Notes under the pieces: generated by a model
What the model saw: the letters and a program-made list of their open reading frames with translations, nothing else
What the model was told of the DNA's origin: nothing
Database searches by the model: none
Made by a program: the position numbers and the translations under genes
Part shown: piece by piece, positions 1-64,000 of the stretch
Numbering within the stretch: the first letter of the stretch is position 1
How the letters are laid out: every line of letters starts with the position of its first letter
NCBI RefSeq assembly: GCF_004634385.1
Contig: NZ_CP037895.1
Coordinates: 1,091,245-1,155,244 of the forward strand
Direction: 5' to 3'
Origin: Thermaerobacter sp. FW80
GTDB lineage: Bacteria > Bacillota > Sulfobacillia > Thermaerobacterales > Thermaerobacteraceae
Length of the DNA stretch: 64,000 bases

Positions 1-395
1 GCCGCGGCGGCCTCCAGGGAGCGGGCGATGTGGAGCCGCAAGGGATCGCGGGGCGGGGTCGCCCATCGCCCTCGCCCCAGCGGGCGGAGGGCCACGGCCA
101 GGGCCATCCCCAGGGGCGCCCCGGCGGTACCGCCCACCGGCGTCGAAGGCGACGGCCCGCCCCCCCTCTCCCGCGACGCGACCGCGCCGGCGACCCCTGG
201 GCCGGGACGCGGGCTGACCGTCGCCTCCGTCGGCCGGTTGGCCTGCCGGGCCATCCAGAGGGGCAGGGCGCCCGCCACGTACCCGCCCAGCAGGATGGCG
301 CTGGGCACCCTCGCCTCCAGGGCCCACCCTGCGGGGTCCCGGCGGCCTTCGGGCTGGTTCGTCCCGCCGTCGGCGACCGGTGCCAAGGTTCCCAC
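1..395 (-). CDS. Partial hypothetical membrane protein, runs off the left edge
   Basis: An open frame without stops continues on the minus strand from just after the mgtE stop codon to the window edge. The best start is the GTG at 395; a later GTG at 308 is possible. It encodes a polar, Gly/Pro-rich N-terminus, then a hydrophobic stretch around VPSAILLGGYVAGALPLWMA (about residues 30-49), an Ala/Gly/Pro linker, and a second hydrophobic stretch around GMALAVALRPL (about residues 97-107) before the edge. I do not recognise the family. Because it follows mgtE in the same direction it could be co-transcribed with it. The C-terminus lies outside the window, so length and identity are open. Confidence 0.4.
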   Translation of the reverse strand, partial: MGTLAPVADGGTNQPEGRRDPAGWALEARVPSAILLGGYVAGALPLWMARQANRPTEATVSPRPGPGVAGAVASRERGGGPSPSTPVGGTAGAPLGMALAVALRPLGRGRWATPPRDPLRLHIARSLEAAA

Positions 396-503
396 CCCGT
401 CGGGGTCGCTCCGCCGCCGGGGCCCGCCTGCCGGGGGGTCCTGCGCATCGGGCGCCGCGGCGGCGGTGGCGGATCGGCTCAGAAGGGGCGGTTGCAGCCC
501 GGC

Positions 504-1853
504 TCAGGGCAGGTGCAACATCACCCGCGCCACGGTGAAGTACAGGAACAGGCCCGTGCCGTCCACCAGGGTGCTGATGAAGGGACCGGACACCACCGCC
601 GGGTCGACCCGCAAGCGGTGCAGGAGCAGGGGCAGGATGGCCGCGACCATGGACGCCCAGACGACGATGAACAGGGCCGTGACCGCCACCACCGGGCCCA
701 GCTGGGGGCCGACCCCCAGGGTGAGGGCGCGGATGTAGGCGGCCACGGCCATGGCGGCCCCCAGCAGGGCGCCCGTCGCCACCTCGCGAGCGAGCACGCG
801 CCCGAGATCGCGGAAGGCGACCTCGCCCACCGCCAGGGCGCGGACCAGGGTCGAGACGGTCTGGCTGCCCGTGTTGCCCCCCGTGCCGATCAGCAGCGGG
901 ATGAAGAAGGTCAGGCCCACCACCCGGGACAGCAGGTCCTCGAAGTGACGGAGCACCGTGCTGGTGTAGGCGCCGGCCACGAACAGCGTCAGCAGCCAGC
1001 CCACGCGCTTGCGGAAGAGCACCGGCACCGGCGTCTTGAAGTACGACTCCGCCAGGGGCACGCTGCCGCCCAGGCGCTGGATGTCCTCCGTCGCCTCGCG
1101 GTGGATCACGTCGATGATGTCGTCGACGGTGATGATGCCCAGGAGCCGGTTCTGGTCGTCCACCACGGGCAGGGCGACGAAGTCGTACCGGGTGAGCAGC
1201 CGTGCCGCCTCCTCGCGCGCCGCGGTGGCGCGCACGGCGATGACGTCCGCCCGGCCCACGTCGGCCAGCGGTGCCCGCGGGTCGGCCAGGATCAGCTCGC
1301 GCAAGGACGCCACGCGCACCAGCCGGCCCCGGGCGTCGACCACGTACACGTAGGAGACCACCTCGGCGTCGTGGCCGACCTTGCGCACGTGGTCCAGGGC
1401 CTGCTGGACCATCCACCCCTCCCGGGCGGCGATGTACTCGATGGTGGCCAGGCTGCCGGCGGTGTCCTCCGGGAACGTCATCAGCGTGTCGATCCGCTCC
1501 CGGTACGCCGGCGGCAGCCACGCCTTGAGGCGCGCCGCCTGCAGGGGGTGCAGGGCCAGCAGCAGGTCGACCACCGTGTCGCTGGACATCGCCTGGAGGA
1601 GCGCCGCCGCCAGGGGCTCGTCCAGGTGGTCGAGAATGCGATATTGCAGCTCGGGCTCGAGGTACTCCAGGGTCTCGGCGGCGAGGGGGGTCGGCATGGC
1701 GCGGACCAGGCGCAGGCGCTCCGCGGGTTCGAGGCGCGCCAGCACCTCCGCCCGGTCGAAGGGCTGCAGCCGGACCAGCCGTTGGAGGGCCGCCCGTTCG
1801 CCCTCGCCCTGGAGGATGGTCGCGATGTCGCGGGCCTGCTCGGCGGCCTGCAC
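504..1853 (-). CDS. mgtE: Magnesium transporter MgtE
   Basis: This is a membrane channel for uptake of Mg2+ (and possibly other divalent ions) gated by cytosolic Mg2+. The 449-residue product has the family's full length and order: an N-terminal helical domain (about 1-130), two CBS domains (about 130-255, with the VVDDQNRLLGIITVDDIIDV strand-turn), a connecting helix, and a C-terminal membrane part with five hydrophobic segments. The segment containing GTGGNTGSQ and the final TGLFLYFTVAR are typical of MgtE pores. The start is a GTG with GAGGGGGG about ten bases upstream. The 5' region is only about 100 bases long and I see no convincing M-box riboswitch in it. Confidence 0.93.
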   Translation of the reverse strand: MQAAEQARDIATILQGEGERAALQRLVRLQPFDRAEVLARLEPAERLRLVRAMPTPLAAETLEYLEPELQYRILDHLDEPLAAALLQAMSSDTVVDLLLALHPLQAARLKAWLPPAYRERIDTLMTFPEDTAGSLATIEYIAAREGWMVQQALDHVRKVGHDAEVVSYVYVVDARGRLVRVASLRELILADPRAPLADVGRADVIAVRATAAREEAARLLTRYDFVALPVVDDQNRLLGIITVDDIIDVIHREATEDIQRLGGSVPLAESYFKTPVPVLFRKRVGWLLTLFVAGAYTSTVLRHFEDLLSRVVGLTFFIPLLIGTGGNTGSQTVSTLVRALAVGEVAFRDLGRVLAREVATGALLGAAMAVAAYIRALTLGVGPQLGPVVAVTALFIVVWASMVAAILPLLLHRLRVDPAVVSGPFISTLVDGTGLFLYFTVARVMLHLP

Positions 1854-1957
1854 GGCTGGATCCCCCCTCGCTGCGGTGCGGTGACGGGGTTGCCGCGTTC
1901 GTCCCGATGGGCCAGCGCGGCGGTGGTCGGATCGGCATCCGGCTCGACGCCTTGCCC

Positions 1958-1963
1958 ATTATA
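1958..1963 (-). promoter_or_regulatory. Candidate -10 element for mgtE
   Basis: A perfect TATAAT on the minus strand lies about 105 bases upstream of the mgtE start, in DNA otherwise almost devoid of A/T. No good TTGACA partner is visible 17 bases further upstream, so the promoter is inferred from the -10 box alone. Confidence 0.35.
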
Positions 1964-2068
1964 GCCGCGGCCCGCGGGGGGTGGAAGGCGGGGTGGGCAC
2001 CGGGGTGGGCCGGGGAGGCCCCATCCCGTTCGATGCCGGAGGTGTGCACCCCGTTCGATGGGGGAGGG

Positions 2069-3052
2069 ATGCCCGTGACCGGTGATCGTCCGCGCGTGTT
2101 CGTCACCCGCCAGGTTCCGGAGGGTGCGCTGGCGCCGCTGGAGGGATGGGCGGAGGTCGAGGTCTGGCCGGAGTTCCTCCCCCCGCCGCGGGAGGAACTG
2201 GCCCGCCGCCTGGCCGCGGTGGACGGGGTGATCACCATGGTCACCGACCGCATCGACGATCGGCTGCTGGCGGCGGCGCCGCGGCTCCGGGTGGTGAGCA
2301 ACTGCGCCGTCGGCTACGACAACGTGGACGTGGCCGCCGCCCGGCGTCGCGGCATCGTGGTTACCCACACGCCCGGCGTCCTCACCGCGGCGACGGCCGA
2401 CCTGACCTTGGCCCTGATCCTGGCCTGCGCCCGCCGTCTGACCCAGGCCGAGGCGGACCTGCGGGCCGGCCGCTGGACCACGTGGCACCCGCTGCAGTGG
2501 CTGGGCCTCGAGCTGGACGGCGCCACCCTGGGCATCGTCGGCCTGGGCCGCATCGGCCGGGCCGTGGCCCGCCGGGCCCGGGCCTTCGGCATGCGGATCG
2601 TCTACTTCAGCCGGCGGCGGGATCCCGCGGCCGAGGCGGAGCTGGGCGCGGCCTTCCGGGAGCTGGACCAGCTGCTGGCCGAGGCGGACGTGGTCAGCCT
2701 GCACGTCCCCCTGACCGCCCAGACCCGGCACCTGCTGGACCGCCATCGCCTGGCGCGCATGAAGCGCGGCGCCATCCTGATCAACACGGCCCGCGGCGAC
2801 GTGGTGGACGAACAGGCCCTGGTGGAGGCGCTGCACAGCGGGCACCTGGGGGCGGCCGGACTGGACGTGTACAGCCGGGAGCCGATCCCTCCCGACCACC
2901 CCCTTCTCCAGGCGCCCAACGTCGTCGCCCTGCCCCACATCGGGAGTGCCACGGAACGGACGCGGTGGCGCATGGCGCGCCTGGCGGCGGAGAACTGCGC
3001 CGCGGTGCTCCAGGGGCGCCGCCCGCCCCACCCGGTGCCGGAGATGCGATGA
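2069..3052 (+). CDS. D-isomer-specific 2-hydroxyacid dehydrogenase (glyoxylate/hydroxypyruvate reductase type)
   Basis: This is a cytosolic NAD(P)H-dependent dehydrogenase that interconverts 2-oxo acids and D-2-hydroxy acids, most similar in layout to glyoxylate reductases. About 327 residues. Visible landmarks are the substrate-binding loop NCAVGYDNVD, the Rossmann fingerprint GLGRIG, the catalytic Arg in INTARGDVVDE, the Glu in DVYSREP and the catalytic His in LPHIGSAT. The frame is open further upstream, but GGGGAGGG (2060-2067) points to a start at ATG 2069 or, with better spacing, GTG 2075. It is divergent from mgtE and stands alone. The exact substrate cannot be read from sequence. Confidence 0.88.
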   Translation: MPVTGDRPRVFVTRQVPEGALAPLEGWAEVEVWPEFLPPPREELARRLAAVDGVITMVTDRIDDRLLAAAPRLRVVSNCAVGYDNVDVAAARRRGIVVTHTPGVLTAATADLTLALILACARRLTQAEADLRAGRWTTWHPLQWLGLELDGATLGIVGLGRIGRAVARRARAFGMRIVYFSRRRDPAAEAELGAAFRELDQLLAEADVVSLHVPLTAQTRHLLDRHRLARMKRGAILINTARGDVVDEQALVEALHSGHLGAAGLDVYSREPIPPDHPLLQAPNVVALPHIGSATERTRWRMARLAAENCAAVLQGRRPPHPVPEMR

Positions 3053-3206
3053 GGCCGCCCGGCGGTGGCAGCGGAGCGCGGCGCCCGGGGAGAACGACCC
3101 GGCGCCCAGGGGAACGACCTGTATAGTTGAAGAGAGAGTGCAGAGAGGCCACGACGGTCAACGGAGGCGACGACGGTCGGGGGGTCCGGCGGGGAGGAGG
3201 CCTTCG

Positions 3207-3485
3207 ATGGGCGGCGTGCTCGACGTCCTGATTCTCATCGGCCGGGTCCTGATCAGCATCGCCGCCATCGCCCTGGGCATCTCGTGGGGCGTGCGCGGCC
3301 AGATGCGCACGGCGCTGGCGGTGTGTGCCGTGCTGCTGGCGCTCAGCATCGTGTGGACGAACCTAGCCGGGTTGCTGATCCCGACGATCCTGCTCTCCTA
3401 CATGGCCGGCGTCCTGATGGAACGCGGCTGGCACCGAGCCGGCCGGCAGCGGCAGGAGGGCGGCGGCCCCAGCCCCGGCGGTTGA
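3207..3485 (+). CDS. Small membrane protein of unknown function
   Basis: A 92-residue product begins at an ATG preceded by GGGGAGGAGG with good spacing. It has three hydrophobic stretches, including LDVLILIGRVLISIAAIAL near the N-terminus, TALAVCAVLLALSIVW, and LLIPTILLSYMAGVL, followed by a short basic, Gly-rich tail. No catalytic or family motif is recognised. A TATAGT hexamer at 3122-3127 upstream could be its -10 element. The gap of about 240 bases to rapZ suggests it is transcribed on its own. Confidence 0.55.
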   Translation: MGGVLDVLILIGRVLISIAAIALGISWGVRGQMRTALAVCAVLLALSIVWTNLAGLLIPTILLSYMAGVLMERGWHRAGRQRQEGGGPSPGG

Positions 3486-3728
3486 CCCGGTTCCCGGACG
3501 AACCGTCGCCCTTCGGCCGGCCGGGTCGCGCCGGGCCGCCGTCCGGTCGGGTCGGGGGGCCGCCCCGCCCGGCGTCGAGGGACGGGGCGCCGGCCGGCGC
3601 AGGAGGAACGTACCTTTTCCCGGCGGCACGGCTGGGCGATACATTGGGGTCGGAGACGGGCGGCGCGCCGGGGCCGGATCTCGTGGGGGCGCCGGCGACG
3701 GCCGGCTCCGTGGGCGGGAGGTGAGGGC

Positions 3729-4796
3729 ATGGAGCGGACGGAAGGCGTGATCCCGTCCGGGGCATCCTGCGGCGCGAGCCAGCCGGGCGGCCCGGCCGAC
3801 GCGGTCCAGGCGGGCGGCCCGGCCGACGCGGCCCAGCAGGGTGGCCCGGCCGACGCCCTCCACCCGGGCGGTTCAGCGGACGGCGATGGGCGGCCCGCCG
3901 GGGATCGGGACCTGGAGCTGGTGGTGGTGACGGGCCTCTCCGGAGCGGGCAAGACCCAGGCGATCCATGCCCTCGAAGACCTGGGCTTCTTCTGCGTCGA
4001 CAACCTGCCGCCCGCGCTGCTGGCCCCCTTCGCGGCGCTGTGCCGCCAGGCGGACAGCCCCGTGCGCCGCGTGGCCGTGGTCATGGACGTGCGCGGCGGC
4101 GACTGGTTCGACCAGGCGGTGGAGGCGCTGCAGGAGCTGGACCGCGCGGGCGTGTTCTACCGCATCGTCTTCCTGGAGGCGTCGGACGAGACGCTGGTCA
4201 AGCGGTTCAAGGAGACGCGCCGGCGCCACCCCCTGGCCCCGCAGGGCCGGCTCCTTGAGGGCATCCGCGCCGAGCGCCAGCGCCTCGGGGCCCTGCGCGG
4301 CCGCGCCCACGTGATCCTGGACACCAGCGAGCTCTCCCCCAAGCAGCTGCGGGAGCGCATCGCCCAGCTGTGGAGCGGGCCCGAGACGCCGCGCCTGATC
4401 GCCCACCTGGTGAGCTTCGGGTTCCGGTACGGGCTGCCGGCCGATGCCGACCTGGTCTTCGACGTGCGGTTCCTGCCCAATCCCCACTACGTGCCGGACC
4501 TGCAGCCGCTGACCGGGCTCGACGACCGGGTGCGGGAGTACGTCCTGCGCTGGCCCAGCGCCCGGCGCCTGCTGCAGCAATTGCAGGAGCTTCTGGACTT
4601 CCTGCTGCCCCAGTACATCAACGAGGGGAAGACCCAGCTGACCGTGGCGGTGGGCTGCACCGGCGGCCAGCACCGGTCGGTGGTGATCACCGAGGCCCTG
4701 GCGGCGCACCTGCGCAACCAGGGCCACCGGGTGCTGGTGGAGCACCGCGACGTCGAGCGCTCCCTGGCGGACCGGGGACGCGGGAAACGAGGATGA
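3729..4796 (+). CDS. rapZ: RNase adapter / nucleotide-binding protein RapZ (YvcJ)
   Basis: RapZ-family P-loop proteins bind nucleotides. In E. coli RapZ controls GlmZ RNA decay and so GlmS synthesis; the Firmicute homologue YvcJ affects competence, and its biochemical role is less clear. The 355-residue product carries the Walker A motif GLSGAGKTQA (about residues 66-75), FFCVDNLPP, and the conserved C-terminal half with FGFRYGLP, DVRFLPNPHY and GCTGGQHRSV. The usual length is about 285, and the excess is an N-terminal extension of some 60 residues built from GGPADA repeats. The start follows GGAGGTGAG. It is three bases upstream of yvcK, as in the standard rapZ-yvcK-whiA operon. Confidence 0.93.
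   Translation: MERTEGVIPSGASCGASQPGGPADAVQAGGPADAAQQGGPADALHPGGSADGDGRPAGDRDLELVVVTGLSGAGKTQAIHALEDLGFFCVDNLPPALLAPFAALCRQADSPVRRVAVVMDVRGGDWFDQAVEALQELDRAGVFYRIVFLEASDETLVKRFKETRRRHPLAPQGRLLEGIRAERQRLGALRGRAHVILDTSELSPKQLRERIAQLWSGPETPRLIAHLVSFGFRYGLPADADLVFDVRFLPNPHYVPDLQPLTGLDDRVREYVLRWPSARRLLQQLQELLDFLLPQYINEGKTQLTVAVGCTGGQHRSVVITEALAAHLRNQGHRVLVEHRDVERSLADRGRGKRG
3786..3893 (+). repeat. 27-bp tandem repeat in the 5' end of rapZ
   Basis: Three full and one partial imperfect copies of a 27-base unit start at 3786, 3813, 3840 and 3867. They encode nine-residue units such as GGPADAVQA, GGPADAAQQ and GGPADALHP. The repeat lies wholly in the non-conserved N-terminal extension, which suggests a recently expanded disordered segment. 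Confidence 0.8.
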
Positions 4797-4799
4797 CGG

Positions 4800-6200
4800 A
4801 TGAAGCTGGCGTACTGGCTCCTGCCGGGCCTGCGCATCAAGCGATGGCTACTGGTCTTCGCCGCCGGGCTGTACCTGGTCGCCCTTGGGGGCGCCATGGC
4901 CGCGGGGGCCGACCTCTGGGCGGCGGCCGAGGGGTGGTTGCGCCGCCAGCTGGTGGCGGCGACGGGCCGGTTCGTCCCCGAGCCGTGGCCGGGGTTGGCG
5001 GTCATGACGGTGGGGGGCGGGCTGGCGCTGGCGGCCATCTATCGACTGCTGCGGGTGGTGGCGGAGCTGCTGACCCCGCCGGGCGGTGCCAACGGCGGCG
5101 CGACGGACCGGCTGGTCCTGCGGCGGCGCCTGGAGCGCGGCCCGCGGGTGGTGGCCATCGGCGGGGGCACGGGCCTGTCGGTGTTGCTGCGCGGGCTCAA
5201 GGAGTACACCGGCAACGTGACCGCCATCGTCACCGTGACCGATGACGGCGGCAGCTCCGGCCGGCTGCGGGGCGAGCTGGGCATCCTGCCCCCCGGGGAC
5301 ATCCGCAACTGCCTGGTCGCCCTGGCCGACGCCGAGCCGCTGATGGCCCGGCTCTTCCAGCACCGCTTCACCCAGGGGACCCTGGCCGGCCACAGCCTGG
5401 GCAACCTGTTCATCGGGGCCCTGGCGGAGCTGCTGGGCGACTTCGAGCAGGCGGTCTACGAGTCCAGCAAGGTGCTGGCGGTGCGGGGGCGGGTGCTGCC
5501 GTCGACCTTGACGCCGGTCACCCTGGTGGCCCGCATGGCCGACGGGCGGGTGGTGCGCGGCGAGACCGCCATCGCCAGCGACCCGGCGGCCATCGACCGG
5601 ATCTGGCTGGACCCGCCCGGCGTGGAGCCGCCGCCGGCGGCCGTCGAGGCCATCGAGGCGGCGGACCTGATCGTCCTCGGGCCGGGCAGCCTGTACACCA
5701 GCATCCTGCCCAACCTGCTGATCCCGGGCATCCGCGACGCGGTGCGCCGGTCGCGGGCGGTCAAGGTGCTGGTGGTCAACGCCATGACCCAGCCGGGGGA
5801 GACCACGGGCTTCACCGCCGCCGACCATGCGCGGGCGCTGATCGAGGCCGTCGGGCCGGGGCTGTTCCACCACGTGCTGGTCAACGTCCAGCAGCCCGCT
5901 CCGGCCCTGCTGCAGCGCTACCGCGAGCAGGGCCAGGAGCCCGTCCGCCTGGACCGGGAGCGGCTGCGCCAGCTGGGGCTGCAGGTGCACACGGCCCAGC
6001 TCCTGGCGGCGGACGACCTGATCCGCCACGATCCCCAGCGCCTGGCCCGCGCGCTCCTGCGGGTGCTGCTGGCCGCCCGGCCCAGGGTCAATCCCCGCCG
6101 GCGGCTGGACTTCTTCCTGCTGAGCGAGCGCCTCTGGCGCGAGGAGACGGCGTCGGACGAACCGGCCCAGGCGGCGCGCGACGTGGCACCGGGGGGATGA
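4800..6200 (+). CDS. yvcK: Gluconeogenesis factor YvcK / CofD-like protein with membrane anchor
   Basis: YvcK (GlmR) binds UDP-sugars and, in Bacillus, is needed for growth on gluconeogenic carbon sources and for correct cell-wall precursor supply through GlmS. The 466-residue product has the CofD/YvcK core starting near residue 115 (VVAIGGGTGLSVLLRGLKEY, TDDGGSSGRLR, LPPGDIRNC, HSLGNLF, GPGSLYTSI). Before that come two hydrophobic segments (about 15-37 and 60-85), making it longer than B. subtilis YvcK (about 320) and probably membrane-tethered. It starts three bases after the rapZ stop. Two exact copies of the dispersed 12-mer GCCGGTTCGTCC fall inside it, in the loop between the hydrophobic segments and in the C-terminal tail. 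Confidence 0.93.
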   Translation: MKLAYWLLPGLRIKRWLLVFAAGLYLVALGGAMAAGADLWAAAEGWLRRQLVAATGRFVPEPWPGLAVMTVGGGLALAAIYRLLRVVAELLTPPGGANGGATDRLVLRRRLERGPRVVAIGGGTGLSVLLRGLKEYTGNVTAIVTVTDDGGSSGRLRGELGILPPGDIRNCLVALADAEPLMARLFQHRFTQGTLAGHSLGNLFIGALAELLGDFEQAVYESSKVLAVRGRVLPSTLTPVTLVARMADGRVVRGETAIASDPAAIDRIWLDPPGVEPPPAAVEAIEAADLIVLGPGSLYTSILPNLLIPGIRDAVRRSRAVKVLVVNAMTQPGETTGFTAADHARALIEAVGPGLFHHVLVNVQQPAPALLQRYREQGQEPVRLDRERLRQLGLQVHTAQLLAADDLIRHDPQRLARALLRVLLAARPRVNPRRRLDFFLLSERLWREETASDEPAQAARDVAPGG

Positions 6201-6207
6201 GGGGTCG

Positions 6208-7308
6208 ATGGACCGGGCCGCGCCCGCTCGGGGGGCGGCGGGGCGGGCGGCGTCCGCGCGCTGGGGGGAGCGGCCGGGGCTGGCCGCGGGGGCTGGGGGG
6301 TCGCCGTTGATCCGGGACACCTTCTCCGGTCGGGTCAAGGACGAGCTGGCGCGACGGTGGCCCGCCGACCAGGGGGCGCTGGGGTGGGAGCTGACGGGCC
6401 TCTGCCTGGGGTGCGGCAGCCCGCTGCCCGGCGGCGGCTGGCGGTGGCGGACGGAGAGCGCGGCCACCGCGCGGCTCCTGGTGCGGCTGGTCCGGGCGCG
6501 GTACGGCGTGGCGCCGCGGCTCGTGGTGGATCGGCGCGGGCGCCTGGGCCGGGGGAACGTGTACGAGCTGTGGCTCGACGTCCTCCCGACCGCGGAGGGA
6601 GCCGATGACCGCGCGGCGGAGGCGGCGCCGTCCGGGGGCCGTGGCGGCCGGGCAGCCCGCCGCGGCCAGGGGGCGGCAGGAGCCGCGGGCGGCGTGGTGC
6701 TGCCCGGACTGCCCGATCCCGGCGCCGGCCAGCGCCCCCGGCGGCGTCAGGATCGCGAGGCCTTCCTGCGGGGCCTGTTCCTCGGGGCGGGCAGCCTGAC
6801 GGGTCCGGGACACGGCTACCACGCGGAGGTGGTCGTCCCTGCGGCGGTCGCGTCCCGGGTGGCCGCCGAGCTGCGGCGGTGGGGCCTGCGCCCCGGCCGG
6901 GCCCGCCGGCGCGGGCGCGTCGGGCTCTATCTCAAGGAGGCGGAGCAGATCGCGGAGCTGTTGGGACGGCTCGGTGCCCATCAGGCGGTGCTCGCCCTGG
7001 AGAACCACCGCGTGGTCAAGGGCGTGCGCAACCGGGTGAACCGCCTGGTCAACGCGGAGACCGCCAATCTGCGCAAGGCGGTGGACGCCGGCCTCCGCCA
7101 GGTGGAGGCGATCCGGCGGCTCGTCGACGCCGTGGGGTGGGAGGGCCTCCCGGCCTCCTTGCGGCCGGTGGCGCGGGCCCGGCTCGAGCACCCGGCGGCC
7201 AGCCTGCGCGACCTCGGCCAGATGCTGGAGCCGCCCCTCAGCAAGTCCGCCGTGGGCCACCGGATCCGGCGCCTGCAGGCGCTGGCGGCCCGGTACGCGG
7301 AGCGGTAA
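6208..7308 (+). CDS. whiA: Sporulation/cell-division regulator WhiA
   Basis: WhiA is a DNA-binding protein that pairs a degenerate LAGLIDADG homing-endonuclease fold with a C-terminal helix-turn-helix. In Gram-positive bacteria it affects sporulation, division and chromosome segregation. The 366-residue product shows FSGRVKDELAR at the start of the conserved region, the LAGLIDADG-like REAFLRGLFLGAGSL, the conserved ENHRVVKGVRNRVNRLVN block, and the helix-turn-helix LSKSAVGHRIRRL near the end. A Gly/Ala/Arg-rich insertion of about 45 residues interrupts the endonuclease-like fold. An N-terminal extension of about 33 residues may not be translated if a TTG at 6307 is used. It follows yvcK closely in the rapZ-yvcK-whiA operon. 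Confidence 0.9.
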   Translation: MDRAAPARGAAGRAASARWGERPGLAAGAGGSPLIRDTFSGRVKDELARRWPADQGALGWELTGLCLGCGSPLPGGGWRWRTESAATARLLVRLVRARYGVAPRLVVDRRGRLGRGNVYELWLDVLPTAEGADDRAAEAAPSGGRGGRAARRGQGAAGAAGGVVLPGLPDPGAGQRPRRRQDREAFLRGLFLGAGSLTGPGHGYHAEVVVPAAVASRVAAELRRWGLRPGRARRRGRVGLYLKEAEQIAELLGRLGAHQAVLALENHRVVKGVRNRVNRLVNAETANLRKAVDAGLRQVEAIRRLVDAVGWEGLPASLRPVARARLEHPAASLRDLGQMLEPPLSKSAVGHRIRRLQALAARYAER

Positions 7309-7391
7309 AATGATGGATGTCCCGCGTGTCCACGGAATCCTGTTGCCCCGGGGAGCGCCGCAGGCGCCGCGGGTGCGCCGGGGGAAGGTGC

Positions 7392-8387
7392 ATGGCTGGC
7401 GAAGGACAGACGTCGGTGACCGTCTCGACGGGGGCGGTCTTCGAACCCATCCGCGACGAGCTGGCCGGGGTCGAGGCGGCGATCCGGCGAGCCCTGGACG
7501 GTCCTGATCCCCACATCGTCGAGCTGGCCACCTACCTGCAACGCGGCGGCGGCAAGCGGCTGCGGCCCGCCCTCTTGCTCCTGGCGGCGCGCAACTTCCA
7601 CTACGACCGGGAGCGGCTGCTCCCCGTGGCGGCGGCCGTGGAGCTCATCCACATGGCGACCCTGGTCCACGACGACATCGTCGACGGGGCCACCGAGCGC
7701 CGGGGCTTGCCGACGGTCAACGTGCGCTGGGGCACGGGGACCGCGGTGCTGACGGGCGACTTCCTGTTCGCGCGCGCCTTCTCCCTGCTCGCCGCCGACG
7801 GCGACAACCGCGTGGTCCGGGTGATGGCCGAGGCGGTCTACGAGATGTCCACCGGGGAGATCGAGCAGCAGGCGCAGCTGTTCGACCCCACCAGCGGGGA
7901 AGAGGGCTACTACCGCCGGATCTACAAGAAGACGGCCCACTTCATCAGCCACTGCTGCCTGATGGGCGCGCTGATGGGCGGTGCCACCGACCGCCAGGTG
8001 GAGGCCCTGCGGCGCTACGGCTACGGGATCGGCATGGGGTTCCAGGTGATCGACGACATCCTGGACCTGACGGGCAACCCCGAGCAGCTGGGCAAGCCGC
8101 GGGGAACCGACCTGCGCAGCGGCGTGTTGACGCTGCCCGTGCTCTTCGCCCTGGATCGGGACCCGCAGCCCTGGCTGCTGGAACGGCTGGCCGCCCGCCG
8201 GGTGGATGACGCCACGGTGGAGCGGGTGCGGGAGTGGGTGGAGGCGACCGGGGGCATCGCCTACGCCCGCCGGCGGGCCGCGGAGTTCGTCCACGGCGCG
8301 CTGGAGGCCCTGGACGAACTGGCCGGCGCCCCCATGGAGCCCTACCTGCGGGCCCTGGGCCGCTTCGTGTTGGAGCGCAGCAGCTGA
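7392..8387 (+). CDS. hepT: Polyprenyl (heptaprenyl-type) diphosphate synthase
   Basis: This trans-prenyltransferase elongates farnesyl diphosphate with isopentenyl diphosphate to make the side chain of menaquinone. The 331-residue product has the first aspartate-rich motif in LVHDDIVDGA, the second in IDDILDLTG, and the GGGKRLRPALL substrate-binding segment near residue 52. The chosen ATG has GGGGGAAGGTG directly upstream; the frame is open for another 25 codons without a good ribosome binding site. A quinone side-chain enzyme fits the respiratory genes elsewhere in the window. Whether the chain is heptaprenyl or another length cannot be read from sequence. Confidence 0.87.
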   Translation: MAGEGQTSVTVSTGAVFEPIRDELAGVEAAIRRALDGPDPHIVELATYLQRGGGKRLRPALLLLAARNFHYDRERLLPVAAAVELIHMATLVHDDIVDGATERRGLPTVNVRWGTGTAVLTGDFLFARAFSLLAADGDNRVVRVMAEAVYEMSTGEIEQQAQLFDPTSGEEGYYRRIYKKTAHFISHCCLMGALMGGATDRQVEALRRYGYGIGMGFQVIDDILDLTGNPEQLGKPRGTDLRSGVLTLPVLFALDRDPQPWLLERLAARRVDDATVERVREWVEATGGIAYARRRAAEFVHGALEALDELAGAPMEPYLRALGRFVLERSS

Positions 8388-8494
8388 CGGCAACGGACGG
8401 CGCGCCGTCGCGGCCGCGGCCGGCGCCGCGCCCGGAGGCCGGGGACCGGGTCGGCGCCCGGGCCGGTGGCCATGGGGGTCGACGGGAGGCGAGC

Positions 8495-9286
8495 ATGGCG
8501 GCGAGGGTGCCGGATCCAGGGGACCCGCAGCGGACCGGCGGGTCGCCCGGGCCCGGCGGCGAGCCGGGGCCCTACGGCGAGCCGGATGGGGCGCCGGGCT
8601 CCGCGGTCCCCTCCGAAGCGAACGACGACAGCCGGGTGGCCGCGGCACCGGCGCCGGCACGGGTGCCCGACGTCGCCATCCGCCGGTTACCCGTCTATCT
8701 CCGGGCCCTGGAAGAGCTGCGCGCCGAGGATCACGAGATCGTCTCCTCCGCCGACCTGGCCGCCCGCACGGGATACTCGTCCGAGCAGATCCGCAAGGAT
8801 CTGGCCTACTTCGGCGCCTTCGGCACCCGGGGCGTCGGCTACCGCTGCGACGTCCTGGTGGACCGGTTGCGGCACATCCTGGGCCTGGACCGCGAGGTGC
8901 CCATCGCCCTGGTGGGGGCGGGCCACCTGGGCACGGCCCTGGTCCGCTACAACCGCACGCGGCACCGGGACGTGCGCATCGTCGCCGTCTTCGACAGCGA
9001 TCCGGGTCGCATCGGCCAGGAGATCGAAGGGCTGGTGATCCAGCCCGCCGAGGCCATGGAGGCGGTGATCCGCGAGGCCGGGATCAAGCTGGCCGTCATC
9101 GCGGTGCCCGCCGCGGCGGCGCAGGAGGTGGCGCGCCGGCTGGTGGAGGCGGGGGTGACCGCGATCCTCAACTTCGCCCCGGTCAGCCTCCAGGTGCCGC
9201 CCGGCGTGGTGGTGCAGAACGTGGACCTGACGCTGGAGCTGCAGAGCCTGGCGTACTACATCCGGCCGGAGCCGGCCACCGGCTGA
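8495..9286 (+). CDS. rex: Redox-sensing transcriptional repressor Rex
   Basis: Rex senses the NADH/NAD+ ratio and represses respiratory and fermentative genes when NADH is low. The product is 263 residues, with a winged helix-turn-helix including SADLAARTGYSSEQIRKD and the signature YFGAFGTRGVGY, then a Rossmann domain with GAGHLG and the final helix that swaps between subunits. About 65 residues of Gly/Pro/Glu-rich sequence precede the DNA-binding domain, well beyond the family's usual N-terminus. The ATG has GGGAGGCGAG upstream. It lies between the prenyl synthase and cdaA, consistent with a role in respiratory control. Confidence 0.92.
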   Translation: MAARVPDPGDPQRTGGSPGPGGEPGPYGEPDGAPGSAVPSEANDDSRVAAAPAPARVPDVAIRRLPVYLRALEELRAEDHEIVSSADLAARTGYSSEQIRKDLAYFGAFGTRGVGYRCDVLVDRLRHILGLDREVPIALVGAGHLGTALVRYNRTRHRDVRIVAVFDSDPGRIGQEIEGLVIQPAEAMEAVIREAGIKLAVIAVPAAAAQEVARRLVEAGVTAILNFAPVSLQVPPGVVVQNVDLTLELQSLAYYIRPEPATG

Positions 9287-9452
9287 GGGGCCCCGGCCGG
9301 GCGGCCGGCGACCCGGCCCGGGCCAGGGGGCGCCAGATCGTGGGGCGGCCGGATCCAGCCACGCCGGGACGGCGTCGAGCCGGTGCCGGCGGATCCGGCC
9401 GGGGTGCGAGCCTGCTGCCGCCCAGGCGGCAGTCCCGGGAGGGAGGCCCGAG

Positions 9453-10277
9453 GTGCCGCTGCCCGCGTTCCTCTTCACCATGACCTGGGTCGACTGGCTG
9501 ATCTCCCTGGTGGACATCGCCCTCGTCGCGTACCTGTTCTACCGGTTCTTCCTTTTGATCCGCGGCACGCGGGCCGTTCCCATCCTCAGCGGCATCCTGG
9601 TGCTGGTGGTCTTCACCAGCGTGAGCGGCTGGCTGCGGCTGGACACCATCCACTGGCTGTTGCGCCAGGCCCAGCTGGCGCTGATCGTGGCGCTGCCCAT
9701 CGTGTTCCAGCCGGAGCTCCGCCGGGCCCTGGAACAGCTGGGTCGCGGCCGCTTCTTCGCCCGCCCGCTCTTCGCCCTGCCCCAGCAGGACGTGGCCCGC
9801 ATGATCGAGGAGGTCGTCCGGGCCGTCGAGCAGCTGTCGCGCAACAAGGTCGGGGCGATCATCGTCATCGAGCGGGAGACGGGGCTCAACGAGATCATCG
9901 AGACGGGGATCATCATCGACGGCATCGTCTCGGCCCCCTTCCTGGTCAACGTGTTCATCCCCAACACGCCCCTGCACGACGGGGCCGTCATCATCCGCGG
10001 CAATCGCGTCATGGCCGCCGGCGCCTTCCTCCCCCTCACCGAGGAGGCCGGGCCCGGTCCGGAACTGGGGAGCCGGCATCGGGCGGCGCTGGGGATCAGC
10101 GAGCACTCCGATGCCGTCGCCGTGGTGGTGTCCGAGGAGACGGGACGGGTCTCGCTGGCCCACGGCGGCAAGCTCATCCGCAACCTGGACGACGCCACCC
10201 TCAAGGAGCTCTTGACGTCGCTGCTGGCGGCCGACGAGGCCCCGGCGCTGCTGCCGTGGATGCGGGGGTCGTCCTGA
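9453..10277 (+). CDS. cdaA: Diadenylate cyclase CdaA
   Basis: CdaA joins two ATP molecules to make cyclic di-AMP, the second messenger for potassium, osmotic and cell-wall homeostasis. The 274-residue product has three N-terminal membrane helices (within about residues 5-85) and a DAC domain with the catalytic DGA in NTPLHDGAVII and the RHR motif in GSRHRAALG. It starts at a GTG behind GGGAGGGAGG and its stop overlaps the cdaR start by one base. This is the conserved cdaA-cdaR-glmM arrangement in which CdaR and GlmM regulate the cyclase. Confidence 0.95.
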   Translation: MPLPAFLFTMTWVDWLISLVDIALVAYLFYRFFLLIRGTRAVPILSGILVLVVFTSVSGWLRLDTIHWLLRQAQLALIVALPIVFQPELRRALEQLGRGRFFARPLFALPQQDVARMIEEVVRAVEQLSRNKVGAIIVIERETGLNEIIETGIIIDGIVSAPFLVNVFIPNTPLHDGAVIIRGNRVMAAGAFLPLTEEAGPGPELGSRHRAALGISEHSDAVAVVVSEETGRVSLAHGGKLIRNLDDATLKELLTSLLAADEAPALLPWMRGSS

Positions 10278-11305
10278 TGGAGCGGCTGTTCGAGAGCGAG
10301 ACGCGGTTGAAGATCCTGTCGGTGGTCCTGGCGGTGATCCTCTGGTTCGGGGTGATGAGCAGCCAGAACCCGGAGCAGGCCCGTACGGTGTACGACGTGG
10401 AGGTGATCCCCGAGGGGTTGGACCCGGGGCTGGCGGTCCTCTCCCTGGAGCCCCACGTGGTCGACGTCACCTTCAGCGGCCCGCCGGAGTTCCTCGAGGA
10501 TCTCGGCCCCCGGGATGCGCGGGTGACGGTGGACCTCGGCGGCCTCGGCCCGGGCGAGGCGACGCGCCCGGTGACCGTGATCCCGTCGCGGGGGCGCCTG
10601 CGGGTGGTGCGGGTGAGCCCCCAGCAGGTCACGGTGCGCATCGAGCCGCGCATGGAGAAGACGGTGCCCGTCGAGCTCCAGCTGAACGGCGAGCCCGCGC
10701 CGGACTATGTGATCGACAACCCGGCGCTTTCCGTCGACCAGGTGACGGTCGCCGGCGCCCGGAGCCTGGTCCGCCGGGTGGCGCGGGTGGTGGCGACGGT
10801 GCCGGTGAGCGGCATCCAGAGCACCATCGCCCACTCCGTCACCCTGGTGCCGGTCGATGCCGCCGGCCAGCCCATCGAGCCCGCCTACCCCCAGGCCCTG
10901 GTGCTGGAGCCGCTCACGGTGCAGGTGACGGTGCCGGTGGTGTACATGCCGCGCAAGACGGTGCCGGTCCAGGCGCGGCTGGAGGGGGAGCCCGCCCCGG
11001 GGTACGAGATCGGCAACATCACCATCGAACCCGCGGAGCTGGCGGTGCGGGCTCGCGACCGGCGGGTCCTGGAGGGGCTGGAGTTCCTGCAGACCGAGGC
11101 CATCGACATCGGCGGCCTGAGCCGCACCGTGACCCGGGAGGTGGCCCTGGCACCGCCCGAGGGGGTGGTGCTGGACGACGGGCCGAGAACGGTGCGGGTG
11201 ACCATCGAGATCCGGCCCGTGCGGGACGTCGGCGGCGCGGCCGGCGGGCCCGACGGCGGGGACGGTGCGATGGAGGGCGCGGGCGAAGGTGGCGGGGCCG
11301 GCTAG
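10277..11305 (+). CDS. cdaR: CdaA regulator CdaR (YbbR-domain protein)
   Basis: CdaR is an extracytoplasmic partner that modulates CdaA. The 342-residue product has an N-terminal membrane anchor (ILSVVLAVILWFGVM, about residues 14-28) followed by successive YbbR beta-domains, recognisable from repeated units such as KTVPVELQLNGEPAPDYVI and KTVPVQARLEGEPAPGYEI. The tail from about residue 320 is Gly/Asp-rich. The ATG at 10277 overlaps the cdaA stop (TGATG), implying translational coupling. An exact copy of the dispersed 12-mer lies just downstream at 11312-11323. Confidence 0.9.
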   Translation: MERLFESETRLKILSVVLAVILWFGVMSSQNPEQARTVYDVEVIPEGLDPGLAVLSLEPHVVDVTFSGPPEFLEDLGPRDARVTVDLGGLGPGEATRPVTVIPSRGRLRVVRVSPQQVTVRIEPRMEKTVPVELQLNGEPAPDYVIDNPALSVDQVTVAGARSLVRRVARVVATVPVSGIQSTIAHSVTLVPVDAAGQPIEPAYPQALVLEPLTVQVTVPVVYMPRKTVPVQARLEGEPAPGYEIGNITIEPAELAVRARDRRVLEGLEFLQTEAIDIGGLSRTVTREVALAPPEGVVLDDGPRTVRVTIEIRPVRDVGGAAGGPDGGDGAMEGAGEGGGAG

Positions 11306-11400
11306 CCCACCGGACGAACCGGCCGTGCGGCGAGGGCGGTGACCCGGGGCCCGGCCCCGGGGCCAGCGGGTGTCGAGACCACGCGGATGGGAGGGGCGGC

Positions 11401-12840
11401 ATGACACGGCTGTTCGGTACGGACGGCGTTCGGGGCGTCGCCAACGCGGACCTGACGGCAGAACTGGCCCTCGCCCTGGGGCGGGCGGCTGGGCAGGTCC
11501 TGGCCGGTCGGTGGGGGGTGCGGCCGCGGGTGGTCGTCGGCCGGGACACCCGCGCGTCGGGCGAGATGCTGGAGGCCGCCCTGGCGGCCGGCTTGATGTC
11601 CGCCGGCGCCACCGTCGTCCCCCTGGGGGTGATGACCACGCCCGGCGTCTCGTACCTGACGACGGCGCTGGGGGCCACCGGGGGGGCGGTGATCTCGGCC
11701 AGCCACAACCCGCCGGAGTACAACGGCATCAAGTTCTTCGACCCCCAGGGGCGGAAGCTCCCCGACGAGCTGGAAGAGGCCGTGGAGGCCGCGGTGCTCC
11801 GGGGCGGCCAGGGCGGCCCGTCGGGGGCGCTCGGCAGCCCGGCCGCCGGCGGTGCCGATGCCGCCGGCGCCACGGGTGCCGAGGCCGGGGCGGCCGCGTT
11901 CGTCCCTCCGGTGGGCGGAGCCGTGGGGCGCCGGGAAGAGGCCCCCGATGCCGGTCGGCGCTACCTCGAGCACCTGCGCCGCGCCGCCGGGCCGGGCCTC
12001 GAGGGCCTGCACGTGGTGCTGGACTGCGCCCACGGGGCGGCGACGCCCTGGGCCCCGGCCGTCTGGCGGGCGGTGGGCGCGCGGGTGACGGTGATCCACG
12101 CCGCCCCCGACGGCACCAACATCAACGTCGGCTGCGGATCCACGGCGCCCCAGGCCCTGGCCGAGGCGGTGCGCCGGGAGGGCGCCGACCTGGGGCTGGC
12201 CTTCGACGGCGACGCGGACCGGGTGATCGCTGTGGACGAACGCGGCCGCGTCGTCGATGGCGACGCCATCCTGGCGGTGCTCGCCCTGGACATGGCGCGC
12301 CGCGGCGAGCTGCCCGATCGCACGGTGGTGGCGACCGTGATGAGCAACCTGGGCCTCGAGCGGGCGCTCAAGGCGGCGGGGCTGCGCCTGGTGCGCACCC
12401 GGGTGGGCGATCGCCACGTGTTCGAGGCCATGGAGCAGGGCGGCTACGCCCTGGGCGGCGAGCAGTCGGGTCACATCATCCTGCGGCGCCATGCGGTGAC
12501 GGGCGACGGCATCCTGACGGGCCTCGTCCTGGCGTCGGTCATGGTGCGCACCGGCCAACCCCTCTCGCAACTGGCGTCGGTGGTCCAGCCGGTGCCCCAG
12601 GTGTTGCTCAACGTTCCCGTGAAGCGCCGCGAGGGCTGGGAGGACGAACCCGCCATCCAGGCGGCCATCGCGGCCGCCCGGCAGCGACTGGGCGAGGCCG
12701 GCCGCGTCCTGGTGCGGGCGTCGGGCACCGAGCCGCTGATCCGCGTCATGGTGGAGGGGGACGACGAGGCGCTGGTGCGCGAGCTGGCAGAATCCGTCGC
12801 CGGTGCCATCCGCCGGGCCTTGGGATCCGGAACCGATTGA
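11401..12840 (+). CDS. glmM: Phosphoglucosamine mutase GlmM
   Basis: GlmM converts glucosamine-6-phosphate to glucosamine-1-phosphate for UDP-GlcNAc and peptidoglycan synthesis. Landmarks are the N-terminal LFGTDGVRGVAN, the phosphoserine loop ISASHNPPEYNGIKFF, the metal-binding FDGDADR, the sugar-binding GGEQSGH and the phosphate-binding RASGTEPLIRVM. At 479 residues it is about 30 longer than usual because of an Ala/Gly-rich insert at about residues 137-180. The stop codon overlaps the -35 box of the promoter that appears to drive glmS. It is downstream of cdaA-cdaR, as usual in Firmicutes. Confidence 0.95.
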   Translation: MTRLFGTDGVRGVANADLTAELALALGRAAGQVLAGRWGVRPRVVVGRDTRASGEMLEAALAAGLMSAGATVVPLGVMTTPGVSYLTTALGATGGAVISASHNPPEYNGIKFFDPQGRKLPDELEEAVEAAVLRGGQGGPSGALGSPAAGGADAAGATGAEAGAAAFVPPVGGAVGRREEAPDAGRRYLEHLRRAAGPGLEGLHVVLDCAHGAATPWAPAVWRAVGARVTVIHAAPDGTNINVGCGSTAPQALAEAVRREGADLGLAFDGDADRVIAVDERGRVVDGDAILAVLALDMARRGELPDRTVVATVMSNLGLERALKAAGLRLVRTRVGDRHVFEAMEQGGYALGGEQSGHIILRRHAVTGDGILTGLVLASVMVRTGQPLSQLASVVQPVPQVLLNVPVKRREGWEDEPAIQAAIAAARQRLGEAGRVLVRASGTEPLIRVMVEGDDEALVRELAESVAGAIRRALGSGTD

Positions 12841-12867
12841 CATGAGACCGGCCCCGGGGCATAGAAT
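12837..12867 (+). promoter_or_regulatory. Probable sigma-A promoter of the glmS leader
   Basis: A perfect -35 hexamer TTGACA (12837-12842) overlaps the glmM stop codon, and a -10 hexamer TAGAAT (12862-12867) follows after 19 bases. No other gene starts before glmS, so transcription from here would produce a leader of about 1.3 kb that includes the glmS ribozyme. Confidence 0.7.
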
Positions 12868-13184
12868 GGGGTGCCTGCGACCCCGCGGGGCCGGTGCCAC
12901 GACCCCCGGTCGGCGAAGCCGGGCGGGGCTGGACCGGTGGCCTCGCGAGCGGGGCCGGATCGGTGCCGGACGGGTTGCTCTGGGCGTCCCCAGCCGGCGG
13001 GAGGGGGTGAGCAGCGGGGCACGCGGGACGGCGGGAACGGTGGTCGGCGCGCGGTGCCGATCCATCGCCGCCGACCGAGCGGGGAAGGGAGGCGGTCCCG
13101 AGCCGCGCCTTGCGCGAGGAGCGGCTTCGTGGCCGGGACGGAGCGGGTTCAGCGAGGGTACGGAAAGCGGCCGAGTGGCTTGCT
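12868..13184 (+). other. Leader segment upstream of the glmS ribozyme, no gene seen
   Basis: About 320 bases lie between the promoter and the ribozyme cleavage site. I find no coding region with a ribosome binding site and no clear T-box or other riboswitch core. This part would be the 5' fragment released when the ribozyme cuts. Confidence 0.5.
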
Positions 13185-13330
13185 AGCGCCAGGGCTCGTC
13201 GGCCCCTGCCGGCGAGTTGACGAGGACCGGGCGCATCGAGGGTTCGGCGGATCGCCCGGCGGTCGGCCACGACCGAGAGCGGCCCGGCAAATCCCGGGAG
13301 CGATCCCGGGGACAACACGGGCCAGGTGGC
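13185..13330 (+). ncRNA. glmS ribozyme: glmS ribozyme-riboswitch
   Basis: The glmS ribozyme is a self-cleaving RNA that uses glucosamine-6-phosphate as cofactor and shuts off glmS when the amino sugar is plentiful. The conserved core is all present and in order: AGCGCC at the cleavage site (13185-13190, cut expected between A13185 and G13186), AGTTGACGAGGA around 13215, ATCGA then TTCGGCGG, the GCGGTC segment, and a P4/P4.1 region with the hairpin CCCGGG-AGCGAT-CCCGGG. It closely matches, from memory, the Thermoanaerobacter and Bacillus ribozymes. What is odd is the distance: about 850 bases separate its 3' end from the glmS start. Confidence 0.92.
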
Positions 13331-14176
13331 CTGAACCCCTCCCCTTCCCGCGGTGGGCCACGGGTCTCCTGGGGACGACGCGACGAGCTCCAGGGGCTCC
13401 GGGGAGTGAGCCTCCCGCGGAAGGTACCTCCCGCGCGGCATCCCCCGATGGGACCGCGGGCCACGCGTCCACGCGTCCCGCCGCGACCTCGGTGCCTCCA
13501 GGGGTCGTCGAGGGGTCCGTCGCCCCCGTCATCAAGGGGGCCCGTCGGCCCCACCACCCGTGGACCCCGACATCCGTTTCGCAGCCGTTCCACACGCATC
13601 CGTTCCACCAACCATTGGGTTCGCAACCCATGGGCGCCCGGGGGGCGTTCGCGACCCATGGGCGCTCCGGGCACCCCGTCCGTCGCCCCGGCCGGTGGCT
13701 GGCGGCCCTCGCCGGAGGGCTGGCTGGGCGCCGGCGAGCCAGGCGGCACGGCGCTTTGCGGTCGATGCGCTGCGCCGGGCGACGGTTGGATGCGGCCGGC
13801 GCCCGCGAGAGGACGCTGCGCGCCGGGGGGCATCGGCGTGCCCGCGACCCGACCGGGGCGTCGGTGAGCGCCACGGGGGACGGCGAGGTGGGGCGTCGCG
13901 CCCCGCGCCCCTGGCTGCTCCCCGGGCTGCCCCGGGGGGCGGGCCGCTCGGTCGCCCCATTGTGCGGGCCCCCTTGGCCGTCCCGTGGGGCGGGCCCGCG
14001 GCTGCGGGGGCGGAGCCCGGCCCCCGCGGCCGGCGGGGCTCGGCCGGGCGCGGGTCCGCCAGGGCCAGCTCGCCAGGGGCGCGGATGGGCCCGTGGGCTG
14101 CGGCAAGCCTCCATGGGCCCGAGGGAGCTCCCTTGGACCTTGGGGATCCCATGGACTTTCGGGAGGGGAAGGAACC
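13331..14176 (+). other. Unusually long spacer between glmS ribozyme and glmS
   Basis: About 850 bases without a supportable gene. It holds several strong potential hairpins, for example GCCCCC/GGGGGC around 13521-13541 and GGGTT-CGC-AACCC around 13617-13629. A 19-base word, GTTCGCRACCCATGGGCGC, is repeated at 13619-13637 and 13647-13665. After ribozyme cleavage this would be the 5' untranslated region of glmS. No function is proposed. Confidence 0.6.
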
Positions 14177-16006
<1,830 letters not shown>

Positions 16007-16113
16007 CCGGTTCGCGAAGGCCGGCGACGGGGCCAGCGGCCCGGGCCCGGGGCGGCGGCCTGCGGGGCGCCGCCCCTGTTCGTCGCCGACGACGCGCGGT
16101 GGTGGGGTCCAGA

Positions 16114-16152
16114 TGGTGGGGCCGGGCGGCCAGCTGCCGCCCGGCCCCACCA
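16114..16152. terminator. Strong stem-loop between convergent glmS and chrA
   Basis: A perfect 17-bp inverted repeat (16114-16130 and 16136-16152) with a five-base loop CAGCT lies 108 bases past the glmS stop. Neither side is followed by a U-tract on its own transcript, so it is a candidate bidirectional transcription barrier, not a canonical intrinsic terminator. Confidence 0.55.
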
Positions 16153-16250
16153 CCAAAAGACCGCCGTCGCCCCTTGGCCTGCGGCGCCGCCCCGGCGATG
16201 GTCGCCACCAGGGCCGCTGGGGAGGGGAGGGGACATGCGGCGACCGTCGG

Positions 16251-17675
16251 CTACCGGGGCAACAGCAGGCCGACGGCGGCGCCGGCGACGATGAGCCAGG
16301 CCGAGTTCAGCCGGGTTCGTCCGAGGGTGATCAGCGCCACGCCGAAGAGCCCCGCCGTCCACAGTTCCGACATCGCCTGGCGCGCCAGCTGCCAGGTGAC
16401 GCCCGCCATCAGGGCCAGGGAGACCACGTTGAGCCCGTCGAGGGCGGCGGAGAGCACCGGCGAGCGGCGCAGCCGCTCGGCCAGCGGCCGGATGGCGGCG
16501 ACGAAGAGGAAGGACGGCAGGAAGATGCCGGCCGTGGCGACGGCGGCCCCAGCCAGCCCACCGGTGAGGTAGCCCACGAACGTGGCGGTGGTGAACACCG
16601 GCCCCGGCGTGAACTGGCCGGCGGCGACGGCGTCCAGCAGCTGGCGGTCGGTGAGCCAGCCCAGGCGCTCGACGAAGTCCCGCCGCAGGAAGGCGAGGAG
16701 CACGTAGCCGCTGCCGTAGAGCACGGAGCCGATCTTGAGGAAGGTCAGGAAGAGGGTCGTCAGGCTGAAGGGCACGGCGGGCGTGGCGGCCGCCAGCGCG
16801 GCGGCGGCCGCCACGCCCGCTGCGCCGGCCCTCCCCCCGGGGCCGGCCCCGCCTGCCTGCCCGGCCCCGCCGATCATGGCCGTCCCGCCCGGCAGCCCGC
16901 CTCCGCCCTGGGCGCTGGCGGCGGCCGCGGCACCCCCTGCAGCTCCGAGGGCCGGGCCGTGGGGATCGAGCACCGCGAGGTCCCCGCTTCCGGTGGCGGG
17001 GCCCAGTCCTGCGGCGCCGGCCATCATGCCCAGGGGACCGCGCCCCAGCGGGCGGCCCCGCCCGCGCGGTCGGCGGCTGAGGGCAGCCCCGCCGCCCCAG
17101 ACCACCGCGGCGGCCAGGAGCAGCACGAGTTCGTGCACCCCCGCCAGGTACCCGGCGAGGGCCATCGCCGCCAGTGCGCCGCGGGCGGCGAGGCTGCCGA
17201 TGCCGGGGCGGCGGGTGGTGCCTGGTGCCGGCCACCGGAACACCGTCCGTCCCAGCCCCCAGAGGGCGTGGACCACGATGGCCAGGATCACCGGCAGCAC
17301 GCCTTCCAGGAAGCGCGTCGCCACCGGCGTCCTGCCGTAGACCACGTAGAGGTGTGCCAGCACCCCGACCATCGCGGCAGCGGGCAGGATGAAGCACGCC
17401 CCCGCCGCCAGCCACCCCCGCCACCCGGCCCGCTCCATGCCCAGGTGCATGGCGAGCTCGGTGGAGTTGGGCCCTGGGATCAGGTGGGTGATGCTCAAGA
17501 GGTCCAGGAAGCGCCGCTCGTCGAGCCACCGCCGGCGGCGCACCAGCTCGTCCTGCATCATGGCGATGTGGGCGGCAGGCCCGCCGAAGGCGAGGACGCC
17601 GAGCCGCAGGAACACCGCGACGACCTCGCCGACGGGAGGACGCTCCAAGGGACGGGACAACGGCATCGCCTCCAT
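16251..17675 (-). CDS. chrA: Chromate transporter, two-domain ChrA family
   Basis: This is a membrane carrier of the CHR family; members export chromate, though many are of unknown substrate. About 474 residues with the duplicated architecture: an N-terminal CHR half (FLRLGVLAFGGPAAHIAMM, then LIPGPNSTELAMHLG) and a C-terminal half (FLKIGSVLYGSGYVLLAFL, then GQFTPGPVFTTATFVGYL). Between them is an unusually long Gly/Ala/Pro-rich linker of roughly 110 residues. The start is placed at ATG 17675; the frame is open upstream but loses all similarity to the family. It is convergent with glmS and downstream of the ABC exporter on the same strand. Confidence 0.88.
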   Translation of the reverse strand: MEAMPLSRPLERPPVGEVVAVFLRLGVLAFGGPAAHIAMMQDELVRRRRWLDERRFLDLLSITHLIPGPNSTELAMHLGMERAGWRGWLAAGACFILPAAAMVGVLAHLYVVYGRTPVATRFLEGVLPVILAIVVHALWGLGRTVFRWPAPGTTRRPGIGSLAARGALAAMALAGYLAGVHELVLLLAAAVVWGGGAALSRRPRGRGRPLGRGPLGMMAGAAGLGPATGSGDLAVLDPHGPALGAAGGAAAAASAQGGGGLPGGTAMIGGAGQAGGAGPGGRAGAAGVAAAAALAAATPAVPFSLTTLFLTFLKIGSVLYGSGYVLLAFLRRDFVERLGWLTDRQLLDAVAAGQFTPGPVFTTATFVGYLTGGLAGAAVATAGIFLPSFLFVAAIRPLAERLRRSPVLSAALDGLNVVSLALMAGVTWQLARQAMSELWTAGLFGVALITLGRTRLNSAWLIVAGAAVGLLLPR

Positions 17676-17757
17676 CGCTGACACGGGGGATCCCCCATGC
17701 CAGCTGCCTGCTACCTGGAAGGTTACCGTGCCCCCTGCGTCGACTCCTGTATGGCAT

Positions 17758-17781
17758 GATGGCGTGACGGATGGCGTGACG
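17758..17781. repeat. 12-bp tandem duplication in the spacer upstream of chrA
   Basis: The word GATGGCGTGACG occurs twice back to back. It lies about 85 bases upstream of the chrA start. It may be a replication slip or a pair of protein-binding sites, and nothing decides between them. Confidence 0.6.
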
Positions 17782-17930
17782 CTCCGCGCTGCAGGGCGTT
17801 GCGCCGTCCCTCCGTCCTCGTGCACCTCGTGCGGCGCACCCGGCAACGCATCGAACCGCCGTGCAAGCGTGCGCGTCGGAATCGACCGGGCCACGCCGGA
17901 CGAAGGGAGGAGGCGGCGCGAATGAAGACC

Positions 17931-19625
17931 TCAGACCGGGCTGCCCACCCGTCCCGCCCGGCGCGCCCACGCCCACTGGGTCCGCAGCACCCAGGCACCG
18001 ACGACGATCCAGGCCACCGCCACGGCCCACGCCCCCGCTCCCGCGAGCCAGGGGGAGGCACCATGCCAGCTGGCCCGGATGCCGTCGACCACCCGGGCCA
18101 AGGGCGAGAGCCCGTTGAGCCCCTCCAGCACCGCCGGCATCGCGCCCGGGGGCAGGAAGAAGCCCGAGAAGACCAGCAGGTAGTACAGCAGCACCTCGGT
18201 GAGGGACCCCACCTGTTTGAAGCGCAGGGACAGCCCCAGCGCCGCCAACCCCATGCCGACCATGCCGGCCATGCCCGCCGGCACCAGGAGGAGGGCCGGC
18301 CCGAGGAGGCCCTGCATGCCCCGGGCAAGGTCGGTTGGACCGATCAACGCGGCGGCCACCACCAGGAACGACGCCACCCAGATCGCCGAGAAGAGGCCCT
18401 CGGCCGCGATCGTCCCCGCCAGGAGGAGCACGGGTCGGGAGCGCGTCACCAGCACCTGCTCGGCGGTTCCCTGGTAGGCCTCTTCCAGGACCAGGTTGCC
18501 CAGCTTGGCCAGGACGTGGGCCCACAGGTACCAGAGGCCGAAGCCCACGACCCGGAGCGCCGTCTCGCGGGGCGGCGCATCCGGGACCGCGAACAGCGCC
18601 CCCAGGAAGAAGATGCACTTGATCGCCAGGCCGACCGCGAAGTCCAACCAGTAGCGACGGTACTCGGCGGTCTTCTTGAGGAGCGCCGCTCGCAGGACGT
18701 GGCCGAGACCGGGGGTCGGCGACGCCGTCGCGAGCGTCGTGGGCCGGGCCGGCGGGGGCGGCGCGGCCGGGCACGGCGGCTCCGCCAGGCCGGGTCGCCC
18801 GCCGCCGTGCGGTGGGCTGGACGGGGGGGCTCCCCGGGGTACGCGGGTGGGCACGGGGGTTCGGCCGACGTCGCGCGGCGCCGGGACGGCCCGCCGGACC
18901 GCGTCGAGGAATCGCGACTCCAATGCCGCCGGACCCTGGACGGTGTCCCGCGTCCCCTCCCAGACGATCCGCCCGCCGTGCAGGATCACGAACCGCGTGC
19001 CCACGGCGTAGGCGAAGGCCGCGTCGTGGGTGGCGATGAGCAGCCCGCGGTCGGCCGGCATGTCGTCCCTGAGGAACCGGCGCAGGGCGTGCTGGGCTTC
19101 GATGTCCAGGCCCAGCGTGGGTTCGTCGAGGAGCAGCAGGGGTGCGTCCTTGGTCAGCGCCACGGCCAGGGCGAGCTTCTGGCGGAGGCCCCGGGAGAGC
19201 GCCTGGGCCAGGTCGGCGGCGCGGTCCGTCAAGCCCACCTGGGCGAGCCGCCGCAGGGCCTCGCCGCGAGCGCGCGCCGCCGCCCAGCCGTTGAGCAGGC
19301 CGAAGTAGCATACATTCTCCAGGACGGTCAGGTAGGCATAGCTGTTGTCCGCTTCCTCGAACACCACGCCCACCAGCCGGCGGGCCGCCTCCGGGTGCCG
19401 TCCCACGTCCACGCCGGCCACCCGCACCCGGCCGGCATCGGGCACGACCAGACCCAGCACGCAGCGGATCAGCGTGGTCTTGCCGGCGCCGTTGCGGCCG
19501 AGGAGGATCACCCGCTCCCCGGGCAAGACGCGAAGACCCACGCCCGCCAAGGCCTGCGGGCCGCCCGGGTAGCGCTTCCAGAGGTCGTCCACTTCCAGCA
19601 GCGGCGCGGGGGATTCCGGTCGCAT
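17931..19625 (-). CDS. ABC-2 type exporter with ATPase and permease in one polypeptide
   Basis: This is a 564-residue fusion of an ABC ATPase (about 1-245) and an ABC-2 membrane domain (about 310-560). The ATPase has Walker A LGRNGAGKTTL, a variant signature LSRGLRQK in place of LSGGQ, Walker B LLLLDEPTLGLD and the switch His in ATHDAAF. A Pro-rich linker of about 60 residues joins it to six hydrophobic segments with the ABC-2 pattern of daunorubicin/polyether-type exporters. In most ABC-2 systems these halves are separate genes. The substrate is unknown. No good ribosome binding site is seen at the ATG. It ends 255 bases before chrA and lies 51 bases downstream of the debranching enzyme gene. 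Confidence 0.83.
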   Translation of the reverse strand: MRPESPAPLLEVDDLWKRYPGGPQALAGVGLRVLPGERVILLGRNGAGKTTLIRCVLGLVVPDAGRVRVAGVDVGRHPEAARRLVGVVFEEADNSYAYLTVLENVCYFGLLNGWAAARARGEALRRLAQVGLTDRAADLAQALSRGLRQKLALAVALTKDAPLLLLDEPTLGLDIEAQHALRRFLRDDMPADRGLLIATHDAAFAYAVGTRFVILHGGRIVWEGTRDTVQGPAALESRFLDAVRRAVPAPRDVGRTPVPTRVPRGAPPSSPPHGGGRPGLAEPPCPAAPPPPARPTTLATASPTPGLGHVLRAALLKKTAEYRRYWLDFAVGLAIKCIFFLGALFAVPDAPPRETALRVVGFGLWYLWAHVLAKLGNLVLEEAYQGTAEQVLVTRSRPVLLLAGTIAAEGLFSAIWVASFLVVAAALIGPTDLARGMQGLLGPALLLVPAGMAGMVGMGLAALGLSLRFKQVGSLTEVLLYYLLVFSGFFLPPGAMPAVLEGLNGLSPLARVVDGIRASWHGASPWLAGAGAWAVAVAWIVVGAWVLRTQWAWARRAGRVGSPV

Positions 19626-19676
19626 GTGCGGAGGCTTCGCCAGCCGGGCGGCCTCGCCTGCCGCTGCCCATCCCCC

Positions 19677-21914
19677 TCATCGATCGACGACGACGCGGAG
19701 TCCGGTGTCGTTCTCCAGGATCGCAACGAGGGGCTCCTCGTCGGACCGTCCCGGACCCACGCCCCTTCGCTCGGCCGACGCGGACCCGGCTTTCCCATCC
19801 TCGGCCGTCCTCCGCCGGACCTCCAGCGACAGCCGGCCGCCACCGACGCGCAGACCGCGCAACCGGACGCCGGCCAGCCACGGGGGGAGCACCGGCTGCA
19901 GCCGGATGACGCCGGCTGGTGCGTCCGGTTCCAATCCCAGGAGCGCCCGCACGAGCAGCAAGGGGGCTCCCGCTGCCCAGGCCTGGGGCGCACAGGCCGC
20001 CGGGTAGGGGACGAACGGGCCCGCAGCGGCCGAAAACCCGCACCAGAGCTCGGGCAGACGGTGCGACGTCGCTTGCTCGGCCACGGCGAGGAGGCCGGCC
20101 AGGATCCTGTGCACGCCCTCCCCGTAGCCCTGCCGCGCCATCCCCCAGGCGATCAGGCTGTTGTCGTGGGGCCAGACGGAGCCGTTGTGATAGCTGGCCG
20201 GGTTGTAGGCCCGCTCGCGGCTGCTCATGGTGCGGATGCCGTAGCCGGAGAAGAGGTCCGGTTCCAGGAGGCGGCGCGCCACGCGAGCGGCCCGCTCGTG
20301 CCCCAAGAGGTCGGTGATCAACAGATGGCCTGCATTGGACGTGATCACGGCCACCTGCCGTTTGTCGCCGTCCAGGGCCAGGGCGACGAACTCCTCGTCG
20401 TCCATCCAGAAGGCCTGGTTGAAGCGTTCCCTCAGTCGCTGCGCCGCCGTCTGGAGCTGCGCCGCCCGCTCCGCCTCGCCCCATTCCCGGAGGATCCGGC
20501 CCCACTGGCGTAGGGCTTCGTAGACGTAGCCCTGGACCTCGCAGAGGGCGATGGGACCGCGCGCCAGGGTGCCGTCGCGGTGGACCACGGCGTCGCCGGA
20601 ATCCTTCCATCCCTGGTTGATCAGGCCGGTGCCGTCGCCCCGGTACTCCACGAAGCCGTCCCCGTCGACGTCGCCATGATGCTCGATCCACCGCAACGCG
20701 GCATCGACGTGGGGCCACAGGCCCTCCACGAGGGTGCGGTCCCCCGTCCAGCGGTAGAACTCGGCGGCCACGATGAGGAACAGCGGGGTGGCGTCCACCG
20801 AGCCGTAGTACCGGCCGAAGGGCACCTGGCCGGTGTTGGCCAGCTCGCCGAAGCGGATCTCGTGGGGGATCTTGCCGGGTTCCTCCGACCGAGCGACATC
20901 GACGCGCTGGCCCTGCAGGCGGGCCAGGGAGCGCAGCGTGCCGCGGGCCAGCTCGGGCAGGAAGGGGAGCGCCTGGAGCGCGGCGATCAAGCTGTCGCGA
21001 CCGAAGGGGGCCGCGAACCATGGGATGCCGGCCACCGGGAGCGGGCCGTCGCCCAGGTCGATGGTGAGCATCCGGAGATCGTCGAGGCCCCGCCGGACGA
21101 GGCGGTCGAAGAGGGGGTGGGACGACTCGACGCGGGGCAGCGCCTCCTGCCATCGCCGGTACGCGTCCTCGGCAGCCGCCAAGGCCTGCTCGAGGGAGCG
21201 CACCGGCTCCCGCCTTGCGGCGGCCGGGGCGTCCGGTCCGCACCGGTTGCGGTGCCCCTTCGCCTTCCCCCCGCCTGCGACGTCGCCGCGGTCGGCTCCG
21301 ATCACGGGCTCGACGGTCAGGGTCAGCGTCCGGTGCTCTCCGGGTTGGAGGGCCATGCGGAACCGGAAGCGACCCGGCTGGTCCCAGGTCGCGGCGGGTT
21401 CGCTGAACCGGATCCGCGTCTCGCGCCGGATGCCGTCGGCGCCGTCGTAGCGTACCCGCAGCCCCCTGGCGTCGATCCGGCGGGCGGTGATGAGGCCCCT
21501 GCGACGGGCCGGGTATCCGCGCACGAGGAAGACGTCGGCGAAGTCCGCGTCGACCTCGTACGCGACCTCGACCTCCTGGGGAGCGCGATGGTGGTTGGTC
21601 ACGGTCAGTCGCTCGTAGAGGACCCCGTCCGCGACGATGCGCAACCGCTCGAGGACCACCGAGTCCCGGGCCAGACCCTGGGGCCCTCCTGTCGCGGCCG
21701 GCGCATTGACCAACAACACCCGGCCGGTATCACCGCGCTCCGCCTCCGCCGTGAGGGCCAGGAGCGGCGACCCGTTGAGCCGCAGCTCGAAGCGGCTGAG
21801 GAAGCGCGTGTCACGGGTGAAGAGGCCGAGGCCGCCGGGAGCGCCGGCCGGGATGTCGCCGCGTTCGTCGGTCAGCAAGAAGACGTCATCGGCTTTGATG
21901 ACCTGGGTCGTCAT
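19677..21914 (-). CDS. Amylo-alpha-1,6-glucosidase / glycogen debranching-type enzyme
   Basis: A 745-residue glycoside hydrolase-like protein with an N-terminal beta-sandwich domain (about 1-230, starting with the conserved FLLTDERGDI... TRDTRFLSRFEL) and a C-terminal (alpha/alpha)6 barrel. Barrel landmarks include GIPWFAAPFGRDSLIA, YYGSVDATPLFL, DGDGFVEY, NQGWKDSGD, the likely catalytic ALCEVQGYVYEAL, NPASYHNGSVWPHDNSL and ELWCGF. The family acts on alpha-1,6 branches of glycogen or on related alpha-glucosides. The start ATG follows GGAGGGAGG. It is the first gene of a minus-strand set with the ABC exporter and chrA. Exact substrate specificity is inferred only from family. Confidence 0.88.
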   Translation of the reverse strand: MTTQVIKADDVFLLTDERGDIPAGAPGGLGLFTRDTRFLSRFELRLNGSPLLALTAEAERGDTGRVLLVNAPAATGGPQGLARDSVVLERLRIVADGVLYERLTVTNHHRAPQEVEVAYEVDADFADVFLVRGYPARRRGLITARRIDARGLRVRYDGADGIRRETRIRFSEPAATWDQPGRFRFRMALQPGEHRTLTLTVEPVIGADRGDVAGGGKAKGHRNRCGPDAPAAARREPVRSLEQALAAAEDAYRRWQEALPRVESSHPLFDRLVRRGLDDLRMLTIDLGDGPLPVAGIPWFAAPFGRDSLIAALQALPFLPELARGTLRSLARLQGQRVDVARSEEPGKIPHEIRFGELANTGQVPFGRYYGSVDATPLFLIVAAEFYRWTGDRTLVEGLWPHVDAALRWIEHHGDVDGDGFVEYRGDGTGLINQGWKDSGDAVVHRDGTLARGPIALCEVQGYVYEALRQWGRILREWGEAERAAQLQTAAQRLRERFNQAFWMDDEEFVALALDGDKRQVAVITSNAGHLLITDLLGHERAARVARRLLEPDLFSGYGIRTMSSRERAYNPASYHNGSVWPHDNSLIAWGMARQGYGEGVHRILAGLLAVAEQATSHRLPELWCGFSAAAGPFVPYPAACAPQAWAAGAPLLLVRALLGLEPDAPAGVIRLQPVLPPWLAGVRLRGLRVGGGRLSLEVRRRTAEDGKAGSASAERRGVGPGRSDEEPLVAILENDTGLRVVVDR

Positions 21915-22166
21915 ACGAAGCGGTCCTCCCTCCCAGCCGGCCGTGGGCGGCGATCGCCGCCCCGCCGTCTGGACCGTGCGCGTGGAGACCTTTCACCGTG
22001 GGGGCCCGAGATCCTGGATCCGGGCGGCGAGCCCCGAGGTCACACCCGCGTGGGCGGGACCGACGCACGGGGACGAGGACCGATGCGGCCTGGGGCCGCC
22101 CCGCGCCGAGGCAGGAGCGCACCGGCGACGGATGGAAGTCTGCGTCGGTCGATCGGGGGCGGGACC

Positions 22167-23087
22167 GTGGAGACCATCCGACTGACGGACCGGGTGACGC
22201 TGCTCCCCGGGGCGGTGAACAGCGGGCTCGTACGCACCGACGAGGGCGTGCTCGTCATCGACACCGGCCTCGACCGGACGGCCGCCAACAGGATCCTGCG
22301 CGCCGCCGCGGCCTTGGGGGCGCCGGTGCGGGCGGTCCTCAACACCCACGCCCACGCCGACCACTTCGGCGGAAACGCGCAGATCCTGCGCAAGAGCACC
22401 GTCCCCGTCTACGCGCCGGCGGTAGAGGCGGCGGTGATCCGTCAACCCGTCTACGAGCCGGTGTATCTCTTCGGCGGGGCCGCGCCCATCGCGGCCCTGC
22501 GTCACCGGTTCCTCCTGGCGGAGCCGTCCCCGGTGGACCACGAGGTCCAACCGGGCCAGGTGCTGGAGCTGGGCGGGGTGAGCATCCGGGTGGTCGACCT
22601 GGCGGGTCACAGCCTGGGCCAGGTGGGGTATCTGGTGGACGGGGTCCTGTTTGCCGCCGACAGCTTCATGGGCTTCGAGCCCCTGGCCAAGCATCCCATC
22701 CCCTACCTGGTGGACGCCGGCCGGACGCTGGAGTCCCTGGAGCGGTTGCGGCACGTGGAGGCGGCTTGGTTCGTCCCCGGCCACGGGCCGGCGGTGGAGG
22801 CGGGGCCCGAGCTGGTTGCGGTGCTGGATGCCAACGCCGCCGCCGTCCGGCGTCTGCTGCACTGGGCGGCGGACCGGCTGCGGCGGGGACCGGCGGGGAC
22901 CGAGGACCTGCTGGCCGAGCTGGCAGCCCAGCGAGGGGCCGCCATGGGCGAGCCCGTGGCCTACGTGCTGAACCGCACGGCCCTCTTGGGCGTGCTGGCG
23001 ACCCTGGAGCGGGAGGGCGCCGTGCGGGCGGAGGTGCGGGACGGGCGGTGGTGGTGGGCGGCGGCATCGGAGGTGGCAGGCCGGTAA
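22167..23087 (+). CDS. Metallo-beta-lactamase-fold hydrolase
   Basis: A 306-residue hydrolase of the metallo-beta-lactamase superfamily with the metal ligands visible: NTHAHADHFGG (HxHxDH), the His in DLAGHSLGQVGY, the Asp in FAADSFMG and the final His in FVPGHGPAV. The C-terminal 70 residues form an extra alpha-helical winged-helix-like domain, as in several glyoxalase-II/RNase Z-like relatives. The substrate is not identifiable. The GTG start is preceded by GGGGGCGGG. It is divergent from the debranching enzyme gene and convergent with the M29 peptidase. Confidence 0.8.
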   Translation: METIRLTDRVTLLPGAVNSGLVRTDEGVLVIDTGLDRTAANRILRAAAALGAPVRAVLNTHAHADHFGGNAQILRKSTVPVYAPAVEAAVIRQPVYEPVYLFGGAAPIAALRHRFLLAEPSPVDHEVQPGQVLELGGVSIRVVDLAGHSLGQVGYLVDGVLFAADSFMGFEPLAKHPIPYLVDAGRTLESLERLRHVEAAWFVPGHGPAVEAGPELVAVLDANAAAVRRLLHWAADRLRRGPAGTEDLLAELAAQRGAAMGEPVAYVLNRTALLGVLATLEREGAVRAEVRDGRWWWAAASEVAGR

Positions 23088-23459
23088 GGACGTGGGGCCC
23101 TGGACCGCTTCGTTCCAGGGCTTGGGCCGACTGCAGAAGCGGCACGCCGGGAGGAGGCCGGCGGCAAGGTGCGGCGGGTCGTGGTGTCGTTCGATGCGGG
23201 GAACGGCCGCGTCACGCCCGGACTCGGGAGGAACGCGCCCGCGGCGCCGCAGGGAGGCGCCGTGGGGGCGCCTCGCAGGAGGCGGCCCCACCGCGACGCC
23301 GGGTTCGTCCCAGAGCGGGGTCGCCCCGTGGGCTTGGCGGGGACGAAGGCCAGGCGCACCCGGTCCGGCTTCAGCCACCGGCGATGCCGATGCCGCCGCG
23401 GCGAAGCGGATGGCCGCCGCACGGGACGGAGGGCCGGCTCCACCTCGTCGCGGGCCGGC
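23088..23459. other. Intergenic region, nothing recognised
   Basis: About 370 GC-rich bases between two convergent genes. I see no gene, RNA or terminator. A near-match of the dispersed motif (GGTTCGTCC core, 23302-23310) lies here. Confidence 0.4.
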
Positions 23460-24566
23460 CTACACCTCGAGGAGGAACCGGCCGTCGCGGAAGATCGGCT
23501 GACCGTCGGCGTAGATCTCGCCGCCTTGGCGCAGATCGCAGATCATGTCCCAGTGGATGGCGGACCGGTTCCGCCCGCCGGTGATGGGGTAGCTCGCCCC
23601 CAGGGCCAGGTGCACGGTGCCGCCGATCTTCTCGTCGAAGAGCAGGTTGCGGCTGAAGCGCGTGATCCGCTCGTTGGTGCCGATGGCGAACTCGCCGACG
23701 TAGCGGGCGCCCGGGTCGGTCGCCAGCAGGGCGTCCAGCAGCGCCTGGCCGCGGGCGGCTTCGGCCTGCACCACCCGGCCGTCCTCGAAGCGCAACCGGA
23801 TGTCCTCGATCTCCTGCCCCTGGAAGATCCCCGGGAAGCTGAAGCGAATGGTGCCGCGGACGCTGTCTTCGACCGGGCCGGTGAACACCTCGCCGTCGGG
23901 GAAGTTGATGTGCCCGTCGGCGTTGATCCAGGTCCGGCCGGTCACCGAGAGGGTCAGGTCGGTGCCGTCGCCCACCACGCGGATCTCCCGAACGCCGTTC
24001 AGGAACTCCACCAGCCGCTGCTGCCGGCGGCTGACCGCCTGCCAGCTGGCGACGGGGTCGTCGTCGTCCAGGCGGCATGCCGCGAAGACGAACTCCTGGT
24101 AGTCGGCGAGGGACATGCCGGCCTCCTGGGCCAGCGCCTGGGTGGGGAAGAGGGTGACGCAGTACTTGCCGCCCTGGCCGACGCGGGCCATCAGCCTCTC
24201 CGTCAGCGGGCGCCGGGCCTCCTGGGCGATGGCCAGCCGCCGCGGGTCCACCCCGCTGAGCGCCTTCACGTTGTGGGGCGCGTGGATCACGAGGGAATGC
24301 TGGTACTGCTCGTACGCCAGGCGGTCCAAGGGTGTGAGGACGCGCAGCTGCTCCTCGGAGGCCTCCTTGAGGTAGATCTCGCTGAGCCCCTCCAGCTGGG
24401 CCAGCACCTGGGGGAAGGCACCCACCCGCAGGGCTTCCCTGTAGATCGCCTGGACCAGCGGCGTGGCCAGGTCCGACGTCTGGATGAGGATGTGGTCGCC
24501 GGCCTCCAGCCCCAGGGAGTAGCGGACCAGCACCTGGGCCATCTTGCGGACGCGGGGATCGATCAC
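23460..24566 (-). CDS. Aminopeptidase, M29 (AmpS/PepS/aminopeptidase T) family
   Basis: This is a cytosolic metal-dependent exopeptidase of the thermophilic aminopeptidase family. The 368 residues match family length. Metal-binding and catalytic positions lie in INFPDGEVFTGPVEDS (Glu), YVGEFAIGTN (Glu), GTVHLALG (His) and SAIHWDMICD (His, Asp). The start is a GTG with AAAGGAG eight to nine bases upstream. It is divergent from the methyltransferase gene, sharing about 130 bases of upstream DNA with it. The broad N-terminal substrate range of the family is established; nothing in the context narrows it. Confidence 0.92.
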   Translation of the reverse strand: MIDPRVRKMAQVLVRYSLGLEAGDHILIQTSDLATPLVQAIYREALRVGAFPQVLAQLEGLSEIYLKEASEEQLRVLTPLDRLAYEQYQHSLVIHAPHNVKALSGVDPRRLAIAQEARRPLTERLMARVGQGGKYCVTLFPTQALAQEAGMSLADYQEFVFAACRLDDDDPVASWQAVSRRQQRLVEFLNGVREIRVVGDGTDLTLSVTGRTWINADGHINFPDGEVFTGPVEDSVRGTIRFSFPGIFQGQEIEDIRLRFEDGRVVQAEAARGQALLDALLATDPGARYVGEFAIGTNERITRFSRNLLFDEKIGGTVHLALGASYPITGGRNRSAIHWDMICDLRQGGEIYADGQPIFRDGRFLLEV

Positions 24567-24696
24567 CGTCGTCGCTCCTTTCCGGTCTAAGGATTGCGGC
24601 GTGGAGGCGCTGGTTCCTCCCGGTGGGACGTGGTGTTGTGCAGGCCTGTGCTGGCCGATGAGAAAATCGGGTCAGGATGGAGGAGGAGGTGGGGGC

Positions 24697-25395
24697 ATGG
24701 CATGCCCGCCGTTCTCGGCAGACCACGCTGGCGCGGCGAACCAGCCTGCGCCGCAGGCTGCGCACCATGGGAGGAGGAGCCATGGTGCTGCGCACCACGG
24801 GCCGTGGGAGGCTCAGGTCTCCTGGGCGGAGATCTTCGAGCACCAGAAACGGCGTCAAGCCCTGGTGGAGGAGTGGTTGGAGTGGCTGGACCTCCGGCCC
24901 GGAGATCACCTGGTGGACCTGGGTGCGGGGCCGGGGCTCACCAGCCTGCTGGCCGCCCGCCGGGTGCAGCCCCACGGCCGCGTGTACGCCGTGGACCACT
25001 GGCCCGAGGCCCTGCGCTTTCTGCGCCGGCAGGTGGAGGGGGAGAGCCTCGACAACGTGCGCGCCTTCCAGGCGGACATCGCCCAGGACGACCTGGCCGG
25101 GGTCATCCCGCCCCAGCACGCCCGCAAGGTGGTCCTGGCCCATGTGCTCCATCACATTCCGGATCCCCGGGCGGTCCTGGGTCGCCTTCACCGCTGGCTG
25201 TTGCCGGGCGCCCGCATGGTGGCGGAGTTCGATCCGGAGGGGGCCGGTGAGGTGGGTCCACCCCGGGCGGAGCGCATTGCCGAGGCGGACCTGGCCGGAT
25301 GGTTGACCGGTGAGGGTTTCAAGATCCTGGGCCGAAGGCACTATCCGGAGCAGGAGCAGTACGCCATCCTGGTCGACTGTCTAAAGTTTCGGTAG
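24697..25395 (+). CDS. SAM-dependent class I methyltransferase, C-terminus altered by an insertion sequence
   Basis: The 232-residue product has the SAM-binding motif I VDLGAGPGLTSLLA, an acidic motif II YAVDHW, the QADIAQDD segment and LAHVLHHIPDPRAVL, all typical of UbiE-like methyltransferases. The acceptor is unknown. The ATG is placed after GGAGGAGGAGGTGGGGG. The ISLre2-type element begins seven codons before the present stop, so the last residues (DCLKFR) and the TAG come from the element. Across the element the frame would continue from TCCTGGTCGA as GAG-CCG-GCT-TGA (stop 27016-27018), so the original C-terminus was probably only EPA. The change is therefore small. Confidence 0.78.
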   Translation: MACPPFSADHAGAANQPAPQAAHHGRRSHGAAHHGPWEAQVSWAEIFEHQKRRQALVEEWLEWLDLRPGDHLVDLGAGPGLTSLLAARRVQPHGRVYAVDHWPEALRFLRRQVEGESLDNVRAFQADIAQDDLAGVIPPQHARKVVLAHVLHHIPDPRAVLGRLHRWLLPGARMVAEFDPEGAGEVGPPRAERIAEADLAGWLTGEGFKILGRRHYPEQEQYAILVDCLKFR

Positions 25396-26998
25396 GTGCT
25401 GGTGGGGGAAAAGCGAAGGAGAGACCTCACCAGGTTGTCCCAAACGGGACAGCCGATCCTTCTGGCCAAGGATGGAGGTGAGGCCTCTCCATGAAGGACG
25501 TGATTCGCCGCATCGGGGAGATCACCCTGCAGCTTGCTCGGGTTGTGGAAAAGGCCCTGTGGGAGGCTCCGGACTTTCGAGCGCTGGAGGTGGCCGTGGT
25601 CCGAGGGGCGCAGGAGGCCGCGCGGCAACTGTTGGTCACGGCTTTGGAGGCGCTGGACCGGCAGCTGATGGAGCAGCGGGACCGGCGGCAACTGAAGTGC
25701 GTCAATCAGCAACCGCGGAGCCTGATCACGTGGGTGGGTGAGATCCAGTGGGAACGACGGTATTACCAGGAGCGGCCGAGCGGCGCACGGCGGTTCTTGC
25801 TGGATGAAGTGCTCGGGCTGGCGCCGCGGCAGCGATACTCGCCGCTGGTGCAGGAGTTCGGGATTCAGCTGTGCACCCAAGTGCCGTTTGCGGCGGCAGC
25901 GGACTGGCTGGAGCGGGTGAGCTGCGGGGCCGTGCGGCTGAGCGCCATGGCCTTGTGGGCGGATGTGCAGGCGGCCGGGGCCCGAGCGGACGAAGCGGCG
26001 AAGGCGCAGCGGGAGGCGGTGTTTGAGCGGGGCGAGATCCCGCCCGGGAGCCGGCCGGCGGCCGCCGTCGACTTGGAGTTTGACGAGCTGTTGGTGCGGG
26101 GCCGGCGGCGCGGGCCGGATGGGCAGAAAGAGCGGATTGCGCTGATGCATGCGCTGGCGTATGAGGGCAAGGCGACGGACGCGCGGGGGCGGACGGTGCT
26201 GAAGAACCGGCGGGTGCACGTGGCCGTGGGCGAAGGGACGGCGTCCATCGAGGAGGCGCTGGCGGCCTTTGCGGCGGAGTGGGACTGGGCCCGGGTGGAA
26301 CAGTGCACGGTGGGTGGGGACGGGGCGCCGTGGATCCGCAAGGCCCTTGAGTACCTCCCACAGGCTTCGTATCGCCTCGATCCGTTCCACCTGAAACGGG
26401 CCATGCGGCGGGGACTGCAGCACGACGCGGAAGCCCACCGGCAGCTGGCGGCGGCCCTGGCCGAGGGGAAGCCGTGGCGCGAGGTGGAGACGATCCTGGA
26501 TGCGGCTCGCCGGCGGGCGCGGGGTGAAGCGCGCGACCGCGTCCAAGAACTGAAGCAGTACTTGAAGAACCACTGGGACGGCATCGTGGCCGACGCGAAC
26601 GCGCGGCGGCTCGGTGCGATCGAGGCGGAGAACTACCACGTGCTGGCCCGGCGAATGAAGCGGCGCGGGGCCGCGTGGAGCGAGCGAGGGGCTCGGCACC
26701 TGGCCCGGCTGTTGGCGGCTCGAGCGAACGGGGAGCTCGATCGCTACGCGCGTCCGGTCTGGCAGCGCCGCCAGGCGCCACCGGTGGCCCCGACCCCGCA
26801 AGGCCGGCTGTTCGGGCAGCGCCTGAGCCGGAGCGACGTGGAGGATGTCGCCCAGTGGCTGCGGGTGCGGATCCCGGCGCTCTACGGACCCCATGCGGAC
26901 CGCGAGTGGGTGAAGGCGCTGCGGCATCTGGCCGGCCTTTCTGTGGCGTGACCGGAACATGGGTCGGGGGGATCCACCTACCGAAGCTTGATGCAGTC
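25377..26998 (+). mobile_element. ISLre2-family insertion sequence
   Basis: The element is about 1.62 kb. Imperfect terminal inverted repeats share CTG then AAG then TTCGGTAGGTG (about 18 of 22 positions), with the 11-bp perfect core at 25388-25398 and 26975-26985. It is flanked by the direct repeat TCCTGGTCGA (25367-25376 and 26999-27008). Up to two of its bases could instead belong to the inverted repeat, giving an 8-10 bp target duplication. It carries a single transposase gene and sits within the last codons of the methyltransferase gene. Confidence 0.85.
25491..26951 (+). CDS. ISLre2-family transposase (UPF0236 type)
   Basis: A 486-residue transposase. The features I associate with ISLre2/UPF0236 proteins are visible: the early VNQQPRSLITWVGEIQWERRYY region, EFDELLVRGRRRG, the GGDGAPWIRKAL motif, the YRLDPFHLKRAM motif and a C-terminal AENYHVLARRMKRRGAAWS. 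Length is normal and the frame is intact, so the element may still be active. The start ATG follows GGAGGTGAGG with appropriate spacing. Confidence 0.88.
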   Translation: MKDVIRRIGEITLQLARVVEKALWEAPDFRALEVAVVRGAQEAARQLLVTALEALDRQLMEQRDRRQLKCVNQQPRSLITWVGEIQWERRYYQERPSGARRFLLDEVLGLAPRQRYSPLVQEFGIQLCTQVPFAAAADWLERVSCGAVRLSAMALWADVQAAGARADEAAKAQREAVFERGEIPPGSRPAAAVDLEFDELLVRGRRRGPDGQKERIALMHALAYEGKATDARGRTVLKNRRVHVAVGEGTASIEEALAAFAAEWDWARVEQCTVGGDGAPWIRKALEYLPQASYRLDPFHLKRAMRRGLQHDAEAHRQLAAALAEGKPWREVETILDAARRRARGEARDRVQELKQYLKNHWDGIVADANARRLGAIEAENYHVLARRMKRRGAAWSERGARHLARLLAARANGELDRYARPVWQRRQAPPVAPTPQGRLFGQRLSRSDVEDVAQWLRVRIPALYGPHADREWVKALRHLAGLSVA

Positions 26999-27123
26999 TC
27001 CTGGTCGAGCCGGCTTGACCGGCGGGGATCCGCGCCGGCTCGAGCGGCGTGGGATCTCGGCTCGTGCCGACCGTGCCTTGCCCGCCGGCCTGGTGGTGGG
27101 GTGGCTCCAACAGGGGATACGAC

Positions 27124-27156
27124 GACCCGCCGGCCTCCGCCGGAGACCGGCGGGTC
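27124..27156 (-). terminator. Stem-loop just downstream of the disulfide oxidoreductase gene
   Basis: A perfect 10-bp inverted repeat GACCCGCCGG/CCGGCGGGTC (27124-27133, 27147-27156) begins 20 bases after the stop codon at 27177. There is no U-tract on the minus strand, so termination is likely but not certain. Confidence 0.5.
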
Positions 27157-27176
27157 GCCACGTCCGAGGAACCCTG

Positions 27177-27827
27177 TCAGGAAAGGGCCTCCTTGATCAA
27201 CGCCAGCAGGTGTGGTTCTGGCGCCGCGCCTTCGATGGCGGCCGACCCGTTCACCACGGTCTTGGGAACGCCGAAGACTGCGAAGCGGTTGGCCAGATCG
27301 GGGAACTCCATGGCCTCGATGGCGTCAGCCCGCACCCGGTCGCTGGCGAGGGCCATCTTGTGAGCCAGGCGGACCGCCCGGGGACAGTACGGTCACGTCG
27401 GCGTGACGAACACCTGCAGGTGGACGTCGGTGTCCAGCGACCGCAGGTATGCCTCGGTTTCCGGGGACAGCCCCGCGACACCGCGGGAGACGTCGACGAT
27501 GTCGTCGATCAGCGTCCCGAACTCGTAACCGGCCGGAATGCCGTAAAACCGCATCCCGGTGTCGCTGCCGTCCGCCCGGGCGAACAGGATGGCCGGGACC
27601 ATGTCGACGCCGTGGCGCTCGGCCAGCTCGGGTTCCAGGTCGACATCGTGGACCTCGAGGGTGATGCGGTCGTCGAGCTCCGCCACCGCTTCCAGCAGCT
27701 GGCGGGTGTCCTCGCAGTAGGGGCACTCGTCTTTGTCTGCGCGGACGAACAGCTTGAGGACCACCGGTGATTCCATCGCCTCAAAGCGCCGCTGGATCTC
27801 CCGCCGGTCCTGATCGGAGATCTTCAT
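27177..27827 (-). CDS. Protein disulfide oxidoreductase, candidate selenoprotein (in-frame TGA as Sec145)
   Basis: This is a 216-residue protein with two thioredoxin folds, as in thermophile protein disulfide oxidoreductases. The N-terminal active site is CPYC (35-38). The C-terminal site reads TGA-CCG-TAC-TGT, that is X-P-Y-C, with VFVTPT before and PRAVRLAHKMA after. The frame continues through the cis-proline segment FGVPKTVVNG to a natural TGA at 27179-27177. The in-frame TGA at 27395-27393 replaces the first cysteine of the second motif, exactly where selenocysteine would be functional. A hairpin with a GGUCC loop starts 11 bases downstream. ATG 27827 has AGGAGGT upstream; GTG 27839 overlaps that site and is less likely. 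If Sec is not inserted, the product stops after 144 residues. It is the last gene of the ArsR-DUF302-CoADR operon. Confidence 0.82.
27365..27381 (-). promoter_or_regulatory. SECIS-like hairpin downstream of the in-frame TGA
   Basis: On the minus strand, CCGGGC (27381-27376) pairs with GCCTGG (27370-27365) around the loop GGUCC (27375-27371). The loop GG is 18-19 bases after the TGA, matching, from memory, the E. coli fdhF element where 18 bases precede the loop GGUCU. Stem length, apical loop and spacing all fit a bacterial SECIS read by SelB. Confidence 0.65.
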
Positions 27828-27848
27828 CCCTTTCGTCACCTCCTCTCA

Positions 27849-27872
27849 GGGATCCCTCTCTTTGCGGATCCC
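27849..27872 (-). promoter_or_regulatory. Inverted repeat just upstream of the oxidoreductase ribosome binding site
   Basis: GGGATCC (27849-27855) and GGATCCC (27866-27872) form a 7-bp inverted repeat separated by ten bases, about 20 bases upstream of the start codon. It could form a leader hairpin or bind a protein. Confidence 0.4.
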
Positions 27873-27969
27873 GGGAGCCCCGGCCGGGCGGCGCGCTGGC
27901 CGCCGGTTGCCGCCGAACACCCACCGCCCGACCGGAAACCTTCAAAACCAGTGAAACCAGCGCTCTCTC

Positions 27970-27984
27970 GGGAACAGTGTTCCC
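27970..27984. promoter_or_regulatory. Perfect palindromic operator-like site
   Basis: GGGAACA-G-TGTTCCC is a 15-base perfect palindrome in the spacer between the CoA-disulfide reductase stop and the oxidoreductase start. It lies about 145 bases upstream of the latter. The symmetry suggests a homodimeric repressor site; its regulator is not known. Confidence 0.5.
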
Positions 27985-28026
27985 GCCTGCCGGGGCGACC
28001 GGCTGCATGCGCCGTCGGAGACGCAT

Positions 28027-29406
28027 CTAGTCCGACACGCCCCGGATGGCGTTCATGGCCTGGCGAGCGGCCACCAGCACCGGATCCCACACGGGCGCGA
28101 AGGGGGGCGCGTAGGCCAGGTCCAGTTCGTAGAGCTGGTCCACCGTCATGCCTGCATGTAGGGCCGCCACCAGCGTGTCGATGCGCAAGACGGCATCGAC
28201 CGGTCCCGCCATCTGGGCGCCCAGCAGGCGGCCGTCAGGCCCGTGGACCAGCCGTACGTGCAGCTTGCCGGCACCGGGGTAGTAGTGGGCGCGGGAGCCG
28301 TGGCGGATCGTGGTGGCCGCGGCGTCCAGGCCCGCCAGTGCGGCCTCGCGGGCGGTCAGGCCCGTCCGGGCGACGCCCAGGTCGAATACCTTGACGATGG
28401 CCGTACCCAGTACCCCGGGGAAGCGGGCGTGGCCGCCGGCGGCGTTCTCGCCGGCCACGCGCCCCTGCTTGTTGGCGGTGGTGCCGAGGGGAATGTAGGC
28501 GCGCCGGCCGCTGACGCGGTGGATGGTGTCGGCGCAGTCGCCGGCGGCATAGACCGCCGGGTGCGACGTGCGCATGAACTCGTCCACCTTGATCGCCCGC
28601 CCGGCACCCAGCTCGATGCCGGCCGCCTCGGCCAGCTCGGAATTGGGCCGCACGCCCACGGCCACCAGGACCAGATCGGCCGGCAGGGTGCGGGCGTCGG
28701 TGTCGAGCGCCCGCACGCGGTCACCGTCGCCCAGCACGGCCCGTGCCCCCTCGCCCAGATACAGCGCCACACCGTGGCGGCGCAATTCATCGTGGACCAG
28801 CTCGGCCATCTCCGGGTCCAGGTTGGGCATGACCTGGGGGAGGCGCTCGACGATGGCGACCTCCATCCCGACGGTGACCAGGGCCTCGGCCATTTCAAGC
28901 CCGATGTAGCCGCCGCCGATGACGACCGCCTTGCGTCGCCCCTGGGCCACCAGGGTCCGGGCGTGCTCGCGGACGGCGATGCCGTCCTCGACCAGCCGGA
29001 GGGAATGGACACCCTTCAGGTCGAGGCCGGGGATGGGCGGCTCGACGGGCCGGGCGCCCGTGGCCAAGATCAAGCTGTCGAACTCCACCTGCCGCTGGCG
29101 CCCGGTCACGAGGTCGCGTACCTCCAGGTAGTGTTCGTCCGGATGAATGGCCGTGACCTCGTGCTGGACGTGAACGGCGATGTTGCGTTTCTGGCGGAAG
29201 AACTCCGGCGTGTAGACCACCAGCTCGCCGGGTTCGCGGATCAGGCCGCCGACGAAGTAGGGCAAGCCGCAAGACCCGTACGAGACGAAGCCGCTGCGCT
29301 CGAACACCTCGATCTCCAGGTCAGGATCGAGGCGACGCGCCCGGGAGGCGGCGCTCATGCCGGCCGCGACGCCCCCGACCACCACCAGGCGCTTTCTCCG
29401 GGACAT
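28027..29406 (-). CDS. CoA-disulfide / CoA-persulfide reductase (pyridine nucleotide-disulfide oxidoreductase)
   Basis: A 459-residue FAD- and NAD(P)H-dependent enzyme of the single-cysteine CoADR/Npsr group, which reduces CoA disulfide and, in several bacteria, CoA persulfide or polysulfide. Landmarks are the FAD-binding VVVGGVAAGMSAASRAR, the active-site SYGSCGLPYFVGG with Cys46, the NAD(P)H-binding VVIGGGYIGLEMAE, and the FAD-contacting VYAAGDCAD. The C-terminal dimer domain ends in DLAYAPPFAPVWDPV, whose conserved tyrosine assists catalysis in relatives. ATG 29406 follows AGGAGATGG. The neighbours (DUF302, ArsR, rhodaneses, persulfide dioxygenase) favour persulfide as substrate. Confidence 0.9.
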   Translation of the reverse strand: MSRRKRLVVVGGVAAGMSAASRARRLDPDLEIEVFERSGFVSYGSCGLPYFVGGLIREPGELVVYTPEFFRQKRNIAVHVQHEVTAIHPDEHYLEVRDLVTGRQRQVEFDSLILATGARPVEPPIPGLDLKGVHSLRLVEDGIAVREHARTLVAQGRRKAVVIGGGYIGLEMAEALVTVGMEVAIVERLPQVMPNLDPEMAELVHDELRRHGVALYLGEGARAVLGDGDRVRALDTDARTLPADLVLVAVGVRPNSELAEAAGIELGAGRAIKVDEFMRTSHPAVYAAGDCADTIHRVSGRRAYIPLGTTANKQGRVAGENAAGGHARFPGVLGTAIVKVFDLGVARTGLTAREAALAGLDAAATTIRHGSRAHYYPGAGKLHVRLVHGPDGRLLGAQMAGPVDAVLRIDTLVAALHAGMTVDQLYELDLAYAPPFAPVWDPVLVAARQAMNAIRGVSD

Positions 29407-29513
29407 GGTCCACCATCTCCTGTGGGCTCGGGGCGGCGGATACGCTGGGCCGCTCGCCCCGCATCGGTCCCCACCGGCGCGGCCTGGCCGCCCCGGAAAA
29501 GGATGCGGCGGCC

Positions 29514-29915
29514 TCAGCGAGCCGCCGCATCCACCGCCGCGCGCAGCTCCTGTTCCACCTCGTTGGCCAGGTCCCGAAGCCGCTCGTCGTCCAGCAGCCC
29601 GATCAACGTCTGCGGGCGCAGCAGGCCGATCTTCGTGCGGTTGCCGTCGTTGCGGTCGGCGTACACCACGATCTTGCAAGGCAGCAGGTAACCGACCTTC
29701 TGATCGGTCTCCAGGGCCTGCTTGGCCTTGGCAGGGTTGCAGACCTCGAAGATGTGGAAGTCGGGTTCCAGGTGGAAGCCCTTCTCCCGCAGCTTCTCGT
29801 TGACGTGCAGGTGCCAGAGGGCGCTGAACTTGCGCTCGGCCAGCGCGGATTGCAGCGCTTGGATGGCCTCGTCCACCGGCTTGTCCGTAGCCACCGTGTA
29901 GTCAAGCTCTGCCAT
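29514..29915 (-). CDS. DUF302-domain protein
   Basis: A 133-residue cytosolic protein of the DUF302 fold. It has the typical early segment DYTVATDKPVDEAIQALQSAL and the central HIFEVCNPAKAKQALETDQKVGYLLPCKIVVY, ending in the short acidic helix that closes the domain. No enzymatic activity is established for the family. These proteins are frequent neighbours of sulfur-transfer and sulfur-oxidation genes. The two cysteines (in EVCNP and LLPCK) are family features. It lies between the ArsR regulator and the CoA-disulfide reductase in one operon. Confidence 0.85.
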   Translation of the reverse strand: MAELDYTVATDKPVDEAIQALQSALAERKFSALWHLHVNEKLREKGFHLEPDFHIFEVCNPAKAKQALETDQKVGYLLPCKIVVYADRNDGNRTKIGLLRPQTLIGLLDDERLRDLANEVEQELRAAVDAAAR

Positions 29916-29960
29916 CGAGGATCCCTCCCCCGCGTCCCCGTCTGCGTAGGATTCGCCTCG

Positions 29961-30326
29961 TCACGGCCGCTCGTGCGGTGGATTGGCGTCGCTCTCGGCG
30001 GCCAACCTCGCGTTGCGCCGGAGGTGGTCCAACAGCACTTGGCGCACCGCCTGACACGCCTCCAGGATTTCGCGCGACGCGAGTCGGTAATACACGTTGA
30101 GCCCTTCCTTGCGGGACGCGACCAGGCCGTACTGGCGCATGAGGGCCAGGTGCTGCGACAGGTTGGCCGTGGTGGTGTCCACGGCGCGGGCCAGCTCACC
30201 GGCGGTCATCTCTCCACGGGCCAGGGTGTACAGGATCTCCAGCCGTTTGGGGCTGGCCAGCACGTGGCAAAGGCGCGCCTGGAGTTCCAGCAATTGCCTC
30301 TCCGTGTCCGTCCATTCGGATGTCAT
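29961..30326 (-). CDS. ArsR/SmtB-family winged-helix repressor
   Basis: A 121-residue repressor with the ArsR fold: LASPKRLEILYTL, the recognition helix-turn-helix TAGELARAVDTTTANLSQHLAL, and the beta-wing GLVASRKEGLNVYYRL. Two cysteines remain, Cys20 just before the helix-turn-helix core and Cys91 in the C-terminal helix (ILEACQAV). A pair of distant cysteines is what sulfide/persulfide-sensing ArsR proteins (SqrR, BigR) use, although the positions differ here, so sensing of sulfane sulfur is inference. ATG 30326 is the likely start; the frame is open to 30359. It is divergent from the rhodanese gene and probably controls both directions. Confidence 0.85.
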   Translation of the reverse strand: MTSEWTDTERQLLELQARLCHVLASPKRLEILYTLARGEMTAGELARAVDTTTANLSQHLALMRQYGLVASRKEGLNVYYRLASREILEACQAVRQVLLDHLRRNARLAAESDANPPHERP

Positions 30327-30369
30327 CGGCGACCACTTCCCCATTCCCCGAGCCAGCATCGCTAATTAT

Positions 30370-30382
30370 TTTCTTAATCACT
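30370..30382. promoter_or_regulatory. AT-rich operator candidate A of the ArsR-type regulator
   Basis: TTTCTTAATCACT lies in a 30-base AT-rich island (about 30360-30390) just upstream of the regulator gene, in otherwise GC-rich DNA. It shares 10 of 13 positions with site B at 30575-30587. This probably holds the regulator's own promoter and binding site. Confidence 0.5.
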
Positions 30383-30525
30383 TCAACTATCGTCCTCCCC
30401 GGGGAGCGGTGTCAAGCCCATGGATCCTGTGAATCGGCTTGGCGGTGCACGCCTGCGGGGTCGGTCCCCGGTGCCTGCCCGGACCACGTGCGGTTCCGCC
30501 GGCACCTGGCGCTTCGTCCCAGGGG

Positions 30526-30554
30526 TTGCGCGATGAGAGGACGCCCGCTATACT
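30526..30554 (+). promoter_or_regulatory. Promoter of the rhodanese / sulfur gene series
   Basis: The -35-like TTGCGC (30526-30531) and the good -10 TATACT (30549-30554) are separated by exactly 17 bases. This is the only promoter-like pair between the two divergent operons on the plus strand. Confidence 0.55.
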
Positions 30555-30574
30555 TACCCTCAGATTTTCAGTAG

Positions 30575-30587
30575 TTGCTTAAATACT
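30575..30587. promoter_or_regulatory. Operator candidate B, inside the inverted repeat CAGTA...TACTG
   Basis: TTGCTTAAATACT lies 20-30 bases downstream of the -10 box. It is part of an imperfect 20-base inverted repeat (30569-30588) with arms CAGTA and TACTG. Its similarity to site A and its place after the promoter suit a repressor that blocks transcription. Confidence 0.5.
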
Positions 30588-30681
30588 GTTCCGGCCAGTC
30601 CTTGCCGAGCCGGTGCCGTCCGGGATCGATGGGCGACGCCGGCTCGGCGGCAGATCGCGGCCGAGGAGGGGCGCCATCCCG

Positions 30682-31017
30682 ATGGGGAGTGGGTTTCCAG
30701 ATGTCGTCACCCCTGACGAGCTACGCCGGCGACTTGAAGCCGGTGACGCCCCGTTGATCATCGACGTCCGCGAGCCCGACGAGTACGCCCGCGGGCACAT
30801 CCCAGGGGCACGGCTCCTGCCCTTGGGCGAGGTGCTCGCGCGGTCCCGCGACTTGCCGACCGACCAGGAGATCATCCTCGTCTGCCGCAGTGGCAACCGT
30901 TCCGGACTCGCCCAGGAATGGCTGAAGGCGAAGGGCTTCCGCAACGTCCGCAACCTGGCGGGCGGCATGCAACGGTGGAAGGGTCCGGTGGAATACGGCT
31001 CCGGCCAGGGACGGTGA
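30682..31017 (+). CDS. Single-domain rhodanese (sulfurtransferase)
   Basis: A 111-residue rhodanese that would carry sulfane sulfur as a cysteine persulfide. The domain covers the whole protein: IIDVREPDEYARGHIPGA, then the catalytic Cys68 in LVCRSGNRSG, and the C-terminal NLAGGMQRW. ATG 30682 is chosen; GGAGGGG lies 13 bases upstream, slightly far. It opens the plus-strand sulfur series and is 15 bases upstream of the rhodanese-dioxygenase fusion, so the two are likely co-transcribed from the promoter at 30526. Confidence 0.9.
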   Translation: MGSGFPDVVTPDELRRRLEAGDAPLIIDVREPDEYARGHIPGARLLPLGEVLARSRDLPTDQEIILVCRSGNRSGLAQEWLKAKGFRNVRNLAGGMQRWKGPVEYGSGQGR

Positions 31018-31032
31018 GGGGAGGGACAAGCG

Positions 31033-32181
31033 GTGGACGCGAGGACGCGGACGCCTGGGGAGATCGACGCCGGTGAGCTCAAGCGGATGCTGGACCGGGG
31101 CGAGACCCCGTTCGTGATCGATCTCCGCAATGACGAGGAGTTTCGCCGCTGGCGGATCGAAGGCCGCCAGCCCCTGCAGGTGATCCACGTGCCGTACTAC
31201 GAGATCCTGGCCGAGGCCGAGGAAGACGATCTCACCGCATCCGCCAAGGCCTACGCGCGCCGGCACTGGGTGGACGACCTGCCCCGGGAAGGGCGGATCG
31301 TGGTCGTGTGCGCCCACGGCGGCACCTCCGGGTATGTGGCCCAGGGGCTCCGCGAGCTGGGCTATGATGCCGTCAGCTTGCGCGGCGGCATGGTCGCCTG
31401 GGGCGACCATTGCGAATTCGTCCCCGTGGTGGAGGAAGAGGGCCTTGCCGTTTATCAGGTCAACCGCCCTGCCCGCGGCTGCCTGAGCTATCTGGTGGCC
31501 TCGGAGGGGGAGGCGGTGATCATCGACCCGCTGCGCCACGCCGAGCGCTACCTGGAGTTCGTGCGCCGGCACGGCATGACCATCACCCGGGTCCTGGACA
31601 CCCACGCCCACGCCGACCACATCAGCAGCGGCGCCGAACTGGCAGAACGACTGGGCGTGCCCTATCACCTGCACCCCTACGACGCCATTCACCCCATGGA
31701 CGTGTTGCCCGCGACCTTCCGCTACCAGCCGGTGTACGACGGGCAGGAGTTCCGTGTGGGCCGTGCCACCTTGCGTGCAATCCACGTGCCCGGGCACACC
31801 CTGGGACAGGTGGTCTACCTGCTGGACGGTCGCTACCTGTTCAGCGGTGACACCATCTTCGTCGAGTCCATCGCCCGCCCGGACCTGGGTGGCCGGGCCG
31901 AGACCTGGACGCCCCTGTATTACCGGTCCCTCCTGCGGCTGATGGAACTGCCCGACTCCACGCTGGTTCTTCCCGGACACTTCAGCCGGCCGCAGGAGGC
32001 CGACGCCCGCGGCCGCGTCGCCGCTCGGCTCGGGGACCTCAAGCGGTCCAACGAGGGACTGCAGGCCCTGGTGGCCGGCGAACGCGCCTTCGTCGACTTC
32101 ATCATGGCCCGTTTGCCGGAATTCCCGCAGCAATACGTGGACATCAAGCGGGTCAACGGTCAAGTCCCGAACTGTCTGTAA
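31033..32181 (+). CDS. Rhodanese / ETHE1-like persulfide dioxygenase fusion, 3' end cut by an IS
   Basis: The protein joins an N-terminal rhodanese domain (about 10-125, Cys in VVVCAHGGTSGYV) to a metallo-beta-lactamase persulfide dioxygenase domain (DTHAHADHISSG, HVPGHTLGQ, FSGDTIF, LPGHF). Such fusions oxidise glutathione- or CoA-type persulfides to sulfite; in CstB-type proteins the domain order is reversed. An IS256-type element begins at 32158, after codon 375, so the last seven residues (GQVPNCL) are read from the element. The missing 28 codons are found intact beyond it at 33593-33679. All catalytic motifs are upstream of the break, so the shortened protein may still work. Confidence 0.87.
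   Translation: MDARTRTPGEIDAGELKRMLDRGETPFVIDLRNDEEFRRWRIEGRQPLQVIHVPYYEILAEAEEDDLTASAKAYARRHWVDDLPREGRIVVVCAHGGTSGYVAQGLRELGYDAVSLRGGMVAWGDHCEFVPVVEEEGLAVYQVNRPARGCLSYLVASEGEAVIIDPLRHAERYLEFVRRHGMTITRVLDTHAHADHISSGAELAERLGVPYHLHPYDAIHPMDVLPATFRYQPVYDGQEFRVGRATLRAIHVPGHTLGQVVYLLDGRYLFSGDTIFVESIARPDLGGRAETWTPLYYRSLLRLMELPDSTLVLPGHFSRPQEADARGRVAARLGDLKRSNEGLQALVAGERAFVDFIMARLPEFPQQYVDIKRVNGQVPNCL
32149..32157 (+). repeat. Left target-site duplication CGGGTCAAC of the IS256-type element
   Basis: The same nine bases occur at 33584-33592 on the other side of the element. Removing the element with one copy restores the reading frame of the persulfide dioxygenase gene exactly. Confidence 0.9.
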
Positions 32182-33583
32182 AAGCGGTCTGGGTCATGCC
32201 ACGGTGGCAGCGGGTGAAACCTCTTTCTGCGCCGCTCTTTGCCGTTGCCGCTCCTCGATGTAGCGCTCCAGCTGCTTTCGTTCGTGCTCGCTGAACTGCA
32301 CCCGCCGCCAGCGCTCACTCGCCCGCCACAGCACGGCGAAGACTAGCTTCAGGCACTCCCGCTCGCTCCGAAACCGCGGGATCACCTTGGCGCGCCGCCG
32401 CTCCTCCTCGAAGCTGCGCTCCACCAGGTTGGTGGTCCGGACATGCTTGCGGTGGGCGGCGGGTAGCCGCAGGTGCGCCAGGCTCGCTTCCAGGTCCTCC
32501 TGCAGGCTCCGCATGGCCGAGGGATACTCCCGCCCGAACCGCTCCACCACCTCGGCCACCAGCCGCCGGCCCTGCTCGATATCCGGTGCGTCCCGGATCG
32601 CCTCCAGGTAGGGCTTGAGCACGGGCCGCGCCTCCTCCGGCACCTTGTCCAGCACGTTCCGCATCTTGTGCACCCAGCAGCGGATGCGCTCCGCCTCCGG
32701 CCACATGGCTTCCACCGCCTGGATCAGCCCCGGCGCCCCGTCCGTCGTCACCGTCAGCGGCGTCTTCAGCCCCCGGCGCACCAGATCCCGGAAGTGCTCC
32801 AGCCAGTCCTCGTAGCGCTCCTTGTTGCCCAGGCTCAGGTGCACCAGCACCTTGCTGCCGTCGCTCAAGATGGCCCAGGTGACCAGGATGCCCTCACGGC
32901 AGCCCGCCTGCCGGCGCAGCGACTCGTAGATGGCGTCGGCGAACAGGTACACCACGTCGAGGCCTGACAGGTCCCGCTGGGCAAAGGCCTCGAACTCCTC
33001 GTGGAGCGCCTCGGTGATCCGGCTCACGGTGGACCGGCTCAAAAGCGGCGCTTCGCTGCCCGCCAGCTCCGCCAGCGCATCCTCGATGTCCCGGCTAGAG
33101 AGGCCCCGGGCGTACATCTCCACCACCAGGCGCTCCAGCACGTCCGTCCGCCGCTTGAGGGCCCTCCACAGCGTGGGCTGGCACAGTCCCTCCATGCCCC
33201 GCACCTGGGGGACGTCGATCTCGAGCCGCCCCTCGGCGCAACGCAGCGTCCGCGGCTTGTAGCCGTTGCGGGCGCCTTCCTGGCCAGGCTCGCGCCGCTC
33301 GTAGCGTCCGCGCCCCAAAAGCTCCGTGACCTCTGCCTCCAGCAGCTCCTGGATGAGCTTGCGGGCGCCCAGGCGGACGAGGGCATGGGTCAGGTCCTCG
33401 ACCTCAGTACCCTCCCGGGCCTGCGCGGCCAGCTGCCGGGCCAGCTCCGCCAACTGCTGGCTGGGTGGTATCCTGGACATAGGTCTGGGTCCTCCTCGGT
33501 GTGCCCCAGCTGGGGCGAGTTTTCCGACGCCACCGATGGTAGCCCAGACCGCTTCGCGTTTACAGACAGTTTAGGACGTCACC
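32158..33583 (-). mobile_element. IS256-family insertion sequence
   Basis: A 1426-bp element with terminal inverted repeats of about 28 bp. Each end reads inward as GGT(C/G)A(A/C)GTCC, two variable bases, then AACTGTCTGTAAA, one variable base and GC. It is flanked by the 9-bp direct repeat CGGGTCAAC. The single transposase gene runs opposite to the interrupted gene. Intact ends, an intact transposase and a perfect duplication point to a fairly recent insertion. Confidence 0.93.
32194..33480 (-). CDS. IS256-family (mutator-type) transposase
   Basis: A 428-residue DDE transposase of the mutator class. The catalytic environment is visible: the first Asp in YLFADAIYESLR, the second in TVTTDGAPGLI, the conserved IRCWVHKMRNVLDKVP, and the Glu in TNLVERSFEEERRRAKVIPRF. 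The length is typical and the frame is intact. The gene is on the minus strand within the element at 32158-33583. Confidence 0.95.
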   Translation of the reverse strand: MSRIPPSQQLAELARQLAAQAREGTEVEDLTHALVRLGARKLIQELLEAEVTELLGRGRYERREPGQEGARNGYKPRTLRCAEGRLEIDVPQVRGMEGLCQPTLWRALKRRTDVLERLVVEMYARGLSSRDIEDALAELAGSEAPLLSRSTVSRITEALHEEFEAFAQRDLSGLDVVYLFADAIYESLRRQAGCREGILVTWAILSDGSKVLVHLSLGNKERYEDWLEHFRDLVRRGLKTPLTVTTDGAPGLIQAVEAMWPEAERIRCWVHKMRNVLDKVPEEARPVLKPYLEAIRDAPDIEQGRRLVAEVVERFGREYPSAMRSLQEDLEASLAHLRLPAAHRKHVRTTNLVERSFEEERRRAKVIPRFRSERECLKLVFAVLWRASERWRRVQFSEHERKQLERYIEERQRQRAAQKEVSPAATVA

Positions 33584-33592
33584 CGGGTCAAC

Positions 33593-33679
33593 CTCGGTTT
33601 GCTGCGTCCGAGCGAGGATGAGGCATCCGAGCTGGAGCTGGGGCGCAACGTGTGTGCCCTGGCCGAACAAGCCGCCTGA
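33593..33679 (+). pseudogene. Detached 3' end of the persulfide dioxygenase gene
   Basis: These 29 codons, read directly after the right copy of CGGGTCAAC, encode LGLLRPSEDEASELELG... and end in CALAEQAA and TGA. They complete the interrupted gene at 31033 to a 403-residue protein. They have no start signal of their own. The TusA-rhodanese gene starts 20 bases later, so the original genes were tightly linked. Confidence 0.85.
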
Positions 33680-33699
33680 AGACAGCAGGGGGGTCGCCG

Positions 33700-34308
33700 A
33701 TGAGCACCACGTTCAAGCCCAATGCCACCATCGATGCGCGCGGTCTGTCCTGTCCGTTGCCCATCGTCCGGGCGCGCAAGGCCATGGACGCCCTGCAGGT
33801 CGGGGAGGTCCTCGAGGTGCTGGCCACCGACCGGGGCGCGCCGGCCGATTTCCGCGGCTGGTGCGAGCAGACGGAGCACAAGTTCCTCGGTGTGGTCGAG
33901 GACGAGGGCTTCTTCCGCTTGTACGTCAAGAAGCTGGTGCCCGAGACCAAGGAGAAGGGTCCCCTCTTTCCCCGGGAGATCCGCAACGAGGAACTGGCCC
34001 GGCGCCTGGAGGCTGGCGAGGCGCCGATCGTGCTGGACGTGCGGGAGCCCGAGGAGTACGAGGCCGGCCACATCCCCGGTGCCCTCTCCGTACCCATCGA
34101 GTCGCTGGTCGACTTCACCGACCGGCTCGACCGGACTGCCGAGATCGCCGTGGTCTGCCGCAGCGGCCGCCGCAGCGCCTACGCCTGCCGCATTCTGGAA
34201 CAGGCCGGCTTCGAGAAGGTGGTCAACGTGGTGCCGGGCATGTCCGCCTGGTCGGGGCCGGTCGAGCGCGGCCGCGCCGAGGACGCCCCGTCATCGACAG
34301 CGTCCTGA
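33700..34308 (+). CDS. TusA-rhodanese fusion sulfur carrier
   Basis: A 202-residue fusion. The N-terminal TusA domain (about 8-80) has the sulfur-carrier cysteine Cys18 in ARGLSCPLPIVRARKAMD. A linker with many Lys/Glu follows, then a rhodanese domain (about 98-190) with VLDVREPEEYEAGHIPGA, the catalytic VVCRSGRRSAYACR and VVPGMSAW. Having both in one chain would let sulfane sulfur pass directly from rhodanese to TusA. The ATG is preceded by AGGGGGG. It sits just after the remains of the dioxygenase gene; the IS at 32158 would separate it from the upstream promoter unless the element supplies one. Confidence 0.9.
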   Translation: MSTTFKPNATIDARGLSCPLPIVRARKAMDALQVGEVLEVLATDRGAPADFRGWCEQTEHKFLGVVEDEGFFRLYVKKLVPETKEKGPLFPREIRNEELARRLEAGEAPIVLDVREPEEYEAGHIPGALSVPIESLVDFTDRLDRTAEIAVVCRSGRRSAYACRILEQAGFEKVVNVVPGMSAWSGPVERGRAEDAPSSTAS

Positions 34309-34398
34309 CGTCTGGGTTGGCAAAGCGCCCCGCACCTCGGGTAGCCCAAGCACCGCAAGGCTGCACGGTTTGACGAAAGCGCAAAGGAGGGGCCTTCC

Positions 34399-34797
34399 AT
34401 GTCCGCTCGTCGCGTCGCCATCATCGCCAGCCACGGCAACATCGACGACGCGTACAAGGTGCTGAACATCGCCACGGCAGCCGCCGCCATGGGGGCGGAG
34501 GTCCAGGTTTTCTTCACCTTCGACGGCTTGAAGATCATCCATAAGGAAGCGAATCGGCAGTTGCCGGTGCCCGAGCACCTGCAGCCGGCGCTGGAGGGCT
34601 TCAAGAAGCACAACGTGCCTTCGGTGCCTGAGCTGCTGGAGATTGCCAAGGAATCGGGCGTCAAGCTGATCGGCTGCCAGATGACCATGGATGTCATGGG
34701 CATCGGCCTCGACCAGCTGGTGGACGGGGTCGAGCCTGGTGGCGCGGCCACCTTCCTGGCCTTCGCGGCCGAGGCCGACGTCAACGTCACCTTTTGA
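34399..34797 (+). CDS. DsrE/DsrF-like (DsrE2-type) sulfur-relay protein
   Basis: A 132-residue protein of the DsrE superfamily. It has an N-terminal VAIIASHGNIDDAYKVLNIA, a central FFTFDGLKIIHK and the conserved cysteine in LIGCQMTMDVMGI. In sulfur-oxidising microbes DsrE-type proteins bind sulfur on this cysteine and exchange it with TusA and rhodanese, which are encoded directly upstream here. The ATG follows AAAGGAGGGG. It is probably soluble, although some DsrE2 relatives are membrane-associated. Confidence 0.85.
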   Translation: MSARRVAIIASHGNIDDAYKVLNIATAAAAMGAEVQVFFTFDGLKIIHKEANRQLPVPEHLQPALEGFKKHNVPSVPELLEIAKESGVKLIGCQMTMDVMGIGLDQLVDGVEPGGAATFLAFAAEADVNVTF

Positions 34798-34808
34798 GCG
34801 CTGGGAGC

Positions 34809-34836
34809 GGGCGCCCGGGTCCGAACCCGGGCGCCC
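34809..34836 (+). terminator. Stem-loop after the DsrE-like gene
   Basis: A perfect 12-bp stem GGGCGCCCGGGT/ACCCGGGCGCCC with a CCGA loop begins 11 bases after the stop codon. No U-tract follows, so it may attenuate or stabilise the transcript without stopping it. Confidence 0.5.
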
Positions 34837-34919
34837 GGTGCACCCCGCGGCCATGTGCGGGAACGGGGCGCTTGAGGCATCCGCGGACGTGAGACAAGAC
34901 ATGGGGGAGGAAGGCCCAG

Positions 34920-35693
34920 ATGAGCGCCCTGCTCTTCCTGATCGGCCTGGCCGGCGGGTTCTTCTCGGGATTGCTGGGACTCGGCGGGGCGATCCTCATG
35001 GTTCCGCTGCTCCTGTTCGTCCCGCCGCTGTTCGGCTTCCCGGCCCTGGACATGAAGCAGGTGGCCGCCATCACCATCGTGCAGGTGTTCTTCGCGGCGC
35101 TGTCCGGCATGGTGGTCCACTGGCGCAACCGGTTCGTCCACAAGGACCTGGTCCTGACCATGGGAGGAGCCAGCGCCCTTGGCGCCCTGGCGGGCGGCCT
35201 GCTGTCCGACCTGGTGAACGCCCGCGCGTTGCTCCTTCTCTTCGCCAGCATCGCCACGCTGGCGGGCGTGCTGATGTTCCTGCCCCGCCGGGAGGGAGAT
35301 CCGGACGCGACGGCGGACCAAGTCCGCTTCCATCGGCCGCTGGCCGTGGCCATCGCCCTGGCGGTGGGGTTGGTGGGCGGGCTCGTCGGGGCGCCGGGCG
35401 CCTTCATCTACGTGCCTCTCATGATGTACGTGCTCAAGATCCCGACGCGGGTCACCCTGGGCTCGACCCTGGCCATCGTCCTCTTCACCGCCGCCTTCGG
35501 CATGGCGGGCAAGGTGGCGACGGGGCAGGTCGACTGGCCGCTGGCGCTGGCGCTGGTGCTGGGTTCGGTCCCCGGCGCCCAGGTGGGGGGGTACCTATCG
35601 AAACGGGTCCGGGCCGGTGCGCTGCGCTGGATGGTCGCCATGGTGGTCTGGGGATCCGTCGTGCAAATGTGGCGCCAGGCCCTCGGCGGGTAA
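34920..35693 (+). CDS. TauE/SafE-family sulfite/sulfonate exporter
   Basis: A 257-residue integral membrane protein with about eight hydrophobic segments and the duplicated TauE pattern, seen in GGFFSGLLGLGGAILMVPLL near the N-terminus and GLVGGLVGAPGAFIYVPLM in the second half. Family members move sulfite, sulfoacetate or related anions outwards. Here it follows a dioxygenase that would produce sulfite, so export of sulfite is a natural reading. ATG 34920 has GGGGGAGGAAGG upstream. Confidence 0.87.
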   Translation: MSALLFLIGLAGGFFSGLLGLGGAILMVPLLLFVPPLFGFPALDMKQVAAITIVQVFFAALSGMVVHWRNRFVHKDLVLTMGGASALGALAGGLLSDLVNARALLLLFASIATLAGVLMFLPRREGDPDATADQVRFHRPLAVAIALAVGLVGGLVGAPGAFIYVPLMMYVLKIPTRVTLGSTLAIVLFTAAFGMAGKVATGQVDWPLALALVLGSVPGAQVGGYLSKRVRAGALRWMVAMVVWGSVVQMWRQALGG

Positions 35694-35847
35694 GAAGGAC
35701 GTGTCGGCCCATGGGGATCTGATCGATGTGGACATCCGATGCCGCGGTGGCCGGTCGCCTGCGGGCCGAGGATACCGTCGACGGCCTGTTCGTCCAAGGC
35801 GCGAGTCCTCCGCGGCAGCGTCGTGCCTTGAAGGAGGTCCGTCCATC

Positions 35848-37143
35848 ATGGGAGAGCACCATCACGCGGGCGCAGAGCCATTCCGTGCTCGCGGACGTCC
35901 CGGGCTGCATGGGACCACCCGCCTCGGCGTGGCCGGGCTGGTGGCCGCATCGCTCTTCCTCGCTGCGTGCGGCGGGGTGATGACCCCGGCGGCGACCTTC
36001 GATCCCGACTACGAGGTGCGCTGGTACGAGTCCCAGAACGCTGCCGGGCCCGAACTCGATCCCCGGTGGGACGGTAACGGCTGGCCCTACGTCGCCGACG
36101 AGGTGAGCCAGGGTGTCACCGTGGTCGACCTGGCCACGGGCGAGCCGGTGCAGTTCATCCGCACCGAGGGCGGCGTGCCGCACCACCCGTACATCACCAA
36201 GGACCAGCGCTGGGTGCTGGTGACCATCCGTTACGGCGACTGGGTGGCGCCTGGGGATGTCGGCCGACGGCAAGTACGTGGCCGTCGCCAATACCCTGGA
36301 TGATGAAGTGATCATCATCGACACGGCGACGGACCAGATTGTCCACCGGGTCGGGAACGTGCCCAAGCCGGTGAACGTGGAGTTCCTTGGCAAGACCCAC
36401 GTCATCGCCACCGGCAATCGTGCCGACGGCTCCTTCTCTTTCATCGACGCGGACAAGGGCCAGCTGATCAAGACCGTCAAGACGGGCGGCGGGGCCAACA
36501 TCGCCTACTACGGTCCCGACGGCAACGTGTGGGTGAACCACAACGGCGCCCAGCACATCAGCGTGCTGGACTTCGCGACCTTCGAGGTCATCAAGGAGAT
36601 CCCGGTCGTCCAGAACCCGCACTGGATCTACTTCTCGCCGGACGGGAAGACCGCCTACGTCACCAACTGGGGCGCCAACTCGATCTCCATCATCGATGTG
36701 GAGAAGATGGAACGCATCAAGGACGTGGCGGTGGGTCTCAACCCCAACGGCATGGCTGCATGGCGCTGAAGTCCAACGTCCCCCCGGACGTCATCGCCCG
36801 GTGGCAGGCGAACAAGGACCAGGCCAAGGAGGTCATCGCCAAGGCCGCCAGGCTGGTGATGCCGGAGCCCCGCTCGGAGGCCGAGGCGTTGTTCTTCCAG
36901 AAGTGCACGATCTGCCATGACGTGGGCCGTATCATCCGCAACAACGCCCGGGGTGACCAGTGGGACGCCATTGTGGAGAAGATGCGGGGCAACGGGGCTC
37001 CCATCGACGACCGGGAGGCCAAGATCATAGCCGAGTATCTCAAGAGCGACCAGCACCGCAGCCTCGACATCAAGACCGAACTCCAGATCGAAGAGCCGTT
37101 GGACCCGGCCAAGGAGTGTGACGACGATCCCGCGATGCCTTAG
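35848..37143 (+). pseudogene. Frameshifted beta-propeller (YVTN) lipoprotein / cytochrome c gene
   Basis: The start (ATG after AAGGAGGTCC) encodes a lipoprotein signal with lipobox LAAC and the first propeller strands (VSQGVTVVDLATGEPV). The frame is lost near 36240-36257, where a blade is missing residues. The propeller continues in the next frame from MSADGKYVAVAN to NPNGMAAWR (stop 36769). A near-duplication CATGGCTG/CATGGCGCTG at 36751-36766 then shifts back to the first frame, giving LKSNVPPDVIARW and a class I cytochrome c domain with heme motif CTICH, ending at 37143. The two shifts cancel. As written it cannot make one protein, so I call it a decayed periplasmic electron carrier or dehydrogenase. 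Sequence errors could also explain it. Confidence 0.65.
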
Positions 37144-37257
37144 ACAGGGTCTTGCGGCCAAGCAATGATTGAGGGCTGCCGCAGGATGCTCAGCCGGGAG
37201 CCGGGGGACGGCCGACGGGGTGCGGCCTGACGGCGTCACCGCGGAAACGCACCTCAG

Positions 37258-37299
37258 GGGGAGGGAGGGCGCGCGTGCGCGCCCTCCCTCCCCTTTTTT
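37258..37299 (+). terminator. Intrinsic terminator
   Basis: A perfect 17-bp stem (37258-37274 and 37277-37293) with a two-base gap in the loop is followed directly by six T residues. This is the clearest rho-independent terminator in the window and closes the cytochrome region before the oxidase genes. Confidence 0.93.
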
Positions 37300-37513
37300 G
37301 TCGTCGGCCTGACCGGCCGGTCCATGCGGGAGCCCAAGTCTTCAGCTTCTACTCAGGTTCCACTCATGTCGGCCTCAGGTTGGTGCCCGACGGTGAAGGT
37401 GATGCCGAGCCCGCGGCCGACCGCGGGCCGGCCACCGGCGGCGAAGGCCGACGGCATCGGACTTCGCCGCCGGCGTCGCCCTCCATAACGAGAGACCCGG
37501 GAGGTGACAGGCC

Positions 37514-37605
37514 ATGGCCACCAGCCGGCGGCGGGTTGCGGAACGGGAGGGGTTGCAACAGGTCGCCCCCGTGGAAAAGGGCGTTCGGGATATAGAGGCA
37601 CCCAA
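37514..37605 (+). pseudogene. 5' part of cytochrome c oxidase subunit IIa gene, cut by an IS
   Basis: ATG 37514 (GAGGTGACAG upstream) opens MATSRRRVAEREGLQQVAPV and reaches codon 30 plus two bases, where the IS1182-type element is inserted. Joining position 37605 to 39234 (one CCAA copy) restores a 61-residue protein ending in a single membrane helix. The part encoded here is the non-conserved soluble N-terminus. Confidence 0.8.
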
Positions 37606-39229
37606 GAGCCTGTTTCACGAACCCAGGTATTTCCGCAGGATTGCACCCACGTGGGTTTAAGTGAGGCCATGGATTGGAATTCTCCGTCGCCCGAGGTGTC
37701 CCTATGGCCTACAACTTCCGCCCGGTGAACCGTGACCAACTGTACCTGCTTCCACCGAGCCTTCGCGACTGGCTGCCTGAGGACCATCTGGCCTGGTTCC
37801 TGATCGATGCGGTGGAGCAGATGGACCTGCGGGCCTTTTACGAGAAGTACCGCGCCGACGGCTGGGGTGGAGAGAGTTACGACCCGACCATGATGGTGAC
37901 GCTGCTGCTGTACGCCTACTGCGTCGGCGAGCGGTCGAGCCGGCGGATCGAGCGGTTGTGCCTCGAGGACGTGGCCTTCCGGGTGATCACCGCCAACCAG
38001 AAGCCGGATCACGTGACCATCGCCCGCTTCCGCCAGCGCCATGCGCGGGAACTGGCCGAGCTGTTCACGCAGGTGCTGCGGCTGTGCCGCGAGGCGGGGC
38101 TCGGGAAGGTGGGCGTGGTCGCCCTTGACGGGACGAAGATGAAGGCCAACGCCTCGCTGGCGGCCAACCGAACCTACGATGCGATTCGCCAGGAAGTGGA
38201 GAAGATGCTCCGGGAAGCGGAGGCCACGGACCGAGAAGAAGATGAGCGGTACGGCCCCGGGCGTCGTGGGGACGAGTTGCCGGAGGAGCTGCGCCACCGT
38301 GCGAGCCGGCTGGAGCGGCTAAAGGCATGCAAGCGGCGGCTGGAGGAAGAGGCGGCCCGGGAAGCCGCCCGGCAGCAGGCCCGCATCGACGAACGGAAGG
38401 CCCAGGAGCAGGCGACCGGCAAGAAGCGGCGGGGGCGGAAGCCGAAGGCGCCGGATCCCTCGGTGGATCCGGCAGCCAAGGCCAACATCACGGATCCGGA
38501 CAGCCGGATCCTGAAGACCCGGCAGGGCTTTGTGCAAGGGTACAACGCCCAGGCGGTGGTGAGCGAAGACCAACTCATCGTGGCCGCGGCGGTGACGCAG
38601 GACGCCAACGACGTGGGCCAACTGCACCCGATGCTCCAGCAGGCGCAAGCCAACCTCCGGGCCGCGGGCGTGGACGAGCCCATCCGGGCCGTGGTGGCCG
38701 ATGCGGGGTACTGGAGCGAGGCGAACGTGAAGCAGGCGCCGGCCGAAGGGCCGGAGCTGTTCCTGGCGACGAGCAAGGAGTGGAAGCATCGTCAGGCGGT
38801 GAAGGATGCACCCCCTCCGCGGGGCCGGATCCCCAAGGGGCTGAGCCTGCGGGAGCGGATGGAACGCAAGCTGCGGACCCGGCGAGGGCAGGCGATCTAC
38901 GCCAAGCGCAGCCAGACCGTGGAGCCGGTGTTTGGGCAGATCAAGGCCGTGCGAGGCGCCGACCGGTTCCTGCGTCGCGGTCTGGCGGCGTGTGACAGCG
39001 AGTGGAAGCTGCTCTGCTTGACCCACAACTTGCTGAAGCTCTGGCGAAGGGTGACGGAGAGATCCGCGTCCTTACCCTTTCGTTGCACTGCTGCGGCGCC
39101 GGCGTAGAAGGGCAGCGACCGGGGCCCCCTCACCGACGCGATGCTGACCGCCAACCCATGCGATGTTGCTGTATAGGCTCAGTACCTTCCAGCCCGTCCC
39201 GATCAAGTCAGTGTCCGTGAAACAGGCTC
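37606..39229 (+). mobile_element. IS1182-family insertion sequence
   Basis: A 1624-bp element with terminal inverted repeats whose perfect core is GAGCCTGTTTCACG (37606-37619, and inverted at 39216-39229). The 4-bp direct repeat CCAA flanks it (37602-37605 and 39230-39233). It carries one transposase gene in the same direction as the interrupted oxidase operon. Confidence 0.9.
37704..39107 (+). CDS. IS1182-family transposase
   Basis: A 467-residue DDE transposase with the IS1182 arrangement: the N-terminal LPPSLRDWLPEDHLAWFLIDAV type segment, PDHVTIARFRQRH, the first catalytic Asp in VVALDGTKMKANAS, the central coiled-coil and basic region, the second Asp in VVADAGYWSEAN, and the C-terminal QTVEPVFGQIKAVRG with the Glu. 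The frame is intact. ATG 37704 is used; an upstream ATG at 37674 is in frame but adds no conserved sequence. Confidence 0.93.
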   Translation: MAYNFRPVNRDQLYLLPPSLRDWLPEDHLAWFLIDAVEQMDLRAFYEKYRADGWGGESYDPTMMVTLLLYAYCVGERSSRRIERLCLEDVAFRVITANQKPDHVTIARFRQRHARELAELFTQVLRLCREAGLGKVGVVALDGTKMKANASLAANRTYDAIRQEVEKMLREAEATDREEDERYGPGRRGDELPEELRHRASRLERLKACKRRLEEEAAREAARQQARIDERKAQEQATGKKRRGRKPKAPDPSVDPAAKANITDPDSRILKTRQGFVQGYNAQAVVSEDQLIVAAAVTQDANDVGQLHPMLQQAQANLRAAGVDEPIRAVVADAGYWSEANVKQAPAEGPELFLATSKEWKHRQAVKDAPPPRGRIPKGLSLRERMERKLRTRRGQAIYAKRSQTVEPVFGQIKAVRGADRFLRRGLAACDSEWKLLCLTHNLLKLWRRVTERSASLPFRCTAAAPA

Positions 39230-39321
39230 CCAAGGGGACCCTGCTGGTCGTGTTCCTCTACTTGCTCGGCATCGCCGCCATGTGGAGCTACATGTACTTC
39301 AGGTTGCTCCGCAGTGCGTGA
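39217..39321 (+). CDS. Cytochrome c oxidase subunit IIa, remnant possibly re-started inside the IS end
   Basis: The right end of the IS reads in frame as GTG-AAA-CAG-GCT followed by the subunit's own CCC-AAG-GGG-ACC. This gives a 34-residue peptide (KQAPKGTLLVVFLYLL..., one membrane helix, ending RLLRSA). The single-helix subunit IIa of Thermus ba3 oxidase is also about 34 residues and begins with a similar KPKG segment. The insertion may therefore have trimmed the gene and not destroyed it. No strong ribosome binding site is visible before this GTG, so expression is uncertain. It lies 45 bases before coxB. Confidence 0.55.
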   Translation: MKQAPKGTLLVVFLYLLGIAAMWSYMYFRLLRSA

Positions 39322-39366
39322 CCCCGCTGCCTCGCACGACCCCTCTGGGAGCAGCTTCGGGAGGCG

Positions 39367-39870
39367 ATGGTCGTGCACGTCGACCGCTACGAAAAGATGT
39401 GGATCTGGGTCAGCGCAGCCTTCCAGCTCGCGCTTGTTCTGGTGCTGGCGTACACCACCTTCGGCATGGGCATTCGCCTGCCCGGTTCGGGTGACGCCCA
39501 CGCGGCCGGCGTCGACCACCGGACGGCGGCGCCGGCACGCGTGACGGCGAATGATCCGCCCTTCACCTCACCGGGAGTTCGTGCCGTAGGGCCCAACCGG
39601 TATGAGGTCGTCATGACGGCGCAGGCCTTCGGATACGAGCCCAACGAGATCCGCATTCCCCGGGGTGCGACGGTCGACTTCGTGGTGACGAGCAAGGACG
39701 TGATTCACGGTTTCATGATTCCAGGAACCACGGTGAACACGATGATCATCCCGGGCCAGGTGACCCACGTGCAATATACCTTCGACGAGCCGGGCGAGTA
39801 CACGTTCTTCTGTCACGAGTACTGCGGGATCGGGCATCACGTGATGTCGGGCCGGATCGTCGTCGAATGA
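39367..39870 (+). CDS. ba3-type cytochrome c oxidase subunit II (CuA protein)
   Basis: A 167-residue subunit with one N-terminal membrane helix (WIWVSAAFQLALVLVLAYTTF) and an external cupredoxin domain that accepts electrons from cytochrome c at the binuclear CuA centre. CuA ligands are visible: the His in SKDVIHGF and the cluster CHEYCGIGHHVM (two Cys, His, Met). The short length and single helix are typical of the ba3/B-family. The ATG has GGGAGGCG upstream. It lies between subunit IIa and subunit I. Confidence 0.93.
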   Translation: MVVHVDRYEKMWIWVSAAFQLALVLVLAYTTFGMGIRLPGSGDAHAAGVDHRTAAPARVTANDPPFTSPGVRAVGPNRYEVVMTAQAFGYEPNEIRIPRGATVDFVVTSKDVIHGFMIPGTTVNTMIIPGQVTHVQYTFDEPGEYTFFCHEYCGIGHHVMSGRIVVE

Positions 39871-39901
39871 GGCCGGCGGCATCGAGGGGGACGTGACGAC
39901 C

Positions 39902-41554
39902 ATGGAATCTCGCGGCATTCCGCTGGAGTTCCGTGGGGATTATGCCGACGCCCGCAAGCACCTGCTCACCGCCATCTTTTTCGGCCTGGTGCTGGGCGTG
40001 TTGATGGGCCCGCTGCAGGCCCTCGACAAGGCACGCATCGATTTGTACCAGAACCTACCCTTGATCAAGAGTTACTATCAGGGGCTCACCCTCCACGGCG
40101 TCGCGCTGGCCCTGATCTGGACCAGCTTTTTCAACGTGGGCTTCCTGACGTTCACCGCGGTGCGGGGCTTCGGCCGCCCCTTGCAGAGCCGGCGTCTGAG
40201 CCGGGCCACCCTGTGGATCATGTGGGCCGGCCTTGCCCTGGCGCTGTTCGCCATTCTGACCAACCGGGCCACCGTCCTGTTCACCGCCTACGCGCCCCTG
40301 AAGGGGCACTGGACCTTCTACACCGGAGTGGCCCTGTTCGCCGTCGTCGGCACGTGGTTGCTGGCGGCCAACGTCTTCTTGACGTACCGAGCGTGGAAGC
40401 GCGACAACCCGGGCCGGAAGACGCCCCTACTGGCCTTCGGTACCCTGGTGACGCTGACCATGTGGACCCTCGCCACCAGCGGCGTGGCGACGGAGTTCGT
40501 GATCTACCTCATCCCGTGGTCGCTGGGCTTGCGGGAGGGCATCGACCCGCTGCTGACGCGCAGCCTGTTCTGGCTGACGGGCCATCCCATCGTGTACTGG
40601 TGGCTGCTCCCGGCCTACCTGTCGTGGTACTTCATGCTGCCGCGCCAGGCGGGCGGCAAGCTGTTCAGCGAATCCATGGCGCGGCTGGCCCTGCTGCTGT
40701 TCATCCCCTTCTCCCTGCCCGTCGGCGTCCACCACATGTACACCGACCCCGGGGTCGCCACCCACAGCAAGATGCTGCACGGCTTTCTGACCTTTGTGGT
40801 CTTCCTGCCGAGCTTGATCACGGCCTTCACGGTGGTGGCCTCCCTGGAGATCGCGGGACGCCAGCGCGGGGGCCGGGGATGGCTGGGGTGGATCCGCGCC
40901 CTGCCGTGGCGGGAACCCTCGGTGGCGGCCCAGTTGCTGGCCATGGTGCTCTTCACCGTGGGCGGGGCGTCGGGCCTGATCAACGCCTCCTATGTCCTGA
41001 ACCTGCTGGTCCACAACACGCTGTTCGTGGTGGGGCACTTCCACCTGACCGTAGGCAGCGCCGTCACCCTCACCTTCATGGGCATCAGCTACTGGCTGAT
41101 TCCCGAGTTGACCGGCCGTGCGCTGCGCGGCCGGCGGGTCGCGCTGGCCCAGGTGTGGCTGTGGTTCCTCGGCGTGGCCATCATGGGCCGTGGGATGGCG
41201 GCGATGGGGCTGGAGGGGGTGCCCCGTCGCACCTGGTGGTCCCAGGCCGCGTACCAGATCGCCGAGGCCCAGGCCGGCGGCGTGATGACGGCCGCGGGCG
41301 GCGCGCTCCTTTTCGTCAGCATGCTGCTGTTCGTGGGCGTCGTCGTGGTGACGATGCGCGGTGCGGAAGCTCCAGCGCGGCAGGCGGTACCCGTTGCCGA
41401 GCCCCTGGACGGCGGCATGCCGGTGCCGGTGTGGCTCAACCGGCTGACCCCGTGGGTCGTCGGTACCGTGGTCCTCACCCTGTTGGCCTGGGGTCCCGTG
41501 GTGTGGGGACTGCTGCAGTCGCCGTTCAGCGCCCCCGGCCTGAGGGCCTGGTGA
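39902..41554 (+). CDS. ba3-type cytochrome c oxidase subunit I
   Basis: A membrane protein of about 550 residues that reduces O2 to water and pumps protons. Ligands are in place: the low-spin heme His in YYQGLTLHGVAL, the CuB His-Tyr pair in TGHPIVYWWLLP, the CuB HH in GVHHMYTDPG, and the paired heme His in VVGHFHLTVG. About thirteen hydrophobic segments are present. The glutamate of A-family D-channels is absent, as expected for B-family oxidases. ATG 39902 has GAGGGGGA ten bases upstream, better than GTG 39893. It is the last gene of the oxidase operon. Confidence 0.95.
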   Translation: MESRGIPLEFRGDYADARKHLLTAIFFGLVLGVLMGPLQALDKARIDLYQNLPLIKSYYQGLTLHGVALALIWTSFFNVGFLTFTAVRGFGRPLQSRRLSRATLWIMWAGLALALFAILTNRATVLFTAYAPLKGHWTFYTGVALFAVVGTWLLAANVFLTYRAWKRDNPGRKTPLLAFGTLVTLTMWTLATSGVATEFVIYLIPWSLGLREGIDPLLTRSLFWLTGHPIVYWWLLPAYLSWYFMLPRQAGGKLFSESMARLALLLFIPFSLPVGVHHMYTDPGVATHSKMLHGFLTFVVFLPSLITAFTVVASLEIAGRQRGGRGWLGWIRALPWREPSVAAQLLAMVLFTVGGASGLINASYVLNLLVHNTLFVVGHFHLTVGSAVTLTFMGISYWLIPELTGRALRGRRVALAQVWLWFLGVAIMGRGMAAMGLEGVPRRTWWSQAAYQIAEAQAGGVMTAAGGALLFVSMLLFVGVVVVTMRGAEAPARQAVPVAEPLDGGMPVPVWLNRLTPWVVGTVVLTLLAWGPVVWGLLQSPFSAPGLRAW

Positions 41555-41591
41555 TCGCGACGGGTGAGCCGGGCCATTCATCACCACGGGT

Positions 41592-41632
41592 GCCGAGCGC
41601 CCTTCCCGCAGCGGCCGGGGAGGGCGCTCGGC
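41592..41632 (+). terminator. Stem-loop after the oxidase operon
   Basis: A perfect 12-bp inverted repeat GCCGAGCGCCCT/AGGGCGCTCGGC (41592-41603, 41621-41632) with a 17-base loop starts 37 bases past the subunit I stop. There is no U-tract. It marks the right end of the accessory island. Confidence 0.5.
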
Positions 41633-41778
41633 GTATGACAGGAGCACCGACTGTCGGAGCCGCTCGGTCCATTGCCCGGGAGCCACCCTGCAACGATGCC
41701 GGCTCGCCGGATGGGGTAGGGCGCCCCCTGGCGGAGCCGCTTCACCGCGAACCCCTCGACCTTCCCTTCCCGGTACCT

Positions 41779-41806
41779 TTTGCCGGGCCCCCCGCTGCGG
41801 TAGAAA
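41779..41806 (+). promoter_or_regulatory. Weak promoter candidate for acpS-nnr
   Basis: TAGAAA (41801-41806) could be a -10 box, with TTTGCC (41779-41784) about 16 bases upstream as a poor -35. Position and relative A/T content fit a promoter for acpS, but the match is weak. Confidence 0.3.
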
Positions 41807-41829
41807 GAGGAGAGAGGAGAGCGACGGGC

Positions 41830-42228
41830 GTGATCGTCGGGACCGGGATCGACATCGTGCAGGTGGAGCGCATCGAAGCCATCTTGCGCCGCCGGGGGTG
41901 GCGCTGGGCGGAGCGGGTCTTCTCTCCGGACGAACTGGCCGCCGCCGGCGCCGGGCCCCACCGGGCCCGGCGCCTGGCGGCCCGCTGGGCGGCCAAGGAG
42001 GCCTTCGCCAAGGCCTTGGGCACGGGCCTGCGGGGGCTGCGCTGGCGGGACATCCGGGTCCGCCAGGACGAGGGGGGCCGGCCGTGGCTGGAGGTCGCGG
42101 GCCGGGCGTCCGCGCTGGCCCGGGCGGCGGGCGTCCAGCGCATCCACCTCAGTCTGTCCCACGACGGCCAGTGGGCGGTGGCCCAGGTCATCCTGGAAGG
42201 GACCGGCCCCGGGGAGGGACGGCCTTGA
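41830..42228 (+). CDS. acpS: Holo-[acyl-carrier-protein] synthase AcpS
   Basis: AcpS transfers 4'-phosphopantetheine from CoA to apo-ACP, activating fatty acid synthesis. The 132-residue product has both signature motifs: GTGIDIVQVERI at the N-terminus and RWAAKEAFAKALGTG in the middle, then the C-terminal IHLSLSHDGQWAVAQV. The GTG start is preceded by GAGGAGAG. Its stop overlaps the TTG start of nnrE/D. The acpS-nnr-alr order is common in Firmicutes. Confidence 0.93.
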   Translation: MIVGTGIDIVQVERIEAILRRRGWRWAERVFSPDELAAAGAGPHRARRLAARWAAKEAFAKALGTGLRGLRWRDIRVRQDEGGRPWLEVAGRASALARAAGVQRIHLSLSHDGQWAVAQVILEGTGPGEGRP

Positions 42229-44543
42229 CGGCGGAAGAACCGGCCGGCATCGCAGGGAGAGGGGTTGCAGGTCCTCGAGCCGGGGTGCCCGCGACGCCGG
42301 GCGGGGCATCCGGGGCCCCGCGAGGGGGACCCGCGACCTCTGGAGAGCCGGCGAGGCCGGCAGGGACCCCCGCCACCGGCACCGCGCCAGCCAGCGGCGC
42401 CGCCCTGGAAGGGGATCCGGGGCCTAGAGGGGTGTGGGTGCTCTCCGCGGCAGCGGTGCGGCGGGGCGACCGCCTGGCCGCGGACGCCGGGCTGGGCGGT
42501 CCGGTGCTCATGGAGACGGCGGGGCGCACGGCGGCCACCCTGCTCTGGAAGGTGGCGGGCCCCTTCTCGGCCCGGGAGCCCGTGGTGGTCCTGGCCGGCG
42601 GCGGGAACAACGGCGGCGACGGGATGGTGCTGGCCCGCTGGGTGGCCCGCTGGGCGGGGCCTACCGCGGTGAAGGTCTTCCTGCTGGCGGAGCCCGGCCG
42701 GTTGCGGGGCGAGGCGGCGGTGCAATGGTCGCTGCTGGCCCGTTCGGGCGTACCGGCGTTCGCGCTGGCGGGTGAACCGGCCCCGGGCGCCCAGCAGGGA
42801 TCTCGCCAGAACCCCGGGACGGGGGCCGGGGCGGCTCCGGTGGCGGCCGAGTTCCCGGAGCCCGGGGCGGCCCGCCAACCCGCGGCGGGCTCGGCCGGCG
42901 CGGCGGGTCCGCACACCGAGGTCGGGCCGCAACCCGCGGCGGACCGGCCGGCCGCGGCCGGTCCGCCGGCCGCGGCCGGTGCGGGATCCGGGGTGGGGCT
43001 GGCGGTGGACCCGTTTCTCGATCACTTGGAAGCTGCCGTCGCCCGCGCCCGGGTGGTGGTCGATGCCCTGCTGGGCGTGGGGGTGCGGGGCGCCCCGCGT
43101 CCCCTGGCCGCCCGGGCCCTTCAGGTGGTGGGAGCCGCGGGGGTGCCGGTCTTCGCCCTGGATTTGCCCTCCGGCCTCGACGCCGACACCGGGGAGGCGG
43201 CGCCGGTGGTGCCGCGCGCCACCTGGACCGCCACCTTCGCCGCGGCCAAGTGGGGTCTCGTGCTCGGCCAGGGCCCGGAACGGGCCGGGCAGGTCTTCGT
43301 GGTCGACATCGGCTGGCCGCAGGAGACCGGCACCGGCGTCGGCGGGACGGGCGGTGAGGCGGAAGCCGGCGCGCCCGGCGGCGGCACCGGAGGTTTCCCC
43401 TCCGCCCGCGTCCTCGATGCGGCCGGCGTGGCGGCCCTCCTTCCCCGGCGGCCCTGGGATGCCCACAAGGGCTGGGCGGGTCACGTCGTCGTAGCCGGCG
43501 GACGGCCGGGGCAGGTGGGAGCGGCGGTGCTGGCGGGCACGGCCGCCCTGCAGGCCGGGGCGGGCACCGTGACCCTGGCCGTGCCCGCGCCGGTGCGGAC
43601 CGAGGCCGCGGTCCACCGCCCGGAGATCATGACCTGGGCCCTGCCCGCCACAGCCGGCGGCGAGTGGGACGCGGCGGCCGTCACCGCGCTGGCGCAGCGG
43701 GAACGGGAGCGGCGGGGCCGGGTGGTGCGGGTGATCGGGCCGGGCCTCGGGCAGAGCCCCGGCGCCGCCGCCTGCCTGGTCGCATGGCTCGGCCTCGACA
43801 GGCCGGCTGCGAGGGATCCGGCGGAGGGGGCGTCGGACGACGACCGCCCGGCCGATGCGCCCCACGGTCGCCCGGCCGATGGAGCCCCAGGGACCGACGG
43901 GGAGCCGGGCGCCCGCGCGCCCGAGGGCGCCGCGGCGGCCGGCTCGGCCGCGGCCGGGCCGGTTTGCCGGCCTACCGTCCTCGACGCCGACGGGCTGAAC
44001 CTGGCGGCCCTCCTGGGCATCGATCGGCTGCGGGAGCGGCCGGGTTCCTTCCCTCTCGTGCTGACGCCCCACCCGGGGGAGGCCGCTCGGCTGCTGGGCT
44101 GGACCACGGCCCGGGTCCAGGCCGAGCGGCCGCGGGCCGCCGTGGAACTGGCCCGCCGGGCGGGGGCCGTCGCCGTGCTCAAGGGGGCCGGGACCCTGAT
44201 CGCCGGCCCGGGCGGCGAGCTCTACATCTGCACGCGGGGTCATCCCGGCATGGCCAGCGCCGGCATGGGCGATGCCCTGGCCGGCATCGTGGGCGCCTTC
44301 CTGGCCCAGGGGCTCGAGCCGCTGGCGGCCGCCCTGGTGGCCGTGTTCGTCCACGCTCTGGCGGGCGAGCTGGCGGCGCCCGCGGAGGGCATCCCCGTGC
44401 AGGCGACGCAGCTCATCACGCGGTTGCCGGAGGCCCTCGACCGCATCCGCCGGGGGTCGCCGGGATCCGCGGCGGCGCTCGGCATCCCCGGCGTCGCATG
44501 GTTGCGGCCGCCCCTCGAGGGTGATGGCGCGCCCGTCGGCTAG
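42225..44543 (+). CDS. nnr: Bifunctional NAD(P)HX epimerase / ADP-dependent dehydratase
   Basis: This is a metabolite-repair enzyme that returns hydrated NADH/NADPH to use. The N-terminal epimerase domain (YjeF_N) shows ETAGRTAA, AGGGNNGGDGMVLARW and DLPSGLDADTGE. The C-terminal dehydratase domain (carbohydrate kinase-like) shows AHKGWAGHVVVAGG, LTPHPGEAARLLG, VLKGAGTLIAG and GHPGMASAGMGDALAG. At 772 residues it is about 250 longer than the E. coli enzyme, due to a 70-residue Ala/Pro/Gly leader and low-complexity inserts in both domains. TTG 42225 overlaps the acpS stop and has GGGGAGGG seven bases upstream. GTG 42432 at the domain border is the alternative start. Confidence 0.88.
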   Translation: MTAEEPAGIAGRGVAGPRAGVPATPGGASGAPRGGPATSGEPARPAGTPATGTAPASGAALEGDPGPRGVWVLSAAAVRRGDRLAADAGLGGPVLMETAGRTAATLLWKVAGPFSAREPVVVLAGGGNNGGDGMVLARWVARWAGPTAVKVFLLAEPGRLRGEAAVQWSLLARSGVPAFALAGEPAPGAQQGSRQNPGTGAGAAPVAAEFPEPGAARQPAAGSAGAAGPHTEVGPQPAADRPAAAGPPAAAGAGSGVGLAVDPFLDHLEAAVARARVVVDALLGVGVRGAPRPLAARALQVVGAAGVPVFALDLPSGLDADTGEAAPVVPRATWTATFAAAKWGLVLGQGPERAGQVFVVDIGWPQETGTGVGGTGGEAEAGAPGGGTGGFPSARVLDAAGVAALLPRRPWDAHKGWAGHVVVAGGRPGQVGAAVLAGTAALQAGAGTVTLAVPAPVRTEAAVHRPEIMTWALPATAGGEWDAAAVTALAQRERERRGRVVRVIGPGLGQSPGAAACLVAWLGLDRPAARDPAEGASDDDRPADAPHGRPADGAPGTDGEPGARAPEGAAAAGSAAAGPVCRPTVLDADGLNLAALLGIDRLRERPGSFPLVLTPHPGEAARLLGWTTARVQAERPRAAVELARRAGAVAVLKGAGTLIAGPGGELYICTRGHPGMASAGMGDALAGIVGAFLAQGLEPLAAALVAVFVHALAGELAAPAEGIPVQATQLITRLPEALDRIRRGSPGSAAALGIPGVAWLRPPLEGDGAPVG

Positions 44544-44579
44544 CGGGGGACGCAGGACGCTAGCGGGGGACGCAGGACG
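44540..44579. repeat. Perfect 20-bp tandem duplication at the end of nnr
   Basis: CTAGCGGGGGACGCAGGACG occurs twice, back to back. The first copy contains the nnr stop codon TAG. The unit is not shared with other places I noticed. Confidence 0.85.
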
Positions 44580-45326
44580 GGTCGGCCCACGGCACACCCC
44601 GGCGGGACACACGCCGGCGGGACGCCGACCACCCTGGCCGGGAGCCACCCGGATCACGGCGTGCGTGCCGCAGCGGCGGACCGTGGACGGCCCTGGCCGT
44701 TGCATCCCGTCGGCGCCGGTCGGCGCCCGCCAGCGACCGCCGGCCCAGGAGGCCTGGGCCTGACCGGATCCCACCGGCGGCCGCCGGCCGTTGCAGGGCG
44801 CGGGGCCTGCGACCGGCGGTTCCCCCGGCCCCTACCCGACTCCCGCGGGCGATCACCAGGCGACAGGGCCTCGGCCCGGACGGCCCCCCGACTCCTGCTC
44901 GGCCCCCGCGGGCGACCGCCGGTGAAGGCGTCTGGGGCGGGTCCCGCCCAGCGCCGTCGGCCGCCGCCCGGGGACAGGGTCCAGGCCCGGCCGGATCCCA
45001 CCCGCCGTAGCCCGCTGCAGCCCGCGACAGGGTCCGGGATCCTGCCAGCGAAGCCATCTTAGGGATTCGCGCCGCTTCGCGCCTCGCGGTCCCGGGCCCG
45101 TGGCCGCCGCGCCCCGGCGCGGGACGAGGTCCCGCCATCCGCGGCACGGGCCCCGCATCCGGGGGAGCATCCCGACACCAGCGGCCCCCGCCGGGCTGAA
45201 TCCCCCGCGGCGGCCGGGGTGGGAGCGGCGCCGTGCCACGGCGGCCGCCGGCCGTGGGCGGCGTCGTGGCCCTGGCAGACCGACCCGACGACCCGATAGG
45301 AGGACCCACCGGAGGAGGAGTCCGTC
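44580..45326. other. Long spacer with degenerate repeats, no gene seen
   Basis: About 750 GC-rich bases without a supportable gene. Related words recur: GACAGGG(C/T)C at about 44862, 44973 and 45026, and CCGGATCCCACC near 44764 and 44991. Together they suggest an old, degraded repeat array. The alr ribosome binding site GGAGGAGGAG lies at the right end. Confidence 0.5.
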
Positions 45327-46511
45327 GTGGAAGGGCCGGGCCGGGTGCGCCCGATGCGCCCCACCTGGGTGGAGGTGGACCTGGACGCCATCGCCCACAA
45401 CGTGGAGACCCTGCAGCGGCTTGCCGCCCCCGCCCAGCTGATGGCGGTGGTCAAGGCCGACGGCTACGGCCACGGGGCGGTGATGGTCGCCCGCACCGCC
45501 CTGGCCCACGGGGCCCGGCGCCTGGCCGTGGCCGTCGTGGAGGAGGGCGTCCACCTGCGCCAGTCGGCCATCGCGTGCCCCATCCTGGTGATGGGCTGGA
45601 CGCCGCCATGGCAGTACGGCCTCGCCCTCCGCTACGACCTCGAGCTGACGGTGAGCAGCGAGGAGGAGGCCCGGGCCCTGGCCGAGGCCGCCCGCCGGGA
45701 GGGCCGCAGGGTGCGGGTCCACCTCAAGGTGGACACCGGCATGGGGCGGCTCGGGCTGCGCTGGGACCACCCCCGGCTGGCGGAGGTGGCGGCCCGGATC
45801 GCGGGGCTGGGCGGGCTGGAGCTGGTGGGCGTCTTCACCCACCTGGCGACGGCGGACGACCCCGATGCCCCCCTCACCGAGGAGCAGTTGGCCCGCTTCG
45901 GCCGGATCGTCGCGACCCTGGACGAACGCGGCCTGCGCCCGCTCCTGCGGCACGCCGCCAACAGCGCGGCGCTACTGCGGCTGCCGGGGGCCCGCTACGA
46001 CCTGGTCCGGCCGGGCATCGCCCTCTACGGCCTGGAGCCGTTCCGCGGCGCCGTCGCCGCCTTCGACCTCCGGCCGGCGCTGGCTTGGAAGACGCGGGTG
46101 GCCCTGGTCAAGGAGGTGCCCGCCGGCACCCCCATCAGCTACGGGGCGACCTTCGTCACCCGCCGCCCCTCGCGCATCGCCGTCCTGCCCGTGGGCTACG
46201 CCGACGGGCTCAGGCGAGCCCTCTCCAACCGCGGGCAGGTGCTGGTCGGCGGCCGACGGGTGCCCATCGTCGGCCGGGTGTGCATGGATCAGGTGATGGT
46301 CGACGTGACCGACGCGGGGCCGGTGGCGGTGGGCGACGAGGCCGTGCTCATCGGGCGGCAGGAGGACGAGGCGATCACCGCCGACGAGATGGCGGGCTGG
46401 ATGGATACCATCGGGTACGAGGTGGTCACCGGCATCGGGCGGCGGGTGCCCCGCATCTACTTGCGGGGGGGCCGTCCCGTGGCGCAGGCGCCGCTGTCCC
46501 ACCTGCTGTGA
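45327..46511 (+). CDS. alr: Alanine racemase
   Basis: This PLP enzyme interconverts L- and D-alanine for peptidoglycan. The 394-residue product has the PLP-lysine motif AVVKADGYGHG at about residue 40, the dimer-spanning catalytic tyrosine region PISYGATF, and the C-terminal GRVCMDQVMVDVT. The GTG start follows GGAGGAGGAG. It is followed by the mazE-mazF type pair, the usual Firmicute context (alr-ndoAI-ndoA). Confidence 0.96.
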   Translation: MEGPGRVRPMRPTWVEVDLDAIAHNVETLQRLAAPAQLMAVVKADGYGHGAVMVARTALAHGARRLAVAVVEEGVHLRQSAIACPILVMGWTPPWQYGLALRYDLELTVSSEEEARALAEAARREGRRVRVHLKVDTGMGRLGLRWDHPRLAEVAARIAGLGGLELVGVFTHLATADDPDAPLTEEQLARFGRIVATLDERGLRPLLRHAANSAALLRLPGARYDLVRPGIALYGLEPFRGAVAAFDLRPALAWKTRVALVKEVPAGTPISYGATFVTRRPSRIAVLPVGYADGLRRALSNRGQVLVGGRRVPIVGRVCMDQVMVDVTDAGPVAVGDEAVLIGRQEDEAITADEMAGWMDTIGYEVVTGIGRRVPRIYLRGGRPVAQAPLSHLL

Positions 46512-46667
46512 CGCCTGCGTCCCCCGGGCGGTGGCGGGGGTGGACGACCGGGGCGGCGGCGGTGCCGACGCCGGCGGTCGGCCAGCGAGGGGGCGACTCC
46601 GGCGCCAGCCAGCCCGGGACGGGGGGCGACTCCGGCGGCGGGCCGGCCCGGGACGCGTGGGCCGCGG

Positions 46668-46703
46668 GCCGGTTCGTCCCGCGGAGGCGACGCCGGTTCG
46701 TCC
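46668..46703 (+). repeat. Two copies of the dispersed 12-mer GCCGGTTCGTCC
   Basis: Exact copies lie at 46668-46679 and 46692-46703 in the same orientation, 24 bases apart, in the spacer before the antitoxin gene. Other exact copies on the plus strand start at 4966, 59606 and 63868. Inverted copies start at 6155, 11312, 49109, 55720 and 58676. Confidence 0.85.
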
Positions 46704-46729
46704 GCGGGAGGACGAGGGCACGAGGGGTG

Positions 46730-46945
46730 GTGACGGTGCCGGACGGATCCTTCCCTTCGCAGATCGCGGCCGCCGCCACGCCGACGGGGGGGCCGGAGGC
46801 GGGCGCCGCAGGCCGGCCGGCGACGGAAGAGATCTTGCGCCGCGGCTATCAGGAGATGGGCCCCCTCAACCAGCGCCTGGCCGAGGAGTGGATCCCCGGG
46901 GAGCTGGAGCCCCGGCGCTGGGAATGGGGTGGGGAGGGCGGTTGA
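46730..46945 (+). CDS. Minimal antitoxin of the EndoAI/MazE type, apparently lacking a DNA-binding domain
   Basis: A 71-residue protein directly upstream of the MazF toxin gene. The C-terminal half [22 protein letters not shown] resembles the toxin-binding tail of Bacillus EndoAI (RRGYMEMAKINLNIASEAF in that protein, from memory). The N-terminal half is Ala/Gly/Pro-rich and shows no ribbon-helix-helix. Several in-frame GTG codons (46727, 46730, 46736) are possible starts. If correct, it could neutralise the toxin but not bind the operator by itself. Confidence 0.65.
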
Positions 46946-46946
46946 C

Positions 46947-47297
46947 GTGGAGATCCGCCGCGGCGACATCTTCTTCGCCGACCTCAGCCCCGTGATCGGG
47001 TCCGAGCAGGGCGGCATCCGTCCCGTCCTGGTGATCCAGAACGACGTGGGGAACCGCTACAGCCCGACGACCATCGTGGCGGCCATCACCTCGCAGATCA
47101 ACAAGGCCAAGCTGCCGACCCACGTGGAGCTGCCCGCCCGGCACTACGGCCTGGAGAAGGACTCGGTGGTGCTGCTGGAGCAGATCCGGACCATCGACAA
47201 GCGGCGGCTCCTGGAGCGGGTGGCGCGGCTGGACGCCGGGGCGATGCGGCGGGTCGACGTGGCGCTGGCCATCAGCCTGGGGCTGCGGGAGGTCTGA
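46947..47297 (+). CDS. ndoA: mRNA interferase MazF / NdoA (EndoA)
   Basis: A 116-residue endoribonuclease toxin that cuts single-stranded mRNA at short specific sequences. It matches B. subtilis EndoA along its length: [45 protein letters not shown], then LPTHVEL and the final [13 protein letters not shown]. The catalytic Arg in GGIRPVLV and the Thr in the AAITSQ segment are present. GTG 46947 is preceded by GGGGAGGG at good spacing and lies one base past the antitoxin stop. Confidence 0.94.
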
Positions 47298-47376
47298 TCC
47301 GGCGGAGGACGCCGCGCAGGGACGAGGGGCGAGGGCGGGGCGCGACGGTGCGCGGCCGACGATGGGAGACCGTGGC

Positions 47377-48402
47377 ATGGAACCCGAGCTCTTGGTCGAG
47401 GTGACCCGCGGCGGCTGGGTGGAGAGCCGCCATTGCGGTCACGCCGTGGTGGTGGACGAGCAGGGGCGCGTGGTGGCGGCCCTCGGCGATCCGGACCACG
47501 TCACCTTCCTGCGCTCGACCCTCAAGCCGATCCAGGCCCTGGCGGTGGTGGCCTCTGGGGCCGCGGACGCCTTCGGCTTCGACGACGCCGAGGTGGCCCT
47601 GATGTGCGGCTCCCACGCCGGCGAGCCGCACCACGTGGCCCGCGCCGCCTCGATGTTGGCCAAGCTGGGGTTGGGACCGGACCAGCTGGCCTGCGGGCCC
47701 CAGCCGCCGGCCAGCCCGGCTGCCCGGGCGGCCCTGGTGCAGGCGGGCGCCGCGCCTTCCCGCCTGCACAACAACTGCTCCGGCAAGCACGCCGGCATGC
47801 TGGCCCTGGCGCGCCACCGGGGCTGGCCCGTGGAGGGGTACCACCGGCCGGACCACCCCGTCCAGCAGGCCGTGCGCCAGCTGGTGGCGGACCTGACGGG
47901 GCTGCGGCCGGGGGGACCGGCCTGGCGCGAGGCGGTGGACGGCTGCGGGGTGGTCACCTTCGCCCTGCCGCTGGTGGAGGTCGCCCGCATGTTCCGCTTC
48001 CTCGGCCGGCCCGACCGGTTGCCGCCCGCGCTGACCCACGTGGCGCCCGCGGTGGAGCGCATCCGGTGCGCGCTGGTGGCGCATCCCGCGATGATCCGCG
48101 GGGACGGCCAGTTCGACACCGAGGTGATCCGCGCCACCGGCGGCGCCTGGATCGGCAAGGTCGGGGCCGAGGGCGTCTACGCCGCGGCCCTGTCCACGGG
48201 TCACGCTCTGGCGCTGAAGGTCGCCGACGGGCAGGAGCGGGCGCGGCCCGTGGCGGTCGTGGCGCTGCTGGAACGCCTTGGCCTGTTGCCCCCGGGGGCG
48301 GAGGCCGTGAGGGCGCGGTGGCATCGCGTGCCGGTGACCAACACCCGCGGCGAGGTGGTGGGGGAGATCCGACCGGCAGGGCGCCTGGGCGTCGTCCCGT
48401 GA
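47377..48402 (+). CDS. Asparaginase (type II-like, PF06089 family)
   Basis: A 341-residue amidohydrolase of the Rhizobium-type asparaginase family, unrelated in sequence to E. coli AnsA/B. Family landmarks are [71 protein letters not shown] and [13 protein letters not shown]. It would release ammonia from asparagine. The frame is open to ATG 47362, but ATG 47377 has GGGAG at good spacing. It lies between mazF and the uracil-DNA glycosylase gene. Confidence 0.87.
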
Positions 48403-48482
48403 CCCCGGTCGGGATCGGGGCCGAGCCCGCCGGGGACGGGGCGCCGGCGCCGGCCCCGCGGCGGGGAGGAGGCGAGGGATTC

Positions 48483-49517
48483 GTGGCGCGACCGGAAGCC
48501 GAGCTGATGCGGATCGCCGACATGGCCACGCTGGAGCGGGTGGTGAAGGGCTGCACCGCCTGCCGCCTGCGGGCAGGCTGCCGCGGCGTCGTCTTCGGCG
48601 ACGGCAACCCGGCGGCACGGATCATGCTGATCGGCGAGGGGCCGGGGGCCGACGAGGACCGGCTGGGCCGGCCCTTCGTGGGCCGCGCGGGGCAGCTGCT
48701 GGACCGCATCCTGGCCGCGTGCGGGTTCGACCGCCGGCGCCACGTCTACATCGCCAACGTGGTCAAGTGCCGGCCGCCCGGCAACCGCACCCCCACGCCC
48801 GACGAGCGGGCGGCCTGCCTGCCCAACCTGCGCGCCCAGATGCGCCTGGTGAACCCGGCGATCGTCGTGCTGCTGGGCTCCACCGCCCTGCAGGCGCTGA
48901 TCGACCCGGCGGCGCGCATCACCCGCTGGCGCGGGCAGTGGATCCACCGCGACGGCATCTGGTACATGCCGACCTACCACCCCGCCGCGCTGCTGCGCAA
49001 CCCCGCCCTGAAGCGGGACTGCTGGCACGACTTCAAAAAGGTCATCGACAAGTACCGGGAGCTGGTGGATCCGGCCCACGTGGCGCCGCACCACCCGCCG
49101 GAGGCGGCGGACGAACCGGCCGCCGGGCGGGAGCCGGCGGGTGGCGCCCCGCCGGCTCCCGCCCGGCCCGGGGGCCCGGGGGCGCACGCCGCGCCGGCCG
49201 GCCGCCCGGGATCACCGGGCGGGGCGGCCCGCCCGGAGGGGTTCGGCGGGCTGCGGCAGGCGGCCGCCGCGGCGGAGCCGCCCGCGTCGTCGCGGGCCGC
49301 CGGGTCGGCGGCCCGCGACGACGGGGCCGAGGGGGCCAGCGCCGCCGGACCCGGCACCCAGCTCACCCTGTTCGATCCGGTCCCCGGCGGCGCGGGCACG
49401 GCTGCGGCGGGGGACGCCGCGGCGGCGGCAGGGGGCGCCGGGACCCGCGCGGCGGGCCGAGGAGGCCGGGACCGCCCGGCGCCCGGGCCGGCGGGCGGGG
49501 AGGGCGCCGCATCGTGA
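48483..49517 (+). CDS. Family 4 uracil-DNA glycosylase with long tail and clamp-binding-like motif
   Basis: This enzyme removes uracil from DNA, important at high temperature where cytosine deaminates quickly. The [4Fe-4S] cysteines are Cys24, Cys27 or Cys33, plus two more in VVKCRPPGN...RAACLPN. Motif 1 is [23 protein letters not shown] and the catalytic His is in [10 protein letters not shown]. The core ends near residue 200. The rest, about 140 residues, is Ala/Gly/Pro-rich and contains QLTLF (codons at 49359-49373), which matches the bacterial sliding-clamp binding pentapeptide QL(S/D)LF in four of five positions. The GTG start follows GGGGAGGAGG; the stop overlaps the tsaE start. Confidence 0.9.
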
Positions 49518-50050
49518 CCGGCCGCTGGTCGGCGGTCATCCCCTCCGCCGAGGCCATGGAGCGGCTGGGCGCCCACCTGGCCCGTGCCCTGGAGGTGGGG
49601 GACTGGGTCGCCCTGACGGGCGCCCTGGGGGCGGGGAAGACCACCCTGGTGCGGGGGCTGGCCCGCGGCCTCGGATTCCGCGGTCGCGTGGCGAGTCCCA
49701 CCTTCACCCTGGTCCACGTCTATCGCGGCCGCATCCCCCTCCACCACCTGGACCTCTACCGCCTCGAGGGGGAGCCGGCGCTGCAGGACGTGGTGGACCC
49801 GGCCGAGATGGAGGCGACGGGCGCCGTGGTGGTGGAGTGGGCCGACCGCGCGCCGGGTTGGGTTCCGGCGGACGCCCTGTGGCTGGAGCTGGCCCTGCAG
49901 CCGCCCGGCCCCCACCGGCGCGTGGCGGCCCGCGCCGCCGGCCCCCGCGGCCGACGGCTGCTGGACCACCTGGCGCGCGGCTGGGGCGGCGACGACGCGG
50001 CGCGGGGCGGCCCCGAAGGGGGGACGGCGGATGGCCCGGGCGGCCGGTAG
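49514..50050 (+). CDS. tsaE: tRNA threonylcarbamoyladenosine biosynthesis ATPase TsaE
   Basis: TsaE is the ATPase that drives the TsaB-TsaD complex making t6A37 in tRNAs reading ANN codons. The 178-residue product has Walker A TGALGAGKTTLVRGLARGLG, the SPTFTLVHVY switch region and LHHLDLYRLE. GTG 49514 overlaps the glycosylase stop (GTGA) and has GGGGAGGG upstream. A Gly/Asp-rich tail of about 25 residues is extra. It begins the tsaE-tsaB-rimI-tsaD cluster. Confidence 0.94.
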   Translation: MTGRWSAVIPSAEAMERLGAHLARALEVGDWVALTGALGAGKTTLVRGLARGLGFRGRVASPTFTLVHVYRGRIPLHHLDLYRLEGEPALQDVVDPAEMEATGAVVVEWADRAPGWVPADALWLELALQPPGPHRRVAARAAGPRGRRLLDHLARGWGGDDAARGGPEGGTADGPGGR

Positions 50051-50233
50051 GTCCCGCCGGTCTCCGCGGACGGGACGGGGGTGGGCACCGCCCGGGCCGC
50101 CATCCCCGGGGGCTCGGGACCCGTCCCGCGGCGTGGGGGACGTCGCCCGGGGCGGCCTCCGGGCGGGCGGCCGCCGGCCACGCCGGGGGATGCGGGCACG
50201 CCGGGGCGTACGGGAAGGGGACGAGGCCGGACG

Positions 50234-51160
50234 ATGACCCCATGGATCCTCGGCATCGACACCTCGGGCCCGCGGTGCGGCGTGGCCCTCCTGCAGGGCG
50301 AGCGCGTGGCGGGGGTGGAGGAGCTGGCCGCCCCGGGCACCAACCGCGCCCTGATGCCCGCCATCGACCGCCTCTGCCGCCGGGCGGGCATCGGCCCCCG
50401 CCGGCTGGACGGCATCGCCGTCGCCCTGGGGCCGGGATCCTTCACGGGGCTGCGCATCGGCCTGGCGACGGCCAAGGGCCTGGCGGTGGCCCTGGGTCGA
50501 CCCCTGGCCGGGGTGGGGACGTTGGAGGCCGTCGCCTCCGCCGCCGCAGGGGGCGACGGCGGGACCGGGGCGATGCGCCACCGCCTGGTGGTCCGCCGGG
50601 CCCGGCGCGACGAATTCTATGCGGCGGCCTTCGACCCGTCCGGCCGGCGCCTCTGGGGCCCCGACGTGGTGGCGGCGGACGCCCTGGCGGCGTTCCTGGG
50701 GCCGCGGGGCGGCCATCCCGCGAGCCCGCCGGGCCCCGTCGGAGCCGGCGTCCCGGGGGGACGACCCGCCGACCTCCCGGAGGGGCGATCGTCCGGCGTC
50801 CCGCCGGCGGGGGTGGGGGAGCCCCCATCGCCCGGGGCGCTGGATCGCGGCGCCGCCGGCACGGGTTGGGTCGTGGTGGTCGACCCGGCCGATGGGGCGG
50901 CCCTCGGCCTGGCGGCCGCCGTCGCTCCGACCGCGCCGACGGGGGGCACCGTCGACGCCACCGGCGCCGGCCGCGCCGACGTCATGGTGGTGCCCGACCC
51001 CGGCGCCGTCCCCGTCGCCGTGGCGCGGCTGGCCCGGCGCCGCCTGGAGGCCGGCGGCGACGATCCCGCCACCCTGGTCCCCCTGTACCTGCCCGCCGGT
51101 TCCACCTTCCGCCCCTACCCGGGTGCCGCTCAGGGATCGCCCGCGCCGGGTCGGGGGTAG
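50234..51160 (+). CDS. tsaB: tRNA threonylcarbamoyladenosine biosynthesis protein TsaB
   Basis: TsaB is the inactive ASKHA-fold partner that dimerises with TsaD. The 308-residue product starts with ILGIDTSGPRCGVALL and contains ALGPGSFTGLRIGLATAKGLA, the dimer-interface helix. A proline/glycine-rich stretch of about 50 residues interrupts the second half, so it is longer than the usual 230 residues. ATG 50234 is chosen because sequence upstream of it is low-complexity. It is the second gene of the t6A cluster. Confidence 0.93.
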   Translation: MTPWILGIDTSGPRCGVALLQGERVAGVEELAAPGTNRALMPAIDRLCRRAGIGPRRLDGIAVALGPGSFTGLRIGLATAKGLAVALGRPLAGVGTLEAVASAAAGGDGGTGAMRHRLVVRRARRDEFYAAAFDPSGRRLWGPDVVAADALAAFLGPRGGHPASPPGPVGAGVPGGRPADLPEGRSSGVPPAGVGEPPSPGALDRGAAGTGWVVVVDPADGAALGLAAAVAPTAPTGGTVDATGAGRADVMVVPDPGAVPVAVARLARRRLEAGGDDPATLVPLYLPAGSTFRPYPGAAQGSPAPGRG

Positions 51161-51429
51161 GGATCGCCCGTCCCCGGACGCCCCGCCCGGGCCTCCTCCC
51201 CGGCGGCCACCTCCCGGCGCGGAGGGCGGGGCGCCTGCGCCGGCCGGTCCCGCGTCGCCGCCCGCCCGACGGGGCGACGGGCGCGGCGGCCCCTGGACCG
51301 CGCCGGCCGGCGCCGCCCCGTGGTGCCGCCAGCGCGCGGTCCGGGCGCCCCGGCCGCGCCGCCCCGGCCGCGGCCGCCCCCGCCGACGGAGATGGTATGA
51401 TGGATCTGCCGCCGCGGGAGGTGAGCGGG

Positions 51430-52073
51430 GTGGCGCCGTCCGACGACGCGCGAAGCCAGCCCGCCGAGATCCGCATCGAGCCGATGACGCCGGGCGATCT
51501 GCCCGGGGTCCTGGCCATCGAGCGCCGCTCCTTCCCGACGCCGTGGTCGGAGCGGGCCTTCGTCAGCGAACTGCGGGACAACCTCTACGCCGACTACATC
51601 GTCGCCCGCCACGGCGACCGCGTGGTGGGCTATGCCGGCATGTGGTGCATCCTCGACGAGGCCCACGTGACCACCATCGCCGTCGACCCGGAGTTCCGCG
51701 GCCGCGGCGTGGGCGACCGGCTGCTCACCGCCCTGGAGCAGCGGGCGCTGCGCTACGGATGCCGCCGCATGACCCTGGAGGTCCGGGTCAGCAACCACGT
51801 GGCCCAGCGCCTCTACCGGCGCCACGGCTTCCGCCCCTGCGGGATCCGGCGGGGCTACTACGTCGACAACGGCGAGGACGCCATCGTCATGTGGCGCGAC
51901 CGCCTGGACCCGCCGGGCCCCGTGGCGACGGAGGAACCGGGCGCCGAAGGCGCCCGCGGTGCGGCGGCTGCGGACGGCCTCGAGGCGACCGACGGGGTGG
52001 CGCCGCGCGGCGTCGACGCCGCGTCCGCCTCCGCGGCCGGCGCCGGCGGCGCGGCGGGTGGGAGCGAGGCGCC

Positions 52074-52077
<4 letters not shown>
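51430..52077 (+). CDS. rimI: Ribosomal protein S18-alanine N-acetyltransferase RimI
   Basis: A GNAT acetyltransferase that acetylates the N-terminus of ribosomal protein S18. Visible are IRIEPMTPGDLPGVLAIERR, the acetyl-CoA loop VDPEFRGRGVGDRLL and VSNHVAQRLYRRHGFRP. An Ala/Gly-rich tail of about 50 residues follows the domain. The GTG at 51430 is preferred because GGGAGGTGAG lies just upstream; ATG 51397/51400 further upstream coincides with a TATGAT hexamer that may be a promoter -10. The stop overlaps the tsaD start. Confidence 0.9.
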
Positions 52078-53135
<1,058 letters not shown>

Positions 53136-53151
53136 CGCGGGAGGGGTGGTC

Positions 53152-53658
53152 ATGGCCGCGGTCCCGCGCCAGCAGCGGCTGACCCGGCGCCGGGTGGCGC
53201 CCGGGCGCAATGCCCTCCACTACTGGCGGGAGGCCAAGAGCCTGCCCCGGGTGGCGTGGAACTTCCTCGTCATCTCGCTGTGCCGCGTCTTGCCCTGGTT
53301 CGGGGTCAAGAACTTCCTCTATCGGCGGCTCGGCATGAAGGTCGGGCGGGACGTGGCCTTCGGCCTCATGGCGATGGTCGACGTCTTCTGGCCCGAGCTG
53401 ATCGAGGTGGGCGACAACAGCATCATCGGCTACAACACGGTGCTGCTGGCCCACGAGTTCCTGATCGACGAGTACCGCACGGGCCCCGTGGTCATCGGGC
53501 GCAACGTGATGATCGGGGCCAACTGCACGATCCTGCCCGGCGTGGTCATCGGTGACGGCGCGGTGGTCGCCGCCCACTCCCTGGTCAACCGGGACGTGCC
53601 GCCGGGCGCCGTGGTGGGCGGCGTCCCCGCCCGACCCCTGCGCCGCCCCGGCGGCTGA
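53152..53658 (+). CDS. Left-handed beta-helix (hexapeptide) acyltransferase
   Basis: A 168-residue protein with an N-terminal basic/hydrophobic region (VAWNFLVISLCRVLPWFGVKNFLY) that may sit on the membrane. A left-handed beta-helix follows, built from hexapeptide repeats (LIEVGDNSIIGYN, VVIGRNVMIGANCTILPGVVIGDG) and the loop His in LAHEFLID. It resembles the maltose/galactoside O-acetyltransferase type. The acceptor is unknown. ATG 53152 is preceded by GGGAGGGG. It follows tsaD by 16 bases. Confidence 0.82.
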   Translation: MAAVPRQQRLTRRRVAPGRNALHYWREAKSLPRVAWNFLVISLCRVLPWFGVKNFLYRRLGMKVGRDVAFGLMAMVDVFWPELIEVGDNSIIGYNTVLLAHEFLIDEYRTGPVVIGRNVMIGANCTILPGVVIGDGAVVAAHSLVNRDVPPGAVVGGVPARPLRRPGG

Positions 53659-54080
53659 TGGGTGCCGGCGGGCCGCTCCGGGATCCGCTGCGACGCCGGC
53701 GCCGGACGGCGTCGCCCGCGCCGTCGGGGTGCAATGGCCCTCCCCGGGGTGCCCGAACGCGCAGGGTGCGTCGGGGCGATGGGTGCGAATGTTTTCCAGC
53801 GCCCGGCCCCAACCTACGGGTATGCAGGTGGGCGGCATCGGGACGGATGGGGTGCGGACGCGCCGGGGACTCGCGTCGCTTCCGCGGTCCCGACGGGGGC
53901 GGGCCGGGCGGCCGCCGGGGCGCCGTAGCACCGGGCCCCGATGCCGCATACATCCTGAAGTGCGCCCGCGGGCCGCGGACGGGTTGGCGCCTCCGCCCCG
54001 CCGCCACCGGCGGGGACAAGGGAACGGGCCGTGCGTTGCGAATCTTGGGGGCATGGATGGCAGGGAAGGTGGAACGGGCG
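53659..54080. other. Spacer upstream of murC, nothing recognised
   Basis: About 420 bases with an open frame into murC but no conserved protein sequence and no ribosome binding site before 54060. I see no RNA structure or promoter I would defend. Confidence 0.4.
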
Positions 54081-55520
54081 ATGGAGGAACCGGCGAACAC
54101 GCCCCCGGTGGACTGGGCGGGCAAGCGCGTGCACTTCATCGGCATCGGCGGCTACGGCATGAGCGGCCTGGCGCGGGTCCTCCTGGCCCGCGGGGCGCGG
54201 GTCAGCGGCTCCGACGTCCGTCCCTCCGACCGCACCCGCTGGCTGACGGAGCAGGGTGCCCGCGTCCACATCGGGCACGATCCCGCGCACGTGGCCGGTG
54301 CCGACCTGGTGGTCTACAACACCGACGTCCCCCCCGACAACGTGGAGCTGGTGGCGGCGCGCAAGGCGCAGATCCCCGTCTGGCACCGGTCGCAGGTGCT
54401 GGCCGACCTCCTCAACCACCGGCGCGGCGTGGCCGTCACCGGGACCCATGGCAAGACCACCACCACGGCGATGACGGGCCTCGTGCTGGTGGCCGGCGGG
54501 TTCGACCCCACGGTGCTGGTCGGCGGGGAGGTGCCGGAGTTCGGCACTGCCACCGCCCGGCTGGGGAACGGCCCCTGGGTCGTGGCCGAGGCCTGCGAGA
54601 GCGACGGCACCTTCCTCCGCTACCGGCCGGAGATCGCCGTGGTCACCAACGTCGAGCCCGAGCACCTGGACCACTACGGGGGCGACTTCGGGCGGCTCCA
54701 GGCGGCCTTCGGCCGGTTCCTCCGCAACGTCCGGCCGGGTGGGCGGGTGGTGGCCTGCGCCGACCATCCCGTGGTGCGGGAGCTGCTGGCCGGCCTCGAC
54801 CCGCGGGGCCCGGTACGGGTGGTGCGCTACGGCATCGAGGCGGACGACGGCGACCTGCGCGCCCGCGACGTGCAGGCGGGGCCCGAGGGCTCGCGGTTCA
54901 CGGTGTGGCGGGGCGATCGGCCGCTGGGCGAGGTCCGCCTGGCGATCCCGGGCCAGCACAACGTGCTCAACGCGCTGGCGGCGCTCGGGGTGGGCCTGGA
55001 GCTCGGCGTGCCCTTCCCCGTCGCCGCCGCGGCGCTGGCCGGCTTCCACGGCGCCAAGCGGCGCTTCCAGGTGCTCTATGACCGCGACGGCATCCTGATC
55101 GTCGACGACTACGCCCACCACCCGACGGAGATCCGCGCCACCCTGCGCGCCGCCCGGCAGCGGTGCGGACCCGGCGGGCGGGTGATCGCCGTCTTCCAAC
55201 CCCAGCGCTACACGCGGACCCACCTCCTGATGGACGAGTTCGCCCGCGCCTTCGGCGACGCCGACCGGGTGATCCTGACGGAGATCTACGCCCCGCCTGG
55301 CGACCGGCCGATCCCGGGCGTCTCCAGCGCCGTGCTGGCCGAGCGCATCGCCGAGCGCGAAGGCCGGCCGGTGGAGCTGATCCGCAGCCGGGAGGAGCTG
55401 GTGGAGCACCTGCTGCACACGGTGCGGCCCGGCGACCTGGTGCTGACCATGGGCGCCGGCGACATCTGGACCGTGGCCCGCGACCTGGCCCAGCGCCTCC
55501 AGGCGGTGACGCCCGCCTGA
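54081..55520 (+). CDS. murC: UDP-N-acetylmuramate-L-alanine ligase MurC
   Basis: MurC adds L-alanine to UDP-MurNAc, the first step of the peptidoglycan stem peptide. The 479-residue product shows [17 protein letters not shown], the P-loop [50 protein letters not shown] and [17 protein letters not shown] 54081 is preferred (AAGGTGG upstream); ATG 54057 in the same frame adds eight residues. It stands apart from the division cluster that usually contains it. Confidence 0.94.
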
Positions 55521-55590
55521 GCAGGGCCGTGGCCCGGCCGCCGGAGCCGTTGCACGTCCCATCCCGCCGTGGTACCAATGGAACCAATAA

Positions 55591-57435
<1,845 letters not shown>

Positions 57436-57460
57436 GGGCGGGGCCGGCGGCGGGGGTCCC

Positions 57461-57650
57461 GACCGGGCGCGGAGCGGCTTCCCCAACGGGGCGCGGTGCG
57501 TGTGCGCCCGACCGGGCGCGGAGCGGCCGCCCCAACGAGGCGCGGTGCGTGCGCCCGGGCGGGGCGCGGAGCGGCCGCCCGAACGAGGCGCGGTCCGTGC
57601 GCCCGGGCGGGGCGTGCTGCGGGCGGCCGGGCGGGGCGCCCGGACGGCTT
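57461..57650. repeat. 48-bp tandem repeat between guaB and folC
   Basis: About four imperfect copies begin near 57461, 57510, 57558 and 57606, each built around GGGCGCGGAGCGGC and AACGAGGCGCGGT. In the folC frame they encode 16-residue units such as GARSGRPNEARSVRPG. Whether they are translated is unclear. Confidence 0.8.
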
Positions 57651-57704
57651 CGCCGCATCCCGGCCCGGGCCCCATGCCGGCCCGGGGAGGTGCCGAGGGA
57701 CGCA

Positions 57705-59384
57705 TTGCGCCAGCGCGAGGAGCGGATCCAGGGGGCGCGAGGGGACGGGAGCGACCGGCCCGCCCCGGCCGCCAGCGATCGTACCCACGGGATCCCCAGG
57801 ACCCACGGGCCCGACGGGACCGGGGCGGGTCCAGGGGCGTCGCCGTCCGCGGCGGGAGGGGCGGTCGACGCCCTTTGGGGGGCGGCGGTCCGCGGCGCAT
57901 CGCCCCCCGCCGCGCCACCGGGGGACGGTCGCGGCGGGGAGGGGGGTGGGGGTGCGGGCAGCCCCGCCGCCCCGCAGGCGGCCGTCGCCTACCTGCAGGG
58001 CCTCGGTCGATTCGGCATGCGGCTGGGACTCCAGCGGATCCGGCGCCTGCTGGCGGCGCTGGGCCACCCGGAGGAGGACCTGCCGCCCGTCTACCACGTG
58101 ACGGGGACCAACGGCAAGGGCTCTACGGCGTGCATCCTGGAGGCCGTGCTCCGGGCGGCGGGCTGCCGGACGGCCCTCTTCACCTCCCCGCACCTGGTCC
58201 GCTACGAGGAGCGGTTCGCCTTCGACGGCCGGCCCGTCTCCGGCCTTGAGCTGGCGGCCGCCATCGAGCGGGTGCGGAGCGCAGCCGACGCCGTGGCGGC
58301 GACGGGCGAGGCACCCACCGAGTTCGAGGTGGCGACCGCCGTGTTCTTCCTGCTGGTGCAGGCGCGACGGCCCGACGCCGTCGTGCTGGAGGTCGGCCTG
58401 GGCGGGCGCTACGACGCCACCAACGTGGTGCCCCGGCCGGCGGTCTCGGTGGTCACCAACGTCGCCCTGGATCACACCGACCGGCTGGGCCGGACGGTGG
58501 AGGAGATCGCCTACGACAAGGTGGGCATCGCGCGACCCGGCGTGCCCCTGGTGACGGGCGCCCTGGACCCCGCGGCCCTGCGGGTGCTGCGCCGGGAGAC
58601 GGCGCGGGTGGGCGCGCCGCTCTGGGAGGTGCGTCCGCTGACGGACGCACCCCCTCCCGCGGTGGGGCCGGGGCGGGACGAACCGGCCGGCGAGCCACCC
58701 GGGCCGGTGGCGGTGGCCACCTACCGCTTGCGGACCACCGGTCCGGAGGGGTCGCGCTGGGACTACCGGGGGCCGGCCGGGTCGCCGCGCGGCGCAGCGG
58801 TGCGCTGGGACCACCTGCCGCTGGCCCTCGTCGGCCCCCACCAGGTCGCCAATGCGGCGGTGGCCGTGGCCGCGCTGCAGGCCGCGGCCGCCACCGGCCG
58901 CGGCCTGCAGGTGGGCCGCGCGGCGGTGGAGCGCGGCCTGGCCGCCGCCCGCTGGCCCGGGCGCATGGAGCGCCTGCGCTGGCAGGGCCGGGACGTCTGG
59001 CTGGACGGCGCCCACAATCCCGCCGGCATGGCCGCCCTGGCCCGGACGGTGGCCACCCTCTGGCCCGGCCGCCGGGTGCTGCTGGTGATCGGCATGCTGG
59101 ACGACAAGGACGTCGAGCAGGCGGCGGGTGCCATCGCCCCGGTGACGGGACGGGCCGTGGTGAGCGAGCCGCCGAGCCCGCGGGCCGCGCCGGCGGAGCG
59201 ACTGGCGAGGGCCTTGGCGACCCAGGGCGTACCGGTGGTGGTGGAGAGGGAGCCGGTGGGCGCCCTGGCCCGCGCGTTGCGCGAGGCGGAGCCCGGGCAG
59301 CCGGTGCTGGTGACCGGCAGCCTGTACCTGGTGGGCGCCGTGCGGGCCCACGTGCTGGCGCCCGCAGGAACCCCCGGCGCCTGA
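57705..59384 (+). CDS. folC: Folylpolyglutamate synthase / dihydrofolate synthase FolC
   Basis: FolC adds glutamate to folates and, in many bacteria, to dihydropteroate. The conserved domain begins near 57975 (YLQGLGRFGMRLGLQRI), then VTGTNGKGSTACILEAVL, LFTSPHLVRYEERF, VGLGGRYDATNVV, DHTDRLGRT and DGAHNPAGMAA. A Gly/Pro-rich insert with an inverted 12-mer copy (58676) interrupts the second half. The start is uncertain: the frame is open back to GTG 57432 overlapping guaB. I chose TTG 57705 because it lies after the repeats and behind GGGGAGGTG and AGGGA, but no option has an ideal ribosome binding site. Confidence 0.85.
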   Translation: MRQREERIQGARGDGSDRPAPAASDRTHGIPRTHGPDGTGAGPGASPSAAGGAVDALWGAAVRGASPPAAPPGDGRGGEGGGGAGSPAAPQAAVAYLQGLGRFGMRLGLQRIRRLLAALGHPEEDLPPVYHVTGTNGKGSTACILEAVLRAAGCRTALFTSPHLVRYEERFAFDGRPVSGLELAAAIERVRSAADAVAATGEAPTEFEVATAVFFLLVQARRPDAVVLEVGLGGRYDATNVVPRPAVSVVTNVALDHTDRLGRTVEEIAYDKVGIARPGVPLVTGALDPAALRVLRRETARVGAPLWEVRPLTDAPPPAVGPGRDEPAGEPPGPVAVATYRLRTTGPEGSRWDYRGPAGSPRGAAVRWDHLPLALVGPHQVANAAVAVAALQAAAATGRGLQVGRAAVERGLAAARWPGRMERLRWQGRDVWLDGAHNPAGMAALARTVATLWPGRRVLLVIGMLDDKDVEQAAGAIAPVTGRAVVSEPPSPRAAPAERLARALATQGVPVVVEREPVGALARALREAEPGQPVLVTGSLYLVGAVRAHVLAPAGTPGA

Positions 59385-59658
59385 GCCACCCCCTGCACAG
59401 GGAAGGCGCGCGGCGGCGGCGAAGTGGGGTGGAGGCCGCCCGCTTCGTCCGGTGGCCCGGCCCAGGCGGCGCGCCGGCGTGACCGGGACGGGCGGCGCCG
59501 GGGCCCGAGTCCTGCGGCCGGCGCCGGCGTCCGTCCCGCGCAGGCGCGGGGTGTGCAGGGCCGCGGCCTGCGGGGGAGGGCGCGGCCCCGCCGGCGGCGC
59601 GCGGGGCCGGTTCGTCCAGCCCGGCCTCGGTGGGGCGGCCCGTGCGGGGGTGAGGTGT

Positions 59659-60843
59659 GTGCGCGAGACGGTGATCGTCGACGGGGCGCGGACCCCCTTC
59701 GGCAAGTTCGGGGGCGCCCTCAAGGACGTGCCCGCCGTCGAGCTGGGGGCCGTGGCCATCCGGGCGGCCCTTGAGCGGGCGGGCGTGGCCGCCGAGCAGG
59801 TGGACTACGTGCTGATGGGCATGGTCCTGCAGGCGGGGGCGGGCCAGATCCCCGCGCGGCAGGCGGCGGTCAAGGCCGGGCTGCCGGTCACCGTGCCCGC
59901 GGACACCATCAACAAGGTCTGCGCCTCCGCCCTGCGGGCGGTGAACCTGGGCGACGCCCTGATCCGGGCGGGCGACGCGACGGTGGTGGTGGCCGGCGGC
60001 ATGGAGAGCATGAGCCAGGCGCCCTACCTGGTGCGCCAGGCGCGCTGGGGCGGGCGCATGGGCCACCTGCAGATGGAGGACGCCCTCTTGACCGACGGGT
60101 TGCTCTGCGCCTTCGGCGGCTGCCACATGGGCGTCTACGGCAGCCGCGTCGCCGCCGAGTACGGCATCACCCGCGAGGAACAGGATCGGTGGGCGCTGCG
60201 CAGCCACCAGCGGGCCATCGCGGCCATCGACGCCGGCCGGCTGGCGGAGGAGATCGTGCCCGTCGAGGTCCCGGCCCGCAAGGGCGAGGCGGTCCGCGTG
60301 GCGGTGGACGAGGCGCCGCGCCGCGACACCAGCTACGAGAAGCTGGCCGCCCTGCCGCCGGTCTTCGAGGAGGACGGCACGGTGACGGCGGGCAACGCCC
60401 CCGGCATCAACGACGGGGCCGCCGCCCTGGTCCTCATGGAGCGGGAGCGGGCCCGCGCCCTGGGCGTCAAGCCCCTGGCCACCATCGTCAGCCAGGGCCA
60501 GGCGTCCCTGGATCCGCCGTACCTGCACACCGTGCCGTACTACGCCGCCGAGCGCACCCTCGCGAAGGCCGGCCTCCGCTGGGACGACATCGCCCTCTTC
60601 GAGGTCAACGAGGCCTTCGCCGCCGTCGCCCTGACCACCATGAAGCTCGGCGGCTGGGACCCCGAGAGGGTCAACGTCAACGGGGGCGCCGTCGCCCTGG
60701 GCCACCCCATCGGCGCCAGCGGCGCCCGCATCCTGCTCACCCTGGCCTACGAGCTGCGCCGCCGCGGGGGCGGCTACGGCATCGCCACCATCTGCAGCGG
60801 CGGCGGCCAGGGCGAGGCGACGCTGATCCGCGTCGATCCGTGA
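59659..60843 (+). CDS. Acetyl-CoA acetyltransferase (thiolase)
   Basis: A thiolase of about 394 residues that condenses or cleaves acetoacetyl-CoA-type substrates. The acylated cysteine is in [11 protein letters not shown], the His in [11 protein letters not shown] and the second Cys in [10 protein letters not shown]; the NEAFA box is in [13 protein letters not shown] 59659 is placed by the conserved N-terminus [18 protein letters not shown] and the upstream GGGGGTGAGG. It stands alone between folC and moeA, so a biosynthetic or degradative role cannot be decided. Confidence 0.92.
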
Positions 60844-60999
60844 CGCCGGCCGGGGGGCCGGTGGCGGGGAGCCGCCCGGCGGATGGCGCCACGCCGGGCC
60901 ACCGGATCGGTCGGCCCGGGAGCGGCGGCGTCAGGAGGACGACGCCGCGGGTCGAACCGGCCCCGGCCGGCGGATGCGTGGGAAGGGGGATCGGCTCCC

Positions 61000-62385
61000 G
61001 TGTCCAACGGATCCACCCCGCCGGAGGGCTGCGCCGCATCGGGCCCGCCGGAGGGCTCGGCCGCATCGGGTGCACCGAACCCGCAGCCCGGGGAACCGGG
61101 GCCGCCACCGCGGCACCCGGCCAAGGCGGAGGCGCCCGGCTTCCGGGAGCCCTTCCCGGCGGAGGGCCTGCCCACCGTCGCCGAGGCGCGCCGGCGGATC
61201 CTGGCCGCCGCCGGCCAGCCGCCGCTGGCGGTGGAGGAGCTGCCGCTGGCCGCGGCCCTCGGCCGCGTCCTGGCCAAGCCGGTGTACGCGCCCGAGGACG
61301 TCCCCGCCTTCCACCGCGCCACGGTGGACGGCTACGCCGTGCGCAGCCAGGACCTGCGGGGGATCGCGCCCGGGCGGCCGGCCCGCCTGCAGGTGGTGTG
61401 CCGGGTCCTGGTGGGCCGGGCCGCCGCCGTGCGGGTCGAACCCGGCCAGGCGGTGGCCGTCCCCACCGGGGGCATGCTGCCGCCCGGCGCCGACTGCGTC
61501 GTGATGTTCGAGCACACCACCCGCGAGGGGTCGTGGCTGCTGGTGCACCGGTTCGCGGGCCCGGGCGACAACGTCATCGCCCGGGGCGAAGACGCCGCCG
61601 CCGGCCTGGCGCTGTTGACGCCGGGGCGCCGGCTCGGTCCGGCCGAGCTGGGGGCCCTGGCGGGGGCCGGCGTCACGCGGGTGCCGGTCACCCGCCCGCC
61701 GCGGGTGGCGCTGCTGCTCACCGGCGATGAGATCGTGCCCCCGGAGCGGACGCCGGCGCCCGGCCAGATCCGCGACATCAACGGGGTGGCGCTGGCGGCT
61801 GCCCTGCGGCAGGACGGCGCCCAGCCCCTGGAACCCGTCTACGTGCCCGACGAGCCGGCTGCCTTCCGGGAGGCGCTGCGGCGCGCCCTCCAGCAAGCGG
61901 ACCTGGTGCTGATCTCCGGCGGCAGCTCGGTGGGCGAGCGCGACCTCACGGCCCAGTTGGCGGCGGAGCTGGAGCCGCCTGGCGTGATCCTCCACGGCGT
62001 CGCCCTGAAGCCGGGCAAGCCGACGCTGTTCGCCATGGCGGGGCGCAAGCCCGTCTTCGGCTTGCCGGGCAACCCCGTGTCCGCCCTGGTGGTCTATCGC
62101 TTGCTGGTGCGGCCGGTGGTGTTCCGCTGGCTCGGCCTCGAGCCGCCGGCGGGACCCGGCCCACGGATCCGCGCCCGCCTGGAGACCGCCCTGCGGCGCC
62201 CGGCCGGCCGCGAGGAGTACGTCCCCGTCGCCCTGCTCTGGCGCGGTGGGGAGTATGCCGCGCGGCCGCAACCGCGCAAGTCCGGGTTGATCACCGCCCT
62301 GACCGGGGCCCAGGGGCTGGTGCACCTGCCCATGGCCATCGACGAGCTGCCGGCCGGCGCCGAGGTGGAGGTGATCCCCTGGTGA
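61000..62385 (+). CDS. moeA: Molybdopterin molybdotransferase MoeA
   Basis: MoeA inserts molybdate into adenylylated molybdopterin. The 461-residue product has [39 protein letters not shown], the metal/pterin site [20 protein letters not shown] and [13 protein letters not shown]. An N-terminal extension of about 55 residues contains the repeat PPEG(C/S)AASG. The GTG start lies behind GGAAGGGGG. Its stop overlaps the moaC start, giving a moeA-moaC-mog operon for molybdenum cofactor. Confidence 0.94.
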
Positions 62386-63107
62386 GGCAGCGAGCCCGTC
62401 CCTCCGACCGGGCCGGGGGACCGGAGGGGGACCGCCCGGCGGGGGCGTCCGCCGGAGGGGAGCCGGCGCCCGCCGCACCGGAGGCGCGGGGCGAGGACGC
62501 CGGTGGCCGGCGGGTCGTACCCTCTCCGGCGGAGGAACCGGCCGCGCCGGTCCCGTCCGGGGCGCCGGCGTGGACGCACCTGGACGCCGCAGGCCGGGCG
62601 CAGATGGTCGACACCAGCGGGAAGGCGGTGACGGTGCGGGAGGCGGTGGCGCGGGGCCGGGTGCGCATGGCGCCGACCACCCTGGCCCGCCTGCGGGCCG
62701 GCGACGTGCCCAAGGGCGACGTGTGGGCCGTCGCCCGGGTGGCGGGGATCCTGGCGGCCAAGGAGACCGGCCGGCTGATCCCCCTGTGTCACCCGCTGCC
62801 CCTGGACACCGTCGCCGTCGACTTCCGGCTGACGCAGGACGCGGTGGAGATCCAGGCGACGGTGCGCACCGCGGCGCGCACGGGGGTGGAGATGGAAGCC
62901 CTGACGGCCGTGGCGGTGGCCGCCCTGACGCTGGTCGACATGGGCAAGGCCCTGGACAAGGGGATGGTCGTCGAGGGGATCCGCCTGGTGCGCAAGACGG
63001 GGGGGCGCAGCGGCGACTATTGGCGGGCCGGCGAACCGCCTTGGGAGGCGGTGGGCGAGCCCGTCCGGCCCGAAGCCACCCGGGCGGAGGGCGGCAGGTC
63101 CCGCTGA
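62382..63107 (+). CDS. moaC: Cyclic pyranopterin monophosphate synthase MoaC
   Basis: MoaC acts after MoaA in forming cyclic pyranopterin monophosphate. The 241-residue product has [18 protein letters not shown], the [30 protein letters not shown] block with the catalytic lysine and histidines, and [20 protein letters not shown]. The first 62 residues are a Pro/Ala/Gly-rich extension absent from typical MoaC. GTG 62382 overlaps the moeA stop (GTGA), with GGAGGTG upstream. Confidence 0.93.
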
Positions 63108-63205
63108 CGGGGCTCGCCGGCGGACCCAGGGGAGCGCGGAGGCGCGTGTCGCGGCCCGCAGCCGCGCGGGGCGGCGCGGCGTCGGAACGGGAGGGGGCGT
63201 TGGCC

Positions 63206-63760
63206 GTGCGGGTGGCGATCCTCACCGTCAGCGACGGGGTCAGCCAGGGTTGGCGCCGGGACGCGAGCGGGGACTATCTGGCGCGATGGGCCACAGAGCG
63301 CGGGTTCGCGGTGGTGGCCCGCGGCGTGGTGCCCGACGACCGCCGGGCCATCGCCCGCTGGCTGGCCGCGGTGGCCGACGGGCGGGGAGCGGCGGCTGCC
63401 CGCGACGGGGACGACGGGTCGGAGCGGACCGCATCGCAGCAGGGTGCCGCCTCCATCCCCGACCTGATCCTGACTACGGGCGGCACGGGCCTCGGCCCCC
63501 GGGACGTCACCCCCGAGGCGACGCTGGACGTGGTGGAGCGGGTCGTCCCGGGCCTTCCCGAGCGCATGCGGGCGGCGACGGGGGCGGCCAATGTGATGGC
63601 CTACCTCTCCCGGGCGGTGGCGGGCATCCGGGGGCGCACCCTGATCGTCAACCTGCCGGGCAGCCCGCGGGGCGTGGCCGAGTGCCTCGAGGTCCTCGCA
63701 CCGCTGCTGGACCACGCCGTCGCCATCCTCCACGGCGGCGGGCATCGCGACGCCCGTTGA
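63206..63760 (+). CDS. mog: Molybdopterin adenylyltransferase (Mog/MoaB type)
   Basis: This enzyme adenylylates molybdopterin, the substrate of MoeA. The 184-residue product shows VRVAILTVSDGVSQG, the pterin-binding LILTTGGTGLGPRDVTPEAT, and the C-terminal TLIVNLPGSPRGVAECL. A short insert (AAAARDGDDG region) is extra. GTG 63206 has GGGAGGGGG eight bases upstream and TTG 63200 is the alternative. It closes the moeA-moaC-mog set. MoaB and Mog cannot be told apart with certainty. Confidence 0.9.
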   Translation: MRVAILTVSDGVSQGWRRDASGDYLARWATERGFAVVARGVVPDDRRAIARWLAAVADGRGAAAARDGDDGSERTASQQGAASIPDLILTTGGTGLGPRDVTPEATLDVVERVVPGLPERMRAATGAANVMAYLSRAVAGIRGRTLIVNLPGSPRGVAECLEVLAPLLDHAVAILHGGGHRDAR

Positions 63761-64000
63761 GATCCGCCGACCGCTGCACCCATCGCCGCACCCGTCGCCG
63801 ACGCGTGGGAACCTACGGGCGCCTCGCGAGGCGTCGGGGTCCTTCGCCGTCGGGAGGGGGGCGCCGAGCCGGTTCGTCCGCACCGGCGTGCCGGCGCACG
63901 CGGCGCATAATCCGGCGCCGAGCGGGGCAGAAGCAATAGCGGCAAGCATGGGAGCGGCGGCCAATTCGGGGGTTGACGACCGTTTCTGGCCGCCTTACCA
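63761..64000. other. Spacer at the right edge
   Basis: No gene is seen. It contains an exact 12-mer copy at 63868-63879, a CATAAT hexamer at 63906-63911 without a clear -35 partner, and TTGACG at 63973-63978, which could be the -35 box of a gene starting beyond the window. Confidence 0.4.

Follow-up and report, generated by a model that had tools for sequence, protein, structure and literature searches.

Organization of the locus

The window is a 64,000-nucleotide stretch of the Thermaerobacter sp. FW80 genome (G000 in our set), and coordinates are positions in this stretch unless another locus is named. On its forward strand, positions 35848-37143 hold what reads as one gene in three pieces, in frames 1, 2 and 1. 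Genes for a rhodanese, a rhodanese-MBL protein, a TusA-rhodanese, a DsrE protein and a TauE protein lie upstream, and a two-gene heme-copper oxidase (COX2 and COX1) lies downstream. The Pfam basis of these names is direct for the FW80 TauE protein and runs through homologs in genome G422 for rhodanese-MBL, TusA-rhodanese and DsrE. Two insertion elements are also present, whose family names, IS256 and IS1182, are presumptive. The features are as follows:

32157-33573: IS256-type element within the 3' end of rhodanese-MBL (gene coordinates, 31033-32181); 9 bp of target sequence duplicated
35848-36247, + strand: 5' piece, frame 1; encodes the lipoprotein signal (lipobox FLAAC) together with the first propeller repeat; E = 5.4e-82 against the intact congener protein
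36248-36249, + strand: point at which 350 bp present in congeners G003 and G001 are deleted, from DNA alignment
36257-36769, + strand: middle piece, frame 2; 170-codon open reading frame with the propeller repeats that remain; E = 1.1e-107 to the congener protein
36301-36306, + strand: two frame-1 stops (TAG and TGA) that end translation past the deletion
36750-36765, + strand: 8-bp tandem duplication (copies 36750-36757 and 36758-36765, 7 of 8 positions identical), cause of the second frameshift
36763-37143, + strand: 3' piece, back in frame 1; carries CTICH in a monoheme cytochrome c-like domain; stop TAG at 37141; E = 2.6e-72 to the congener protein
37256-37295, + strand: terminator-like hairpin (18 pairs, then a T-run), separating the broken gene from the oxidase genes
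37606-39229, + strand: IS1182-like element flanked by the broken gene and coxII; its inverted repeats are GAGCCTGTTTCACG, and 4 bp of target sequence (CCAA) are duplicated

Since each piece matches the intact congener protein at the E values listed, their succession is not a product of chance. The middle piece passes the Pfam YNCE cut-off (48.3 bits against 27.1). The 3' piece retains the methionine of a VEKM motif, has SorB chain 2blf_B as its match among solved structures (E = 4.2e-05), and falls below the cut-offs of both the SorB-like model (34 bits against 93) and Pfam Cytochrome_CBB3 (PF13442; 18.9 bits against 27). When the sequences were read by eye, no signal sequence was visible in the middle or the 3' piece. 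An earlier note on this DNA had placed a lipoprotein signal, a propeller and a CTICH cytochrome domain in frames 1, 2 and 1; its coordinates and frames were right, and all of the pieces match a single congener protein.

The IS256-type insertion replaces the last 28 residues of rhodanese-MBL, as judged by comparison with congener G002. At least 27 full-length copies at 99-100% identity occur in the FW80 genome (40 of 313 candidates scored), and the three congeners yielded no full-length copy and short matches at most (40 of 255-280 candidates scored in each); the expansion of this element in FW80 is recent. The IS1182-like element has four copies at 100% identity in FW80 along with diverged ones, which occur also in G001, and it is absent at the equivalent place in G002 and G003. 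Two terminator-like sites were found in the stretch scanned against a mean of 0.7 in shuffled sequence.

Divergence at synonymous sites differs along the window. For oxidase subunit I (39367-41554; L005 8190-10353), dS is 0.05 between FW80 and G002 and 0.60 between FW80 and G003, and for the upstream sulfur genes it is 0.15-0.46 between FW80 and G003. From this contrast, an exchange of the oxidase cassette is possible.

Intact orthologs and the nature of the lesions

The genus is represented by four genomes, FW80 included. The earlier note had proposed a comparison with relatives, and the gene proved to be whole in two of the three congeners (G003 and G001), where 593 codons are open without an internal stop and a protein of ~545 residues with a lipoprotein signal, a YVTN-type propeller and a CxxCH domain is encoded in a single frame. 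These orthologs sit behind the same TauE gene as the FW80 copy. In G002, a search returned no match to the gene, and the DNA runs from the end of TauE (equivalent to 35683) to the equivalent of 37191 within ~75 bases. Either the genus has lost the gene on more than one occasion, or the loss was in G002.

Against these references, the FW80 copy lacks ~117 residues, corresponding to over two of approximately eight repeats (a count of conserved motif positions in the homolog alignment), through the 350-bp deletion. The suggestion that the first frameshift had removed part of a propeller blade was therefore correct as to a deletion but fell short of its extent. In G003, the 6-bp sequence GCGGCC stands at both ends of the missing segment, 349 bp apart, and the FW80 junction is one base short of a clean join between these repeats. 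The second frameshift does coincide, as had been noticed, with an 8-base near-duplication, visible as tandem copies against both intact congeners. Illegitimate recombination would account for the deletion, and slippage for the duplication.

The two changes had been described as compensating. Their sum is indeed a multiple of three (-350 + 8 = -342), but no reading is restored by them, since translation from ATG 35848 crosses the deletion junction in frame 1 and ends at TAG 36301 and TGA 36304, 53 nt after the deletion. The frame is thus broken twice, with an early stop, by a 350-bp loss and an 8-bp tandem duplication. A working product is not expected, because the heme of cytochrome c is attached outside the membrane and the cytochrome piece, without a visible signal sequence, could not acquire its heme there. 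We conclude, with a probability of about 0.93, that the locus is a pseudogene, inactivated recently, whose intact form encoded an exported β-propeller/cytochrome c fusion protein with a lipid anchor. The two intact congeners thereby bear out the initial description of a broken propeller/cytochrome c gene carrying a deletion and a small duplication.

Alternative explanations for the broken frame

The evidence from FW80 consists of one assembly of one strain, at the level of sequence, and an alternative hypothesis is that the strain carries the whole gene, of which the assembly dropped 350 bp and misread a short repeat. The assembly is in three contigs, and the 6 bp common to the deletion ends, with a junction one base off a clean repeat join, would be compatible with such a fault. 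However, it would have to explain two unlike defects ~500 bp apart. Elsewhere in the FW80 assembly, moreover, the missing segment has no more than a 37-base match at 84% identity (40 of 125 candidates scored). A second intact copy of the gene was not found there. Seven neighboring genes, compared over their aligned parts with whichever two or three congeners have them, contain no gap that departs from a multiple of three. A 15-base gap occurs in coxII against G003; coxI and coxII have no match in the G001 stretch, and the first 20 codons of the rhodanese, the first 14 of the TusA-rhodanese and a few terminal codons remained outside the aligned parts. Since a clean 350-bp loss is unlike an indel error and these seven genes are free of frame-breaking gaps, sequencing error is unlikely; we take the lesions as real and consider an artifact of sequencing or assembly very improbable.

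Selection on the pieces was estimated from dN/dS. For the joined pieces, the ratio was 0.25 between FW80 and G003 and 0.27 between FW80 and G001 (bootstrap range, 0.16-0.44), compared with 0.22 between the two intact congeners. Taken singly, the pieces gave 0.37 and 0.39 (5'), 0.29 and 0.23 (middle) and 0.16 and 0.18 (3') to the two congeners. Intact neighbors gave 0.11-0.21 to G003 (six genes) and 0.10-0.19 to G001 (four genes), and reached 0.37 to G002 (coxI); this set omits the rhodanese gene at 30613-31017, and for rhodanese-MBL the comparison stops at 32157, ahead of the insertion element. The broken copy is therefore slightly above its like-for-like neighbors and far from 1, with a bootstrap range that overlaps the intact genes, so that neutral drift does not follow from these ratios. 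A slightly raised ratio is what recent loss would give, or the result of a test without power.

The continued conservation of the pieces, with ratios of 0.16-0.39 to the congeners, would also fit a working split gene in which three coupled open frames yield separate polypeptides that assemble. The arrangement of the frames lends itself to this, in that the open reading frame from 36257 begins ahead of the stop at 36301, and ATG 36760, which the 8-bp duplication creates in frame 1, overlaps the frame-2 stop and precedes its position at 36767, so that the cytochrome piece may be translated by coupling. Yet over two propeller repeats would be missing from the assembled product, the second and third pieces have no visible signal sequence for a protein whose heme must be attached outside the membrane, and none of 11 full-length homologs is split, so that we regard a functional split gene as still less probable than an artifact. 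Programmed frameshifting, for which the net change of a multiple of three is the one favorable sign, can be dismissed almost entirely: the intact congeners require no shift, no full-length product can arise once 350 bp of coding DNA are gone, and the RNA at the second site is structureless, folding no better than shuffled sequence (z = 0.18).

Relationship of the intact protein to known families

The intact congener protein passes the cut-offs of Pfam YNCE (PF21783; 72.9 bits against 27.1) and of the NCBIfam YVTN repeat model TIGR02276 (104.6 against 27.85), on which its likeness to YncE-like and YVTN propellers rests. It also passes those of Pfam Lactonase, Cytochrom_D1 and DUF5074, all of them propeller families. 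In E. coli YncE, the propeller has seven blades and heme is absent; in contrast, the intact protein has approximately eight repeats and adds a monoheme cytochrome c-like domain at its C terminus. This putative cytochrome domain is named from its CxxCH motif, a conserved methionine and its likeness to SorB, and it stays below the Pfam cut-offs for cytochrome c; a Pfam search with the entire congener protein found no cytochrome c family at E ≤ 0.01. Residues C468, C471, H472 and M494 are invariant in all 11 homologs and are kept in the FW80 copy.

SorB, the cytochrome subunit of sulfite:cytochrome c oxidoreductase, which pairs with a molybdenum subunit, was the one relative of solved structure to be found for the cytochrome piece (2blf chain B). 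Membership in the SorB family was rejected, as the whole congener protein scores 31.1 bits against the cut-off of model NF052246 (93; the FW80 piece was likewise below it). The domain is here fused to a propeller. Cytochrome cd1, NirF and NirN share with the intact protein the combination of propeller and cytochrome c, and Pfam Cytochrom_D1 matches residues 89-419 (49.7 bits, cut-off 25.5); the intact protein differs in having its cytochrome at the C terminus. A heme d1 protein was rejected because NirJ exceeded its cut-off in none of eight genomes (best score, 208.2 against 515.45), a result that comes without a positive control, as 0 of 14 control genomes exceeded it either. Likeness to thiocyanate dehydrogenase is at the level of the propeller sequence (34.8 bits to 8q9x, which we take to be that enzyme although the entry itself carries another name). 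That enzyme is recognized by the ligands of a trinuclear copper center in the propeller tunnel. Four propeller histidines (H113, H114, H163 and H376) are invariant in 11 of 11 homologs; because the homolog in G644 has a histidine at the same repeat position in further repeats, they may belong to the repeat as such, and we claim no metal center. The clade III (lactonase-type) nitrous-oxide reductases were rejected as well, at 108.5 bits against an L-NosZ cut-off of 700. Titles and abstract openings in the literature on propeller enzymes, cbb3 oxidases and Thermaerobacter contained no description of this propeller-cytochrome c family, which is recognizable and apparently uncharacterized.

Distribution of the family

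A search of 398 genomes of the phylum at E ≤ 1e-30 gave six matches. Three belong to the genus; in G400 (74%) and G422 (46%) the match spans almost the full length, and in G187 it covers a portion of the propeller. At 1e-60, 7 of 199 genomes in the order of G422 matched, G422 among them, and in the order of G400 the sole match in 14 genomes was G400 itself. The class of G422 yielded 4 of 398 at 1e-80 (G422, G505, G644 and G695). Across the genomes searched, the family is rare and patchy. Two scans of a genome-contig collection and one of viral contigs gave pattern matches, none of which was confirmed by tblastn, while a separate genome collection does yield homologs. For plasmids, 455 records showed propeller-level likeness and none had a single place covering 80% of the query.

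Association with oxidases and proposed function

Outside the genus, intact homologs have a recurrent setting. In seven of seven readable loci, five in genus g292 and two in g310 (both presumably Bacillales-like), the gene ends a cbb3-like oxidase operon, behind which a LysR-type gene stands in the opposite direction; the order is the same in all seven, with the locus of G695 left out because a contig end cuts it:

L028 7817-12590 (also L037-L042): cbb3-like operon of ccoN, ccoO, ccoP, a CcoG-like gene (product of ~203 residues) and, last, the propeller-cytochrome c gene

We use the wording cbb3-like because the G422 operon genes, the only ones scored, exceed the Pfam cut-offs for COX1 and FixO but fall below the NCBIfam cut-offs for ccoN, ccoO and ccoG. 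The DsrE/TusA-rhodanese/rhodanese-MBL/TauE set faces the operon in all five g292 loci and was found in neither g310 locus, within 16.5 and 15.9 kb. Neither cbb3-like oxidase genes nor genes of the sulfur set were found beside the homologs of G400 and G644 (16.0 and 13.8 kb).

Within Thermaerobacter, the sulfur gene set is kept in all four genomes, with rhodanese-MBL truncated in FW80, and the presence of the gene is independent of that of the neighboring oxidase. In G001, which carries the gene intact, nothing matches FW80 oxidase subunit I at better than 36%, and G002 carries the oxidase but not the propeller-cytochrome gene; therefore, the neighboring oxidase is not an obligatory partner. 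From its place between a sulfite exporter and an oxidase, the earlier note had suggested that the intact gene passed electrons from sulfur oxidation to the oxidase. The operon context in seven of seven loci and the sulfur set in five of the seven favor this idea, whereas the arrangements in G001, G002, G400 and G644 speak against it, so that its support is mixed. As judged from gene context, it is plausible that proteins of the family form part of a route for electrons from sulfur compounds to an oxidase, and the context in two distant genera supports a link to an oxidase and, in one of them, to sulfur as well. In relatives, the intact protein would act on the outer face of the membrane as a carrier that delivers electrons to a heme-copper (cbb3-like) oxidase, and sulfur compounds may be what is oxidized.

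We further speculate, and give this reading a low probability, that the intact family is an undescribed exported propeller-cytochrome dehydrogenase that may oxidize a sulfur compound outside the membrane and feed the oxidase, and that it was lost in FW80. This reading is suggested because the gene closes a cbb3-like operon in two genera and faces a persulfide/sulfite-handling module in one; candidate substrates may be sulfite, thiocyanate or a persulfide.

For FW80, the lesion is best understood as an ordinary case of pseudogene formation, in a genome where an insertion sequence has expanded recently, and the genus offers a natural series of species in which the gene is whole, broken or missing. 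The pseudogene also points to an intact and apparently uncharacterized propeller-cytochrome c family, whose place in an oxidase operon is conserved in two genera.
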